This document shows positions 1 to 46,077 of a DNA stretch of 46,077 nt, in pieces. Where the stretch lies: contig JADLAB010000681.1 of assembly GCA_020848455.1 (NCBI GenBank), forward strand, positions 1 through 46,077, given 5' to 3'. The stretch's first letter is position 1. Every line of letters begins with the position of its first letter. The position numbers and the translations under genes were made by a program. The DNA is from Polyangiaceae bacterium. Lineage in GTDB: Bacteria > Myxococcota_A > Polyangia > Polyangiales > Polyangiaceae. The notes under the pieces are model-generated. The model was not told the origin of the DNA, did not search any database, and was given only the letters and a program-made list of their open reading frames with translations.

Positions 1-31
1 CGCTCGGCACTCCGCCGCGCGGTGCGGTGGC

Positions 32-220
32 TCAGCCGGCCGTCTTGCCGGCGCGGAGGCGGCGACCCTTGTAGTTGCCGCACGCGGGGCAGATGCGGTG
101 GGGGAGCGTCGGCTCGCCGCACTTCTCACAGGTCGCGACGCTCACGACGCCGACCTTGTCATGCTGTTGGCGACGCATGTCGCGCTTGCTGGAGCTCGTT
201 TTTCGCTTCGGGACGGCCAC
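32..220 (-). CDS. rpmF: 50S ribosomal protein L32
   Basis: Structural protein of the large ribosomal subunit, 62 residues. The N terminus (AVPKRKTSSSKRDMRR) is the L32 signature. It is followed by a zinc-ribbon made of Cys31-x2-Cys34 and Cys44-x2-Cys47, so this is the cysteine-containing (C+) form. I chose the GTG start because the Val-Ala-Val-Pro-Lys N terminus begins there and a good Shine-Dalgarno (AGGAG) lies 8 bases upstream. The much longer reading frame that runs on upstream is antisense-type junk. The gene lies about 50 bases downstream of the DUF177/YceD gene on the same strand; yceD-rpmF is a classic bacterial pair and the two are probably co-transcribed. Identification is secure. 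Confidence 0.96.
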   Translation of the reverse strand: MAVPKRKTSSSKRDMRRQQHDKVGVVSVATCEKCGEPTLPHRICPACGNYKGRRLRAGKTAG

Positions 221-269
221 GGCGCTATCTCCTCTATCCTCTGGAACTTCCACCGGCGCGGCGCGCCGC

Positions 270-1136
270 CTACTTCTTGTTCTTGCGCTTCCGGCCCCCG
301 ACGCTGCGGAGGGTCGAACGGAGCATCGGCTGGCGGCTTCGCGCAGGCAGGGCCGCCAGGCGGCCCTGACCCACCGCATCCGCGAGCCCGGCCGGGCCGG
401 AGCCCGGTGCGAGACCGCGGTCCTCGAGCCGGTCGCGCAGCGCTCCGAGCGGGGCCAGGCGGGGATCCACCTGGTGGTCCGACAGCGGAGTTGCGGCCAG
501 AAGAGGGGCGGAGGCAATACCCGGACACGACTCGGAACACAAGGGGAAGGTCGGGATCTCGAGCAGGAGGCACTCGCGCACGAAGTCGTCGAGCACCACG
601 GTCTCGCCGTCGTAGTGGTCGACCTCGGCCTCCTCGGACGCGAACTCGTACTCTTCCGGGTCGGCCGCGTGGGCGCGCCGTGCAGCGCTCGAGCGGCTCG
701 AGGGGCGGTCGCGCCCAGGCACCCCGGCCCGGTCGCGACCCCGACCGGACGGTCGCTCGCGGCCGCGCCCCGACGGGCGGTCGCGGCCCGGCTCGCCGCC
801 GCGGGGCGCGCCATCGCGGCGAGTCACGGCCTGCAGGAGCAGGCTCAGCTCGGCATCGACGGGCACGAGGGTGGGCTCGAGACAGCGCACGCAAGGCACC
901 TCGAGCCGAGCCTCGACGCGCCCCCGCACCACGATGTCCTTGCCGGAGCTCGACAGCCGCACCGTCACGCGACCGGGCACGGCGACGCCGTCCTGCCGCG
1001 CGGCGCGCGGCGCCCGGACGTCGGCGACGGCGCCCTCGCCGAGGGCGCGATCGAGCCAGTCGCCGGGCAGCGGCGCGTCGAAGGCCAGCCCCTCGAGGGT
1101 GACGTCGACGGCGTGGATGACGAGCAGGGGCGGCAT
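270..1136 (-). CDS. YceD/DUF177 family protein with an Arg/Gly-rich insertion
   Basis: Member of the DUF177 (YceD) family, which in many bacteria is encoded next to rpmF and is linked to 23S rRNA metabolism. The 288-residue product has the family core in two parts: an N-terminal part ending in VPCVRCLEPTLVPV, with the conserved C-x2-C near residue 85, and a C-terminal part with acidic EEYEFASEEAEVDHYDG and VVLDDFVRECLLLEIP, followed by the cysteine-containing CSESCPG. Between the parts sits a low-complexity insertion of repeated GRDRPSGRGRERPSGRGRD, roughly residues 110-160. Because of this, and a long tail ending in GGRKRKNKK, the protein is well over the usual length of about 170 residues. 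The ATG at 1136 precedes the family-like start MPPLLVIHAVDV; upstream in-frame sequence is not protein-like. Family assignment is good; any role for the insertion is unknown. Confidence 0.86.
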   Translation of the reverse strand: MPPLLVIHAVDVTLEGLAFDAPLPGDWLDRALGEGAVADVRAPRAARQDGVAVPGRVTVRLSSSGKDIVVRGRVEARLEVPCVRCLEPTLVPVDAELSLLLQAVTRRDGAPRGGEPGRDRPSGRGRERPSGRGRDRAGVPGRDRPSSRSSAARRAHAADPEEYEFASEEAEVDHYDGETVVLDDFVRECLLLEIPTFPLCSESCPGIASAPLLAATPLSDHQVDPRLAPLGALRDRLEDRGLAPGSGPAGLADAVGQGRLAALPARSRQPMLRSTLRSVGGRKRKNKK

Positions 1137-1278
1137 GGTGTGGGCGAAGATGTAGGTCGCCCGAGCGCCTGCGTCGACCTCATTCCAACGCCGACGGGGC
1201 GGCGACCGAGCTCGCCCTGCCGAGCGCGGCGCGCGAGGCGGCTGCCGGCGCGGCGTACTCGGTGTAGCTTGCCCGCGC

Positions 1279-2631
1279 ATGGCTCACCGCGCGCCGTCGC
1301 CGAGAGAGTCCGAGGCGAGCTCGGCGCCGAGTGCGCCCCGCCCGGCACGCGGGCGCGGGCGGGCGGCCGTCACGGCGGTCGCCCTCTACGTGTGCCTGAC
1401 GGCGGTCTTCTTCGCGCTCGCCCCGCGTGATCGCCTCGCGAGCCACTCGCCCTACAACCACTACGCGCTGCAGGCCGACGCCTGGCTCCACGGGCGCCTC
1501 GACCTCGGCGGACCGCCGCCCGCCTACACGGGCCACAACGACTTCGCGTCGTATGGCGGCAAGTGGTTCGTGAGCTTCGGCCCGGTGCCGGCCGCGTTGC
1601 TCGTGCCCTTCGCCGCCGCCGCTGGCAGCGCCGAGCGAGTGCGCGACGCGCAGGTCTTCGTCGCGCTCGCCGCGGTGGGGCCGGCGCTGCTCTACCTCGT
1701 GCTCGACGAGCTGCGGCGCCGCGGTCGGAGCGGCCGGAGCGACGCCACGAACCTCGCCCTCGCGGCGCTGTTCGCGCTCGGCACCGTGTACTGGTTCACC
1801 GCGGAGCAGGGCACGGTGTGGTTCGCGGGGCACGTCGTGGCGGTGGCCTGCCTCGCACTCTACGCGCTCGCCTCGATCGGTGGGGCCCACCCTATCGTCG
1901 CGGGTGTCGCGCTCGGGCTCGCGGTGGGGACGCGTCCGAACCTCCTGTTCGCGGCGCCGTTCTTCCTGTGGGAGCTCGGTCGCGCGGCGGGCCTCGGACG
2001 CGACGGCCGCCGCGCGGAGCTCGGCCCCGCTGCCGCCTGGCGCGGCCTCGCGGCCTTCCTCGTGCCGCTCGGCGGCGTGCTCGCCGTCCTCGCGTGGCAC
2101 AACGCCGCGCGCTTCGGCGACCCCTTCGAGTTCGGGCACCGCTACCTCGACATCGCCTGGCGCCCGCGCATCGACAAGTGGGGGCTGTTCTCGCTCCACT
2201 ACCTGGGCCGCAACCTCGGGGTCGTGCTGAGCGGACTGCCCTTCTGGACCCCCGGACACGGCCCGTCGGTCAACGCCCACGGCCTGGCGCTGTGGCTCAC
2301 GAGCCCGTTCTACGTCTACGCGCTGTGGCCGCGCCGCACGAACGACGCCTTCCGCGCCGCCGCGATTGCGGCCGCGTGCGTCGCGGTGCCGAACCTCCTC
2401 TACCAGAACACGGGCTGGATCCAGTTCGGCTACCGCTTCTCGAACGACTTCGCCCCCTTCCTCATGATCCTCGTGGCGACCGGCGGGCGGCGGCTCGGGC
2501 TCCGCTTCTGGCTCCTCGGCGCCGTCGCGGTCGCGGTCAACGCCTTCGGTGCCGTCACCTTCGATCGGCGCGAGCACGCCCACTTCTACTTCGTCGACGG
2601 CACCCAGCGCGTGCTCCATCAGCCGGACTAG
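1279..2631 (+). CDS. Polytopic membrane protein of unknown function, GT-C-like
   Basis: A 450-residue inner-membrane protein with about 9-10 predicted hydrophobic segments, starting with [18 protein letters not shown] after a cytoplasmic Pro/Ser/Arg-rich N terminus. A loop after the first segment ([21 protein letters not shown]) resembles the first periplasmic loop of GT-C glycosyltransferases and the related membrane proteins found near myxobacterial genes, where an acidic residue (here the Asp of QADAW) is important. I cannot assign a substrate. It reads divergently from yceD, with a 142-base gap, and ends 68 bases before pyrR. The ATG follows a TAGCTT hexamer 8 bases upstream rather than a clear Shine-Dalgarno. 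Confidence 0.8.
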
Positions 2632-2699
2632 CGGCCACAGGCTGGCAGTTTCCGAGAAATCGGTTGCGGCCGCTCGTGCGGTGCGTTCTGAAGGGGCCG

Positions 2700-3263
2700 A
2701 TGAAACGCCTGCTCGACAGCGCCGCCGTCGCCCGAGGGCTCGACCGGATGGCCGCGCAGATCGCCGAGAAGGGAGCCGACTTCGCCTTCGTGGGCGTGCG
2801 GCGCGGTGGCGAGCCCCTGGCCGAGGCCCTGGCCCGACGGGTCACGGCCGAGACGGGCCACGAGCCGGCGCTCGGCTCGGTCGACATCACCCTCTACCGC
2901 GACGACGCCGCGACCGCGCTGCCGAGCCCACGCATCGGGCCGAGCCACGTGCCGTTCCCGGTGGACGGGCGGCGCATCGTGCTCGTGGACGACGTGATGT
3001 TCACCGGCCGCACGATCCGCGCGGCCCTCGACGCCGTGCTCGACTACGGCCGGCCGCGGCGCATCGAGCTCTGCGTGGTGTTCGACCGCGGGGGTCGCGA
3101 GCTGCCGATCCAGCCGGACTACTGCATCGACCGACACGACGTCGCGCCCGACGGTCACGTCGAGGTCGTCGCCCTGCCGGACGGCGGCTTCGAGGTCGTG
3201 GAGCTCACGCGCGCCGAGCACGCCGCCCGGCGCACCGCGCAGCCCGGGGGCGAGTCGTCATGA
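2700..3263 (+). CDS. pyrR: Bifunctional pyrimidine regulator / uracil phosphoribosyltransferase PyrR
   Basis: PyrR of 187 residues. The PRPP-binding loop [17 protein letters not shown] (residues 94-110) is an exact PyrR/UPRTase type-I PRTase motif, preceded by the family-typical [14 protein letters not shown] (31-44) and VDITLYRDD (61-69), and followed by [27 protein letters not shown]. In the family the protein senses UMP/PRPP, controls pyr genes by binding mRNA, and has some uracil phosphoribosyltransferase activity. Its stop overlaps the pyrB start (ATGA), so the two are translationally coupled. Upstream, 2652-2663 can form a small CCGA-GAAA-TCGG hairpin, but I do not see the Firmicutes PyrR binding-loop consensus, so how it would regulate here is open. 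Confidence 0.95.
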
Positions 3264-4243
3264 GCCACGCGGCCGAGTCCCAGCACCCGAGCGGCGGCCG
3301 GCAGGGGCGCCACGGGCACCGCCACCTGCTCGAGACGGCCGGCCTCTCGGAGGCCGATGCCCATCGCATCCTCGACGCGGCCGAGACCTTCTTCGAGGTG
3401 TCGCGCCGGCCGATGCGCAAGGTGCCGACGCTGCGCGGCAAGACCGTGATCAACATGTTCTTCGAGGCCTCGACGCGCACCCGCACGTCCTTCGAGCTCG
3501 CGGGCAAGCGCCTCTCGGCCGACGTCATCAACTTCTCGGGCTCGGCCTCGAGCACCACCAAGGGCGAGACGCTGCGCGACACCATCGCCACGATGGAGGC
3601 GATGAACCCCGACGTGCTCGTGATCCGACACTCGGCCTCGGGCGCGCCCCACCACGCCACGCACTACACGCGCGCCGCGGTGGTCAACGCCGGCGACGGC
3701 ACGCACGAGCACCCCACCCAGGCGCTGCTCGACGCCTTCACGATGCGCCGCCACAAGAAGGAGCTCCGCGGCCTGCGCGTCGCCATCTGCGGCGACGTCG
3801 TGCACAGCCGTGTGGCGCGCAGCAACATCCACCTGTTGCGCACGCTCGGCGCCGACGTGTGCATCGCCGGCCCGCGCACGCTCCTGCCCTCCGGGCCCGA
3901 GTGGCTCGGCGTGCCGGCCTACGACCGCGTCGAGCCCGCGCTCGAGGGGGCCGACGTGGCGATGATGCTGCGCATCCAGCGCGAGCGCCTCACAGGCGCC
4001 CTGTTGCCGAGCATGCGCGAGTACAGTCGTACCTTCGGCCTCAACCCGCGCCGGCTCGCCCTCTGCAAGCCCGACTGCCTCGTCATGCACCCCGGGCCCA
4101 TGAACCGGGGCGTCGAGATCGACCCCGAGGTGGCCGACGGCGCGCAGAGCGCGATCCTCGACCAGGTCGAGGCCGGGGTCGCCGTGCGCATGGCCGTGCT
4201 GTGGCAGCTCGCGGCCGAGCCCCACGAGCCGCTGCCGGGCTGA
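3260..4243 (+). CDS. pyrB: Aspartate carbamoyltransferase catalytic subunit
   Basis: Catalyses carbamoyl phosphate + L-aspartate to N-carbamoyl-aspartate, the first committed step of pyrimidine synthesis in the cytosol. The 327-residue product has the carbamoyl-phosphate loop STRTRTSFE (residues 71-79), the HPTQALLD motif (151-158), the SxxTxKGET loop with its catalytic lysine near 101, and [11 protein letters not shown] towards the C terminus, all characteristic of ATCase rather than ornithine carbamoyltransferase. The N terminus is about 20 residues longer than usual and His/Gly/Arg-rich. The ATG overlaps the pyrR stop by four bases. No pyrC, pyrI or carA follows; the next gene is convergent only 15 bases away. 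Confidence 0.97.
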
Positions 4244-4258
4244 CGCCGGGCGCCGCGC

Positions 4259-5539
4259 TCACTCCGCGTCGAAGGGCACGACGACCGTCTCGACCAGGTC
4301 GGGCACGGCGCCCGCGAGGGCCGCGGCGCTCTCGTCCGCGGTGGCGACGACGCTGACCCACAGCCGGTCGTCGGACAGGCGCCGCCGCACGGCCGCGTTG
4401 GCCTGCTCGCGCGTGACGGCCGCGATGCGCTCGAGGTAGCGCGCGTGGTAGTCCTCCGGCAGCCCGAGCAGCGCGCGCCCGACCGCTTGACCGACGCGCT
4501 TGCGCGCCGTGTCGATCTCGAAGGCGTACGAGCGCCGCAGGTAGCTCTGCGCGTGGTCGAGCTCGGCCTGCGCGACGCCCTCGCGACAGAAGTCGCGCAG
4601 GAGGCCAAGCTCGAGCGCGAGGCAGTCGGCGGCGTCCTCCACCGCCGGCGCGGTCCACATGGTGAAGGCCTCGCGCACGCGCGCGAAGCCGAGCGACGAC
4701 GACGCGCCGTAGGACCAGCCGCGCTTGCCGCGCACCTCCTGGAACAGGCGGCTCGACATCGAGCCGCCGAAGGCCGTGTTGGCCGCGATGAGCGCGATGT
4801 GGTCCTCGTCCGCGGGGTGGCTGCCCAGCGTGCCGAGGACCATCTGCGTCTGGGTGCGCTCGGGCTTGTCCACGCACACGAGCCTCCGCCCCTCGGGGAG
4901 CGTCGGCTCGGGCACCGGGTAGGCGACGGGCTCGCCCGCGGGCAGTCCGCCGAGCAGGGTCGCGGCGACGCGCTCCGCGCCCGAACCGTCGAGGTCGCCG
5001 GAGATCGCGACGATCGCGTTGTCCCGGGTGTAGTGACGGGCGTGGAAGCGGCGCGCGTCGTCGGGCACGAGCGCGCGCACGCAGGCGAGGCTGCCCCCGA
5101 CGCGCCGACCGTGCGGATGGCCCGCGAACAGTTGGCGCCGCAGCGCGCGCGAGGCGAGGAAGCCGTCGTCGTCGCGGGCCGCCACGATCTCGGACTCGGT
5201 CTGGCGCAGCAGGCGCGCGAGCTCGTCCGCCGCGAAGGTGGGGCGCGCGAGCAGCCGCGCCACGAGCTCGCTCATCGGCTCCACCGAGCGCGACAGACAC
5301 TCGAAGTAGATGCTCGTGACGCCGAGACCGACATCCACGCCGAGCTCGCCGCCGAGCTCGTCCACGGCGATCTCGATGGCGTCCGAGCCGAGGCCGTCGG
5401 CCCCGCGGCGCAGCATGCGCGCCACGATGCGCGCGAGCCCACCCTGCTCGGGGGCCTCGTGCACGGCGCCGCCGGCAAACGACACGCTCACGCTCACGAG
5501 CGGCAGCTCGCGGCTCGCCTCGAACACGAGCCGGCTCAC
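4259..5539 (-). CDS. M16 family peptidase-like protein lacking the zinc motif
   Basis: A 426-residue member of the insulinase/pitrilysin (M16) family. At the place where the HxxEH zinc motif should be, the sequence reads GGLARIVARMLRRG, so the metal ligands are absent and this is most likely the non-catalytic partner of a two-subunit M16 peptidase. Its C-terminal half keeps the structural signature of the family: FGGSMSSRLFQEVRGKRGWSYGASSS (the glycine/arginine region that contributes substrate-binding residues in trans), near residues 262-287. The catalytic partner is the gene just upstream, 40 bases away on the same strand. Processing-peptidase-like or periplasmic peptide-degrading functions are known for the family; no clear signal peptide is visible here. 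Confidence 0.9.
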   Translation of the reverse strand: MSRLVFEASRELPLVSVSVSFAGGAVHEAPEQGGLARIVARMLRRGADGLGSDAIEIAVDELGGELGVDVGLGVTSIYFECLSRSVEPMSELVARLLARPTFAADELARLLRQTESEIVAARDDDGFLASRALRRQLFAGHPHGRRVGGSLACVRALVPDDARRFHARHYTRDNAIVAISGDLDGSGAERVAATLLGGLPAGEPVAYPVPEPTLPEGRRLVCVDKPERTQTQMVLGTLGSHPADEDHIALIAANTAFGGSMSSRLFQEVRGKRGWSYGASSSLGFARVREAFTMWTAPAVEDAADCLALELGLLRDFCREGVAQAELDHAQSYLRRSYAFEIDTARKRVGQAVGRALLGLPEDYHARYLERIAAVTREQANAAVRRRLSDDRLWVSVVATADESAAALAGAVPDLVETVVVPFDAE

Positions 5540-5579
5540 GCCGCACCTGCCCGGGCCGAGGTCGCGCGGGGCGCGCGCG

Positions 5580-6899
5580 TCACTGCGCCGCCTCGCTCTC
5601 GGCCTCGCCCGCCTGGGGCCAGATGGTGACCACGCTGCGGTTGTCGCGCCCGAGGTAGCGGCGCGCCACGCGCAACAGATCCGCGCGCGTCGCGCGCCGG
5701 AAGGCCTCGAGCCGGCTCCACAGCACGCACGGGTCGCCGAGCACGATCTCGCCGAAGCCGAGCTGCTCGGCCTTGCCCCCCACCGTCTCGAGCCCCTGCA
5801 GGCTGCCGAGCTCGGCGCGAGCCTTGGCGCGCTCGAGCTCCCGTGCGCTCACCGGCTCCCGCACGACGGCCTCGAGCAAGAGGTCGACCTCGCCCGCGAG
5901 CGTCGGCAGCGCGGCGCTCGTGCGCGCCGTGAGCCACAGCTCGAACAGCGACGGATCGCGGAAGCTGCCGACCACGCCGCGCACCAGCGAGGCGAGCTCG
6001 CTCTCGGTGACGAGCCGCCGGTAGAGCCGGCTCGCGCGCCCACCCGTCAGGATCTCGTTCAGCAGCACGAGCGGCGCGTGGTCGACGTCGCCGAAGGCCG
6101 GCGCGTGGTAGCCGATGCCGAGCTTGGGATGGGGGGTCGGCTTGTGGAGCTCGACGCGCCGCTCCGCCTGCTGCGGCGGCTCGGGACGCACGTCCTCCAC
6201 CGGCAGCTCCGCGGGCGCGATCGGGCCGTAGCCCTGCACGAGCCCGCCGAGCAGCTCCGCGGGCGCGACGTCGCCCACCACGACCACGACCGCGTTGTTG
6301 GGCGCGTAGTGGGTGCGGTAGAAGGCCAGGCAGTCCTCGCGCTGGAAGCCCGCGATGTCCGCGGCCGAGCCGATGGTCGGGTGCCCGTAGCCGTGCGCCT
6401 GGAAGGCGGTGCGGAACAAGAGCTCGCTCGCCGCGCCCTCGACGTCGTCGTCCACGACCTGGCGGCGCTCGTTCAGCACCACCTCCCGCTCGCTCTCGAT
6501 GTGCTCGGGCGCGAGCGTGAGCCGGTGCATGCGCTCGGACTCGGTCGCGATGACGAGCGGCAAGGCCTCGCGCGGCGCGTTGATCACGTAGTAGGTCCAG
6601 TCGAGGTAGGTCGCGGCGTTGATCTCCGCGCCGGCCTCCTCGTAGCGCCGGTCGAGCTCGCCGTACGGCAGGGTCTCCGTCTCCTGGAACATGAGGTGCT
6701 CGAAGAAGTGCGCGATGCCGGTGCGCCCGGGCTGCTCGTGCCGCGAGCCGACGTCGAACCAGGTCTCGTAGCAGAACACCGGCGCGCGCTCGTCGCGCAG
6801 GAACAGCAGCCGGAGCCCGTTGTCGAGGCGGTAGCGCTCGACGCGCATGTCGGGGCCGAAGGCATGGCTCCCCAGGTGACGATATCCGTGCTCGCCCAT
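5580..6899 (-). CDS. M16 family zinc metallopeptidase, catalytic subunit
   Basis: A 439-residue M16 peptidase with an intact inverted zinc motif, HFFEH at residues 64-68 (GIAHFFEHLMF), and the distal glutamate in SEREVVLNERR around residues 137-144, at the usual spacing of about 76 residues. LTGGRASRLYRRLVTE (near 255-300) is the second conserved region. No signal peptide is evident at the chosen ATG; an alternative start at Met18 (MRVERYRLDNGLRLL) would give a more typical M16 N terminus. It probably pairs with the inactive paralogue encoded immediately downstream to form a heterodimeric peptidase. It lies 59 bases downstream of lepA on the same strand and could be co-transcribed with it. 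Confidence 0.94.
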   Translation of the reverse strand: MGEHGYRHLGSHAFGPDMRVERYRLDNGLRLLFLRDERAPVFCYETWFDVGSRHEQPGRTGIAHFFEHLMFQETETLPYGELDRRYEEAGAEINAATYLDWTYYVINAPREALPLVIATESERMHRLTLAPEHIESEREVVLNERRQVVDDDVEGAASELLFRTAFQAHGYGHPTIGSAADIAGFQREDCLAFYRTHYAPNNAVVVVVGDVAPAELLGGLVQGYGPIAPAELPVEDVRPEPPQQAERRVELHKPTPHPKLGIGYHAPAFGDVDHAPLVLLNEILTGGRASRLYRRLVTESELASLVRGVVGSFRDPSLFELWLTARTSAALPTLAGEVDLLLEAVVREPVSARELERAKARAELGSLQGLETVGGKAEQLGFGEIVLGDPCVLWSRLEAFRRATRADLLRVARRYLGRDNRSVVTIWPQAGEAESEAAQ

Positions 6900-6958
6900 G
6901 TCTCGTCGTCCTTAGCCCGGATCGCGCGCGTACGCCCGGTCGAGCTGTGCTGCGTCGC

Positions 6959-8764
<1,806 letters not shown>

Positions 8765-8854
8765 GGGTAGGATCGGTCGGCGGGACGGAGCGCCCCCGGG
8801 CCCGCGTCAGTCGTCACGGCGGCGGCGCCAGCGGGGTGGCCGCACGGGCGGCGC

Positions 8855-8883
8855 ATCCTAGCAGGCGCGGCGCGCATTGCCGA
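8855..8883 (-). promoter_or_regulatory. Candidate lepA promoter with extended -10
   Basis: On the minus strand TCGGCA (8883-8878, 4/6 to TTGACA) is separated by exactly 17 bases from TAGGAT (8860-8855, 4/6 to TATAAT), and the -10 is preceded by TGC, an extended -10. Transcription would begin near 8848, giving a leader of about 84 bases before lepA. Pattern match only. Confidence 0.45.
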
Positions 8884-8959
8884 CCCCAGGCGCAGCTTCG
8901 CACGTGGGCCGAGGCGGGAGGCGCAAGGGACGGTGAGACGCCGTCGGGCGGTCGGCGCG

Positions 8960-9172
8960 TCACGAGGCCTTCGGCGGGCGCTCCTCCGACGAGGCCTTGT
9001 CTTCCAGCGACAGCTGCCCTGGCAGCAAATGGCTGTAATGCTTCAAAATCATGTCGATGCCCTCGCGGATGTAGACCGCGATGGGCACCTTCGTCCGCTC
9101 GTGCAGCAGCTTCAGCCGCTCGCTCTGCGCCGGCGTGATGTAGATCGTCGTCGAGATCTTCTTACGCGACAT
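8960..9172 (-). CDS. Small ribbon-helix-helix (CopG-like) DNA-binding protein
   Basis: A 70-residue protein. The start MSRKKISTTIYITPAQSERLKLLHERTKVPIAVYIREGIDMILKHY reads as a ribbon-helix-helix domain: a beta strand (KISTTIYI) that would contact DNA, then two helices separated by the turn KVPIAV. The C terminus is a short, charged tail. Proteins of this class act as dimeric repressors, as antitoxins or as nucleoid-associated regulators. No toxin gene is adjacent. The ATG at 9172 is chosen because the domain begins there; a stretch upstream in the same frame is Arg-rich and not protein-like. A promoter and an inverted repeat lie in the AT-rich region upstream, so autoregulation is plausible (inference). 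Confidence 0.82.
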   Translation of the reverse strand: MSRKKISTTIYITPAQSERLKLLHERTKVPIAVYIREGIDMILKHYSHLLPGQLSLEDKASSEERPPKAS

Positions 9173-9352
9173 GGCACATCCGGCGAGTGATGTTCGAGGG
9201 CGCCGCGGCGCACGCCCCCGAGCCACAGAGCGCGCGCATGGGGGAGCCGTGAGCAACCACCTCGCGGTCCCGGCGAGCCACGCGTCGCTCTCGCCGCAGG
9301 TCCTGCGGGCCGGAGAGCGCCGTGAAAGCTCGAGGGTTCATACACATCGCTC

Positions 9353-9392
9353 TGACAACGTATTACCCTAGATGCTGGTACATGTGTTGTCA
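9353..9392. repeat. 7-base inverted repeat spanning the promoter region
   Basis: TGACAAC (9353-9359) and GTTGTCA (9386-9392) are perfect reverse complements 26 bases apart, and a second nested pair, ACACAT (9342-9347) and ATGTGT (9382-9387), overlaps it. The repeat encloses the promoter of the ribbon-helix-helix gene and could be its operator. This is inference from position. Confidence 0.4.
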
Positions 9393-9393
9393 A
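9365..9393 (-). promoter_or_regulatory. Sigma-70-like promoter for the RHH gene
   Basis: On the minus strand a consensus TTGACA (9393-9388) is followed after 17 bases by TAGGGT (9370-9365). It is the best -35 hexamer I found in the window and sits in an AT-rich pocket. A transcript would start near 9358 and carry a leader of about 185 bases before the ribbon-helix-helix gene. Confidence 0.55.
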
Positions 9394-9633
9394 TCAGATA
9401 CGTCGGCGCTCAGCGCCACACCTCTACGCATGCGACCTTTGGCGGGCAAGTCAAGGCAGAACGAAGGCGCTTCGATAAGTGCTTTCATGACGAGGTCTTG
9501 GGATGTTACCCCTGAGCAAGCGCTGCGGTCGCGCGACGACCTCTCGGCTGCGGGTGGCCACGGGCGCTGCCGCAACGTCACCGGGTCGGCGACCCGGGGG
9601 TGCATCACCAGGCTTGCGCGCCACGGAGCCCTG

Positions 9634-10431
9634 GTGAAGCATAACCGCGTGACGTACCGCCGAGCTGCCGTCGGTGTCTGCCTCCTGGCGACGGGCCTCG
9701 GCGTGCCCGCGTGCAAGTCGAGCGGCGACGCGAGGAGCCCGGACGACGCGGCCAAGAAGCCGCGCGACACCGAGATGGTGCACCAGGCGTGCGACCTCGA
9801 GTCGTCGGGCGCGAGCGTGCTCGACGCGGACCGCGACGGCAGGCCGGAGATCATCCGCGTGATGAGCGGCAGTCGCGAGGTGTGTCGCGCGGTCGACATC
9901 AACGGCGATGGCGGGATCGATTTTTTCAACTACTTCGACGCCGAGGGTCGACTGACGCGCCGCGAGTCCGGCTTCGACCGCGACAACCGGCCCGAGCAGA
10001 TCGCCTACTACGAGGGCGGCCAGATCGTCCGCCGCGAGCGCGAGACCAACTTCGACGGCAAGCTCGACACCTGGGACTACTACGAGGGCGGCCGGCTCGT
10101 GCGCGAGGAGCGCGACGCGACCGCCGACGGCTTCGTCGACCAGTGGTGGGACTTCGACCGCGCCGCCGAGCCCGAGTGTGCCAGGGTGCGCTCCGACGCG
10201 GACGCCGACGGCCAGCCCGACGCCGAGGAGCCGATCGACACCTGCGCCAGCGACGCGTTCCGACCGACCCCCGCCGCGAGCGCGTCGACGGCCGCGAGCG
10301 CCGCACCCGCAGCCTCCGCTTCGGTCGTGTCCCCGCCCGCGAGCGCGCCCCCTGCGCCGGCCCCGTCGGTCACGCCCGGCGCGCCGGGCACGAGCCCCGC
10401 GCCAGCCCCGAGCCCCGAGGTGACGCCATGA
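9634..10431 (+). CDS. Lipoprotein with EF-hand-like loop repeats (first of a pair)
   Basis: A 265-residue exported lipoprotein. After KHNRVTYRR comes a hydrophobic segment, AAVGVCLLATGLGVPAC, with a lipobox-like VPAC. The mature part contains about six repeats of 24-26 residues whose core is D-x-[DN]-x-D/N-G-x-x-D followed by an aromatic strand and G-x-x-[VL]-x-R-x-E (for example TNFDGKLDTWDYYEGGRLVREERD). The loops resemble calcium-binding EF-hand/thrombospondin-3 loops, while the strand part resembles MORN/YwqK-type repeats. A cysteine-flanked end is followed by a long Ala/Ser/Pro tail. The GTG at 9634 has GGAG 5 bases upstream; GTG 9649 is an alternative. The stop overlaps the start of the next, related gene. 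Function unknown; cell-envelope location inferred. Confidence 0.82.
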   Translation: MKHNRVTYRRAAVGVCLLATGLGVPACKSSGDARSPDDAAKKPRDTEMVHQACDLESSGASVLDADRDGRPEIIRVMSGSREVCRAVDINGDGGIDFFNYFDAEGRLTRRESGFDRDNRPEQIAYYEGGQIVRRERETNFDGKLDTWDYYEGGRLVREERDATADGFVDQWWDFDRAAEPECARVRSDADADGQPDAEEPIDTCASDAFRPTPAASASTAASAAPAASASVVSPPASAPPAPAPSVTPGAPGTSPAPAPSPEVTP

Positions 10432-11231
10432 CGCACAGGTGCCTCAGCCTCGTCGCCGCCGCTCTCGGCCTCGCGCCCGCCCTCGCGGGCTGCGCCGCCG
10501 CGACCGAGGCCGCGGCCCGCCCCCAGGGTCTCGAGTTCGGCGCCACGCAGCAGGCCACCGCCCAGGACGGCGACGACCACGCGCTCTGCGAGTGGAAAGG
10601 CAAGGCGGACCGCGAAGAGAGCGAGACCGCGGGCGCGGGTGCCATCCACCCGAACGTGCGGCGCGTGTACCAGGTCTTCGGGCACGGCGCCGACAGCCGG
10701 AAGATCCTCGTGTGCCGCGAGGTCGACACGAACCTCGACGGCTACAAGGACGTCGTGCGCAAGTACAACGACGAGGGGCAGAGCCGCGAGGAGCAGGACG
10801 ACGGCGACGGCGACGGCAAGATCGACACCTGGACCACCTTCTCGAAGGGGCGCCTCGCGCAGGTCGACATCGACACGAACCACGACGGCAAGCCCGACGT
10901 CTGGAAGACGTACGGCGAGGGCGGCAAGCTCTCGCGCATCAAGCGCGACAGCAACTTCGACGAGAAGCCCGACGTCTGGGAGATGTACCGCGCGGGCAGG
11001 CTCGAGCGCATGGGCGTGGACCTGACCGGCGACCAGCGCGTCGACCGCTGGGACCACGACACCGAGTGGCGCCGCGAGCTCGACAAGCAGGACCGCAAGA
11101 AGGACGCCGAGGCGGTCAAGAAGAAGGAAGAGGAGCTCGAGCGCATCGAGAAGGCCGCCCTCGAGGCCGCCGACAAGGGCGACGCCGCAGCCCCTCCGAA
11201 GGCGCCCCCCGCTCCGCCGAAGAGCCCCTGA
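10428..11231 (+). CDS. Lipoprotein with EF-hand-like loop repeats (second of a pair)
   Basis: A 267-residue lipoprotein, paralogous to the upstream gene. The signal peptide ends in a good lipobox, LAGC (residues 19-22). It contains about five tandem repeats of the same D-x-N-x-DG-x-x-D-x-W-x-x-Y-x-x-G-x-L type (DTNLDGYKDVVRKY, DGDGDGKIDTWTTF, DTNHDGKPDVWKTY, DSNFDEKPDVWEMY, DLTGDQRVDRWDHD). These are followed by a Lys/Glu-rich, probably helical stretch (KKDAEAVKKKEEELERIEKAALEAA) and a Pro/Ala/Lys end. Its ATG overlaps the preceding stop (ATGA), so the pair is translationally coupled. A stem-loop follows the stop. I do not recognise a named family. Confidence 0.84.
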   Translation: MTHRCLSLVAAALGLAPALAGCAAATEAAARPQGLEFGATQQATAQDGDDHALCEWKGKADREESETAGAGAIHPNVRRVYQVFGHGADSRKILVCREVDTNLDGYKDVVRKYNDEGQSREEQDDGDGDGKIDTWTTFSKGRLAQVDIDTNHDGKPDVWKTYGEGGKLSRIKRDSNFDEKPDVWEMYRAGRLERMGVDLTGDQRVDRWDHDTEWRRELDKQDRKKDAEAVKKKEEELERIEKAALEAADKGDAAAPPKAPPAPPKSP

Positions 11232-11236
11232 CCCGC

Positions 11237-11259
11237 GCCTCGCCTGCGCCGGGCGAGGC
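11237..11259 (+). terminator. Stem-loop after the lipoprotein pair
   Basis: GCCTCGCC (11237-11244) pairs perfectly with GGCGAGGC (11252-11259) around a 7-base loop, six bases after the stop codon. There is no T-run, so it would be an imperfect intrinsic terminator or an RNA 3' end stabiliser. Confidence 0.45.
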
Positions 11260-11355
11260 CGGGGGCCGTGGACGCCGGCCGGTAGGGCGCTCGGAAACGT
11301 GTCCGTCACGAGGCGCAGGTGGCGCCCGAGATGCGGAGTGGCGCGGACCGGAGAC

Positions 11356-11709
11356 CTAGGGCGCGCTCGTGCCCGTGCGCCCGTAGGCGTCGTCGAGGCG
11401 CACCACGTCGTCGAGCTCGGGCGTCGAGACCTCGAAGACCGTGGTGTCGGTCACGGCGATCATCCGGTGCACCGTCCCGGGCGCGAGGTGCACCGCGTCG
11501 CCGGCCCGCATGCGCGACCGCTCGCACGCTTCCGGCGCGCCGAGCTCGAGGTCCATCTCGCCGGCCTGCACGAACAGGGTCTCGTCCTTCACGCGGTGGT
11601 ACTGGCGGCTCAGGCGCTCGCCCGCGCGGATGAAGAGGAGCTTGCCGACGTAGCGCGGCGTGTGCGCCCAGATGAGCTCGTGGCCCCATGGTTTGTCGAC
11701 GCGACGCAT
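11356..11709 (-). CDS. Cupin-domain protein resembling mannose-6-phosphate isomerase type II C-terminal domain
   Basis: A 117-residue single-domain cupin. It begins RRVDKPWGHELIWAHTPRYVGKLLFIRAGERLSRQYHRVKDETLFVQAG; the KPWG-E start, the first cupin motif with its His, and the second motif GDAVHLAPGTVHRM (near residues 69-82) match the C-terminal cupin of the GDP-mannose pyrophosphorylase/phosphomannose isomerase family. Stand-alone versions are common and may isomerise sugar phosphates, but many are uncharacterised, so the substrate is uncertain. It reads divergently from the pseudouridine synthase gene. A TGATAAGGC element ends 6 bases before the ATG, which could be an extended -10 or, via AAGG, a Shine-Dalgarno. 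Confidence 0.85.
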   Translation of the reverse strand: MRRVDKPWGHELIWAHTPRYVGKLLFIRAGERLSRQYHRVKDETLFVQAGEMDLELGAPEACERSRMRAGDAVHLAPGTVHRMIAVTDTTVFEVSTPELDDVVRLDDAYGRTGTSAP

Positions 11710-11819
11710 GCCCGTGCCTTATCACGGCCGTCGGCGCCGGGCACACCCGGGCCTCCCGGCGCGGCGCTCGGGGCCGAGTCGCTTCCCGTTCACGGCAAAG
11801 GGGGCTAAGGCGAGGCGAC

Positions 11820-13001
11820 ATGCCGCAGGAACGCCTCCACAAGATCATCGCGCAAGCCGGGGTGAGCTCGCGCCGCGCCGCCGAGGAGCTCATTCGCGCC
11901 GGGCGCGTGCGCGTCAACGGGCGCGTGGTGGACGAGGTCGGGGCCAAGGCCGACCCCGACAGCGACCGCATCGAGGTCGACGGGCGCAGGCTCGCGGCCG
12001 AGCCGCTCGTCTACCTCGTGCTCCACAAGCCGCGCAACGTGGTCTCCACCCTGTCGGACCCCGAGGGGCGCCCGACGGTCGGCGATCTGGTGCGCAGCGT
12101 GCCCTACCGCGTGTTTCCGGTGGGGCGGCTCGACTTCGCCACGAGCGGCGTGCTCCTCATGACGAACGACGGCGAGCTCGCGAACGTGCTCCTGCACCCG
12201 CGCACCAAGGTGCCGCGCACCTACGTCGCCAAGGTCACCGGCGACGTGTCGGACACCGTGCTCGAGCGCTGGCGCACCGGCATCGAGCTCGAGGACGGCA
12301 GGACGCAGCCCGCGGAGGTCACCGTCGAGCGCGAGGAGAGCGGCGGCAAGCACTGGATGCGCGCCACGCTGCGCGAGGGTCGAAACCAGGAGGTGCGGCG
12401 GATGGCAGAGGCGACCGGCCTGTACGTCATGCGCCTCGTGCGCCTGTCGTTCGCCGACATCGACTGCCAGGATCTGCGACCGGGGCAGTGGCGGGCGCTC
12501 AACGTCGACGAGCTCCGGAAGCTGAAGAGCGCGTACGGCGTGCCGCGCCGGGTGAGGCCCGCGCCCGAGCTCGTCGCGCCCACGCGCGCGGGCCGCGGCG
12601 GTCCCGGATGGCGCGATGCGGCGCCGACGCACGGTCGCGATGCGGCGCCGGTGCGCCCGCGCGACGCCGAGCCGGCACGCGGCGCGGAGCCGGCGCGGCC
12701 GCGCGACGCCGAGCGCGGGCGCGGGCGCGATGCGGCACGCACGCGCGGGCCCGACGCCGAGCGCGCACGTCCCCGCGACGCCGAGCGCGGGCGCGGGCGC
12801 GATGCGGCACGCACGCGCGGGCCCGACGCCGAGCCGCGGCAGGAGCGCGCACCGCGCCGAGCTGCCGGGGCGCGTCCCGTGCGCGGCGCGCCTACACCTG
12901 CGCGAAGCGACCGGTCCGAAACGACGCCTCGAGGAGCTGCTGCACGCGCTGCTCGAGGCCCCGCGCCCGATCGCCGCCGAGCGAGCCCACGGCGCTCTTG
13001 A
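11820..13001 (+). CDS. RsuA/RluB-family pseudouridine synthase with a repetitive C-terminal tail
   Basis: Converts specific uridines of rRNA to pseudouridine. The first ~240 of 393 residues are a complete enzyme: an S4 RNA-binding domain (ERLHKIIAQAGVSSRRAAEELIRAGRVRVNG), then the catalytic domain with VGRLDFATSGVLLMTNDGELANVLLHP, containing the essential Asp of GRLD, and the family end motif LREGRNQEVRRM. From about residue 245 the protein is a low-complexity Arg/Asp/Ala/Gly/Pro tail with two 24-residue repeats (RPRDAERGRGRDAARTRGPDAE). The last 37 codons overlap the convergent MoxR gene by 110 bases, so the tail may result from loss of an earlier stop. RluB is the likelier match, but RsuA or RluE cannot be excluded. 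Confidence 0.9.
   Translation: MPQERLHKIIAQAGVSSRRAAEELIRAGRVRVNGRVVDEVGAKADPDSDRIEVDGRRLAAEPLVYLVLHKPRNVVSTLSDPEGRPTVGDLVRSVPYRVFPVGRLDFATSGVLLMTNDGELANVLLHPRTKVPRTYVAKVTGDVSDTVLERWRTGIELEDGRTQPAEVTVEREESGGKHWMRATLREGRNQEVRRMAEATGLYVMRLVRLSFADIDCQDLRPGQWRALNVDELRKLKSAYGVPRRVRPAPELVAPTRAGRGGPGWRDAAPTHGRDAAPVRPRDAEPARGAEPARPRDAERGRGRDAARTRGPDAERARPRDAERGRGRDAARTRGPDAEPRQERAPRRAAGARPVRGAPTPARSDRSETTPRGAAARAARGPAPDRRRASPRRS
12702..12834 (+). repeat. Two tandem copies of a 72-base unit inside the pseudouridine synthase gene
   Basis: A 61-base stretch starting at 12702 recurs identically at 12774, a period of 72 bases or 24 codons, so the reading frame is kept. It encodes an Arg/Asp/Ala-rich tail segment. 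The perfect identity suggests a recent duplication. Confidence 0.85.
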
Positions 13002-14070
13002 TCTCGCCGAGGGCCTTGAGCTGGCTGAAGAGCTGGACGTCGCCGAGCGCCGCCCCGCCCGTCAACACCAGGCGAATGCGCTCCACCTCGGCCTCGAGGG
13101 CCTCGATGCCGACGCCGACCGCGCCGACGCGCCGGCGGTCCGGGTTCTCGCGGTAGAACGCGTCGAGCACCGGCTGCACGAGCGCGTCGAGCAGCGCCGC
13201 CTGCTCCTGGTTGTTCCAGATGTGCTTGAGCACGAAGAAATCGCTCGCGTCGGCCTGGGGCCGGCCGTCGAGGTAGGCGCTCGCCGCAAAGAGCTTGAGG
13301 AGCTTGACCACGCGCCGGTCGCTCAGGCCGATGCCCTCGGCGCGGATCTGGAAGACGAGCCCTTTGTAGGTCGCGAGCAGATCGTCCGAAAAGCGCATCT
13401 GCTGGCCGAACTGACGCCGGAGCGCCGCGAGCTCCCGCGCGTCGACCAGGGGCTGGAGCGCAGTGCGCGCGAGCTGGCGCACCTCGAGGTCGACGCCGCG
13501 CAGCAAGAGCTCGTTGAAATGGTAGGCGTCGAGGTTGTTGCACTGCACGCGCAGGATGAAGCGATCGAAGATCGCGCCCAGGTTCTCGTCGCTCGGCACC
13601 TCGTTCGAGGCGCCGAACACGCTCAGCACCGGGCAGTCCATGACCTGGCCGCCGCTCGCGAAGCGCCGCTCGTTCAGGAGCGTGAGCAGGGCGTTCAAGA
13701 TCGCGCTGTTCGACTTGAAGATCTCGTCGAGGAACACGATCTCGGCCTCGGGCAGCATGCCCGCCGTGTTGCGCCGGTACACGCCCTCGCGGAACGCGGC
13801 GATGTCCACGGGCCCGAAGATCTCGTTCGGCTCGGTGAAGCGGGTGAGCAGGTACTCGAAGTAGCGCGCCTGCAGCAGCTGCGAGAAGGTGCGGATGAGC
13901 GCGCTCTTGGCCGTGCCGGGCGGACCGAGCAGCACGCAGTGCTCGCCCGCCACCACCGCCACCATCATCAGCCGGATGATCTCGTCCTTGCCGATGAACT
14001 GCTGCTCGAGGGTCTCACCGACGGCGCACAGGCGGCGATGCAGCGGGGCGGGTTGGGCTGGCTGGGCCAT
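12892..14070 (-). CDS. MoxR/RavA-type AAA+ ATPase
   Basis: A 392-residue MoxR-family ATPase. It shows Walker A GPPGTAKS (residues 49-56), Walker B IVFLDE (111-116), the sensor-1 region FGASNEVP with Asn156, and the arginine-containing FDRFILRVQC. The MoxR lid helices follow, and the RavA-like tail contains FSQLKALGEIKSAVGSL. MoxR proteins act as chaperone-like ATPases, usually with a VWA-domain partner that loads metal or matures a complex. No VWA gene is adjacent, so this copy is an orphan in this window. It converges on and overlaps the pseudouridine synthase gene by 110 bases. A Shine-Dalgarno-like GAGGG precedes the ATG. Confidence 0.93.
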   Translation of the reverse strand: MAQPAQPAPLHRRLCAVGETLEQQFIGKDEIIRLMMVAVVAGEHCVLLGPPGTAKSALIRTFSQLLQARYFEYLLTRFTEPNEIFGPVDIAAFREGVYRRNTAGMLPEAEIVFLDEIFKSNSAILNALLTLLNERRFASGGQVMDCPVLSVFGASNEVPSDENLGAIFDRFILRVQCNNLDAYHFNELLLRGVDLEVRQLARTALQPLVDARELAALRRQFGQQMRFSDDLLATYKGLVFQIRAEGIGLSDRRVVKLLKLFAASAYLDGRPQADASDFFVLKHIWNNQEQAALLDALVQPVLDAFYRENPDRRRVGAVGVGIEALEAEVERIRLVLTGGAALGDVQLFSQLKALGEIKSAVGSLGGDRARGLEQRVQQLLEASFRTGRFAQV

Positions 14071-14116
14071 CGCCCTCGGGTGTAACGAGCGGGCCGCGCG
14101 ACGGCAAGCGGAAGGG

Positions 14117-15061
14117 TCAGGGGACGTAGTCGATGTTGCGCCGCTGCGCGTCGATCCAGACCCCCTCGGGGACCACGTCGTAGACGGTCTTGCCCGCGGC
14201 GCGGATGGCGGCGAGCGCGTCGGCGTAGGCGTCGTCCCGGACGGGCTCGAAGCCGGTGACCCCCGCGATCTTCGCGAGCAGGCGGCGCCCCTCGGTCGTC
14301 CCCGCCAGGCCGAGCAGCGCGGCGACCAGGCGCTCCGCCTTGGCGGGGGCGAGGCCGGCGCGGAAGAACACGGGCTCGTTCGGGATGTCGTCCGTGCGCG
14401 CCAGCGCCCGCAGGCCGGAGTCGGCGCCGGCCGCGCCCACGAAGGTCGCGGCGGCGTCCACGCGCCCCGCCCGCAAGCGCGCGAGCGCCTCGGTGTGGCT
14501 GCCTGCGAACTCCGGGACCACGCGCGCGCCCGCCGCCGCGACGAGCCTCGCGGGGAACACGAAGCCGCTCGTCGAGAACGGGTCCACGTACGCGAGCGTG
14601 CGCCCGCCGAGCTCCGCGAGCGACGTCACGGGGCTGTCGCTGCGGACCAGGATCTCGCCCGCGTAGGCGGCCGCTGCGCCCTCGCGCAGCGCGCGGAGCC
14701 GCGCCCGCACGCCGTAGTGCTCGCGGGCGAGCAGGTACTCGAAGAGGTTGCAGAGCCCGACGTCCGCCCGCCCGCCGAAGGCCTCGATGGCGTCGAGGGG
14801 CGAGCCGGCGACGCGCACCTCGACCGCGAGGCCGCTGTCGGCGCCGAGGAGCTCCGCGAGCTCTCGCTGCTCGTCGCGGCTGAGCTCGCGACCGTGGTCG
14901 GGCGACAGGACGAGCACGACGGGCGAGCCCGCCGTGCCGACGGCCGCCTCGGCCCGTTCGGCGCGCAGGTGCAGGAACGTGACGACGGCGCCGAACAGCA
15001 CCACCGGGAGCAGGCCCAAGAGCCATGCTCGCCAATCGAGGGACTTTCGCTTTCGAGGCAT
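14117..15061 (-). CDS. PhnD-like phosphate/phosphonate ABC-type substrate-binding protein, membrane anchored
   Basis: A 314-residue protein with an N-terminal membrane anchor or signal (RAWLLGLLPVVLFGAVVTFLHL) followed by a periplasmic-binding-protein fold of the PhnD/SsuA type. Telling segments are DAIEAFGGRADVGLCNLFEYLLAREHYGV, GEILVRSDSPVTSLAELGGRTLAYVDPFSTSGFVFPARLV (typical of the phosphate/phosphite/phosphonate group) and GRVDAAATFVGA. No permease or ATPase gene is adjacent, so it may serve a sensor, a distant transporter or some other binding role. A TGGTAGCCT extended -10-like element lies about 55 bases upstream (15124-15116). Confidence 0.85.
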   Translation of the reverse strand: MPRKRKSLDWRAWLLGLLPVVLFGAVVTFLHLRAERAEAAVGTAGSPVVLVLSPDHGRELSRDEQRELAELLGADSGLAVEVRVAGSPLDAIEAFGGRADVGLCNLFEYLLAREHYGVRARLRALREGAAAAYAGEILVRSDSPVTSLAELGGRTLAYVDPFSTSGFVFPARLVAAAGARVVPEFAGSHTEALARLRAGRVDAAATFVGAAGADSGLRALARTDDIPNEPVFFRAGLAPAKAERLVAALLGLAGTTEGRRLLAKIAGVTGFEPVRDDAYADALAAIRAAGKTVYDVVPEGVWIDAQRRNIDYVP

Positions 15062-15176
15062 CGCGAGGGGCGAGGGCCTGCGCCGTCGTCCGCGCGGCGG
15101 CCTTCACCGGCGAGGAGGCTACCAGATCCGGCGCGCCGTCGCCTGGCCGCGGCGACGGGCCTCGTCGACGGTGCGC

Positions 15177-15653
15177 TCAGCGCGGCGGGTGGCCCGGCGG
15201 ACGGTGGGGCCCGCGAGGCCCCGGCCCGGGCGGCTCCCGCGCCTGGAGCTCGGCGTAGGCCGCCCGCTGCTCGGGCGTCAGCACCTCCGCGATCGCCGCG
15301 TCGACGCGCGCCCGGCGCTCCTCGAGGTCGGGGCTGCAGCTCGCGAGCGCGAGGCTCTGCTCCTGCTGCGCCTGTTCCAGGATCGCGCGGATCTGCTCGA
15401 CCTGCTCGTCGCCGAGCTCGAGGTGGCGGCGCAGCGCCTCGATGCGGAAGCGTGCGAACGCCTGCGCGGGCGGCCCCCGGCGGATCGCCGAGCGCAGCTC
15501 CGACAGCGTGCAGGCGCGCACGATGCCGCCCCCTGCGACGCCGCCGAGCACGAACACGCCGAGGAACAGGAGCGCGGGCCCGAAGCGGCCCCCACGCCGC
15601 GCGACCGTCGCCACCGGGCGCTCGCTGCCGGGCTCCTCACGGGGCGCGCTCAC
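15177..15653 (-). CDS. Membrane-anchored periplasmic Spy/CpxP-like sensor (CnrX-like)
   Basis: A 158-residue protein with one N-terminal transmembrane segment (FGPALLFLGVFVLGGVAGGGIV) and a helical periplasmic domain. This has ARFRIEALRRHLELGDEQVEQIRAILEQAQQEQ and, later, IAEVLTPEQRAAYAELQAR, the two LTxxQ-like motifs of the Spy/CpxP/CnrX group (periplasmic heavy-metal or protein-fold sensors). It is encoded directly after an ECF sigma factor and its membrane anti-sigma factor, the same three-part set as CnrH, CnrY and CnrX. The GTG start overlaps the anti-sigma stop (GTGA). The C terminus is Pro/His/Gly/Arg-rich (PGPGPRGPHRPPGHPPR). A sensor role is inferred from context; the metal or other signal is unknown. 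Confidence 0.8.
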   Translation of the reverse strand: MSAPREEPGSERPVATVARRGGRFGPALLFLGVFVLGGVAGGGIVRACTLSELRSAIRRGPPAQAFARFRIEALRRHLELGDEQVEQIRAILEQAQQEQSLALASCSPDLEERRARVDAAIAEVLTPEQRAAYAELQAREPPGPGPRGPHRPPGHPPR

Positions 15654-16075
15654 TCGAGCCCTCCGACCGGCTCGGCGACCGCGATCCACGCCTCGTCGAG
15701 CTGGCGCTCCGCGACGAACGACCACGACAGGCCCGCGACCGCGGCCGCGGCCGCGAGCGCGAGGGCCGCGAGGCCGGCGCGTACCGTGCGCGCGCGCGTC
15801 GGCGTACCCTCGCCACGGCCCGAGGCGCGCGCGGACGGCGCGGGCGCGGGCGCGCCCTCCCCCACCGCCGAGACCACGGCGTCCACGAAGCCCAGAGCGG
15901 GGCGCAGGTCCGCGGTCGCCTGCGCGGCCCGGACGAAGTCGTCTGCGGGCCCGGCCGCTGCCTCGGCGTGCCGAACGGCGTCCATCACCGCAGCGGCGAA
16001 CCGAGGACCCGGGCGGAGGTCCGCCGTGGCGTCGCCGAGCGCCTCGAGCTCTTGCCATCGATCTCCGCTAGCCAT
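15650..16075 (-). CDS. Probable membrane anti-sigma factor
   Basis: A 141-residue protein with a cytoplasmic N-terminal part, a single transmembrane segment (AGLAALALAAAAAVAGLSWSFV) and a short periplasmic end. Its N-terminal half holds two copies of one motif: ATADLRPGPRFAAAVMDAV (about residues 14-32) and ATADLRPALGFVDAVVSAV (about 49-67). The pattern DLRPxxxFxxAVMxAV resembles the N-terminal sigma-binding motif of membrane anti-sigma factors. No zinc-binding HxxxCxxC site is present. The ATG at 16075 lies 8 bases inside the sigma gene and has a strong GGGGAG 5 bases upstream. Its position directly after the ECF sigma gene and before a Spy-like sensor supports the role; the role itself is inferred. 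Confidence 0.78.
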   Translation of the reverse strand: MASGDRWQELEALGDATADLRPGPRFAAAVMDAVRHAEAAAGPADDFVRAAQATADLRPALGFVDAVVSAVGEGAPAPAPSARASGRGEGTPTRARTVRAGLAALALAAAAAVAGLSWSFVAERQLDEAWIAVAEPVGGLE

Positions 16076-16610
16076 CACGGCTCCCCTCGTCGCGCCCTTC
16101 GGCGCGGAGCGCGCCGCGCGCGCGTTGCAGGCGCTGCTCCACCGCGCCCTCCGTGCACCCGAGGACCTCGGCGGCCTCCCGGGTCGACAGGCCCTCGACC
16201 GCCGTGAGCACCACGGCCACGCGCTGCGGCGGCGGCAAGGTCGCGAGCCGGGCGTCGAGCTCGCGCAGCGCCACGCGCGCCTCCGCGCTCGCCGACTCCG
16301 CGAAGCGCGGCGCACGCTCGGCCGCCCGGGCGCCGGCCGCGCGCCGGCGCAGGGCATCGAGGCAGCAGTTGGTCACGATGCGGTAGAGCCACGTGCCGAT
16401 CTCGGCGCGCCCGTCGTAGCGACCGGCCGTCAGAGCCTGGTACGCCTTCACGTAGGCCTCCTGCACGGCGTCCTCCGCCTCGGCCAGATCGCCGAGCACG
16501 CGCGCCGCGACCCGGTAGAGGCGCACCTGGGTGTGCTCCACGATGGCGCGAAACGCGGCGGCATCTCCTGCCGCCACGCGTCGCGCCATCAAGCCGAGCT
16601 CGACCGTCAC
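16068..16610 (-). CDS. ECF-type RNA polymerase sigma factor
   Basis: A 180-residue extracytoplasmic-function sigma factor with only regions 2 and 4. Region 2 spans about residues 18-90 (LYRVAARVLGDLAEAEDAVQEAYVKAYQAL, then GRAEIGTWLYRIVTNCCLDALRRR) and region 4 about 113-168 (LRELDARLATLPPPQRVAVVLTAVEGLSTREAAEVLGCTEGAVEQRLQRARGAL). It would direct RNA polymerase to envelope-stress or metal-response genes when freed by its anti-sigma factor. The start is a GTG with GAGG 4 bases upstream. It is followed at once, with an 8-base overlap, by the anti-sigma gene. Upstream, 46 bases away, is a Spy-like lipoprotein gene that may be in the same operon. Confidence 0.95.
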   Translation of the reverse strand: MTVELGLMARRVAAGDAAAFRAIVEHTQVRLYRVAARVLGDLAEAEDAVQEAYVKAYQALTAGRYDGRAEIGTWLYRIVTNCCLDALRRRAAGARAAERAPRFAESASAEARVALRELDARLATLPPPQRVAVVLTAVEGLSTREAAEVLGCTEGAVEQRLQRARGALRAEGRDEGSRDG

Positions 16611-16656
16611 CGTACCTCTTCATCCTGGTCGCCGCCGCGCGGCCGCGCTCGCTCGC

Positions 16657-17751
16657 TCACCGATCCGCCGGCGGCCGCGGCCCCCGGTGGTCGACTTCGG
16701 GACCGCGCATGCCGCCCTTGCGGTGGCCGCTGCGCTCGCCCGGCCTGCCCTGCCCGCCCCTCTGCTCGAGGGCGTCGGCGAGCGCACCGCGCTCGGTCGC
16801 GTCGAGCAGCGGCACGACGACCTCGAGCGCCACCAAGCGCTCGCCGTGCGCGGCCATCGGGCCCGCGGGTCCCGCCGCCGGCAGGGCCTTGTCCGCGTCG
16901 AAGTCGTCCGCCACGAACGCCTTGGCGAGCGCCTGGAGCTCCGCCTTGTGCTCCTCGCAGCGCGCGCCCGGCTCGGGTTTGTCTCCGGCGCCGAGGTCGG
17001 CGGCCTCCAGCGCTGCCTCGATGCGGGCGCGCCGCTGCTCGGGCAGATCGAGTCCGCGGAGCAGCCGACCAAGGGGGTCTCGGCCCCGGGCGTCGGGGCC
17101 GCCCGGCCGGCCGTGGCGGGCGTCCGCCGGGGCCTTGTCGGGACGGTCGCCGCCGCGCGCCTCGGGCCCGCGGGCGCCGGCGCGCTCGCCGCACGCGCCG
17201 TGCTCGGCGAAGCGCTGCTCGAGCGTCGCGACGAGCGCCGTGCGCTCGGCCGGCGTCAACGTGTCGTGGAGCACGGTCACCGCCTGGACGAGCGCAGCGC
17301 GCTTCGCGGCGAAGCCCTCCGACCCCGTCGCGAGGGCCTCGAGCGCCGCGCGGTCGATCTTGCCCGCGCGCACCTGCGCGACGAGCGCCTCGTGGACCGC
17401 CGCGCCGGGGCGCTCCGCATCCACGTCCCGCACCGCCGCGAAGGCGTCGGCGACGGTCTGGCGCTGGGCGTCGGACAGGCCGAGGTCGGCGAGCGCGCCA
17501 CGCAGCATCGCGAGCGGTCCGCCTCCCGGCCCCATGCCGGGCTCACGCCCCTCGGGCCGCCCGGGGCGGTTGGGCGCCGCGCCGCGGCGCGGTCGCTCCT
17601 TCGGGCTCGCCGCCGTGGCCCCTTCCACCGCCGCGGTGACGGCGCCCGTGGGCTCGTCGCCGTCCGTGCTCGTGGCGCAGCCCGCTGCCGCGAAAAGGGT
17701 GCCCCCGAGGGCGAGCAGGGCAAGACCGCGAATGACGCTACGCTGGCTCAT
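16657..17751 (-). CDS. Spy/CpxP-like lipoprotein with duplicated helical domain
   Basis: A 364-residue lipoprotein: signal peptide with lipobox AAGC (residues 22-25), a Gly/Pro/Arg-rich linker, then two helical domains. Each domain has an LTxxQ-type motif: LGLSDAQRQTVADAF, with the partner LTPAERTALVATLEQRF, in the first, and LDLPEQRRARIEAALEAADL in the second. They are separated by an Arg/Gly/Asp-rich linker with several His residues, and the end is also His/Arg/Gly/Pro-rich (GHRKGGMRGPEVDHRGP). Spy-like proteins are periplasmic chaperones or metal binders. It lies 46 bases upstream of the ECF sigma gene on the same strand and is probably part of its module. A strong GGAGGA sits 7 bases before the ATG. 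Confidence 0.78.
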   Translation of the reverse strand: MSQRSVIRGLALLALGGTLFAAAGCATSTDGDEPTGAVTAAVEGATAASPKERPRRGAAPNRPGRPEGREPGMGPGGGPLAMLRGALADLGLSDAQRQTVADAFAAVRDVDAERPGAAVHEALVAQVRAGKIDRAALEALATGSEGFAAKRAALVQAVTVLHDTLTPAERTALVATLEQRFAEHGACGERAGARGPEARGGDRPDKAPADARHGRPGGPDARGRDPLGRLLRGLDLPEQRRARIEAALEAADLGAGDKPEPGARCEEHKAELQALAKAFVADDFDADKALPAAGPAGPMAAHGERLVALEVVVPLLDATERGALADALEQRGGQGRPGERSGHRKGGMRGPEVDHRGPRPPADR

Positions 17752-17853
17752 GATTCGATTCCTCCACCTGGGCTCGGCGCAGCCGGCCCGTCGCTGGTTC
17801 GTCCATGAGACGCAGGCCGGGAGGCCCTCCCTACGCGGCTCGGTCGAAAAAGG

Positions 17854-18921
17854 TCAGCTCGCTCCGTAGCTCAGGGCGCCGACGAAGCGACGCGTGTGGT
17901 CCTTCGGCCCCTCGGCGACCGCCACGAGCGTGTCGCGGCACCAGAAGAAGAGCTCCTCGCCCTGGACGAGGGCCCGCACCATGTAGCCCGTCTTGTTCTT
18001 CTTCGAGTCGTGGATGGGTCCCTCCTGGACCTCGGCGGTCGGGTACTTGCGCCGCAGCTCGGCCAGCATGGCCCGCACCGCCTCGTCGGCGTTCGCCGGC
18101 GAGGCCGCCGCGATGAGGGTGTGCTCGATGCTCACCCCCTCGCCGCGATACTCGATCGTGACCGAGTCGATCTCGGCCGGGACGCTGCTCGACCGGCCGA
18201 CCTTCTCGAGCTTGTAGGGGCCGACCTGCCGCTCCACGCGGCTCGCGAGCGAGCCGCCCGCCGTGCCCGGGCCGTCGGGCCCGGGTGCCGCCCCGCTCGA
18301 CGCCGCGCGCGCCTCGTCGTCTACCTTGTGGATGAGCGTGTAGATGAGGATCGCGCCGGCACCGAGGACGCCGAGCACCGCGACGAGGATGGCCACGCCG
18401 CAGCCGAGCGAAAGACCGCCGCGCGGCGCGGCGCGCGGGGCGGGGGCCGCAGCGACGCCGTACGCGGGCTGCCCGTAGACCGGCATGCCGCCCTGCACGT
18501 GCTGCGGGGCGTAGACGGGCTGCTGCGGAGGGCGGTATGGCTGCGGCTGCGGCTGCGCGTACACCGGCTGCCGGGGCGCGGCGTGCTGCGGCGCGGGCTG
18601 CTGCGGCGCGGGCTGTTGCGGCTGAGGGGCGTAGGCTCGCTGGGGCGCGTAGGCCGGCTGCTGGGCGTAGGGTTGCGGGGGCTGCTGCGCGCGCGGCGCC
18701 TGCGCCGGCGCACCGCCGGGGTGCTGGCCTTGGCCGTACGGCGAAGGGCCTCCCGGCGCACCCGCGGCAAAGCCACCTCGGGCCTGGGCGCCCGCGGGTT
18801 GCTGCGCTGCGTGGGCAGGCCCGGGTCCGGCGAGCACCGTGGCGAGCGGGGTCCCGCAGGCCAGGCAGTACGCCGAGCCGTCGGGCGACGGGCGCGAGCA
18901 GCGCGGACAGGTCACGGGCAT
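17854..18921 (-). CDS. Zinc-ribbon protein with Gln/Pro-rich linker and one transmembrane segment
   Basis: A 355-residue protein in clear sections: an N-terminal zinc ribbon (Cys5-x2-Cys8 and Cys19-x2-Cys22), a long Gln/Pro/Ala/Tyr-rich linker (about residues 40-165), one transmembrane segment (LGCGVAILVAVLGVLGAGAILIYTLI), and an outer domain of about 140 residues containing RQVGPYKLEKVGRSSSVPAEIDSVTIEYRG and LIAAASPANADEAVRAMLAELRRKYP. No named family is recognised for the outer domain. The ATG shares one base with the stop of the upstream PrsW-like gene (TGATG), so the two are translationally coupled. Proteins of this layout are frequent in myxobacteria and are usually unannotated; a membrane or regulatory adaptor role is only a guess. 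Confidence 0.78.
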   Translation of the reverse strand: MPVTCPRCSRPSPDGSAYCLACGTPLATVLAGPGPAHAAQQPAGAQARGGFAAGAPGGPSPYGQGQHPGGAPAQAPRAQQPPQPYAQQPAYAPQRAYAPQPQQPAPQQPAPQHAAPRQPVYAQPQPQPYRPPQQPVYAPQHVQGGMPVYGQPAYGVAAAPAPRAAPRGGLSLGCGVAILVAVLGVLGAGAILIYTLIHKVDDEARAASSGAAPGPDGPGTAGGSLASRVERQVGPYKLEKVGRSSSVPAEIDSVTIEYRGEGVSIEHTLIAAASPANADEAVRAMLAELRRKYPTAEVQEGPIHDSKKNKTGYMVRALVQGEELFFWCRDTLVAVAEGPKDHTRRFVGALSYGAS

Positions 18922-20021
18922 CAGTGGCTCTCCTCGGGCCCGGGCGCGCCCGCGTCGGCGGCCGCCTCGGGCGGAGGCTCGCCGGCCGGCGGCGCCTCGG
19001 CGGCGAGCGTCGCGGGCTGCGGGCCGTCGGGCGCCCCGACGCCGAGCCGTTGCCGCAGGGCCACGACCGCGCCGCGCAGGCCCTCCACCTCGCGCGCGAG
19101 GTCCTCGGCGACCGGATCGGCCGCGGCGCGGCGCTTCGCGAGCGCGAGCTGCACGACGCGGTTGTGCAGCGTCCGCAGGCGCACCGCAGCGGCGAACCGG
19201 CCGCGCAGCAGCGTGCCGAGGTAGAGCGCCTCGCGCCGCCAGTAGCTCCCGAGGATCCGCACGTCGTCGGAGCCGACGACGCCGAGCTCCACCTCGGCGG
19301 CGAGCTCGGAGAGGATGGCGCGCTTCTCGCCGAGCAGCGCGAACACCGCCACCGCGGCCACGCACAGCACCGGCAGCGCCAGCGCGACCCAGGCGCGCAC
19401 CCGCGCGCCGTCGCCGCCGAGCGCGTCCCCGAAGGCGAACAGGGCGTGGCCCACGTGGGCGAGCGCGGCGGCCGCGAAGCCGACGAACACGAAGGCGACG
19501 CGGGCGGGGGCGCGCCGGGCGTGGACGGCCGCGGCAAAGCCGACGCCGAGCAGGGCGCCGAACACCCCCTCGGCGAGCCCGGCGACGGCGGCGCGCCCCA
19601 CCGACGCCACCGGCGCGGCGACGATCGCACTCACGAGCTCGCCCGGCGCATTCCGGAAGGTCGCGAGGAGGGCGCCTCCGACCGCGGCTCCGAGCCCCGC
19701 TGCACCGCCGTAGACGACCCCGTCCATGAGGCCGTTGAGCTCGGAGAAGCCCCGGTAGCGGGCCACGACCCCGAGCGCCGCGACTCCCGCTCCGACGGCG
19801 AGGAAGCGCGCGAGCTCCTGCCCGAGCGCGCCGGCGACCGGCTCGAGCTCGAGCCATGTGTCGGGCACGACGAGGCGCAGCACCACCGCGGCGCCGGCAC
19901 CGAGCGCGAACAGCATGCCGATGGCCCAGAGCGGTTCCTTCTCGTTCACGTCCACGAGCCGCAGCACGGCGAGGTAGCCGAGCGCGGTCAGGGCGGTCAG
20001 GAGGAGCGTCGTCGCGTGCAT
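18921..20021 (-). CDS. PrsW-like polytopic membrane protein, catalytic residues partly replaced
   Basis: A 366-residue protein with about eight transmembrane segments and a cytoplasmic tail. The N-terminal block RLVDVNEKEPLWAIGMLFALGAGAA and the block FSELNGLMDGVVYGGAAGLGAAVGG match the PrsW glutamic intramembrane-protease family (consensus D-x-x-EKEP and E-F-D/N-G-x-x-DG-x-x-YG). However, the first catalytic EE-x-x-K appears as GQELAR, and the second glutamate region (usually FA-x-EN) reads AAVGG, so the protein may be inactive or altered; the AHVGHALFAFG His region remains. The ATG at 20021 is preferred over an in-frame GTG 24 bases upstream, which has no Shine-Dalgarno. It is coupled to the zinc-ribbon gene. 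Confidence 0.78.
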   Translation of the reverse strand: MHATTLLLTALTALGYLAVLRLVDVNEKEPLWAIGMLFALGAGAAVVLRLVVPDTWLELEPVAGALGQELARFLAVGAGVAALGVVARYRGFSELNGLMDGVVYGGAAGLGAAVGGALLATFRNAPGELVSAIVAAPVASVGRAAVAGLAEGVFGALLGVGFAAAVHARRAPARVAFVFVGFAAAALAHVGHALFAFGDALGGDGARVRAWVALALPVLCVAAVAVFALLGEKRAILSELAAEVELGVVGSDDVRILGSYWRREALYLGTLLRGRFAAAVRLRTLHNRVVQLALAKRRAAADPVAEDLAREVEGLRGAVVALRQRLGVGAPDGPQPATLAAEAPPAGEPPPEAAADAGAPGPEESH

Positions 20022-20066
20022 GCACTCCGGGGCGCGGTCGCGCACCCGGCGCGTCCACGCGCGCCC

Positions 20067-20095
20067 ATCATCCGGGTCGCGTGGACGCGGGTCAA
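20067..20095 (-). promoter_or_regulatory. Candidate promoter of the PrsW-like/zinc-ribbon operon
   Basis: On the minus strand TTGACC (20095-20090, 5/6) is 17 bases from GATGAT (20072-20067, 4/6). Transcription would begin near 20060, about 40 bases before the ATG. Confidence 0.45.
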
Positions 20096-20147
20096 GGCGC
20101 GTCGGCCGGGCCTCTGCTAGGGTCGCGCCCCGGCCGGACGGCGCGAG

Positions 20148-20176
20148 TTCCGTCCGCCCGGATCGCCGACTACAAT
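20148..20176 (+). promoter_or_regulatory. Candidate promoter of the GT2/RgpF genes
   Basis: TACAAT (20171-20176, 5/6 to the -10 consensus) sits 17 bases after a weak TTCCGT. A second element, an extended -10 TGCTAGGGT, lies at 20115-20123. Either could serve the GT2 gene that starts at 20219. Pattern match only. Confidence 0.35.
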
Positions 20177-20218
20177 CGCGCCGCGCGCCGCGCGGCCCGG
20201 CGCCGGCGCAAGGACATC

Positions 20219-21154
20219 GTGAGCGAGCTCTGGAGCGTGGTCATCGTCAACTGGAACGGCCTCCGGTTCATGGGGCCGTGCCTCGACGCCCTCGGGCGCC
20301 AGAGCTACGCGCCCTTCGAGGTCGTGGTCGTCGACAACGGCTCGACCGACGGCTCGCTCGAGCTCTTGCGGGCGCGCGCGGCCGAGATCGTGCTCGTCGA
20401 GGCCGGCGAGAACCTCGGCTTCGCCGAGGGCTGCAACCGCGGCATCGCGCACTGCCGCGGCAGCTGGGTGTGCATGCTGAACAACGACACGGTCGCCGAC
20501 GAGCGCTGGCTCGAGGCCCTGGTGCGCGCGGCCGCGACCGCGCCGGCCGACTGCGGCATGCTCCAGTCGCTGCAGCTCTACTTCGACCGCCCCGAGCGCA
20601 TCAACTCGGCTGGCATCAGGCTGCGGCCGGACGGGGGCGGCTCGGACCGCGGCGACGGCGAGCCGCGCGACGGCGTACGCGAGCCCGAGCCCATCTTCTC
20701 GCCGACGGCCGGCGCCGCTGCCTACCGGCGCAGCATGCTCGAGCACGTGCGCCTCGACACCGGCTACTTCGACCGGCGGCACTTCCTCTACTTCGAGGAC
20801 ATGGACCTCGGCTGGCGCGCGCAGCTGTCGGGCTTCACGGCGCGCACCGTGCCGGACTCGATCGTCTACCACCACTACCACGGCAGCACCGACCGCGTGA
20901 GCAGCGCCGACCTGGCGGCGATGGTGATCATCAATCGCTGGCGCACGCTGGCGAAGAACGCGTCGTTCCGCTTCTTCGCCACGGCCAGCCTGCGCGGCGC
21001 GTGGCGCCTCTGGCCGCTGTGGCGGCAAGGGGGCACGGCCGCCCTGCGCCGCCTCGGAGCTGCGCTCGGCGAGAGCCTCGCGTCGCGCCGGCGCGTGAGC
21101 GAGCTCTGCACCTCGGACCGGCGCGCGATCGAGAAGCGCTGGGTGGACCGCTAG
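20219..21154 (+). CDS. Family 2 glycosyltransferase
   Basis: A 311-residue inverting GT-A glycosyltransferase of the rhamnosyltransferase-like GT2 group. Motifs are SVVIVNWNG at the start, VVVVDNGSTDGS (nucleotide-binding), ENLGFAEGCNRGI, the metal-binding MLNNDT, FSPTAGAAAYRRSML and the acidic YFEDMDLGWRAQLSG (catalytic-base region). A cytosolic enzyme acting on lipid-linked sugar. The start is a GTG with AAGGA 4 bases upstream. It is followed 46 bases later by the RgpF-like gene on the same strand, which fits a rhamnan or O-antigen assembly role. Confidence 0.92.
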   Translation: MSELWSVVIVNWNGLRFMGPCLDALGRQSYAPFEVVVVDNGSTDGSLELLRARAAEIVLVEAGENLGFAEGCNRGIAHCRGSWVCMLNNDTVADERWLEALVRAAATAPADCGMLQSLQLYFDRPERINSAGIRLRPDGGGSDRGDGEPRDGVREPEPIFSPTAGAAAYRRSMLEHVRLDTGYFDRRHFLYFEDMDLGWRAQLSGFTARTVPDSIVYHHYHGSTDRVSSADLAAMVIINRWRTLAKNASFRFFATASLRGAWRLWPLWRQGGTAALRRLGAALGESLASRRRVSELCTSDRRAIEKRWVDR

Positions 21155-21200
21155 GCGCCGCGAGGGCGCGACGCGGCGACGAACCGGCGACGGAGGAGCG

Positions 21201-21974
21201 ATGCGGCGGCTGGCGATCTACGCGCACTTCGACCCCGACAACGAGGTGAAGCGCTACGTGCTGCACACCCTGGGCGAGCTCGGGCGCGACTGCGAGCGCC
21301 TCGACTTCGTGTCCACCTCGCCGCTGCCGGCGGCCGAGCAAGGCAAGCTGCGCGGCTCGTGCGCCTCGGTCACGCTGAAGGACAACGTCGGCTACGACTT
21401 CGGCATGTGGCAGCGTGCGCTCGCCGAGACCGACCTCGAGGCATGGGACGAGATCGTGCTCGCGAACTCGAGCGTGTTCGGCCCGGTGTTCCCGATGAGC
21501 TCGGCCTACGAGCGCGCGGGGAGCGCGGACTTCTGGGGCATGACCGACAACCACGACATCGCGTGGCACCTGCAGAGCTACTTCCTCGTGTTCCGGCGAC
21601 CGGTGTTGCGCTCGGCGGCCTTCCGCCAGTTCTGGCAGAGCGTGCTGCCCTACCGCGACAAGTTCCAGGCGATCCGCGCCTACGAGGTCGGTCTCACGCG
21701 CTTCCTGCGCGAGGCGGGCTTTCGCGCGCGCGCCCTCTACCCGGTGCGTTCGCTGTTCCCGCCCTGGCCCCTGCGCGGCCTGTACCGCAAGCCCGACGAC
21801 AACGCGACCTGCTACCACCCCCTGCGCCTGCTCCGCGCCGGGATGCCGCTCGTGAAGGTGCAGCTGCTGCGGGACAACCCGGTCGACGTGCGGCTCGGTC
21901 CGGTGGTGCGCTACCTCGAGCGCACCGGCTACGACCTGTCGCTCATCGACTTTCTGCTGCCGGCACGGCGCTGA
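21201..21974 (+). CDS. RgpF-like rhamnan synthesis protein
   Basis: A 257-residue protein of the rhamnan synthesis F (RgpF) type. Typical segments are RLAIYAHFDPDNEVKRYVLHTLGELG, VGYDFGMWQRAL, VLANSSVFGPVFPM, FWGMTDNHDIAWHLQSYFLVFRR and FQAIRAYEVGLTRFLREAGF. Members take part in building rhamnose-containing surface polysaccharides, probably as glycosyltransferases. A good GGAGGAG lies just before the ATG. The gene belongs with the upstream GT2 gene and fits the rmlA/rmlB genes further on. Its last 32 bases overlap the convergent PIG-N-like gene. Confidence 0.9.
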   Translation: MRRLAIYAHFDPDNEVKRYVLHTLGELGRDCERLDFVSTSPLPAAEQGKLRGSCASVTLKDNVGYDFGMWQRALAETDLEAWDEIVLANSSVFGPVFPMSSAYERAGSADFWGMTDNHDIAWHLQSYFLVFRRPVLRSAAFRQFWQSVLPYRDKFQAIRAYEVGLTRFLREAGFRARALYPVRSLFPPWPLRGLYRKPDDNATCYHPLRLLRAGMPLVKVQLLRDNPVDVRLGPVVRYLERTGYDLSLIDFLLPARR

Positions 21975-24543
21975 GGCCGCCGCCCGCGCCGGCCTGCGCG
22001 ACCCGGCGCGCACCGAGGACGACGACCGCGCAGGCGATCGTGGCCACGACGGCCGCCATGAGCGCGTGCGGGAGATCGCCGAGCACGCGGAACGAGGTCC
22101 AGAACGAGCTCTTGCACAGGAACAAGAGGAGCGTGAGCAAGACCACGCGCCCGAGCTCCACGACGACCAGGCCGAGTGCCACGCGGCGCCGGTAGAGCGG
22201 GCCGAGGGGCGCGAGGCAGAGCCCGTAGACGACGCCACGGGCCAGCATGTATTTCCCGACGTTCACGGCACCGATGCGCGTCCAGGTCGTCTCGGTGTCG
22301 CCGAAGGTGCCGGCGGCCCAGTCGATGCCCGTGAAGTCGATGTGCGTGTTGACGCCCGCACGCTGCAGGTAGGTGAGCGCGAACACGAACGCGACGAGCA
22401 CCACGACGAGCGCCGGGCGCACGCCGCGCCGGGCCGGGTCGGTCGCAGGGGCCGCCGGGTCGCCGCGGCTCTGCTCGAGCCGGCGCGCGACCTCGCCCGC
22501 GAGCTCGGCGAGCACCCAGGTCAGGACGAGCGCCACGATCTCGAGGTCGCGCGCGACCCACGCGTAGCCGGCGAGCCAGCCCACGGGGGCCGCGCGCCAG
22601 CCGCCGCGCGCCCAGGACCACATGCCGACGGCCGGCAGCGCGAGGGCCAGCGTCAAGCCGACGGCGCCCGGCGTCGAGGACCGCAGGAACGGCGCCGCAC
22701 ACGCGGCCGCGAGCAGGCCGAGCGCCATCGCCCACTCCGCCGCGCGCAGCGGGACGCGACGTGCGCTCGGCGCGGTGCCGAGCGGCGCCGACGCGGCCGG
22801 TCGTACCAGCCGCTCGAGGGTGAAGAGCGCCATCAACCCGAGGACGCCGGCGAGGCCGGCCGCGCGCGAGCCCGTGAGCCAGGGGCTCCAGTAGTCGCCC
22901 TCGCGGATGCCGATGGGCCAGATGGCGACGGCGCACGCGAGACCGAGCACGGCGCGACCGACGGACAGCGGGGCGCGCTCCGGCGTGCGGCGCCGGCGCC
23001 ACGCCCACACGAGCACCACGAGGGCAGAGCCCGCGACGAGGACGAAGCACTCGGCGAGCGTGTGGCGCGCGTGTGTCGCTGCCAGCACGCCGACCACGAG
23101 CACGCCGAGCTCCGGCGCGCGCCTGTCGACGGCGGCGAAGAAGCGCCGCGGGAGCGCGAACGTGACCGCCATCGCGACGTTGCCCGCGGCGAGGAGCGCG
23201 ATGCGTACGCCGTTCGGCCAGGTGCCCGGCAGGTTCTCGACCGAGCGGGTGAGCACGACGGCGACGGCGACGAGCGCGAGCGCGACACCCAGGCTCGGGA
23301 CGAAGCGCGGGCCGGGAGCGCCCTCGTCGGTGCGCGCGGCGAGGCCCACCGTCCAGGCGTAGGCGAGCAGCAGCCCGGCTCCGACCGTCACCGCCATCAT
23401 GAGCCACGCCGCCGGCGAGTCGGCGGGCTGGGCCTCGACGAGGCGGCCGGCGAGCGCCGTCGCCCGGGCGCGCGCCGCGTCGACGCGCGCCTCGGGGTCG
23501 GCGTCGGGACAGCTGGACTCGAGGCCGGCCGCCTCGGCTCCGAGCTCGGCGCGAGCGTAGCGACCGAGGCGCTCGAGCTCGCCGCACGCGATGGCGGCGC
23601 GCGTCTCGGGCGGCACGTCGAGCCAGCGCGCGAGCACGTGCCCCTCGCCGTGCGCCGGCGAGGGGACGCCGAGCAGGTGCGCGAAGGTGGCGGCCAGATC
23701 GAGCTGGTCGATGGGCTCGTCGGGGTGAAGGCCCGCGACGATGCCCGGCCCGTAGGCGTAGAGCGGCGAGCGCCGCATGAGCGGCGTGTCCGAGCCGTGC
23801 TTGCCGTCGTCGGCCGCACCGTGATCGCTCGTCACGAAGACCGTCGCGTCCGCGGGCAGCGCCGCGAGCAGGCGCCCGAGCTTGTCGTCGAACTCGCGGA
23901 TGTGGCGCCGGTAGGCCTCGGAGTGCACCCCGTGCGCGTGCCCCTGGTGATCGGGGCTCACGAAGTGGAAGATCATGAAGTCCGGCAGCGGGTCCGCGCG
24001 CAAGAACTCGTAGGCCGCGCCGAGGATCTCGTCGTTGTAGTCGACGTCGATCGCGAGGCCCTGCGGGTCCGGGTGCGCAAGATCCCACACCGAGGCTGGG
24101 ATGAGCGTGAACCACGCCATGTCGCCGGCGGCCGCGAGGCGCAGGCCCGCGGCGCGCGCGTTGGCGAAGAGGTGGTTCCAGCGCGTCGCGTGCGCCGTCT
24201 CGTTCTCGACCACCTGGTCGAGATCGCCGGGCTGCCCGGTGGCGTAGGCCAGCACGGCCGACGAGGTCATCGACACCGGGCCTGCGATGACCATGGCGCT
24301 CGAGCGCGCGCGCATCTCGGCGGCAAACTGCGGCACGATGCTCGGGTCGGTCCCGAAGTCGTAGCGCAGGCCGTCGACGATCACGAGCACCAGGCGGCGC
24401 GCGAGCGGCGGGTGCCCGGCGGCCACGGGCGCGAGCTCCGCCGGCGGCGGGGGCGGGAGCGCCACGCGCACCACGCCGACGACGTGCAGGGCCGCGAGCG
24501 CCGCGGTCAAGAGGACGAGCGCGAGGGCGCGCCAGCGAGGCAT
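21943..24543 (-). CDS. Alkaline-phosphatase-superfamily membrane protein resembling GPI ethanolamine-phosphate transferases
   Basis: A protein of 866 residues with one N-terminal transmembrane segment, a large extracytoplasmic catalytic domain (about residues 45-330) and then at least ten transmembrane segments. Catalytic landmarks of the alkaline-phosphatase superfamily are LVIVDGLRYD (Asp57), GPVSMTSSAV with a candidate Ser/Thr nucleophile (91-95), SPDHQGHAHG (Asp198, His199, His202) and VTSDHGAADDGKHG (Asp240, His241, His249), followed by TPLMRRSPLYAYGPGI and IDQLDLAATFAHLLGVPSP. This order and wording are very close to eukaryotic PIG-N/PIG-O/PIG-G, which transfer phosphoethanolamine to GPI mannose. 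The acceptor here is unknown; in a polysaccharide region, decoration of a surface glycan or lipid is likely (inference). Confidence 0.85.
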   Translation of the reverse strand: MPRWRALALVLLTAALAALHVVGVVRVALPPPPPAELAPVAAGHPPLARRLVLVIVDGLRYDFGTDPSIVPQFAAEMRARSSAMVIAGPVSMTSSAVLAYATGQPGDLDQVVENETAHATRWNHLFANARAAGLRLAAAGDMAWFTLIPASVWDLAHPDPQGLAIDVDYNDEILGAAYEFLRADPLPDFMIFHFVSPDHQGHAHGVHSEAYRRHIREFDDKLGRLLAALPADATVFVTSDHGAADDGKHGSDTPLMRRSPLYAYGPGIVAGLHPDEPIDQLDLAATFAHLLGVPSPAHGEGHVLARWLDVPPETRAAIACGELERLGRYARAELGAEAAGLESSCPDADPEARVDAARARATALAGRLVEAQPADSPAAWLMMAVTVGAGLLLAYAWTVGLAARTDEGAPGPRFVPSLGVALALVAVAVVLTRSVENLPGTWPNGVRIALLAAGNVAMAVTFALPRRFFAAVDRRAPELGVLVVGVLAATHARHTLAECFVLVAGSALVVLVWAWRRRRTPERAPLSVGRAVLGLACAVAIWPIGIREGDYWSPWLTGSRAAGLAGVLGLMALFTLERLVRPAASAPLGTAPSARRVPLRAAEWAMALGLLAAACAAPFLRSSTPGAVGLTLALALPAVGMWSWARGGWRAAPVGWLAGYAWVARDLEIVALVLTWVLAELAGEVARRLEQSRGDPAAPATDPARRGVRPALVVVLVAFVFALTYLQRAGVNTHIDFTGIDWAAGTFGDTETTWTRIGAVNVGKYMLARGVVYGLCLAPLGPLYRRRVALGLVVVELGRVVLLTLLLFLCKSSFWTSFRVLGDLPHALMAAVVATIACAVVVLGARRVAQAGAGGGLSAVPAAESR

Positions 24544-24548
24544 GGGGC

Positions 24549-25628
24549 TCAGCCGCCCTCGATCTCGACCACGCAGTCGTCCCCGACCATGAGCGAGAGC
24601 GAGCCGTGGCGCGCGCTCGACGGCCGCACGCACACGCGCTTGCCGATGAGCGAGTCCTCGAGCCGGCGAATGTCCGAGACGTGAGCACCCTCCATGAGGA
24701 CCGAGTGCTCGACCGTGGAGCGCTCGACCACCACCCGCTCGCCGATGGAGGTGAAGGGCCCGACGCGCGCGTCGCGGATCGTGGCGCCGGCGCCGATGAT
24801 CACCGGGCCGCGCACGGTGGAGCGCTCGATCTTCGCGCCCGGTGCCACGCGCACGCGCCCGACCAGGCGGCTGGCCGGGCACACCTCGCCCGCCACGTCG
24901 TGGACCAGCCACTCGTCGAGCACGGTGTCGTTGGCGAGCAGCATGTCGTCCTTCTTGCCGGTGTCGAGCCACCAGCTCGTCACGCGCGCGAAGCGCACCT
25001 TGCCCCCGAGCTCGATGAGCTTGGCGATGGCGTCGGTGATCTCGAGCTCGCCGCGGCGCGAGGGCGCGATGCGCAGGATGGCGTCGAACACGCTCGTCCG
25101 GAAGAAGTAGATGCCGACGAGGGCGAGGTTGCTCGGCGGCACGGCCGGCTTCTCGACCAGGCTGGTGACGTTGCCCGCCGCGTCCACCACGGCGACTCCG
25201 AACTGCGAGGGGTTCTGGACCTCCTTCAGCATCACCCAGCCGGCCAGGCTCGGGTCGGCGCGGAACTCCGCGACGCTGTCCTTGATCTTGGTCCCGATGA
25301 GGTTGTCGCCGAGGTACATCACGAAGTCGCTGTCGCCGAGGTAGCTCCGGGCCGTGAGCACCGCGTGCGCCAGCCCGGCGGGCCGGTCCTGCACGATGAA
25401 CGTGAAGCGCGCCCCGAAGGCCGAGCCGTCGCCGAGCGCGGCCTCGACCTCGCGGCCGGTCTCGGGCGAGATGATGATGCCGATGTCGTCGATGCCCGCG
25501 TCGATCAGGTTGTCGATGACGTAAAAAAGGATGGGGCGGTTGGCGACCGGGACGAGCTGCTTGGCCCCCGTGTAGGTCAGGGGGCGGAGGCGAGTCCCAG
25601 CCCCGCCCGAGAGCACGAGGCCTTTCAT
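24549..25628 (-). CDS. rmlA: Glucose-1-phosphate thymidylyltransferase, long form
   Basis: A sugar-1-phosphate nucleotidylyltransferase of 359 residues. The N-terminal domain has GGAGTRLRPLTYTGAKQLVPVANRPIL (residues 8-34), YLGDN with the metal-binding Asp, VEKP and DTGKKDDML. It makes dTDP-glucose from dTTP and glucose-1-phosphate. The protein is about 65 residues longer than the short RmlA form. Its C-terminal part (from about 245) is a left-handed beta-helix with repeated hexapeptides (RVAPGAKIERSTVRGPVIIGAGATIRDARVGPFTSIGERVVVERSTVEHSV), as in the StrD-like long form. It lies 26 bases after rmlB on the same strand. An extended -10-like TGCTATCGT lies only 7 bases before the ATG, so an internal promoter may exist. 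Confidence 0.93.
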   Translation of the reverse strand: MKGLVLSGGAGTRLRPLTYTGAKQLVPVANRPILFYVIDNLIDAGIDDIGIIISPETGREVEAALGDGSAFGARFTFIVQDRPAGLAHAVLTARSYLGDSDFVMYLGDNLIGTKIKDSVAEFRADPSLAGWVMLKEVQNPSQFGVAVVDAAGNVTSLVEKPAVPPSNLALVGIYFFRTSVFDAILRIAPSRRGELEITDAIAKLIELGGKVRFARVTSWWLDTGKKDDMLLANDTVLDEWLVHDVAGEVCPASRLVGRVRVAPGAKIERSTVRGPVIIGAGATIRDARVGPFTSIGERVVVERSTVEHSVLMEGAHVSDIRRLEDSLIGKRVCVRPSSARHGSLSLMVGDDCVVEIEGG

Positions 25629-25635
25629 CGCGGGG

Positions 25636-25644
25636 ACGATAGCA
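25636..25644 (-). promoter_or_regulatory. Extended -10-like element 7 bases upstream of rmlA
   Basis: On the minus strand TGC-TATCGT (25644-25636) is an extended -10 whose last base lies 7 bases before the ATG at 25628, so a transcript would begin at or next to the start codon (leaderless). No -35 hexamer is evident. Confidence 0.35.
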
Positions 25645-25654
25645 GCATGTGCGG

Positions 25655-26722
25655 TCAAGCGCCCAGGCCCAGGCGCTCGCGCCGATAGCTGCCCTCGCCG
25701 ATGCGGCGACACCACTCGCGATGCGCGAGGTACCAGGCCACGGTGCGCCGGATGCCGCTCGCGAAGTCGACGCCGGGCCGGAAGTCGAGCTCGCGCGCGA
25801 TCTTGCTCGCGTCGATGGCGTAGCGCCGGTCGTGACCGGGCCGGTCCTTGACGAAGGTGACGAGCGAGTAGTAGCCGCCCGCGAGCTCGGGCGCCGGCAC
25901 GAGCTCGTCGAGCGCCGTGCACAGGGCGCGCACCATCTCGAGGTTGGTGCGCTCGGAGTTGCCGCCGATGTTGTAGTGCTCGCCCGGCACGCCGCGCTCG
26001 GCGACGCACAAGAGGGCGCGGGCGTGGTCCTCGACGTAGAGCCAGTCGCGCACGTTGCGCCCGTCGCCGTAGACCGGCAGCGCCTTGTGCTCGAGCGCGT
26101 TGAGCACGACGACCGGCACGAGCTTCTCGGGGAACTGGTAGGGACCGTAGTTGTTCGAGCAGTTCGTGACGAGCGTCGGCACGCCGAAGGTCTCGTGGTA
26201 GGCGCGCACGAAGTGGTCGGCGCTCGCCTTGGACGCGGCGTAGGGGGAGTTCGGCGCGTAGGCCGTCGTCTCCGTGAAGAGGCCGGTCGGCCCGAGCGAG
26301 CCGTACACCTCGTCGGTCGAGACGTGCAGCAGGCGGAAGGCGTCGCGCGCGGCCGGTTCCAGGGCGCGCAGGTGGGCCCGCACGGCCTCGCAGAGCTCGA
26401 AGGTGCCGAGCACGTTGGTGCGCACGAAGGCGGCCGGCCCGTCGATCGAGCGGTCGACGTGGCTCTCGGCCGCGAGATTGAAGATCACGGTCGGCCGCAC
26501 GCGCTCGAGCGTCGCGGAAAGGAGCGCGCGGTCGCACAGATCGCCCTCCACGAGCTCGAAGCCCGCGTGCCCGCGCACCGGCTCGAGGTTGTCGAGGTTG
26601 CCCGCGTAGGTCAGGGCGTCGTAGACGACCACGCGCGCCTGGGGTCGCTCCCGGCACAAGAGGTGGACGAGGTTCGAGCCGATGAAACCGGCTCCGCCCG
26701 TGACGAGGTAGACGGGGTCCAT
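25655..26722 (-). CDS. rmlB: dTDP-glucose 4,6-dehydratase
   Basis: A 355-residue extended short-chain dehydrogenase that converts dTDP-glucose to dTDP-4-keto-6-deoxyglucose. It has the NAD-binding VTGGAGFIG (residues 7-15), the catalytic STDE triad region (135-138), YAASK (161-165), and the RmlB-specific [13 protein letters not shown] and [15 protein letters not shown]. It precedes rmlA on the same strand. No rmlC or rmlD is in the window, so the product may feed another 6-deoxysugar, such as an amino sugar, or the remaining genes lie elsewhere. A TGATATGGC element ends 9 bases before the ATG and may act as the promoter's extended -10. Confidence 0.96.
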
Positions 26723-26763
26723 GGGCCGAGCGCCATATCACGGCGCAGCGCAGGGCGCGCGCC

Positions 26764-27510
26764 TCAGGCGTCGCCGAGGGCCGACGCGCGCAGGCCCCGG
26801 AGCCGCAGCAGGCGCGCCTCGGCGGCGCTCGGCAGCGGCTGCCGGTCCGCGACCTCGCGGCTCGTCGCCCACCCGATCCGCGGCGCGCGGCCGCGCGGCT
26901 CGCCCGTCTTCTTGATCTCGACCAGCACGCCGAGCTCGTGGGCGACGTCGCGGTAGTAGCGCAGCGCGAAGCTCGGGTGCACACCGTTGGCGCGCAGATC
27001 GCGCACGACCGCGGGCGCGATCGAGAAGACGAGCTCCTGCACGCACCAGCGCGCGCCCATGCGCTCGGCCCAGTGCTCGTGCTGCCACGAGCCCATGTGC
27101 AGGAACTGCCGCTCGTTCCAGGCCGAGACGTGGTCCCAGAAGTGGGCGTCGCCGTGCCAGGAGTACGGGGCCCAGAGCTCGAGCGCCGCCCCGTCGGCAC
27201 AGACGCGCGTGACCTCGCGCAGCAGGCGCAGGGGGTCCGCGAGGTGCTCGATGCAGTGCGAAGAGAACACCTGCCCGACCGAGCCCGTGGCGAACGGCAG
27301 CGCCTCGGCCGCGAAGTCGACCACGTGATCGACCCCCGGCAGGCTGCGCTGATCCACCCCCACGAAGCCGGCACGCTTCTTCGCGCCGCAGCCGAGATCG
27401 AGCGACAGGAGCGGCAGGAGCTCGGCGGCGGGCCGGAGCGGGGCGGCGCTGGCCGGCCCACGACCGAAGGCTTGGCCCAGCGTCGTTCGCGCTCGTCGGA
27501 TGAAGCTCAC
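26764..27510 (-). CDS. SAM-dependent methyltransferase
   Basis: A 248-residue class I methyltransferase. It shows LLSLDLGCGAKKRAGFVGVDQRSLPGVDHVVDFAAEALPFATGSVGQVFSSHCIEHLADPLRLLREVTRVC: the glycine-rich SAM loop, the acidic end of strand 2, and the post-motif IEHL. It is similar to Methyltransf_11 enzymes in sugar-antigen loci. The C-terminal part (HFWDHVSAWNERQFLHMGSWQHEHW) is acceptor-specific and of unknown target. The GTG at 27510 is preferred because GGAG lies 7 bases upstream; the longer reading frame before it is Arg/Ala/Pro-rich. It is 41 bases upstream of rmlB on the same strand. Confidence 0.87.
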   Translation of the reverse strand: MSFIRRARTTLGQAFGRGPASAAPLRPAAELLPLLSLDLGCGAKKRAGFVGVDQRSLPGVDHVVDFAAEALPFATGSVGQVFSSHCIEHLADPLRLLREVTRVCADGAALELWAPYSWHGDAHFWDHVSAWNERQFLHMGSWQHEHWAERMGARWCVQELVFSIAPAVVRDLRANGVHPSFALRYYRDVAHELGVLVEIKKTGEPRGRAPRIGWATSREVADRQPLPSAAEARLLRLRGLRASALGDA

Positions 27511-27601
27511 GTCGTCGCTCCGCCCCGGCGCGTGCGCTCGGGCCGCGCGGGGCGGCGCATTCTGCCCGAACGCCCCGGGCCGCGCCACAGGCACCCGCGC
27601 C

Positions 27602-27943
27602 CTAGGCTGCGGTGATGCACGCGAGCTCGCCGTCCACCTCGCACACGACGCCACCCTCGCAGCGCGCCGCCACGGCGGCCGCGTCCTCGAGGCTCGCCCC
27701 GGTCGGGATGGCGCGCACGGCGCGGAGCGCGCACTCGCCGAGCGTCTTGTCGGCCGGCTCGGCGCGCAGCTCGTCGACGAGCACGAGCCCGAGGCAGCCG
27801 CGAGCCGACATCACCGCCAGCCGGTCGGCGCCGCGCTCTGCGGCGACGCTGAGGGCGAGCGACACGTCCCAGTCGGGGCTCGCGCGCGGCGCATCGCAGA
27901 TCTCCACGCGCCCCGTGGCCGTGCGACAGGTCGTCCGCCTCAC
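27602..27943 (-). CDS. Small CBS-like protein behind a Fur-box-like site
   Basis: A 113-residue protein without a recognised name. Its layout looks like two compact, degenerate CBS modules: SLALSVAAERGADRLAVMSARGCLGLVLVDEL, followed by KTLGECALRAVRAIPTGASLEDAAAVAARCEGGVVCEVDGELACITAA. The second fits the usual 'pV...asleeAa.lm....gg..Vvd.g.lvGiit' shape. It has seven cysteines. The only plausible start is the GTG at 27943, with CGGAG 11 bases upstream, a little far. It lies after the kinase gene and shares its strand, but has its own promoter-like TTGACG and a Fur-box-like palindrome upstream. If real, iron-dependent expression is likely (inference). CBS assignment is by eye and moderate. Confidence 0.6.
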   Translation of the reverse strand: MRRTTCRTATGRVEICDAPRASPDWDVSLALSVAAERGADRLAVMSARGCLGLVLVDELRAEPADKTLGECALRAVRAIPTGASLEDAAAVAARCEGGVVCEVDGELACITAA

Positions 27944-27960
27944 CGCCGCCGAGACTCCGT

Positions 27961-27979
27961 GAACATGAAAATCATTTGC
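27961..27979 (-). promoter_or_regulatory. Fur-box-like operator
   Basis: The 19-base sequence starting at 27961, read on the minus strand, is GCAAATGATTTTCATGTTC. By my count it matches the classical Fur consensus GATAATGATAATCATTATC at 13 of 19 positions. It stands out in a region of very high GC. It overlaps the expected -10 position of a promoter whose -35 is TTGACG (28001-27996), the usual position for Fur repression. Confidence 0.55.
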
Positions 27980-28022
27980 AGCATTTCACCGGGCGCGTCA
28001 AGCGCTTCGACGCCGCCCGGGC

Positions 28023-29489
28023 TCAGAGCGCGAGCGCGAGGACCACGACGAGCAAGAGCACCCCGACCGCGACCGCTGCTGCCGCCGCGTAGGGCCAGAG
28101 TCGCCGGCGCGGTCGCTCCCAGGTCGCGAGAGCGAGCGTGTCCGCCCGCGCCGCGGGCCGCGGCGCCGAGGACGGCTCCGGCAGCGACACGGGGCGAGGC
28201 TCGGAAGGGCTGGCGCTCGCCGGCGGAGGCGACGGCTCGGGCGGCGCCGGGGCGGCGGTCGGCGGCGTTGGCGCGGCGTCCGACGCCGGGGTGGGCCGGC
28301 GGACCGGCACCACCACGCGGGCGTGGGTGCCCGACTCGGAGCTCGAGGGATCGGGCGGCGGCTCGCTCCCGGCGGGCGACGGAGAGTGCAGGCCGCGCTG
28401 CACCGAGCGCCGCGGAGCGGCGGCGATGGCGTCGAAGGTGTCGAGCGGGGCGAGGCTCTCCCGCGGTCGCAACCACAGTCCTTCGAGCGACGCGCCGCAG
28501 ACATCCGCGTCGACGCCGCGCAGGAGCAGCCACTCGGCCAGCGCGACCCCGAGGTCGCGGATGGTCGGCCAGCGCGCCTCGGGCGCCTTCGCGAGCCCGC
28601 GCCGGACGATGGCGGCGAGCTCGGCCTCGCCCGGTCCGACGCCGGAGAGCGGGGCGGGCTCGTCGTCGGCGATCGCGTGCAGGATCTCGCCGTAGGTGTC
28701 GCCCGGGAAGGGTCGCTCGCCCATCACGAGCTCGTGCAGGATGACGCACACGGCCCAGACGTCGGCCGCGGCGCTCGCCTCCCCGCCCCGCGCCTGCTCC
28801 GGCGCCATGTAGCCGGGGGTGCCGAGCACCGCACCGGCCGCCGTCAGGCGGTCCGCGCCGTCGCGCAGCTTCGCGATGCCGAAGTCGACGAGCTTCGGCT
28901 GCACGGCACCGTCGTCGCTGCGAGCGACGAAGATGTTCTCGGGCTTCACGTCGCGGTGCACGATGCCCTTGTCGTGCGCGCAGGCGAGCGCGTGGACGAT
29001 CGGGAGCAGCACCTGGACGGCGTTCTCGGCGGCGAAACGCCCGCGGCGGTCGAGGATCGACCCGAGGTCCTCGCCGTTCAGGAGCTCCATGACGAGAAAG
29101 GCGTCGCCCCGGCTCGTGCGGCCCACGTCCGTCACGCGCACGATGGCCGGGTGGCCGAGGCGCGCGGCGGCGCGCGCCTCCTGCAGCAGTCGGCCGCTCG
29201 CGTACTCGCGCTCGACGTCGGCGATGTCGGCGCGGATCACCTTGAGCGCGCAGTCGATGTCGAGCGCCTCGTGGCGCGCCAGCCACAGGGTGCCCATGCC
29301 GCCCTCGCCGAGCGGGCGCAGCAGCCGATACTTGTCCGCGACCACCTCGTCGTCGACGAGGGACGGCAGGCGGCGCCGGGGCAGCTCGCGCACCGCGACC
29401 GCCGCAACGGGTCGCTGCGCCGCCGGGAGCGTGGGTGCGGCGCGCGCCGCGCCCTCTACCCGGGGCTTCGGGATGCGTGGGTCGTCCAT
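28023..29489 (-). CDS. Ser/Thr protein kinase (Hanks type) with C-terminal membrane anchor
   Basis: A 488-residue kinase. The domain spans about residues 54-325: glycine loop GEGGMG (61-66), the ATP lysine ALKV (Lys83), catalytic HRDVKPEN (178-185), DFG (202-204) and APE (229-231), all intact, so it should be active. A Pro/Ala/Ser-rich linker (about 355-450) follows, then one transmembrane segment (WPYAAAAAVAVGVLLLVVVLALAL) that ends the protein, so it is anchored by its tail with the catalytic domain in the cytoplasm and no outer sensor domain. Such kinases are numerous in Myxococcota. Targets are unknown. A good promoter match lies upstream. Confidence 0.95.
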   Translation of the reverse strand: MDDPRIPKPRVEGAARAAPTLPAAQRPVAAVAVRELPRRRLPSLVDDEVVADKYRLLRPLGEGGMGTLWLARHEALDIDCALKVIRADIADVEREYASGRLLQEARAAARLGHPAIVRVTDVGRTSRGDAFLVMELLNGEDLGSILDRRGRFAAENAVQVLLPIVHALACAHDKGIVHRDVKPENIFVARSDDGAVQPKLVDFGIAKLRDGADRLTAAGAVLGTPGYMAPEQARGGEASAAADVWAVCVILHELVMGERPFPGDTYGEILHAIADDEPAPLSGVGPGEAELAAIVRRGLAKAPEARWPTIRDLGVALAEWLLLRGVDADVCGASLEGLWLRPRESLAPLDTFDAIAAAPRRSVQRGLHSPSPAGSEPPPDPSSSESGTHARVVVPVRRPTPASDAAPTPPTAAPAPPEPSPPPASASPSEPRPVSLPEPSSAPRPAARADTLALATWERPRRRLWPYAAAAAVAVGVLLLVVVLALAL

Positions 29490-29528
29490 CGGGATGCAGC
29501 TCGGCCACGCACGGCAGCGGGCCGTCGT

Positions 29529-29557
29529 ATTCTGCGACCCTGCGTGGGGCTGCGCAA
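29529..29557 (-). promoter_or_regulatory. Candidate promoter of the Ser/Thr kinase gene
   Basis: On the minus strand TTGCGC (29557-29552, 4/6) and CAGAAT (29534-29529, 4/6) are separated by 17 bases, with a start near 29522 and a leader of about 33 bases. Confidence 0.45.
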
Positions 29558-29643
29558 GACCACCCGTCCGACGCCCGCCGCGACGGCAAGGTCTCGTCGC
29601 GGCGCGCTCGCGCGGGGGCCACGCCGCACGCCGGGCCCGGCGC

Positions 29644-29672
29644 TTGCCTTCGCGCGACAGATCGACTTGATT
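29644..29672 (+). promoter_or_regulatory. Candidate promoter of the aminotransferase/oxidoreductase/acyltransferase operon
   Basis: TTGCCT (29644-29649, 4/6) and TTGATT (29667-29672, 3/6) are 17 bases apart, upstream of the aminotransferase gene. The match is weak, but there is no better one in the 242-base gap. Confidence 0.3.
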
Positions 29673-29731
29673 GCGCGCGGCCGCAGGACGGCGCGTGAGG
29701 GTGGGCCGCGCCGCGCGGGCCGAGGGTGCTC

Positions 29732-30859
29732 GTGAAAGTTCCTTTCATCGATCTGAAGAGGGTCGCGGGGCTGGTCCATGCGCAGGCGCTCGAGGCGTGG
29801 CAGCGCGTGGCCGAACGGACGGAGTTCGTCGGCGGGCCGACCGTCGGCGCCCTCGAGGCGGCGCTCGCCGGCAAGCTCGGCGTGCGCCACGCCATCGGCT
29901 GCTCGAGCGGTACCGACGCCATCCTCATCGGCCTGCAGGCGCTCGGCGTCGGGCCGGGCTCGAAGGTCGCCCTGCCCGACCTCACCTTCTGGGCCACCTA
30001 CGAGGCCGTCGCGCAGCTCGGCGCGACGCCGGTGCTCGTCGACGTCGACGAGGATCTGCAGCTCGATCTCGACGAGCTCCGACGGGCGCACGACGCGCAC
30101 CGCCTCGACGCCGTCGTGCTCGTGCACCTCATGGGCTGGGCGAGCGCGCGGCTCGGCGAGATCCGCGCGTTCTGCCAGGAGCGCGGCCTCGCGCTCGTGG
30201 AGGACGGCGCGCAGGCCTACGGAGTCGAGGTCGCGGGTGCGCCGGTGTTCGCCGGAGCGCGGCTCTCGACGCTCTCGTTCTACCCGGCCAAGGTCATCGG
30301 CGGCTGCATGGACGGCGGCGCGATCCTCACCGACGACGAGGCGCTCGCCGGGCTCGTGAGGAAGCTCTGCAACCACGGGCGCGCCACCCACTACTCGTAC
30401 TCGCACGTCGGCTGGAACTCGCGCATGGGCGGCCTGCAGGCCGCGTGGCTGCTCGCCATGCTGGGCCACGCGGACGAGATCGTGCGCACGCGCCGCGCCG
30501 ACGAGGCCCGCTTCCGCGAGCGGCTGGCCGAGGTGGCGCCCCTCGCGCGGGCGTACGGCCCGCCGGCCGGGGTGGCCGGCAACGGCTACCTGTCGGTCTT
30601 CGCGCTCGAGCGCGCCGAGCACGAGGCCGTCGCGCGCCGCCTCGGCGAGCTCGGGGTCGGGGTCGGGCGCGTGTACCCGGAGACGTTGTCGCAGCAGGAG
30701 CCGGCGCGACAGGCACCACGCGCGTCCGACCTCGAGCGGAGCCGTGACTTCTGCCGGCGCGTCGTCGACCTGCCGCTCTTCTACGGCATGACGGCCGAGG
30801 AGCACGCGCACGTGTGCCAGAGCTTCGCGACGGTCCTCCGGGCGGAGAGCGAGCGCTAG
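29732..30859 (+). CDS. DegT/DnrJ/EryC1/StrS aminotransferase (WbpE-like)
   Basis: A 375-residue PLP-dependent sugar aminotransferase. The start KVPFIDLKR is typical of the family; GCSSGTDAILIGLQALGVGPG, LTFWATYEAVAQLGATPVLVDVD and LVEDGAQAYG (Asp158 binds the PLP nitrogen) lead to the PLP lysine in SFYPAKVIGGCMDGGAI (Lys187). It adds an amino group to a 3- or 4-keto nucleotide sugar. I chose the GTG at 29732 (GAGG 6 bases upstream) over a GTG two codons earlier. The next two genes encode a Gfo/Idh/MocA oxidoreductase and a hexapeptide acetyltransferase, the WbpE/WbpB/WbpD set for 3-acetamido sugars, so a 3-keto substrate is likely (inference from the neighbours). Confidence 0.92.
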   Translation: MKVPFIDLKRVAGLVHAQALEAWQRVAERTEFVGGPTVGALEAALAGKLGVRHAIGCSSGTDAILIGLQALGVGPGSKVALPDLTFWATYEAVAQLGATPVLVDVDEDLQLDLDELRRAHDAHRLDAVVLVHLMGWASARLGEIRAFCQERGLALVEDGAQAYGVEVAGAPVFAGARLSTLSFYPAKVIGGCMDGGAILTDDEALAGLVRKLCNHGRATHYSYSHVGWNSRMGGLQAAWLLAMLGHADEIVRTRRADEARFRERLAEVAPLARAYGPPAGVAGNGYLSVFALERAEHEAVARRLGELGVGVGRVYPETLSQQEPARQAPRASDLERSRDFCRRVVDLPLFYGMTAEEHAHVCQSFATVLRAESER

Positions 30860-31915
30860 ATGACCCGACCGAAGAAGACGCTCCTCGTGGGCGCGGGCAA
30901 GATGGGGCGCAACCACCTGCGCGTCCTCACGGAGGACAAGCGCTTCACGGTGGGTGCCGTCGTCGATCCGCGCGCCAAGCAGCTCTTCCCCGAGCCGGGC
31001 AGCTTCCGGGTCGCGACCACCCTCGAGGAGGTCCTCGACGAGCCGTGGGACTGCGCCGTCGTGGCGACCCCGACGGGCTCGCACGCCGAGTGCGGGCGGG
31101 CCCTGCTCGGCCGGCGCATCCCGACCCTGATGGAGAAGCCGCTCGCCGAGAGCCCGCCCGTGTGCGCGGAGCTCGTGGCGCTTTCGCGCGAGCTCGGAGT
31201 GCCGCTCGCCGTCGGGCACCTCGAGCGCTTCAACCCCGCCGTCCGCAAGGCGACCGAGGTGCTGCGCGCCGGCTGGATCGGCACGCCGATCCACTTCTCG
31301 TTCACGCGCGTGGGCGGCTACCCGGAGGGGATCCAGCCCGGCAACAACGTGCTGCTCGATCTCGCCGTCCACGACCTCGACATCCTGCGCACGATGGTGG
31401 GGCCGGTCGCCGTGCACGCGGCCATGTGCCACAGCACCTGGAAGCCGGGCGTGCTCGACACGGCGGAGATCCTGCTCTCGAGCGAGGCCGGGCCGAGCGC
31501 GTCCATCCACGTCAACTGGGTCACGCCGACCAAGATCCGGTCGCTCCGCATCACCGGCACGCGCGGCGTGTGCTTCGTCGACTACATGCTGCAGACCTGC
31601 CACATGATGGGCGGCAACCTCCTCAAGCGCCGCTTCCGCGACGACCTCGACTACGCGTCCTTCGTCGAGGAGTACCGCTCGAGCGACCGCGTCGAGTTCG
31701 GCATCGCCAAGCAGGAGCCGCTGCGCGCCCAGCTCGACGAGCTCCATCGCCTGCTCACGGGCCAGCCCTCCGAGGTGTGCGCCGCCGACGACGCCGCCGC
31801 GGCGGTCACCTGCGTCGCCGAGGCCCTGCGCATCGCCGAGCACTACACCCACGGGCCACAGAACACGGCCCAGTCGAGCCCCCCGAGCCCCCCCGAGAGC
31901 GCGAGAAAGCCATGA
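30860..31915 (+). CDS. Gfo/Idh/MocA family oxidoreductase (WlbA/WbpB-like)
   Basis: A 351-residue NAD(P)-dependent sugar dehydrogenase. The Rossmann motif is VGAGKMGRNHL (10-20), with VVATPTGSHAEC and the family EKP motif MEKPLAES (Glu92-Lys93-Pro94). The C-terminal domain has GHLERFNPA, LLDLAVHDLDILRTMVG and the typical C-terminal QEPLRAQLDELHRLLTG. In the WlbA/WbpB pathway this step oxidises C3 of UDP-GlcNAcA, which matches the upstream aminotransferase and downstream acetyltransferase. The ATG follows directly on the aminotransferase stop; the stop overlaps the next gene (ATGA). The C-terminal tail is Ser/Pro-rich. Confidence 0.92.
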   Translation: MTRPKKTLLVGAGKMGRNHLRVLTEDKRFTVGAVVDPRAKQLFPEPGSFRVATTLEEVLDEPWDCAVVATPTGSHAECGRALLGRRIPTLMEKPLAESPPVCAELVALSRELGVPLAVGHLERFNPAVRKATEVLRAGWIGTPIHFSFTRVGGYPEGIQPGNNVLLDLAVHDLDILRTMVGPVAVHAAMCHSTWKPGVLDTAEILLSSEAGPSASIHVNWVTPTKIRSLRITGTRGVCFVDYMLQTCHMMGGNLLKRRFRDDLDYASFVEEYRSSDRVEFGIAKQEPLRAQLDELHRLLTGQPSEVCAADDAAAAVTCVAEALRIAEHYTHGPQNTAQSSPPSPPESARKP

Positions 31916-32490
31916 GCCACTTCGTCCACGCCACCGCCATCGTCGAGGACGGCGCCGAGATCGGCGACGACACCAAGATCTGGCACTTCTGCCACGTGCG
32001 CCGCGGTGCGCGCGTGGGCCGCTCGTGCATCCTCGGCAAGAACGTCTACGTCGACGCCGGGGTACGCGTCGGCGACTGCGTGAAGGTGCAGAACAACGTC
32101 TCCATCTACCACGGCGTCGAGATCGCCGACGGCGTGTTCCTCGGCCCGCACTGCTGCTTCACGAACGACGTGAACCCGCGCGCCATCAAGGCCGACGGCT
32201 CGCTCCGGAGCGAGAGCGAGTGGCAGCTCACGACGACCTACGTGGCGCGCGGCGCGAGCATCGGTGCGAACGCGACCATCCGCGCGGGCGTGCGCGTGGG
32301 CGAGTGGGCGCTCGTGGGCGCGGGCTCGGTCGTCACGCACGACGTCCCGCCCCACGCGCTCGTGTACGGCAACCCGGCCCGCGTGCAGGGCGTCGTCGCG
32401 CCGAACGGCGAGATCGTGTCGCGCCGCTACGCGCCCGGCGCGTACACGACCAAGGACGGCAGCGAGCGCTTCGTCGTCCCCGCGAGCTGA
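31912..32490 (+). CDS. Hexapeptide-repeat acetyltransferase (WbpD/WlbB-like)
   Basis: A 192-residue left-handed beta-helix N-acetyltransferase. Repeats run from HATAIVEDGAEIGDDTKIWHFCHVRRGARVGRSCILGKNVYVDAGVRVGDCVKVQNNVSIYHGVEIADGVFLGPHCCFTNDVNPRA to GASIGANATIRAGVRVGEWALVGAGSVVTHDVPPHALVYGNPARVQG. The segment KIWHFCHVRRGARVG together with FTNDVNPRA is the signature of the WbpD/WlbB group, which acetylates the 3-amino group of UDP-GlcNAc(3NH2)A. It is the third gene of the aminotransferase-oxidoreductase-acetyltransferase operon and overlaps the previous stop. Confidence 0.93.
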   Translation: MSHFVHATAIVEDGAEIGDDTKIWHFCHVRRGARVGRSCILGKNVYVDAGVRVGDCVKVQNNVSIYHGVEIADGVFLGPHCCFTNDVNPRAIKADGSLRSESEWQLTTTYVARGASIGANATIRAGVRVGEWALVGAGSVVTHDVPPHALVYGNPARVQGVVAPNGEIVSRRYAPGAYTTKDGSERFVVPAS

Positions 32491-32507
32491 GCGCGACGCA
32501 CCGTCGC
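32483..32507 (+). repeat. Left 16-base direct repeat and small hairpin before the OMP cassette
   Basis: CGAGCTGAGCGCGACG (32483-32498) covers the stop of the acetyltransferase gene and recurs identically at 33869-33884. The pair brackets the two outer-membrane-protein genes. Part of it (GCGACG, loop CAC, CGTCGC; 32493-32507) also forms a 6-bp hairpin. Confidence 0.6.
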
Positions 32508-32543
32508 ACACCCACGAAAGGGCGGCGGCGCGGACCCCACGAG

Positions 32544-32552
32544 TGCTATCAT
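32544..32552 (+). promoter_or_regulatory. Extended -10 (TGCTATCAT) 6 bases upstream of the first OMP gene
   Basis: TGC-TATCAT is a near-consensus extended -10 (hexamer TATCAT 5/6). Its last base lies 6 bases before the GTG at 32559, so transcription would start at or within a base or two of the start codon. No Shine-Dalgarno and no -35 are seen. Confidence 0.45.
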
Positions 32553-32558
32553 GGCCTC

Positions 32559-33203
32559 GTGAAGGAGGCCCTGCTAACCGCACTCGCGTGCGGGGCGTCC
32601 GCGCTCCTCGCCACGAGCGTCGCGCGCGGTCAGGGTGCGCAACCGCTCCAGCTCGGCGCCGGGATCGGGGCGTTCCTCGCCACGACGTTCGTCGTCGACG
32701 GCAAGCTCGAGGTCCCGTCGCCCGAGGTGGGCGGGACGTTCCTCGTGCCCGTGGACATCGCGGACGTGCTCCGGCTCGAGCCGTCGCTCGACTGGACCCA
32801 CTACGCCGCCCTCGAGTCCGCGGCCTACCACTACATGTACGGCACCCGGGTGCGCGGCGGGCTCGGGGCCTTCGTCCTCTTCGAGCTGGCGCCGGACGCA
32901 AGAGGCTACGTGGGCGTGCGCGGCTCGGTGGCCTACCTCAGCTACCACACGGCCCAGGCAGACACGCTACCCGTCACGGTCGAGGTCACCGACAGCGAGG
33001 GGTCGGTGTCGCCCGGGCTCGGCGCAGAGTACTTCCTCACCCCTCATTTCAGCCTCGGCGGGGAGCTGCGCCTCGATTTCACGTTCGGCCGACCGAGCGA
33101 CGTCAGGTACTTCTCCCTCGCTCCGATCGAGCCGGAACCGGACACACGCCGACACGCCTTGGGCGTCACGACGGCTTTCGTGGTCCGCACCTACTTCTTG
33201 TGA
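32559..33203 (+). CDS. Outer membrane beta-barrel-like protein (first of a tandem pair)
   Basis: A 214-residue exported protein. A signal peptide (KEALLTALACGASALLATSVARG, cleaved near QGAQ) precedes alternating, aromatic-rich strands typical of an 8- to 10-strand barrel: LGAGIGAFLATTF, LRLEPSLDWTHYA, RVRGGLGAFVLFELAPDARGYVGVRGSVAYLSY, SVSPGLGAEYFLTPHFSLGGELRLDFTFG, ending in AFVVRTYFL with a terminal hydrophobic residue. It shares order and motifs with the next gene, so they are tandem paralogues. The start is a GTG with no Shine-Dalgarno; see the promoter element. The function of this outer-membrane protein is unknown. Confidence 0.82.
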   Translation: MKEALLTALACGASALLATSVARGQGAQPLQLGAGIGAFLATTFVVDGKLEVPSPEVGGTFLVPVDIADVLRLEPSLDWTHYAALESAAYHYMYGTRVRGGLGAFVLFELAPDARGYVGVRGSVAYLSYHTAQADTLPVTVEVTDSEGSVSPGLGAEYFLTPHFSLGGELRLDFTFGRPSDVRYFSLAPIEPEPDTRRHALGVTTAFVVRTYFL

Positions 33204-33211
33204 GCTGGTCG

Positions 33212-33868
33212 ATGGCACACGTCGAAGGGACAGCGCCCGCGCCACGAGCCGATCGGGTGTCCGCAGGCCGTGTCCGCACGGCTCTCCTGCTCGCGGTGGT
33301 CGTCGCTGCGAGCTCGCCGGCGTACGCGGACGGTCCCGGGCACGCTGGAGACGACGCGTTCCACGTCGGCGCCGGCCTCGGCATGGCCCTCGCGGCGCCC
33401 ATCACGCTGACGGGTCGTACGCGCACCCTCCACCCCTTCGCCAGGGTGGCGCTGTACGTCCCGCTCGACTTCGCCGGAACGCTGCGCCTCGAGCCGAGCG
33501 TCGAGTGGACCTTTCTGGCCGACTTCCCCGAGGTGGACGTCTCGGCGACGCTCGTCGGACTGGGCGCCTTCCACCTCGTCGAGCTCGACCCGCGGGTGGC
33601 CCTCTCCATCGGGGCACGGGGCGGCTGCGGGCTCGCTCGCGCCCACCCGCACGGCGGCGCGGACCCCACGACGCGGGTCGACGGCTTCTTCTCGCCGACC
33701 CTGGGGGCTGAGTACTACCTCTCTCCCTGGGTCAGCCTGGCCGCCGAGCTGCGCGCGGAGCTCTACTTCGTCAGCGAGGGCGACGCGACCCCCCACCCGG
33801 TGCTCCCGACCCCGGCGTTCGCCACGAGCGCCAACACCGCCCTCTTCGTCCGGCTCTTCTTCCTCTGA
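33212..33868 (+). CDS. Outer membrane beta-barrel-like protein (second of a tandem pair)
   Basis: A 218-residue paralogue of the previous gene: signal segment RVRTALLLAVVVAASSPAYA cleaved before DGPG, then strands HVGAGLGMALAAPITL, LRLEPSVEWTFLAD, VGLGAFHLVELDPRVALSIGARGGCGLARAH, GFFSPTLGAEYYLSPWVSLAAELRAELYFV and ending ANTALFVRLFFL. Shared words with its neighbour are RLEPS[VL][DE]WT, GLGAF, SPxLGAEY[FY]L[TS]P and the C-terminal FVRxxFL. The start may be the ATG at 33212 or the in-frame GTG at 33200, which overlaps the preceding stop; I could not decide. It probably forms a two-gene unit with the first. Confidence 0.82.
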   Translation: MAHVEGTAPAPRADRVSAGRVRTALLLAVVVAASSPAYADGPGHAGDDAFHVGAGLGMALAAPITLTGRTRTLHPFARVALYVPLDFAGTLRLEPSVEWTFLADFPEVDVSATLVGLGAFHLVELDPRVALSIGARGGCGLARAHPHGGADPTTRVDGFFSPTLGAEYYLSPWVSLAAELRAELYFVSEGDATPHPVLPTPAFATSANTALFVRLFFL

Positions 33869-33897
33869 CGAGCTGAGCGCGACGGACAGCGCTCAGC
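33869..33897. terminator. Hairpin with right copy of the 16-base direct repeat
   Basis: GCTGAGCGC (33872-33880) pairs perfectly with GCGCTCAGC (33889-33897) around an 8-base loop, in the 24-base gap between the OMP stop (33868) and the stop codon of the convergent GT4 gene (33893), which it overlaps. It probably acts as a bidirectional terminator (no T-run). Its left part belongs to the second copy of CGAGCTGAGCGCGACG. Confidence 0.55.
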
Positions 33898-35086
33898 GCG
33901 GCTTGCCCGCGATGCGCTCGTAGAGAGCCACGTAGGCGTCGGTCACGACCTCGATCGAGAAGTGCCGGCGCACGAAGGCCGCCTGGCGGCGGCCCATCTC
34001 GGCGCGGTGGACGGGATCGAGGAGCAGGCGCGCGAGCGCCTGGGCGAGCGCCTCGGGGTCGCCCTGCGGCACGAGCACGACGGACTCGCCGTCGCGGAGC
34101 TCGAGGCCGGGGAAGTTGTCGGTGCGCACGGCAGCGACGACCGGGACGCCCGCGGCCATGACCTCGAGGCTCGCCGTCCCGAGCCCCCAGCCCTCGAGAT
34201 CGTGCGCCTCGACGTCGGCCGCCGCGAGGTAGCTCGGGATGTCGTCCTTGGGCACGCTGCCCGCGAGCACGATGGCGTCGTCGACGCCGAGGGCACGCGC
34301 GCGCTCGAGGAAGCGCTCGTCGTAGACCTGCCCCACGACGAGGACCTTCACGTCGGGCACGAGCGCCCGCAGGCGCGGCAGCGCCTCGACGAGCGCGAGC
34401 CGGTCGCGGATGAGCGGGATCACGTGCCCGACCGAGAGCACGAGCGGAGCCTTGCCGAGCCCGTGGCGCGCGCGCGCGTCGAAGACGGGCCGGTCCGGAT
34501 CGAAGCGCCGCACGTCGACGCCGATGGGGATGTTCACGACGTGCGAGGCGGGCCGCCCGTAGCGCGCGCGCACGTAGCGGTCCATGTAGATGTCGGGCGC
34601 GACGACGTGCGCGTCGGCCAGGGCAAACAAGCTCCGCACGAGCGCGTGGTCGAGGACCGAGAGGACGGCGCCGAGCACGCGGCTCGAGTGCACGAGCGCC
34701 GTGTGGATGGTCGCGACGACGGGCACGCGGTGGCGCGCGGCCCAGGCCTTGGCCTGGAGCGACAGGTCGAAGACCTGGTTGTTGAGGTGCACGACGTGCG
34801 GCCGGAAGGCGGCGAGCCGGCGCGCGAGCCAGAGGGCGTTCCGCGGCGAGGCCGTCACGTTGAGGGTGTAGTTGAACGCGATCTTGAGCGGCGGGAGCGT
34901 CAGGGCGGGCAGGCGAAAGACCTGGTAGCCGTCCTCGCGCGTCTCGCCCGGGGCGGCGCCGGCGGCGCTCGTCACGACCAGGACCTCGTGACCGCGCCGG
35001 GCGAGCTCCTTGGCGATCTCCTCGGTGAAATGCGCGCTTCCGCCGGCGCGCGGTCGGAAGAAGTTGTTGACGAGCGCGAGGCGCAT
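33893..35086 (-). CDS. GT4-type glycosyltransferase
   Basis: A 397-residue GT-B glycosyltransferase of family 4. N-terminal [40 protein letters not shown] is the acceptor-domain start; the donor domain shows IPIGVDVRRFDPDRP, LVLSVGHVIPLIRDRLALVEALPRL, DDIPSYLAAADVEAHDLEGWGLGTASLEVMAAGVPVVAA (E-x7-E-type motif) and the C-terminal REGLRD-like region LELRDGESVVLVPQGDPEALAQAL. Activated-sugar donor unknown. It is the last gene of a four-gene operon and shares one base with the stop of the acyltransferase gene (TGATG). Confidence 0.93.
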   Translation of the reverse strand: MRLALVNNFFRPRAGGSAHFTEEIAKELARRGHEVLVVTSAAGAAPGETREDGYQVFRLPALTLPPLKIAFNYTLNVTASPRNALWLARRLAAFRPHVVHLNNQVFDLSLQAKAWAARHRVPVVATIHTALVHSSRVLGAVLSVLDHALVRSLFALADAHVVAPDIYMDRYVRARYGRPASHVVNIPIGVDVRRFDPDRPVFDARARHGLGKAPLVLSVGHVIPLIRDRLALVEALPRLRALVPDVKVLVVGQVYDERFLERARALGVDDAIVLAGSVPKDDIPSYLAAADVEAHDLEGWGLGTASLEVMAAGVPVVAAVRTDNFPGLELRDGESVVLVPQGDPEALAQALARLLLDPVHRAEMGRRQAAFVRRHFSIEVVTDAYVALYERIAGKPR

Positions 35087-35535
35087 CAGCCGGCCGACCC
35101 GCTCTCGAGTGGCTCGAAGGTGACCGCGCCGTCGGACGCGACGCGCACGCGCGCCACCGGCCGCGCCGGCACGCCCGCGACGACCGTGTAGGCCGGGACG
35201 TCGCGCGTGACGACCGCGCCGGCCCCGACGACCGCGCCGTCGCCGATCGTGACGCCCATGAGGATGGTCGCGTTCGCGCCGACGAAGACGTGGTCGCCGA
35301 GCTTCGTCGACTTCCGCTCGACGGTCGGGAAGAGCCGGCCGCTCACGCAGCGGCGCACCGAGGAGTGCGTGTAGATCTGCGCGCCCGAGCTGATGTCGCA
35401 GCCCCGGCCGATCTCGAGGCCGCCCGAGCCGTCGATGAGCGTGAAGGCGCCGATCCAGGTGCCCTCGCCGATCCGGGGCGTGCCGACGATCCAGGCGTGC
35501 TCGTTGTAGGGGTTGTCGGGCAGGCGCGCGCTCAC
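35086..35535 (-). CDS. Hexapeptide-repeat acyltransferase
   Basis: A 149-residue left-handed beta-helix transferase: [43 protein letters not shown], then [53 protein letters not shown]. The C-terminal VVAGVPAR end is typical of the serine acetyltransferase-like/LbetaH sugar transferases, with the catalytic His probably in YTHSSV. It may acetylate the amino sugar made by the aminotransferase and epimerase upstream. The GTG start overlaps the epimerase stop (GTGA). Confidence 0.88.
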
Positions 35536-36482
35536 GGCAGCGCCCCGAGCTCGGCGAGGAAGGTGCGGGCGAGGGCGTGGATGCCGGGCGCGACGGCCGT
35601 GAGGGGCTCCCAGCCGAGGGCGGCCCGGATGCGCGAGATGTCGGCGGCGCGGCGCGTGACGAGGGTCTTGCGCGGTCGGAACTCGGGCTCGAGCGCGCGC
35701 CCGGTGGCGGCGACGAGCATCTTCGCGAGCTCGGCGATGCTGGTGTCGATGCCCGTCCCGACGTTGAGCACGAGACCGGAGGCCTCGCTCGTGTAGGCCA
35801 TGACGACGGAGCGCGCGACGTCGTCGACGTGCACGAAGTCCATCGACTGCGAGCCGTCGCCGTCGATGACGGGGGCCTCGCCCGCGACGATGCGCCGGAG
35901 GAACACCTGGATGACCGAGGTGTAGTAGGCGTCGGTCTTCTGGCCCGGCCCGTAGACGTTGAAGAAGCGGAGCGCGTTCGACGCGAGGCCGTGGCGCGTG
36001 CGGTAGAACTCGAGCAAGTCCTCGCTCGCGCGCTTGGCGATGCAGTACGGCGTCTGCGGGCGGAGCACGTCGTCCTCGCGCATCGGCAGGCGCTCGGGCT
36101 CGCCGTAGACGGACGCGCTCGACGCGAAGACGAGCCGGCGTACGCGCGCGCGCGCGGCCGCCGCGAACACGTGCTCGGAGCCGCGGAGGTTCACGTCGAG
36201 GCTCTCGGCCGGGTCGGCGACGCTCTTGTTGATGCAGAGGGCCGCGAGGTGCACCACCCCCTCGGCGCCCTCGAGCGCGGCGTCGACCGTGCCGCGGTAG
36301 CGGATGTCGCCCTCGACGAACTCCATGTCGGGGTGCTGGCGCTGCTCGGCGACGACCCGCGGATCGGCGCGGTAGAGGTTGTCGAGCACGCGCACGGCGT
36401 AGCCCTTCTCCACCAGCAGCGCGCACACGCGGCTCCCGATGAAGCCCGCCCCACCGGTGACGACGACGCGACGCTTGCTCAT
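35532..36482 (-). CDS. NAD-dependent nucleotide-sugar epimerase/dehydratase
   Basis: A 316-residue extended SDR enzyme. NAD-binding VTGGAGFIG (8-16), [11 protein letters not shown], and the catalytic YCIAK (Tyr146, Lys150) are present, together with [13 protein letters not shown] and [17 protein letters not shown], typical of UDP-GlcNAc/UDP-Gal 4-epimerase-like members (WbpP/GalE type). The exact sugar is uncertain: 4-epimerisation or a dehydratase step are both possible. Its start overlaps the stop of the aminotransferase gene (ATGA) and its stop overlaps the acyltransferase start, so it is the second member of a coupled four-gene unit. Confidence 0.9.
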
Positions 36483-37687
36483 GCTCTGGTCCTCCTTCGC
36501 TCGGCCGCGACGGCCTCGCGGAGCTCGTGCGCCACCCGCAGGAGCTCCTCGGGCTCGAGGTTGGCGTGCATCGGGATCGCGAGCTGCCGCCGGAAGAGAT
36601 CCGCCGAGACGGGGCACGCGGGCCGTGCGCCGTAGACCGGCAGGAGGTGACTCGCGTAGGTGCCGAAGTTGGCCTGCACGCCCTTCTCGCGGAGCGCGAG
36701 CGCGAGCCGGTCGCGCTCGAGGGGCGCCGCGACATGGACGACGTAGGACTGCCAGGCCGACTGCCGGTCGTCGGGCACGACCGGGAGCGCGAGCTCCTCG
36801 ACGTCCGAGAGGAGCTCGCGGTAGCGCGCCGCGACGGCCCGCCGGCGCGCGAGCAGCTGGTCGAGGCGACCGAGCTGCACGACGGCGAGAGCCGCCTGGA
36901 CGTCGCTCAGCTTGTAGTTGTAGCCGATGGACGTGAAGGACGGGATCGTGAGCTCCCCGCGCGCCTGGCGCGTGAAGGCCGACTCGATGCCGAAGGCCGA
37001 CTGGGCGCGGACCTGCGCCGCCACGGCGTCGTCGTCGGTCGTGACGAGCCCGCCCTCGCCGGAGGTGATGCCCTTGCGGCCGTGGAGCGAGAAGCAGCTC
37101 GCGCGCCCGAAGCGCCCGGCGGCCCGCCCGCGGTAGGTCGCGCCCGCGCCGGCGGCGGCGTCCTCGAGCAGGAAGAGGCCGCGCTCGGCCGCGAGCGCCT
37201 CGAGCTCGGCGTAGTCGGCGGGGCAGCCGAAGGCGTCGACCGCGATGATGCCGCGCGTGCGGGGCGTCACGGCCGCGGCCACCCGCTCGACGTCGAGCGT
37301 GAAGGTGTCGCGGCGCACGTCGACGAACACGGGCTCGGCGCGCACGAAGAGGACGGAGTGCCCCGTCGCGGGGAAGGTGTAATCCGCGACGATGACCTCG
37401 TCGCCGGGCCCGACGCGGAGCGCGAGCAGGCAGAGGTGCAGGGCCGCCGTGCAGTTCGAGACCGCGATCGTGTGCTTCGCGCCGACCCGCGCCGAGAACG
37501 CGGCCTCGAGCTCGGCGCCGACGGGCCCCTGCCCCGCCACCCAGCCCGACTCGAGCACCGCCGCGACCCGCGCGAGCTCCTCGGGGCCGAAGGTCGGAGC
37601 GCCGAGCCGCACCGTCGCGGGGGGTTTGTCGGCCGGGCTCGGTTCGCGCGCCGTCGCGCGCCCCTCACGGCTGTCCGTTGTCGCCAT
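36479..37687 (-). CDS. DegT/DnrJ/EryC1/StrS aminotransferase
   Basis: A 402-residue PLP-dependent sugar aminotransferase: [49 protein letters not shown] (Asp176) and [15 protein letters not shown] with PLP Lys205. [29 protein letters not shown] is typical of the 4-keto-sugar aminotransferases (PglE/PseC-like), so the product is probably a 4-amino-4,6-dideoxy sugar; this could use the RmlB product or a related UDP-sugar. It heads an operon with the epimerase, acyltransferase and GT4. It is translated from an ATG with AGGTG upstream, and a strong promoter match lies about 70 bases away. Confidence 0.93.
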
Positions 37688-37700
37688 GTGCACACCTGCC

Positions 37701-37720
37701 GCGCGGCGAGCGCGCCGCGC
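37701..37720 (-). other. GC hairpin in the aminotransferase leader
   Basis: GCGCGGCG (37701-37708) and CGCCGCGC (37713-37720) form an 8-bp stem with a 4-base loop between the predicted transcription start (about 37729) and the start codon. It could influence translation or early termination; no known riboswitch is recognised. Confidence 0.4.
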
Positions 37721-37735
37721 CGAAAAAGCGGCGGG

Positions 37736-37764
37736 ACCATAGGCGGGGGCCTGCCGATTGTCCA
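37736..37764 (-). promoter_or_regulatory. Candidate promoter of the aminotransferase-epimerase-acyltransferase-GT4 operon
   Basis: On the minus strand TGGACA (37764-37759, 5/6) and TATGGT (37741-37736, 4/6) are exactly 17 bases apart. Expected start about 37729, with a leader of about 42 bases. A good match for this GC content. Confidence 0.5.
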
Positions 37765-37800
37765 GGCGACGGCCCGCTCCTCTTCGGAGACGCGCACCCT

Positions 37801-39045
37801 CTAGAGCGGCGGGAAGTACACGCCGCCCGTCGCGAGGGGCTCGCCCGTCCCGACGCCGCCCCACACGACCATGCGGTCGCCGGTCCAGGCGGCGAGCGCG
37901 CCGGCGCGCGCCTCGGGTGCCCCCTCGGTCGCCATCGGGGTCCAGGCGTCCGTCGCCGGGTCGTAGAGCGCGCCGTCCGCGAGCGGAGCGAAGGGCACGC
38001 CCGCCGCGCTCGAGCCGCCCCACACGAGCATGCGCGAGCCGGTCCACACGGCGACGTGGCGCTGCCGCGCGGACGGCGCGCCGGCCGAGGCCATCGGCGT
38101 CCAGGCGTCGGCGTCGGGCGCGTAGCGCGCACCGTCTGCGTCGACGGTCTCACCGCTCGCGCCGCCCCACACGAGCAGCTCGGTCCCGGTCCACACCGCC
38201 CGGTGCTCGCGGCGCCCGGTGAAGCCGGCGGGCACGGCCATCGCGGCCCAGGTGTCGGCCGCGGGGTCGTAGCGCCCGCCCGTGCTCGCGTCGGCCGCGA
38301 TGTTCGAGGTCTCGTCGAAGCCGCCCCACACGAGCATCTCGGTCCCGGTCCACACGGCGACGTGGAGCATGCGCCCCGTCGGCGCGCCCACCGTCGAGAG
38401 CGCGCTCCACGTGTCGCCCGTGGGGTCGTAGGCGCCGCCGTCGTTCAGAAGGCCCGGCGGGTACTCGTTCGAGCCGCCCCACGCCAGCATGTGCGTGCCG
38501 GTCCAGACGGCCGTCGCGCCGCCGCGCCCGACGGGCACGCCCGTCGCGCTCATCTCGGTCCACGCCTCGGTGCCCGGGCGGTAGCGCCCGCCGACGAGCC
38601 AACCCGCCTGGTGATCGCCCTCCTCGTTGCCCCCCGACCACACGAGCATCTCCTCGCCCGTCCAGACCGCGACGTGCCCCGCACGGCCCCAGATCGGCGC
38701 GGCCGGGAGCGGTCGCCACACGTCCGGCGCGGGCGCGTAACCCGCACCGTCGTTCAGCGTCCCCTGCGTCGGATCGAGGTGCATGCCGCCCCACACGAGG
38801 AGCTCCGTCCCGGCCCACACCCCGACGTCGCGGCGCTCGGCCGGCGCGCCCGCGAGCGCCATCGGGAGCCAGCAGCCGTTCGGACCGGGCGTCGAGGCCG
38901 AGCAGGCGGACGAGCCGCCCGCACCGCCCGTGCCGCTCGCGGCGCCGCCACCGCCCGTGCCGGACGTGTCGTCCGCGCTCGAGCACGCGACAGGGAGCGA
39001 CCCGAGGGCGAGCGAAGCGCAGAGCAGCGGCGCGACGGATCTCAT
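37801..39045 (-). CDS. Kelch-repeat lipoprotein
   Basis: A 414-residue exported protein. The signal segment SVAPLLCASLALGSLPVACSS has a weak lipobox-like cysteine, followed by a Gly/Thr/Ser linker (TSGTGGGGAASGTGGAGGSSAC). The remainder is a ring of seven Kelch-like repeats, each with the wording H-x-A-VWTG-x-E/R-M-L-VWGG and about 45-60 residues apart (VWAGTELLVWGG, VWTGEEMLVWSGG, VWTGTHMLAWGGS, VWTGTEMLVWGG, VWTGTELLVWGG, VWTGSRMLVWGGS, WTGDRMVVWGG), so it should fold as a beta-propeller. No catalytic domain is seen. Surface or periplasmic location is inferred. Start Met at 39045 is chosen because the signal begins there. Confidence 0.88.
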   Translation of the reverse strand: MRSVAPLLCASLALGSLPVACSSADDTSGTGGGGAASGTGGAGGSSACSASTPGPNGCWLPMALAGAPAERRDVGVWAGTELLVWGGMHLDPTQGTLNDGAGYAPAPDVWRPLPAAPIWGRAGHVAVWTGEEMLVWSGGNEEGDHQAGWLVGGRYRPGTEAWTEMSATGVPVGRGGATAVWTGTHMLAWGGSNEYPPGLLNDGGAYDPTGDTWSALSTVGAPTGRMLHVAVWTGTEMLVWGGFDETSNIAADASTGGRYDPAADTWAAMAVPAGFTGRREHRAVWTGTELLVWGGASGETVDADGARYAPDADAWTPMASAGAPSARQRHVAVWTGSRMLVWGGSSAAGVPFAPLADGALYDPATDAWTPMATEGAPEARAGALAAWTGDRMVVWGGVGTGEPLATGGVYFPPL

Positions 39046-39167
39046 GGGTCGAGCGTCCGCCACGGTGGCGGGCGCCGCAAGCGTGTAGCCCCGTTTCCAC
39101 TTTGGTTCCGCCGCCCCCGCGGCTACGCAAGGCGCCGCGCTCGCCCCGGGGCGAGTCGCGGTTCCCC

Positions 39168-41363
39168 ATGTCCTCCGCCGAGCCCGCCGAGCCCGCCGAG
39201 CCCACCCAGCCTGCCGCCGCGCGGGAGCCGTTCGCGCGCGCTCTCGTGCGCCGCCTTCGCGCCACGAGCTCGCGCGCGCGGGGCCTCGGCGCGCTCTGGG
39301 CGCTCTTCGCGCTCCTCGTCGTCTGCAAGATCCACGGCTCGTCGCTCGGCTTTCTCGAGGACCACGCCCCGGACGCGCTCGGCGTGCATCCGGCGCCCTC
39401 CTACGTGCTCGGGCCGGTCGCGCACGCGCTCGGCGCCGATCGGGGCGGCTTCGGGCGCGGCGTCTTCCAGATGGCGCCGCGCGGCGACCGCATCGACGAG
39501 TGGGGGGTCTTCACGCCGTGGGCGCTCGCGCAGCTGTCGCACGAGCCGCCCTTTCCGGTCGTGAACACGAACATCGGCGGCGGGCAGAACATGCTGCTCG
39601 AGTTCGCGAACCCCGTCTGGCACCCGACCGCGCTCGCGCGCCCGAGCACCTGGGGCTACTTCTTCCTCGGCGCCGAGCGCGGGCTCGCCTGGGCGTGGTG
39701 GTTCCAGCCCTTCGCTTGCTTCACGGTGCTCTTCCTGCTCTTCGAGGAGCTCCTGCGCGGCGACCGCAAGCTCGCCGCGTTCGGCGCCTTCTGGTTCTGC
39801 GGCTCGGCCTACGTCGTCTGCTGGAGCGTGTGGCCGGCCTACTCGGTGTTCTTCCCGACGCTGCTCTGCCTCGCCGCGCACCGGCTCGTCGTCGACGAGC
39901 GCCGCTGGGTCATGGCGGTGAGCGCCGTCGCGCTCGGGCTCGGCATCCCGGGCTTTCTCATGTGCCTCTACCCGCCGTGGCAGGTGCCGCTCGTGTGGCT
40001 CTACCTCGGCCTCCTCGGCTGGCTGCTGTGGCGGGACGGCGCGCTCCGGCGCCGCCCTACCGCGCTCGGGCTGCGCCTCGGCGCCCTCGCGCTCGCGCTC
40101 GCGCTCGCGGCCGGGCTCGTCGCCCTGTACGTGAAGGACACGCTGCCGGCCGTGCGCGCCATGATGGGCACGGTCTACCCGGGGAGCCGCTTTCACGCGG
40201 GCGGCGACTACGGCCTCGCGTGGCTGCTCCGCGGCTACTTCAACGGCTGGACGAGCTACGTCTCCTCGGACGGCTTCCACAACGCCTGCGAGGCGGCCTC
40301 GTTCATCCACCTCTACCCGAGCGCGCTCCTCGTCGTCGCTCTGTCGCAGAAGCGGCGCCGCACCTTCGGCGGGCTCGGCTGGCTCCTCATGGGCTATGTC
40401 GCCTTCGCGGTCGTGTACTCCGCGGTGGGCTTTCCGCGCTTCCTCGCCACGGTGACGCTGATGGGCCGGAGCCACCCGCCGCGGGTCGACATCGCGGTCG
40501 GGCTCGTGTCGGTGCTGCTCTGCCTGTGGCTCTTGCGGCGAGCGGAGCCGGCACCGGGCGCGGACGGAGCCGCACCCGCGCGGGCCGCGCGCGGACCGTG
40601 GCCGGCGCTCGAGCGCCTCGCGCCCGCGCTCGTCGGGGTCGCGAGCGCGCTCCTCGCGGCCGGGGTCGGTGCCGCCGTGCGAGCCCACACCGGGAGCTAC
40701 CCGACGGTGGCGCTCGGCATCGGCGTCGCTGCGGCCGTGGGGGCGATGGGCTACGCCCTCGCGGCCGGGTGGCGCACGGTGTTCATGGCCCTGCTCGCCG
40801 CCGCCGTGCTCGTGACGGGCGCGACCTTCAACCCGCTCGCCGTCGGCGCCGGGACCCTGCTCGAGTCCGAGCTCGTAGAGAAGGCGCGAGAGCTCGGCGC
40901 CGAGCGCCGCCCGGGCGCGGAGCGGCCGCTCTGGCTCTGCTACGACCCGCCCGAGGCGTACGGCGTGTGCGGGCAGCTCCTGGCCGTCGCGGGTGTGCGC
41001 ACGCTCTCCGGCGTGCACCAGTACCCGCACCTCGAGCTCTGGCGCACGCTCGATCCGGAGCGCGCGCACGACGCGGCCTACAACCGCTACGCGCACGTCG
41101 AGCTCGTGCCCGCGACCGACCGGGCGACGCTCGAGTTCCAGGCGCCGGCCGCGCAGTACTGGGGCGCGCCCGGCGAGCTCCCGCCGAACGTGTTCCGGCT
41201 CGCGGTGGCGCCCGAGAACGCCGCCCTCGCGGCACTCGGCGCAGGCTACGCCGTCGCGGTCGGCCCGCTCCAGGAGGATCCGGCGTTCGCCGACCTCCGA
41301 CGCGTCTACGCCTCCGAGACGGGCGGCTTCTCCATCTACGCGCTCGGAGCAGAGGGCCCATGA
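39168..41363 (+). CDS. Large polytopic membrane protein, GT-C-like, in an operon with a flippase-like protein
   Basis: A 731-residue protein with about 12-14 hydrophobic segments and a C-terminal extracytoplasmic part of about 170 residues (LLESELVEKARELGAERRPGAERPLWLCYDPPEAYGVCGQLLAVAGVRTLSGVHQYPHLELWRTLDP and beyond). Early periplasmic loops contain DRIDEWGVFTPWALAQLSHEPPFPVVNTNIGGGQNMLLE, which resembles the acidic first loop of GT-C transferases and YfhO-like proteins. The N terminus has repeats of AEPAEP. I cannot name the family with certainty. Its stop overlaps the start of a UPF0104 gene (ATGA), so the two probably act together in export or modification of a lipid-linked glycan (inference). 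Confidence 0.82.
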   Translation: MSSAEPAEPAEPTQPAAAREPFARALVRRLRATSSRARGLGALWALFALLVVCKIHGSSLGFLEDHAPDALGVHPAPSYVLGPVAHALGADRGGFGRGVFQMAPRGDRIDEWGVFTPWALAQLSHEPPFPVVNTNIGGGQNMLLEFANPVWHPTALARPSTWGYFFLGAERGLAWAWWFQPFACFTVLFLLFEELLRGDRKLAAFGAFWFCGSAYVVCWSVWPAYSVFFPTLLCLAAHRLVVDERRWVMAVSAVALGLGIPGFLMCLYPPWQVPLVWLYLGLLGWLLWRDGALRRRPTALGLRLGALALALALAAGLVALYVKDTLPAVRAMMGTVYPGSRFHAGGDYGLAWLLRGYFNGWTSYVSSDGFHNACEAASFIHLYPSALLVVALSQKRRRTFGGLGWLLMGYVAFAVVYSAVGFPRFLATVTLMGRSHPPRVDIAVGLVSVLLCLWLLRRAEPAPGADGAAPARAARGPWPALERLAPALVGVASALLAAGVGAAVRAHTGSYPTVALGIGVAAAVGAMGYALAAGWRTVFMALLAAAVLVTGATFNPLAVGAGTLLESELVEKARELGAERRPGAERPLWLCYDPPEAYGVCGQLLAVAGVRTLSGVHQYPHLELWRTLDPERAHDAAYNRYAHVELVPATDRATLEFQAPAAQYWGAPGELPPNVFRLAVAPENAALAALGAGYAVAVGPLQEDPAFADLRRVYASETGGFSIYALGAEGP

Positions 41364-42337
41364 ACGAGACCGACAAGAAACCGCCGAGCGCGCGGCTCGC
41401 CTGGTTGCGCCGCATCGCGACGCTCGCGGCGACGGTGGGTCTGCTCGTCTACATCTTCCGTTCGGTGCCGCTCGACGCGACCTGGCAGGCCGTGCGCGAG
41501 GCCGGCCCGCTCCTGCCCGTCGTCGCGTTCGCGTACTTCCTGTACTGCTTCGCCGCCGATTCCATCGCGACCTGGGCCACCTTCCGCTGGTTCTGTGCGC
41601 CGCTCGCGCTCGCGGACGTGTTCGCGATCCGCGGTGCCACGTACCTGCTCGCCATCGTCAACTACAACCTCGGCCAGGGCGGCATGGTCTACGTCGTGGG
41701 GCGCAAGCCCGGTGTCGGCTACGCGCGGGCGACCGGCACGGTGCTCCTCACGATGGGCGTCATGGTCGTCGCGCTCCTCATGCTCGCGGCCTTCGGGAGC
41801 GCGTTCGGCCCCGAGGACGAGCCGCGCCTGCGCCTCATGGGGCTCGTCTCCGCCGTCGGGCTCGGTGGGCTCGTGCTCTACCTCGGCCTGGTCGCGCTCC
41901 GGCCCGCCCGGCTCGCGCGCATCCGCGTCTTCCAGCCGCTCTTCGACGCCGGCATCCTCGGCCACGCCAAGGCGTGGCTCGTGCGCTTCCCCCACGTCGG
42001 CGGGCACATCGTGTTCCAGTGGCTGCTGCTCCGCCTGTTCCGCGTCGAGGTCCCCTTCACCACGGCCGCGTGCCTCCTGCCGGTCGTGCTCGTCATCGGC
42101 TGGCTGCCCATCACCATCCAGGGCCTCGGCACGCAGCAGCTCGCGGTGATGGAGCTCTTCGCGCCCTACGCCGCCGCGCCGTCGCTCGAGGCCCAGAACG
42201 CGCAGGTCCTGGCGTACAGCCTGAGCCTCACGGGCCTGTTCGTGCTCTACAGCGCGGTGACGGGCCTCCTGTGCCTGCGGCGCGCCGGTCGCGCGTCTCG
42301 GCGGCCAGCTGCCGCGTCGAGCGACCCCCCGGCGTGA
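41360..42337 (+). CDS. UPF0104/LPG-synthase transmembrane-like (flippase-type) protein
   Basis: A 325-residue protein with about eight transmembrane segments and the UPF0104/AglD-like lysylphosphatidylglycerol-synthase TM family layout: LDATWQAVREAGPLLPVVAFAYFLYCFAADSIATWATFRWFCAPLALADVFAIRGATYLLAIVNYNLGQGGMVYVVGRKPGVG, and near the end LPVVLVIGWLPITIQGLGTQQLAVMELF. The NYNLGQGG and GLGTQQ segments are the family's conserved glycine/polar motifs. Related proteins are thought to move lipids or to help in glycolipid assembly. The ATG overlaps the stop of the upstream gene. A terminator-like hairpin follows the stop. Confidence 0.85.
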   Translation: MNETDKKPPSARLAWLRRIATLAATVGLLVYIFRSVPLDATWQAVREAGPLLPVVAFAYFLYCFAADSIATWATFRWFCAPLALADVFAIRGATYLLAIVNYNLGQGGMVYVVGRKPGVGYARATGTVLLTMGVMVVALLMLAAFGSAFGPEDEPRLRLMGLVSAVGLGGLVLYLGLVALRPARLARIRVFQPLFDAGILGHAKAWLVRFPHVGGHIVFQWLLLRLFRVEVPFTTAACLLPVVLVIGWLPITIQGLGTQQLAVMELFAPYAAAPSLEAQNAQVLAYSLSLTGLFVLYSAVTGLLCLRRAGRASRRPAAASSDPPA

Positions 42338-42342
42338 TCGAA

Positions 42343-42363
42343 CGCGCGGCCGAGCGCCGCGCG
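42343..42363. terminator. Bidirectional hairpin between convergent genes
   Basis: CGCGCGGC (42343-42350) pairs perfectly with GCCGCGCG (42356-42363) around a 5-base loop. It fills the 28-base gap between the UPF0104 stop (42337) and the stop codon of the LpxD-like gene (42366). No T-run. Confidence 0.5.
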
Positions 42364-42365
42364 CC

Positions 42366-43244
42366 TCACCGGATCCCGCGCAGGAACGCGAGGAACTTGC
42401 CGTGCTCGATGGCGAAGTTGCCGCTCACGCGCATCCCGGCCGGGACGTCCTTCGTGACGACGGCGCCGAGCGTGATGACGGCGCCGTCACCGACGCGCAC
42501 GCCGCTCGACACCGAGGCCATCGGCCCGACCCACACGTCGTCGCCCGTCACGACGCTGCCGGCCACCATCGCCCCGGCCACGACGAAGTTGCGCTTGCCG
42601 AGTCGCACGTCGTGCGCGATGTGGACGAGGTTGTCGAGCTTGGTCTCCTCGCCCACCTCCGTGAAACCACCGAACAAGGCCTTGTCGACGCAGGTGCTCG
42701 ACTGCACCTCCACGCCGCGACGCAACAGCACGCCGCCGCCGTGCGCCACCGACACGACGCGCCCCTCGGCGCGAAAGAACTGGAAGCCCTGCGTGCCGAG
42801 GACCGCGTTCGCCCGGACGACGACGTCGTCCTCGAGGATCGATCCCTCGAGCACGGTGGCGTTCGGCTCGACGACCGAGCGCTCGCCGATGCGCACCCCC
42901 ACCTCGCTCACGTACGCGCGCGGGTGCACGCGCGCGCTCGCGGCGATGGTCGTCGCAAACGCCGCGCGGTAGAAGCCGCTCGCGACGAGGGCATCGTGGA
43001 GGGCGTAGAACGCGAGCTTCGGGGTCGCCGTGGTGGCCACGCCCAGCCCGGCCGGGATGCGTGGCGCGAGCTCCGGCGTCGTGACGACACAGCTCACACC
43101 GGCGTGGAGCTCCGCGAGGTACGCCTCGGACTCGACGTAGACGAGCATCGCCTCGCGATGGTGCATCGTGAGGCCGAGCGTCGAGAAGGCGCCGTCGCGC
43201 ACGATGGACAGGGCCGAGGCGCCGGGAACCTCGCCGAGCCTCAT
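42366..43244 (-). CDS. LpxD-like N-acyltransferase (hexapeptide repeat)
   Basis: A 292-residue left-handed beta-helix acyltransferase resembling UDP-3-O-acylglucosamine N-acyltransferase. It has an N-terminal uridine-binding-type domain (about residues 1-100) and hexapeptide repeats from ASARVHPRAYVSEVGVRIGERSVVEPNATVLEGSILEDDV. GTQGFQFFRAEGRVVSVAHGGGV corresponds to the LpxD GFG region and TKLDNLVHIAHDVRLGKRNFVVAGAMVAGSVVTGDDVWVGPM carries the catalytic His (His208/His211). It is shorter than typical LpxD (about 340 residues), so it may work on a different sugar, such as an O-antigen amino sugar. Start overlaps the stop of the deacetylase-like gene (ATGA). Confidence 0.85.
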   Translation of the reverse strand: MRLGEVPGASALSIVRDGAFSTLGLTMHHREAMLVYVESEAYLAELHAGVSCVVTTPELAPRIPAGLGVATTATPKLAFYALHDALVASGFYRAAFATTIAASARVHPRAYVSEVGVRIGERSVVEPNATVLEGSILEDDVVVRANAVLGTQGFQFFRAEGRVVSVAHGGGVLLRRGVEVQSSTCVDKALFGGFTEVGEETKLDNLVHIAHDVRLGKRNFVVAGAMVAGSVVTGDDVWVGPMASVSSGVRVGDGAVITLGAVVTKDVPAGMRVSGNFAIEHGKFLAFLRGIR

Positions 43245-43963
43245 GGCGTGCCTGGCCCGTCGTGCAGATCGGCGATCTTCCGCCCCGCCCCCCGGAGGTG
43301 CGCAACGACCTCGGTGAAGGCGCTCCTCGTGCCCGGTCCGTGGTGCGCACGCGCCTCCACGTGCCGCGCCGTCGCTCCGCGCAGGCTCTCGACCTCGCAC
43401 TTCAGGCGCTCGTACGGCCCGAAGTCGGCCGAGTTCAACGCCACGTGGATCGGATGAAAGGCGAAGATCTTGAGACCGGGCGCCTCGAGGAGCGGCGCGA
43501 CGTCCCACGATGGGCGCGCGCTCTCCATCTCGACGTCGTCCGCCCAGAAGTAGGGGAGTCTCGTCAGCGACCGCCCCCCGCGACGCCACGCATGAGGCGT
43601 GAGGTGCCGCGCGCGAGGCAAGAGGAGCGACACATCGGCACGAATCGGCGTCCGCGCCATGACGAGGTCGAAGATGCCCGTCGACTGAACGAGCCCGTGC
43701 GTGCGCATGCTGCGCGCCTCGGGCACCATCGCCATGCACGCGTCGAGCACGGCCTCCGGCGTCGAGCCGTGACTCGAGCCGGGCAGAAAGTTCGGGTGGA
43801 TGCCGAGCTCGAAGAGGTCCTGCTCGGCTGCCAGGCGCTCGACGGCCGGGCTGCGGTGCGTGACGAACCACGTGGCGCGCACCTGGTGCTCGCGCAGGGT
43901 CTGCGCGGCCAGGTCGATGGCGAAGTCCGGTGCCCAGTCGACGTCGAGTGTGAGTGCTATCAT
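43241..43963 (-). CDS. WbmS-like polysaccharide deacetylase family protein
   Basis: A 240-residue protein of the NodB/polysaccharide-deacetylase superfamily in the WbmS-like group: MIALTLDVDWAPDFAIDLAAQTLREHQVRATWFVTHRSPAVERLAAEQDLFELGIHPNFLPGSSHG. The first Asp pair (TLDVDWAPD) and the H-P-N after ELGI are the metal-binding region; GLKIFAFHPIHVALNS carries a later His. WbmS was named from a Bordetella O-antigen locus, so a role in O-antigen modification is plausible; its activity is not established to my knowledge. The gene is coupled to the LpxD-like acyltransferase, suggesting a deacetylate-then-acylate sequence (inference). Confidence 0.85.
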   Translation of the reverse strand: MIALTLDVDWAPDFAIDLAAQTLREHQVRATWFVTHRSPAVERLAAEQDLFELGIHPNFLPGSSHGSTPEAVLDACMAMVPEARSMRTHGLVQSTGIFDLVMARTPIRADVSLLLPRARHLTPHAWRRGGRSLTRLPYFWADDVEMESARPSWDVAPLLEAPGLKIFAFHPIHVALNSADFGPYERLKCEVESLRGATARHVEARAHHGPGTRSAFTEVVAHLRGAGRKIADLHDGPGTP

Positions 43964-44290
43964 GTCGACCGCCCCCGCCTCCTCAGGACCACGCTCAACC
44001 TAGCTTGGGAGCAGCGTCCAGGTAAAGAGGGGCCAACGACGACCGCGGGGGCTCTCACGCAGCGGCGCGGCTGCCCGAGGGGCCATCGGCTCGACGCAGC
44101 CAAGGGGCGCTGCCTCTCGGCGCTCCCGAGCCAGGCGCTGCCGCGCGCGCCACCGCCGGCCCACGACCGCACCGCCGACGCCCGCCTTGCACCGCCTCGG
44201 TGCGCCCGCCTAGACTGGCGGACCGACCCCGGGGGAGCGATGGCCCATCGCTAGCTCACGCCGCCCCTCGCCACCCGCGGCGCCCGCACG
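43964..44290. other. 327-base divergent intergenic region with two candidate promoters
   Basis: No gene is visible here; short frames are not protein-like. Two divergent promoter candidates are present. On the minus strand TTACCT (44025-44020) and TAGGTT (44002-43997) are 17 bases apart, pointing to the WbmS-like gene. On the plus strand TTGCAC (44187-44192) and TAGACT (44211-44216) are 18 bases apart, pointing to the methyltransferase at 44291. The middle (about 44030-44180) shows nothing further. Matches are 3-4 of 6 per hexamer, so moderate. Confidence 0.4.
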
Positions 44291-45091
44291 ATGAACAAGA
44301 CCGCCCCCACGGACGCCACCCGCTACGAAAAGCTCGTCGACGCGGGGCTCTCGAGCACCCAGAAGCAGTCGATCGCCTGGGTACCCGAGGGGGCGCGCGT
44401 GCTCGAGCTCGGCTGCGCCACCGGGTACATCGGGGAGATCCTGATGCGGCAGAAGGGCTGCAAGGTCGTCGGCGTCGAGCTCGACGCGAAGGCCGCGGTC
44501 GAGGCGCGCGGACGCGGGCTCGACGTGCGCGTGGGCTCGCTCGAGGACGCCGCCTTTCGCCGCAGCATCGCCGGGCCCTTCGACCTCGTGATGGCGACCG
44601 ACGTCCTCGAGCACCTCTCCGACCCGGACGCCGTCCTCGCCGACATCGACGGCTGGCTCGCGCGCGACGGCCGCGCCATCGTCGCCGTCCCGAACGTCGC
44701 CGTGTGGTCGATGCGCGTGGCGCTCTTGCGGGGCCTCTTCGAGTACCAGGAGACCGGCCTGCTCGATCGGACGCACCTGCGCTTCTTCACGCGCGACACC
44801 TTGCGGCGGCTCGTCACGGCGCAGGGCTTCGTCGTGGAGGCGGAGTTCGTCGACCGCTGGGAGGTCCCGGGGCTCGAGCACCTGATGTGGAGCTGGCCGC
44901 TGCGCCTCCGCACGGGCCTCACGGGCCGACCGCCCGCGTGGTGGCGGCGCGTGCTCGAGTCGGGCGCGGGGAGCCTCACGGGCCTGCACCAGCGCATCGG
45001 CGGCGGGCTCGGCCGGGTGTGGCCCAACCTGTGCGGCGATCACTTCGCGCTCCTCTTGCGGCCGCCACCCGCTCCGCAGGAGCGTGGCTGA
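44291..45091 (+). CDS. Class I SAM-dependent methyltransferase
   Basis: A 266-residue methyltransferase. VLELGCATGYIGEILMRQKGCKVVGVELDAKAA is the SAM-binding motif I and II, and FDLVMATDVLEHLSDPDAVLADIDGWLARDGRAIVAVPNVA contains post-I and motif III; a second, more variable part follows with LFEYQETGLLDRTHLRFFTRDTLRRLVTAQGF, a signature of the glycan-locus Methyltransf_23-like group. The C-terminal region is Trp/Arg/Gly-rich. It sits at the edge of the polysaccharide locus, so methylation of a sugar or a lipid-linked glycan is likely (inference). Clear ATG start with no obvious Shine-Dalgarno. Confidence 0.9.
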   Translation: MNKTAPTDATRYEKLVDAGLSSTQKQSIAWVPEGARVLELGCATGYIGEILMRQKGCKVVGVELDAKAAVEARGRGLDVRVGSLEDAAFRRSIAGPFDLVMATDVLEHLSDPDAVLADIDGWLARDGRAIVAVPNVAVWSMRVALLRGLFEYQETGLLDRTHLRFFTRDTLRRLVTAQGFVVEAEFVDRWEVPGLEHLMWSWPLRLRTGLTGRPPAWWRRVLESGAGSLTGLHQRIGGGLGRVWPNLCGDHFALLLRPPPAPQERG

Positions 45092-45121
45092 GCGCACGCA
45101 GGACGACGGACCGCGCTCGGG

Positions 45122-45550
45122 TCACGGAGCGGGCGCGGAGCCGTCGCCGGGCCCCTGGCCGTCCGCGGCGAGGATGGCCTCCACCGCCTCGAGGAAGGCC
45201 CGCGCGCGGCGCACGTCGTCCTCGGCGTCGGAGGCCGTGAACGTGGCGCGCGCGTCGTAGTCGGCGTCGTTCCGATCCCCCGCGGTCTGCCGCAGCGTCC
45301 GCGCGTGCTCGTGCGCGAGCAGGCCGGGGCGCACGAAGTGCTCGTTGACGAGGCCGCGTACGCCCTCGTGGGTGCGCGCATGCCGGCCGATCCGGGCGAG
45401 GAGCGAGCACGCGGCGTGGAACACGGCGTAGTACGCGCGCCCGACCGCGTGGCGGTGGAGGCCGGCCGCCCTCAGCACCTCGGCCGCGCGCAGCGTCTCG
45501 TGCGCGAGCTCGAGCTCGGCGGCGGCATCGCCCGAGGGGACCTCGTTCAC
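45122..45550 (-). CDS. HEPN-domain protein (toxin-like partner of the MNT protein)
   Basis: A 142-residue all-helical HEPN-domain protein of the UPF0332-like group. It has HRHAVGRAYYAVFHAACSLLARIGRHARTHEGVRGLVNEHFVRPG: the conserved AYYAVFHAA helix and a RHARTH segment that supplies the R-x4-H motif (Arg56, His61), the proposed RNase site of HEPN toxins. ADYDARATFTASDAEDDVRRARAFLEAVEAIL matches the conserved C-terminal helix. It is encoded after, and overlaps (GTGA), an MNT nucleotidyltransferase; this is the usual two-gene HEPN-MNT toxin-antitoxin arrangement, in which MNT neutralises the HEPN by adding nucleotides. Activity here is inferred. Confidence 0.88.
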   Translation of the reverse strand: MNEVPSGDAAAELELAHETLRAAEVLRAAGLHRHAVGRAYYAVFHAACSLLARIGRHARTHEGVRGLVNEHFVRPGLLAHEHARTLRQTAGDRNDADYDARATFTASDAEDDVRRARAFLEAVEAILAADGQGPGDGSAPAP

Positions 45551-45861
45551 AGCCGCACCCCATCCCGGCCGATCTCGCGCCCGAGGGCGCCCACCGGGGG
45601 CGCCGCGGCGGGGCGCACGAGCGGGGAGATGGCGAGGCGCGTCGCGAGCTCGAGGTCGCAGGCGAGATCGAGCACCTCGCGCCGCTCGGCCGGCGTGAGG
45701 TCGTGGACGAGGACGAGGACGTCGAGGTCGCTGTCCGCGTGCCCTTCGCCGCGTGCGCGCGAGCCGAACAGGGTCAGGCCCGCGAGCCGGTCGCCGAAGC
45801 GCGCGGCGAGGAGCCGCCGCAGCTCTTCGAGCGCCTGCACCTCGAGCGGGCTCAAGCTCAC
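45547..45861 (-). CDS. MNT nucleotidyltransferase-domain protein (antitoxin-like)
   Basis: A 104-residue minimal nucleotidyltransferase. FGSRARGEGHADSDLDVLVLV (residues 32-52) is the complete GS-x-A-R-G ... D-x-D motif, with catalytic Asp45 and Asp47. Such MNT proteins act as antitoxins to HEPN toxins. The GTG at 45861 is the likely start: it precedes SLSPLEVQALEELRRLL, and the sequence upstream in frame is not protein-like. A TGCTACCGT element ends 6 bases before it and may be an extended -10 giving a leaderless transcript. The stop overlaps the HEPN start. Confidence 0.9.
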   Translation of the reverse strand: MSLSPLEVQALEELRRLLAARFGDRLAGLTLFGSRARGEGHADSDLDVLVLVHDLTPAERREVLDLACDLELATRLAISPLVRPAAAPPVGALGREIGRDGVRL

Positions 45862-45867
45862 GAACGA

Positions 45868-45876
45868 ACGGTAGCA
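45868..45876 (-). promoter_or_regulatory. Extended -10-like TGCTACCGT 6 bases upstream of the MNT gene
   Basis: On the minus strand TGC-TACCGT (45876-45868) ends 6 bases before the GTG. Transcription would begin at or next to the start codon, as for the OMP and rmlA genes. No -35 is evident. Confidence 0.35.
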
Positions 45877-46010
45877 CGACCACGCCCGAGCGACCCCGGC
45901 GTGGGCCGTGCGGCACCGGGCTTGCGACGGCCCGGGCGCCAAAGTATCTCCGCGACGACCATGCAGACCGTGCGCGCGCGCCCGATCCCTCCGAGGCCGA
46001 GGCCGCGCGC

Positions 46011-46077
46011 GTGAGCGAGCCGCCCCCCGACGGCCCCGCGCCGGAGGCTCCCTCGCCGGCGCCGGACGCGGCCGAGC
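46011..46077 (+). CDS. Possible start of a further gene, cut by the window end
   Basis: A GTG at 46011 opens a frame with no stop up to the window end: SEPPPDGPAPEAPSPAPDAAE, a Pro/Ala/Glu-rich, flexible N terminus like those of several proteins in this window. Only 22 codons are visible, so nothing can be said about function and the start is uncertain. Confidence 0.3.
   Translation, partial: MSEPPPDGPAPEAPSPAPDAAE

Follow-up and report, generated by a model that had tools for sequence, protein, structure and literature searches.

A candidate PIG-O/PIG-G-like membrane phosphotransferase encoded in a Polyangiaceae genome

Background

GPI anchoring is a eukaryotic hallmark, and the origins of its enzymes are debated. 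Among these enzymes, PIG-N, PIG-O, and PIG-G move ethanolamine phosphate to the mannoses of lipid-linked GPI, with their catalytic sites on the lumenal side of the endoplasmic reticulum (ER) (PMC7125958). That GPI enzymes may have prokaryotic ancestors is already under discussion, and a 2026 study placed the origin of much of GPI synthesis in Asgard archaea (PMC12872458). In the open-access literature, we found no report of bacterial PIG-N/O/G homologues, including the family described here.

The locus analyzed here raises the question of whether a myxobacterium encodes such a homologue, and what it would do in a host with no known GPI pathway. The window is the whole stretch of DNA that was analyzed, 46,077 nucleotides of contig JADLAB010000681.1 from a Polyangiaceae bacterium. 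A previous sequence-only reading had proposed that one of its genes encodes a relative of the eukaryotic GPI ethanolamine-phosphate transferases.

Results

Gene and homologues

The open reading frame (ORF) lies on the minus strand, from the ATG at 24543 to the stop codon at 21945-21943, and encodes 866 aa. Both its position and its length agree with the sequence-only reading, which left the strand unstated. The five motifs quoted there are all found in the same order: VDGLRYD (residues 56-62), SPDHQGHAHG, SDHGAADDGKHG, TPLMRRSPLYAYGPGI, and IDQLDLAATFAHLLGVPSP. The features of the gene are:

21943..24543, minus strand: putative PIG-O/G-like membrane phosphotransferase, 866 aa (ORF, full-length homologues, PF01663 E 2.9e-17)
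24463..24537, minus strand: N-terminal transmembrane (TM) helix, about residues 3-27 (AF2 helix 2-28, hydropathy)
23614..24411, minus strand: catalytic domain, about residues 45-310, with D57, T93 (nucleophile), N114, D198, H202, D240, H241, and H249 (alignments, VIA Z 28 to NPP)
22018..23415, minus strand: C-terminal membrane domain, 12-14 TM helices, about residues 377-842 (structure models, hydropathy)
22291..22362, minus strand: C-terminal motif QRAGVNTHIDFTGIDWAAGTFGDT, residues 728-751 (homologue alignments, sister-clade profile placed on PIG-G 851-981)

The genome (9.2 Mb in 742 contigs, 96.5% complete) also contains a full-length paralogue with 32-36% identity. A groundwater MAG assigned to Myxococcales, the sister genome, carries a copy at 92% identity and was the only match in a scan of genome contigs. 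Sixteen further full-length homologues from other Myxococcota genomes aligned end to end at 31-47% identity. Together with the target, the sister copy, and the paralogue, they form the 19-member alignment A1, which presents 48 invariant positions. This is a real, conserved gene. No homologues were found when viral contigs were searched, and phages and plasmids gave partial matches to the catalytic domain only, the annotated ones being alkaline phosphatases or alkaline phosphatase family proteins.

Architecture and predicted structure

The protein begins with a single TM helix, continues with a domain of the alkaline-phosphatase superfamily (residues ~45-310), and ends in 12-14 TM helices. Hydropathy gave 1 + 12 TM segments, with a spacing that resembles that of PIG-G, PIG-O, and PIG-N. 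The AF2 model (pLDDT 86, pTM 0.86) starts with a helix at 2-28, followed by an alpha/beta domain (~50-300), and has many long helices between residues 377 and 854; a helical linker (312-370) joins the catalytic domain to the 12-14-helix membrane bundle. Model and hydropathy bear out the topology proposed before, with one TM, a catalytic domain, and at least ten TM segments. The N-terminus is predicted to be cytoplasmic, and the catalytic domain would therefore be periplasmic.

When compared to PDB folds, the membrane domain had no match (best Foldseek E 0.06; best VIA Z 8.0, to designed bundles), which does not demonstrate a new fold.

Catalytic domain and active site

Pfam assigned the target to Phosphodiest (PF01663, type I phosphodiesterase) with E 2.9e-17, together with weaker Metalloenzyme and Sulfatase matches, and PF01663 was matched in all 19 members of A1. 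D57, T93, N114, D198, H202, D240, H241, and H249 are invariant in every aligned member (19/19). In the profile-PDB alignment, each metal ligand, and the nucleophile too, has its counterpart in NPP 2gsn, and the catalytic domain superposes on NPP/ENPP with VIA Z 28 (2.5 A over 256 residues). Loss of key metal ligands had been named beforehand as evidence that would speak against the proposed kinship; all ligands are kept.

Comparison with PIG-O, PIG-G, and PIG-N

The human PIG sequences used for comparison were reconstructed rather than taken from a database record, and their identity was checked by Pfam, which recognized them through Phosphodiest and the PIG membrane models: PF19316 (PIGO_PIGG) matched PIG-G with E 1e-28 and PIG-O with E 6e-4, below the cut-off (19.4 bits; cut-off 27), and PF04987 (PigN) matched PIG-N with E 8e-137. 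Using hhalign, the A1 profile aligned with the reconstructed PIG-O at E 3.5e-23 (30% identity over 264 columns), PIG-G at E 2.5e-20, and PIG-N at E 4e-18, the three matches covering the catalytic domain only. The HMM comparison that the sequence-only reading had proposed gave the same order, with HMMER scores of 115 bits for PIG-O, 107 for PIG-G, and 72 for PIG-N; the top-scoring PDB chain, a Xanthomonas NPP, reached 57. No PIG enzyme appeared among the PDB chains in the sequence search.

The scoring took in PIG-O, PIG-G, PIG-N, and the PDB chains; among these families, the sequence comparison supports a catalytic domain closest to PIG-O/PIG-G, followed by PIG-N. The best match among them was neither of EptA/LtaS type nor an ordinary phosphodiesterase of another topology, the two outcomes that had been set against the proposal.

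PIG-O and PIG-G (GPI ethanolamine-phosphate transferases III and II; Gpi13 and Las21/Gpi7 in yeast) share with the target the N-terminal TM, a lumenal or periplasmic alkaline-phosphatase-superfamily domain, and many TMs; their catalytic domains are 28-30% identical to that of the target. PIG-G, PIG-O, and the target carry the same residue at each of the 19 key positions compared, which include GDxxW (140-144) and a compact DHG-x4-G-x-HG. PIG-N (Mcd4) has the same topology and a similar DHG-x4-G-x-HG motif, but it scored lower than PIG-O/G and lacks the tryptophan at the GDxxW position. We considered GDxxW as a PIG-only signature and rejected it, since NPP carries GxPxW at the same place.

Membrane half and sister clade

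Neither Pfam model of the PIG membrane domains was matched: PF19316 had no match in the 19 members or in the target genome, and PF04987 had none in the target or the 19 members. In the direct HMM/HMM comparison, the C-terminal profile of the target family did not match the PIGs above chance, and this candidate link was rejected; the sister clade alone bridges the two.

This clade is a second Myxococcota group (L034-L037, L039, and L078; profile of six sequences). In the membrane half, the target family matches it with E 5.8e-8 over 193 columns. The C-terminal profile of the clade (last ~135 residues) in turn matches PIG-G at 851-981 of 983, a score equaled by none of 500 shuffles. In this test, with no eukaryotic sequences other than the three PIGs and with decoys taken from the retrieved loci, PIG-G ranked directly after the profile's own members, with 13.3 bits vs. 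at most 7.0 for 59 real multi-TM controls. On PIG-O the profile scored weakly at the corresponding point (894-925), and PIG-N was not placed. Via the sister clade, the position of QRAGVNTHIDFTGIDWAAGTFGDT in the target aligns with GNSNNIATVDISAGFVGL in PIG-G.

Homology of the membrane half to PIG is thus partly shown by sequence comparison, and there is good but not final evidence that the whole protein shares common descent with the PIGs. The kinship proposed by the sequence-only reading stands for the catalytic domain and the layout, whereas the membrane models PF19316 and PF04987 remain unmatched. Because the membrane-domain model of the family is unmatched, we describe the target as PIG-O/G-like and do not file it as a PIG family member.

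Catalytic-domain tree

A tree built from 64 catalytic-domain rows recovers the target family as one well-supported clade (100/98). Five of the six sister-clade proteins also form a clade (99/95), and the sixth, L037, has no assigned placement. The backbone is unresolved, and both PIG-O/G and PIG-N branch from it at other points, with 77/68 support for a placement other than sister to the target. The target family therefore appears to be one of several bacterial clades with the PIG layout, and the tree does not single it out as nearest to the eukaryotic enzymes. Other Myxococcota proteins –the sister clade (L034-L036, L039, L078) and a DHGH clade (L031, L102)– have the catalytic domain followed by many TMs as in the target, and most sister-clade members have GDxxW. 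Both are separate clades, at 20-25% identity to the target protein.

Genomic neighborhood

The following genes surround the target:

20219..21154, plus strand: GT2 glycosyltransferase (PF00535 E 3.2e-24)
21201..21974, plus strand: RgpF-like glycan protein (PF05045 E 5.3e-31)
24549..25628, minus strand: rmlA, glucose-1-phosphate thymidylyltransferase, long form (TIGR01208 E 8.4e-132)
25655..26722, minus strand: rmlB, dTDP-glucose 4,6-dehydratase (TIGR01181 E 2.8e-139)
26764..27510, minus strand: methyltransferase domain protein (PF08241 E 3.4e-8)
29726..32490, plus strand: amino-sugar genes, namely aminotransferase, Gfo/Idh dehydrogenase, and hexapeptide acyltransferase (NCBIfam matches)

The wider window is a surface-glycan region. 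The rmlB and rmlA genes and the target run in the same direction, with rmlB just upstream of rmlA and the rmlA stop 5 nt before the target ATG. The adjacency to rmlA/rmlB pointed out by the sequence-only reading is therefore real, but the rml/glycan context is confined to the genus. The overlap with the RgpF-like gene is also real (32 nt, tail to tail at the 3' ends). However, the two genes are convergent, so they are not co-transcribed, the RgpF-like gene is no operon partner, and the link is weak. A conserved rml/RgpF operon was considered and rejected, as it occurs only in the target's genus.

Elsewhere in this genome, the paralogue belongs to a GT4-MMPL-GT4 operon, and the sister genome has this operon as well. 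The homologues L059 and L063 have GT4 genes next to them, and a PAP2 lipid phosphatase gene adjoins L065. Outside the genus, the neighbors are mixed (TerB, kinases, IMPDH, and other unrelated genes). Links to lipid and glycan genes recur among the homologues, but they are not universal. PF06699 (PIG-F) had no match in the target genome (96.5% complete), and no control genome scored above the cut-off either.

Discussion

We propose that the target is an inner-membrane phosphotransferase of PIG-O/PIG-G type that moves the head group of a phospholipid (probably ethanolamine phosphate) onto a lipid-linked glycan, and we give this reading an even chance. Its catalytic domain would face the periplasm, the side equivalent to the ER lumen by analogy, and would hold two metal ions (zinc in relatives), one bound by D57, D240, and H241, and the other by D198, H202, and H249. 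The phospholipid donor would most likely be phosphatidylethanolamine; T93 would attack its phosphodiester, releasing diacylglycerol and leaving a phosphoethanolamine-threonine intermediate. In the second step, the membrane domain with its 12-14 helices would hold a lipid-linked glycan, a hydroxyl of which would receive the phosphoethanolamine. Ethanolamine phosphate is favored because PIG-O/G are the nearest relatives, and in the target's genus the acceptor may belong to a glycan built with dTDP-sugars.

Hydrolysis is less likely than transfer, and we regard a membrane-tethered periplasmic phosphodiesterase or phosphatase, acting as an NPP-like hydrolase on a nucleotide, a phospholipid head group, or a glycan phosphate, as improbable. 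The best PDB matches by both sequence and fold are indeed hydrolases, bacterial NPP and ENPPs (VIA Z 28), which have the catalytic fold and all metal ligands in common with the target, and PF01663 covers NPP as well. Against this, the segment of ~97 residues that NPP (2gsn) carries between DHG and GxHG is missing in the target, as it is in the PIGs, and the score of NPP is about half that of PIG-O/G. Nor would soluble substrates readily account for a polytopic membrane domain that is conserved in the family and absent from NPP/ENPP. A similarly small share of our confidence goes to an enzyme of the same architecture and chemistry that moves another group; phosphatidylglycerol could, for instance, supply glycerol phosphate, the group that GacH/SccH-type enzymes add to rhamnose polysaccharides. 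The head group is not fixed by sequence, rmlA, rmlB, and the RgpF-like gene are adjacent, and streptococcal rhamnose polysaccharides carry glycerol phosphate according to two sources (PMC12282279, PMC11754754). The catalytic domain is, however, nearer to PIG-O/G (115 and 107 bits) than to the other families scored.

Topology also bears on these alternatives. In LtaS/GacH-type enzymes, the membrane helices precede the catalytic domain, which is the reverse of the target and argues against a GacH-like transfer of glycerol phosphate. The same reversal makes an EptA/LtaS-type envelope phosphotransferase highly improbable. EptA/MCR, LtaS, and YejM share the superfamily and the envelope location with the target; there is a weak PF00884 match (E 3.3e-7), and the YejM periplasmic domain is among the Foldseek matches. 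Nevertheless, their membrane helices come before the catalytic domain, they are not among the best sequence matches, and the target lacks the EptA_B_N domain. This domain (PF08019) was not detected across the target genome, with a positive E. coli control.

Conclusions

Returning to transfer of PIG-O/PIG-G type, its broader form is that myxobacteria hold full-length PIG-N/O/G homologues adding ethanolamine phosphate to lipid-linked envelope glycans, with GPI head-group chemistry on a glycolipid that is not GPI. We put this forward tentatively, at somewhat less than an even chance. If true, it would represent an unrecognized route of bacterial glycolipid decoration, in a genome with no detectable EptA. 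A radiation of bacterial proteins with the full PIG-N/O/G layout would then offer tractable models of this class of enzymes, no solved structure of which turned up in the sequence search.

In the BFVD, the top viral structural match of the target's catalytic domain was A0A3G5AF19 from Hyperionvirus (TM 0.73 by target, 22% identity). This giant-virus protein is labelled 'alkaline phosphatase'.

Within Myxococcota, DHGHxxxGxH motifs mark a distinct clade, found at loci L031, L025, L102, L109, and L061 (second and third copies). Those members that could be followed as far as their C-terminus had 700-800 aa and the same catalytic-then-membrane layout as the target, and in the catalytic-domain tree the clade adjoins the human PIG-O/G, with a weak placement.

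Regarding the neighbours of target homologues, a TerB-domain gene lies tail-to-tail with the homologue in four genomes (L057, assigned by a PF05099 match, and L058, L060, and L062, assigned by clustering). At L062, a sulfatase-maturation type of gene is found immediately upstream of the homologue, even though the nucleophile of that homologue is Thr, not Cys or Ser:

L062:7219-8235, formylglycine-generating (FGE-sulfatase) domain gene

Two further genes share the target's glycan region in the window:

39168-41360, 731-aa membrane protein, DUF7657 + DUF7654
41360-42334, LPG-synthase-TM-like protein, directly after the former

Finally, the target's own genome encodes a paralogue within an operon:

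L051:8300-15948 (contig C632), GT4 - MMPL transporter - GT4 - PIG-like

The same gene order is also present in the sister genome (L052), and the paralogue operon looks like a cluster for glycolipid synthesis and export.
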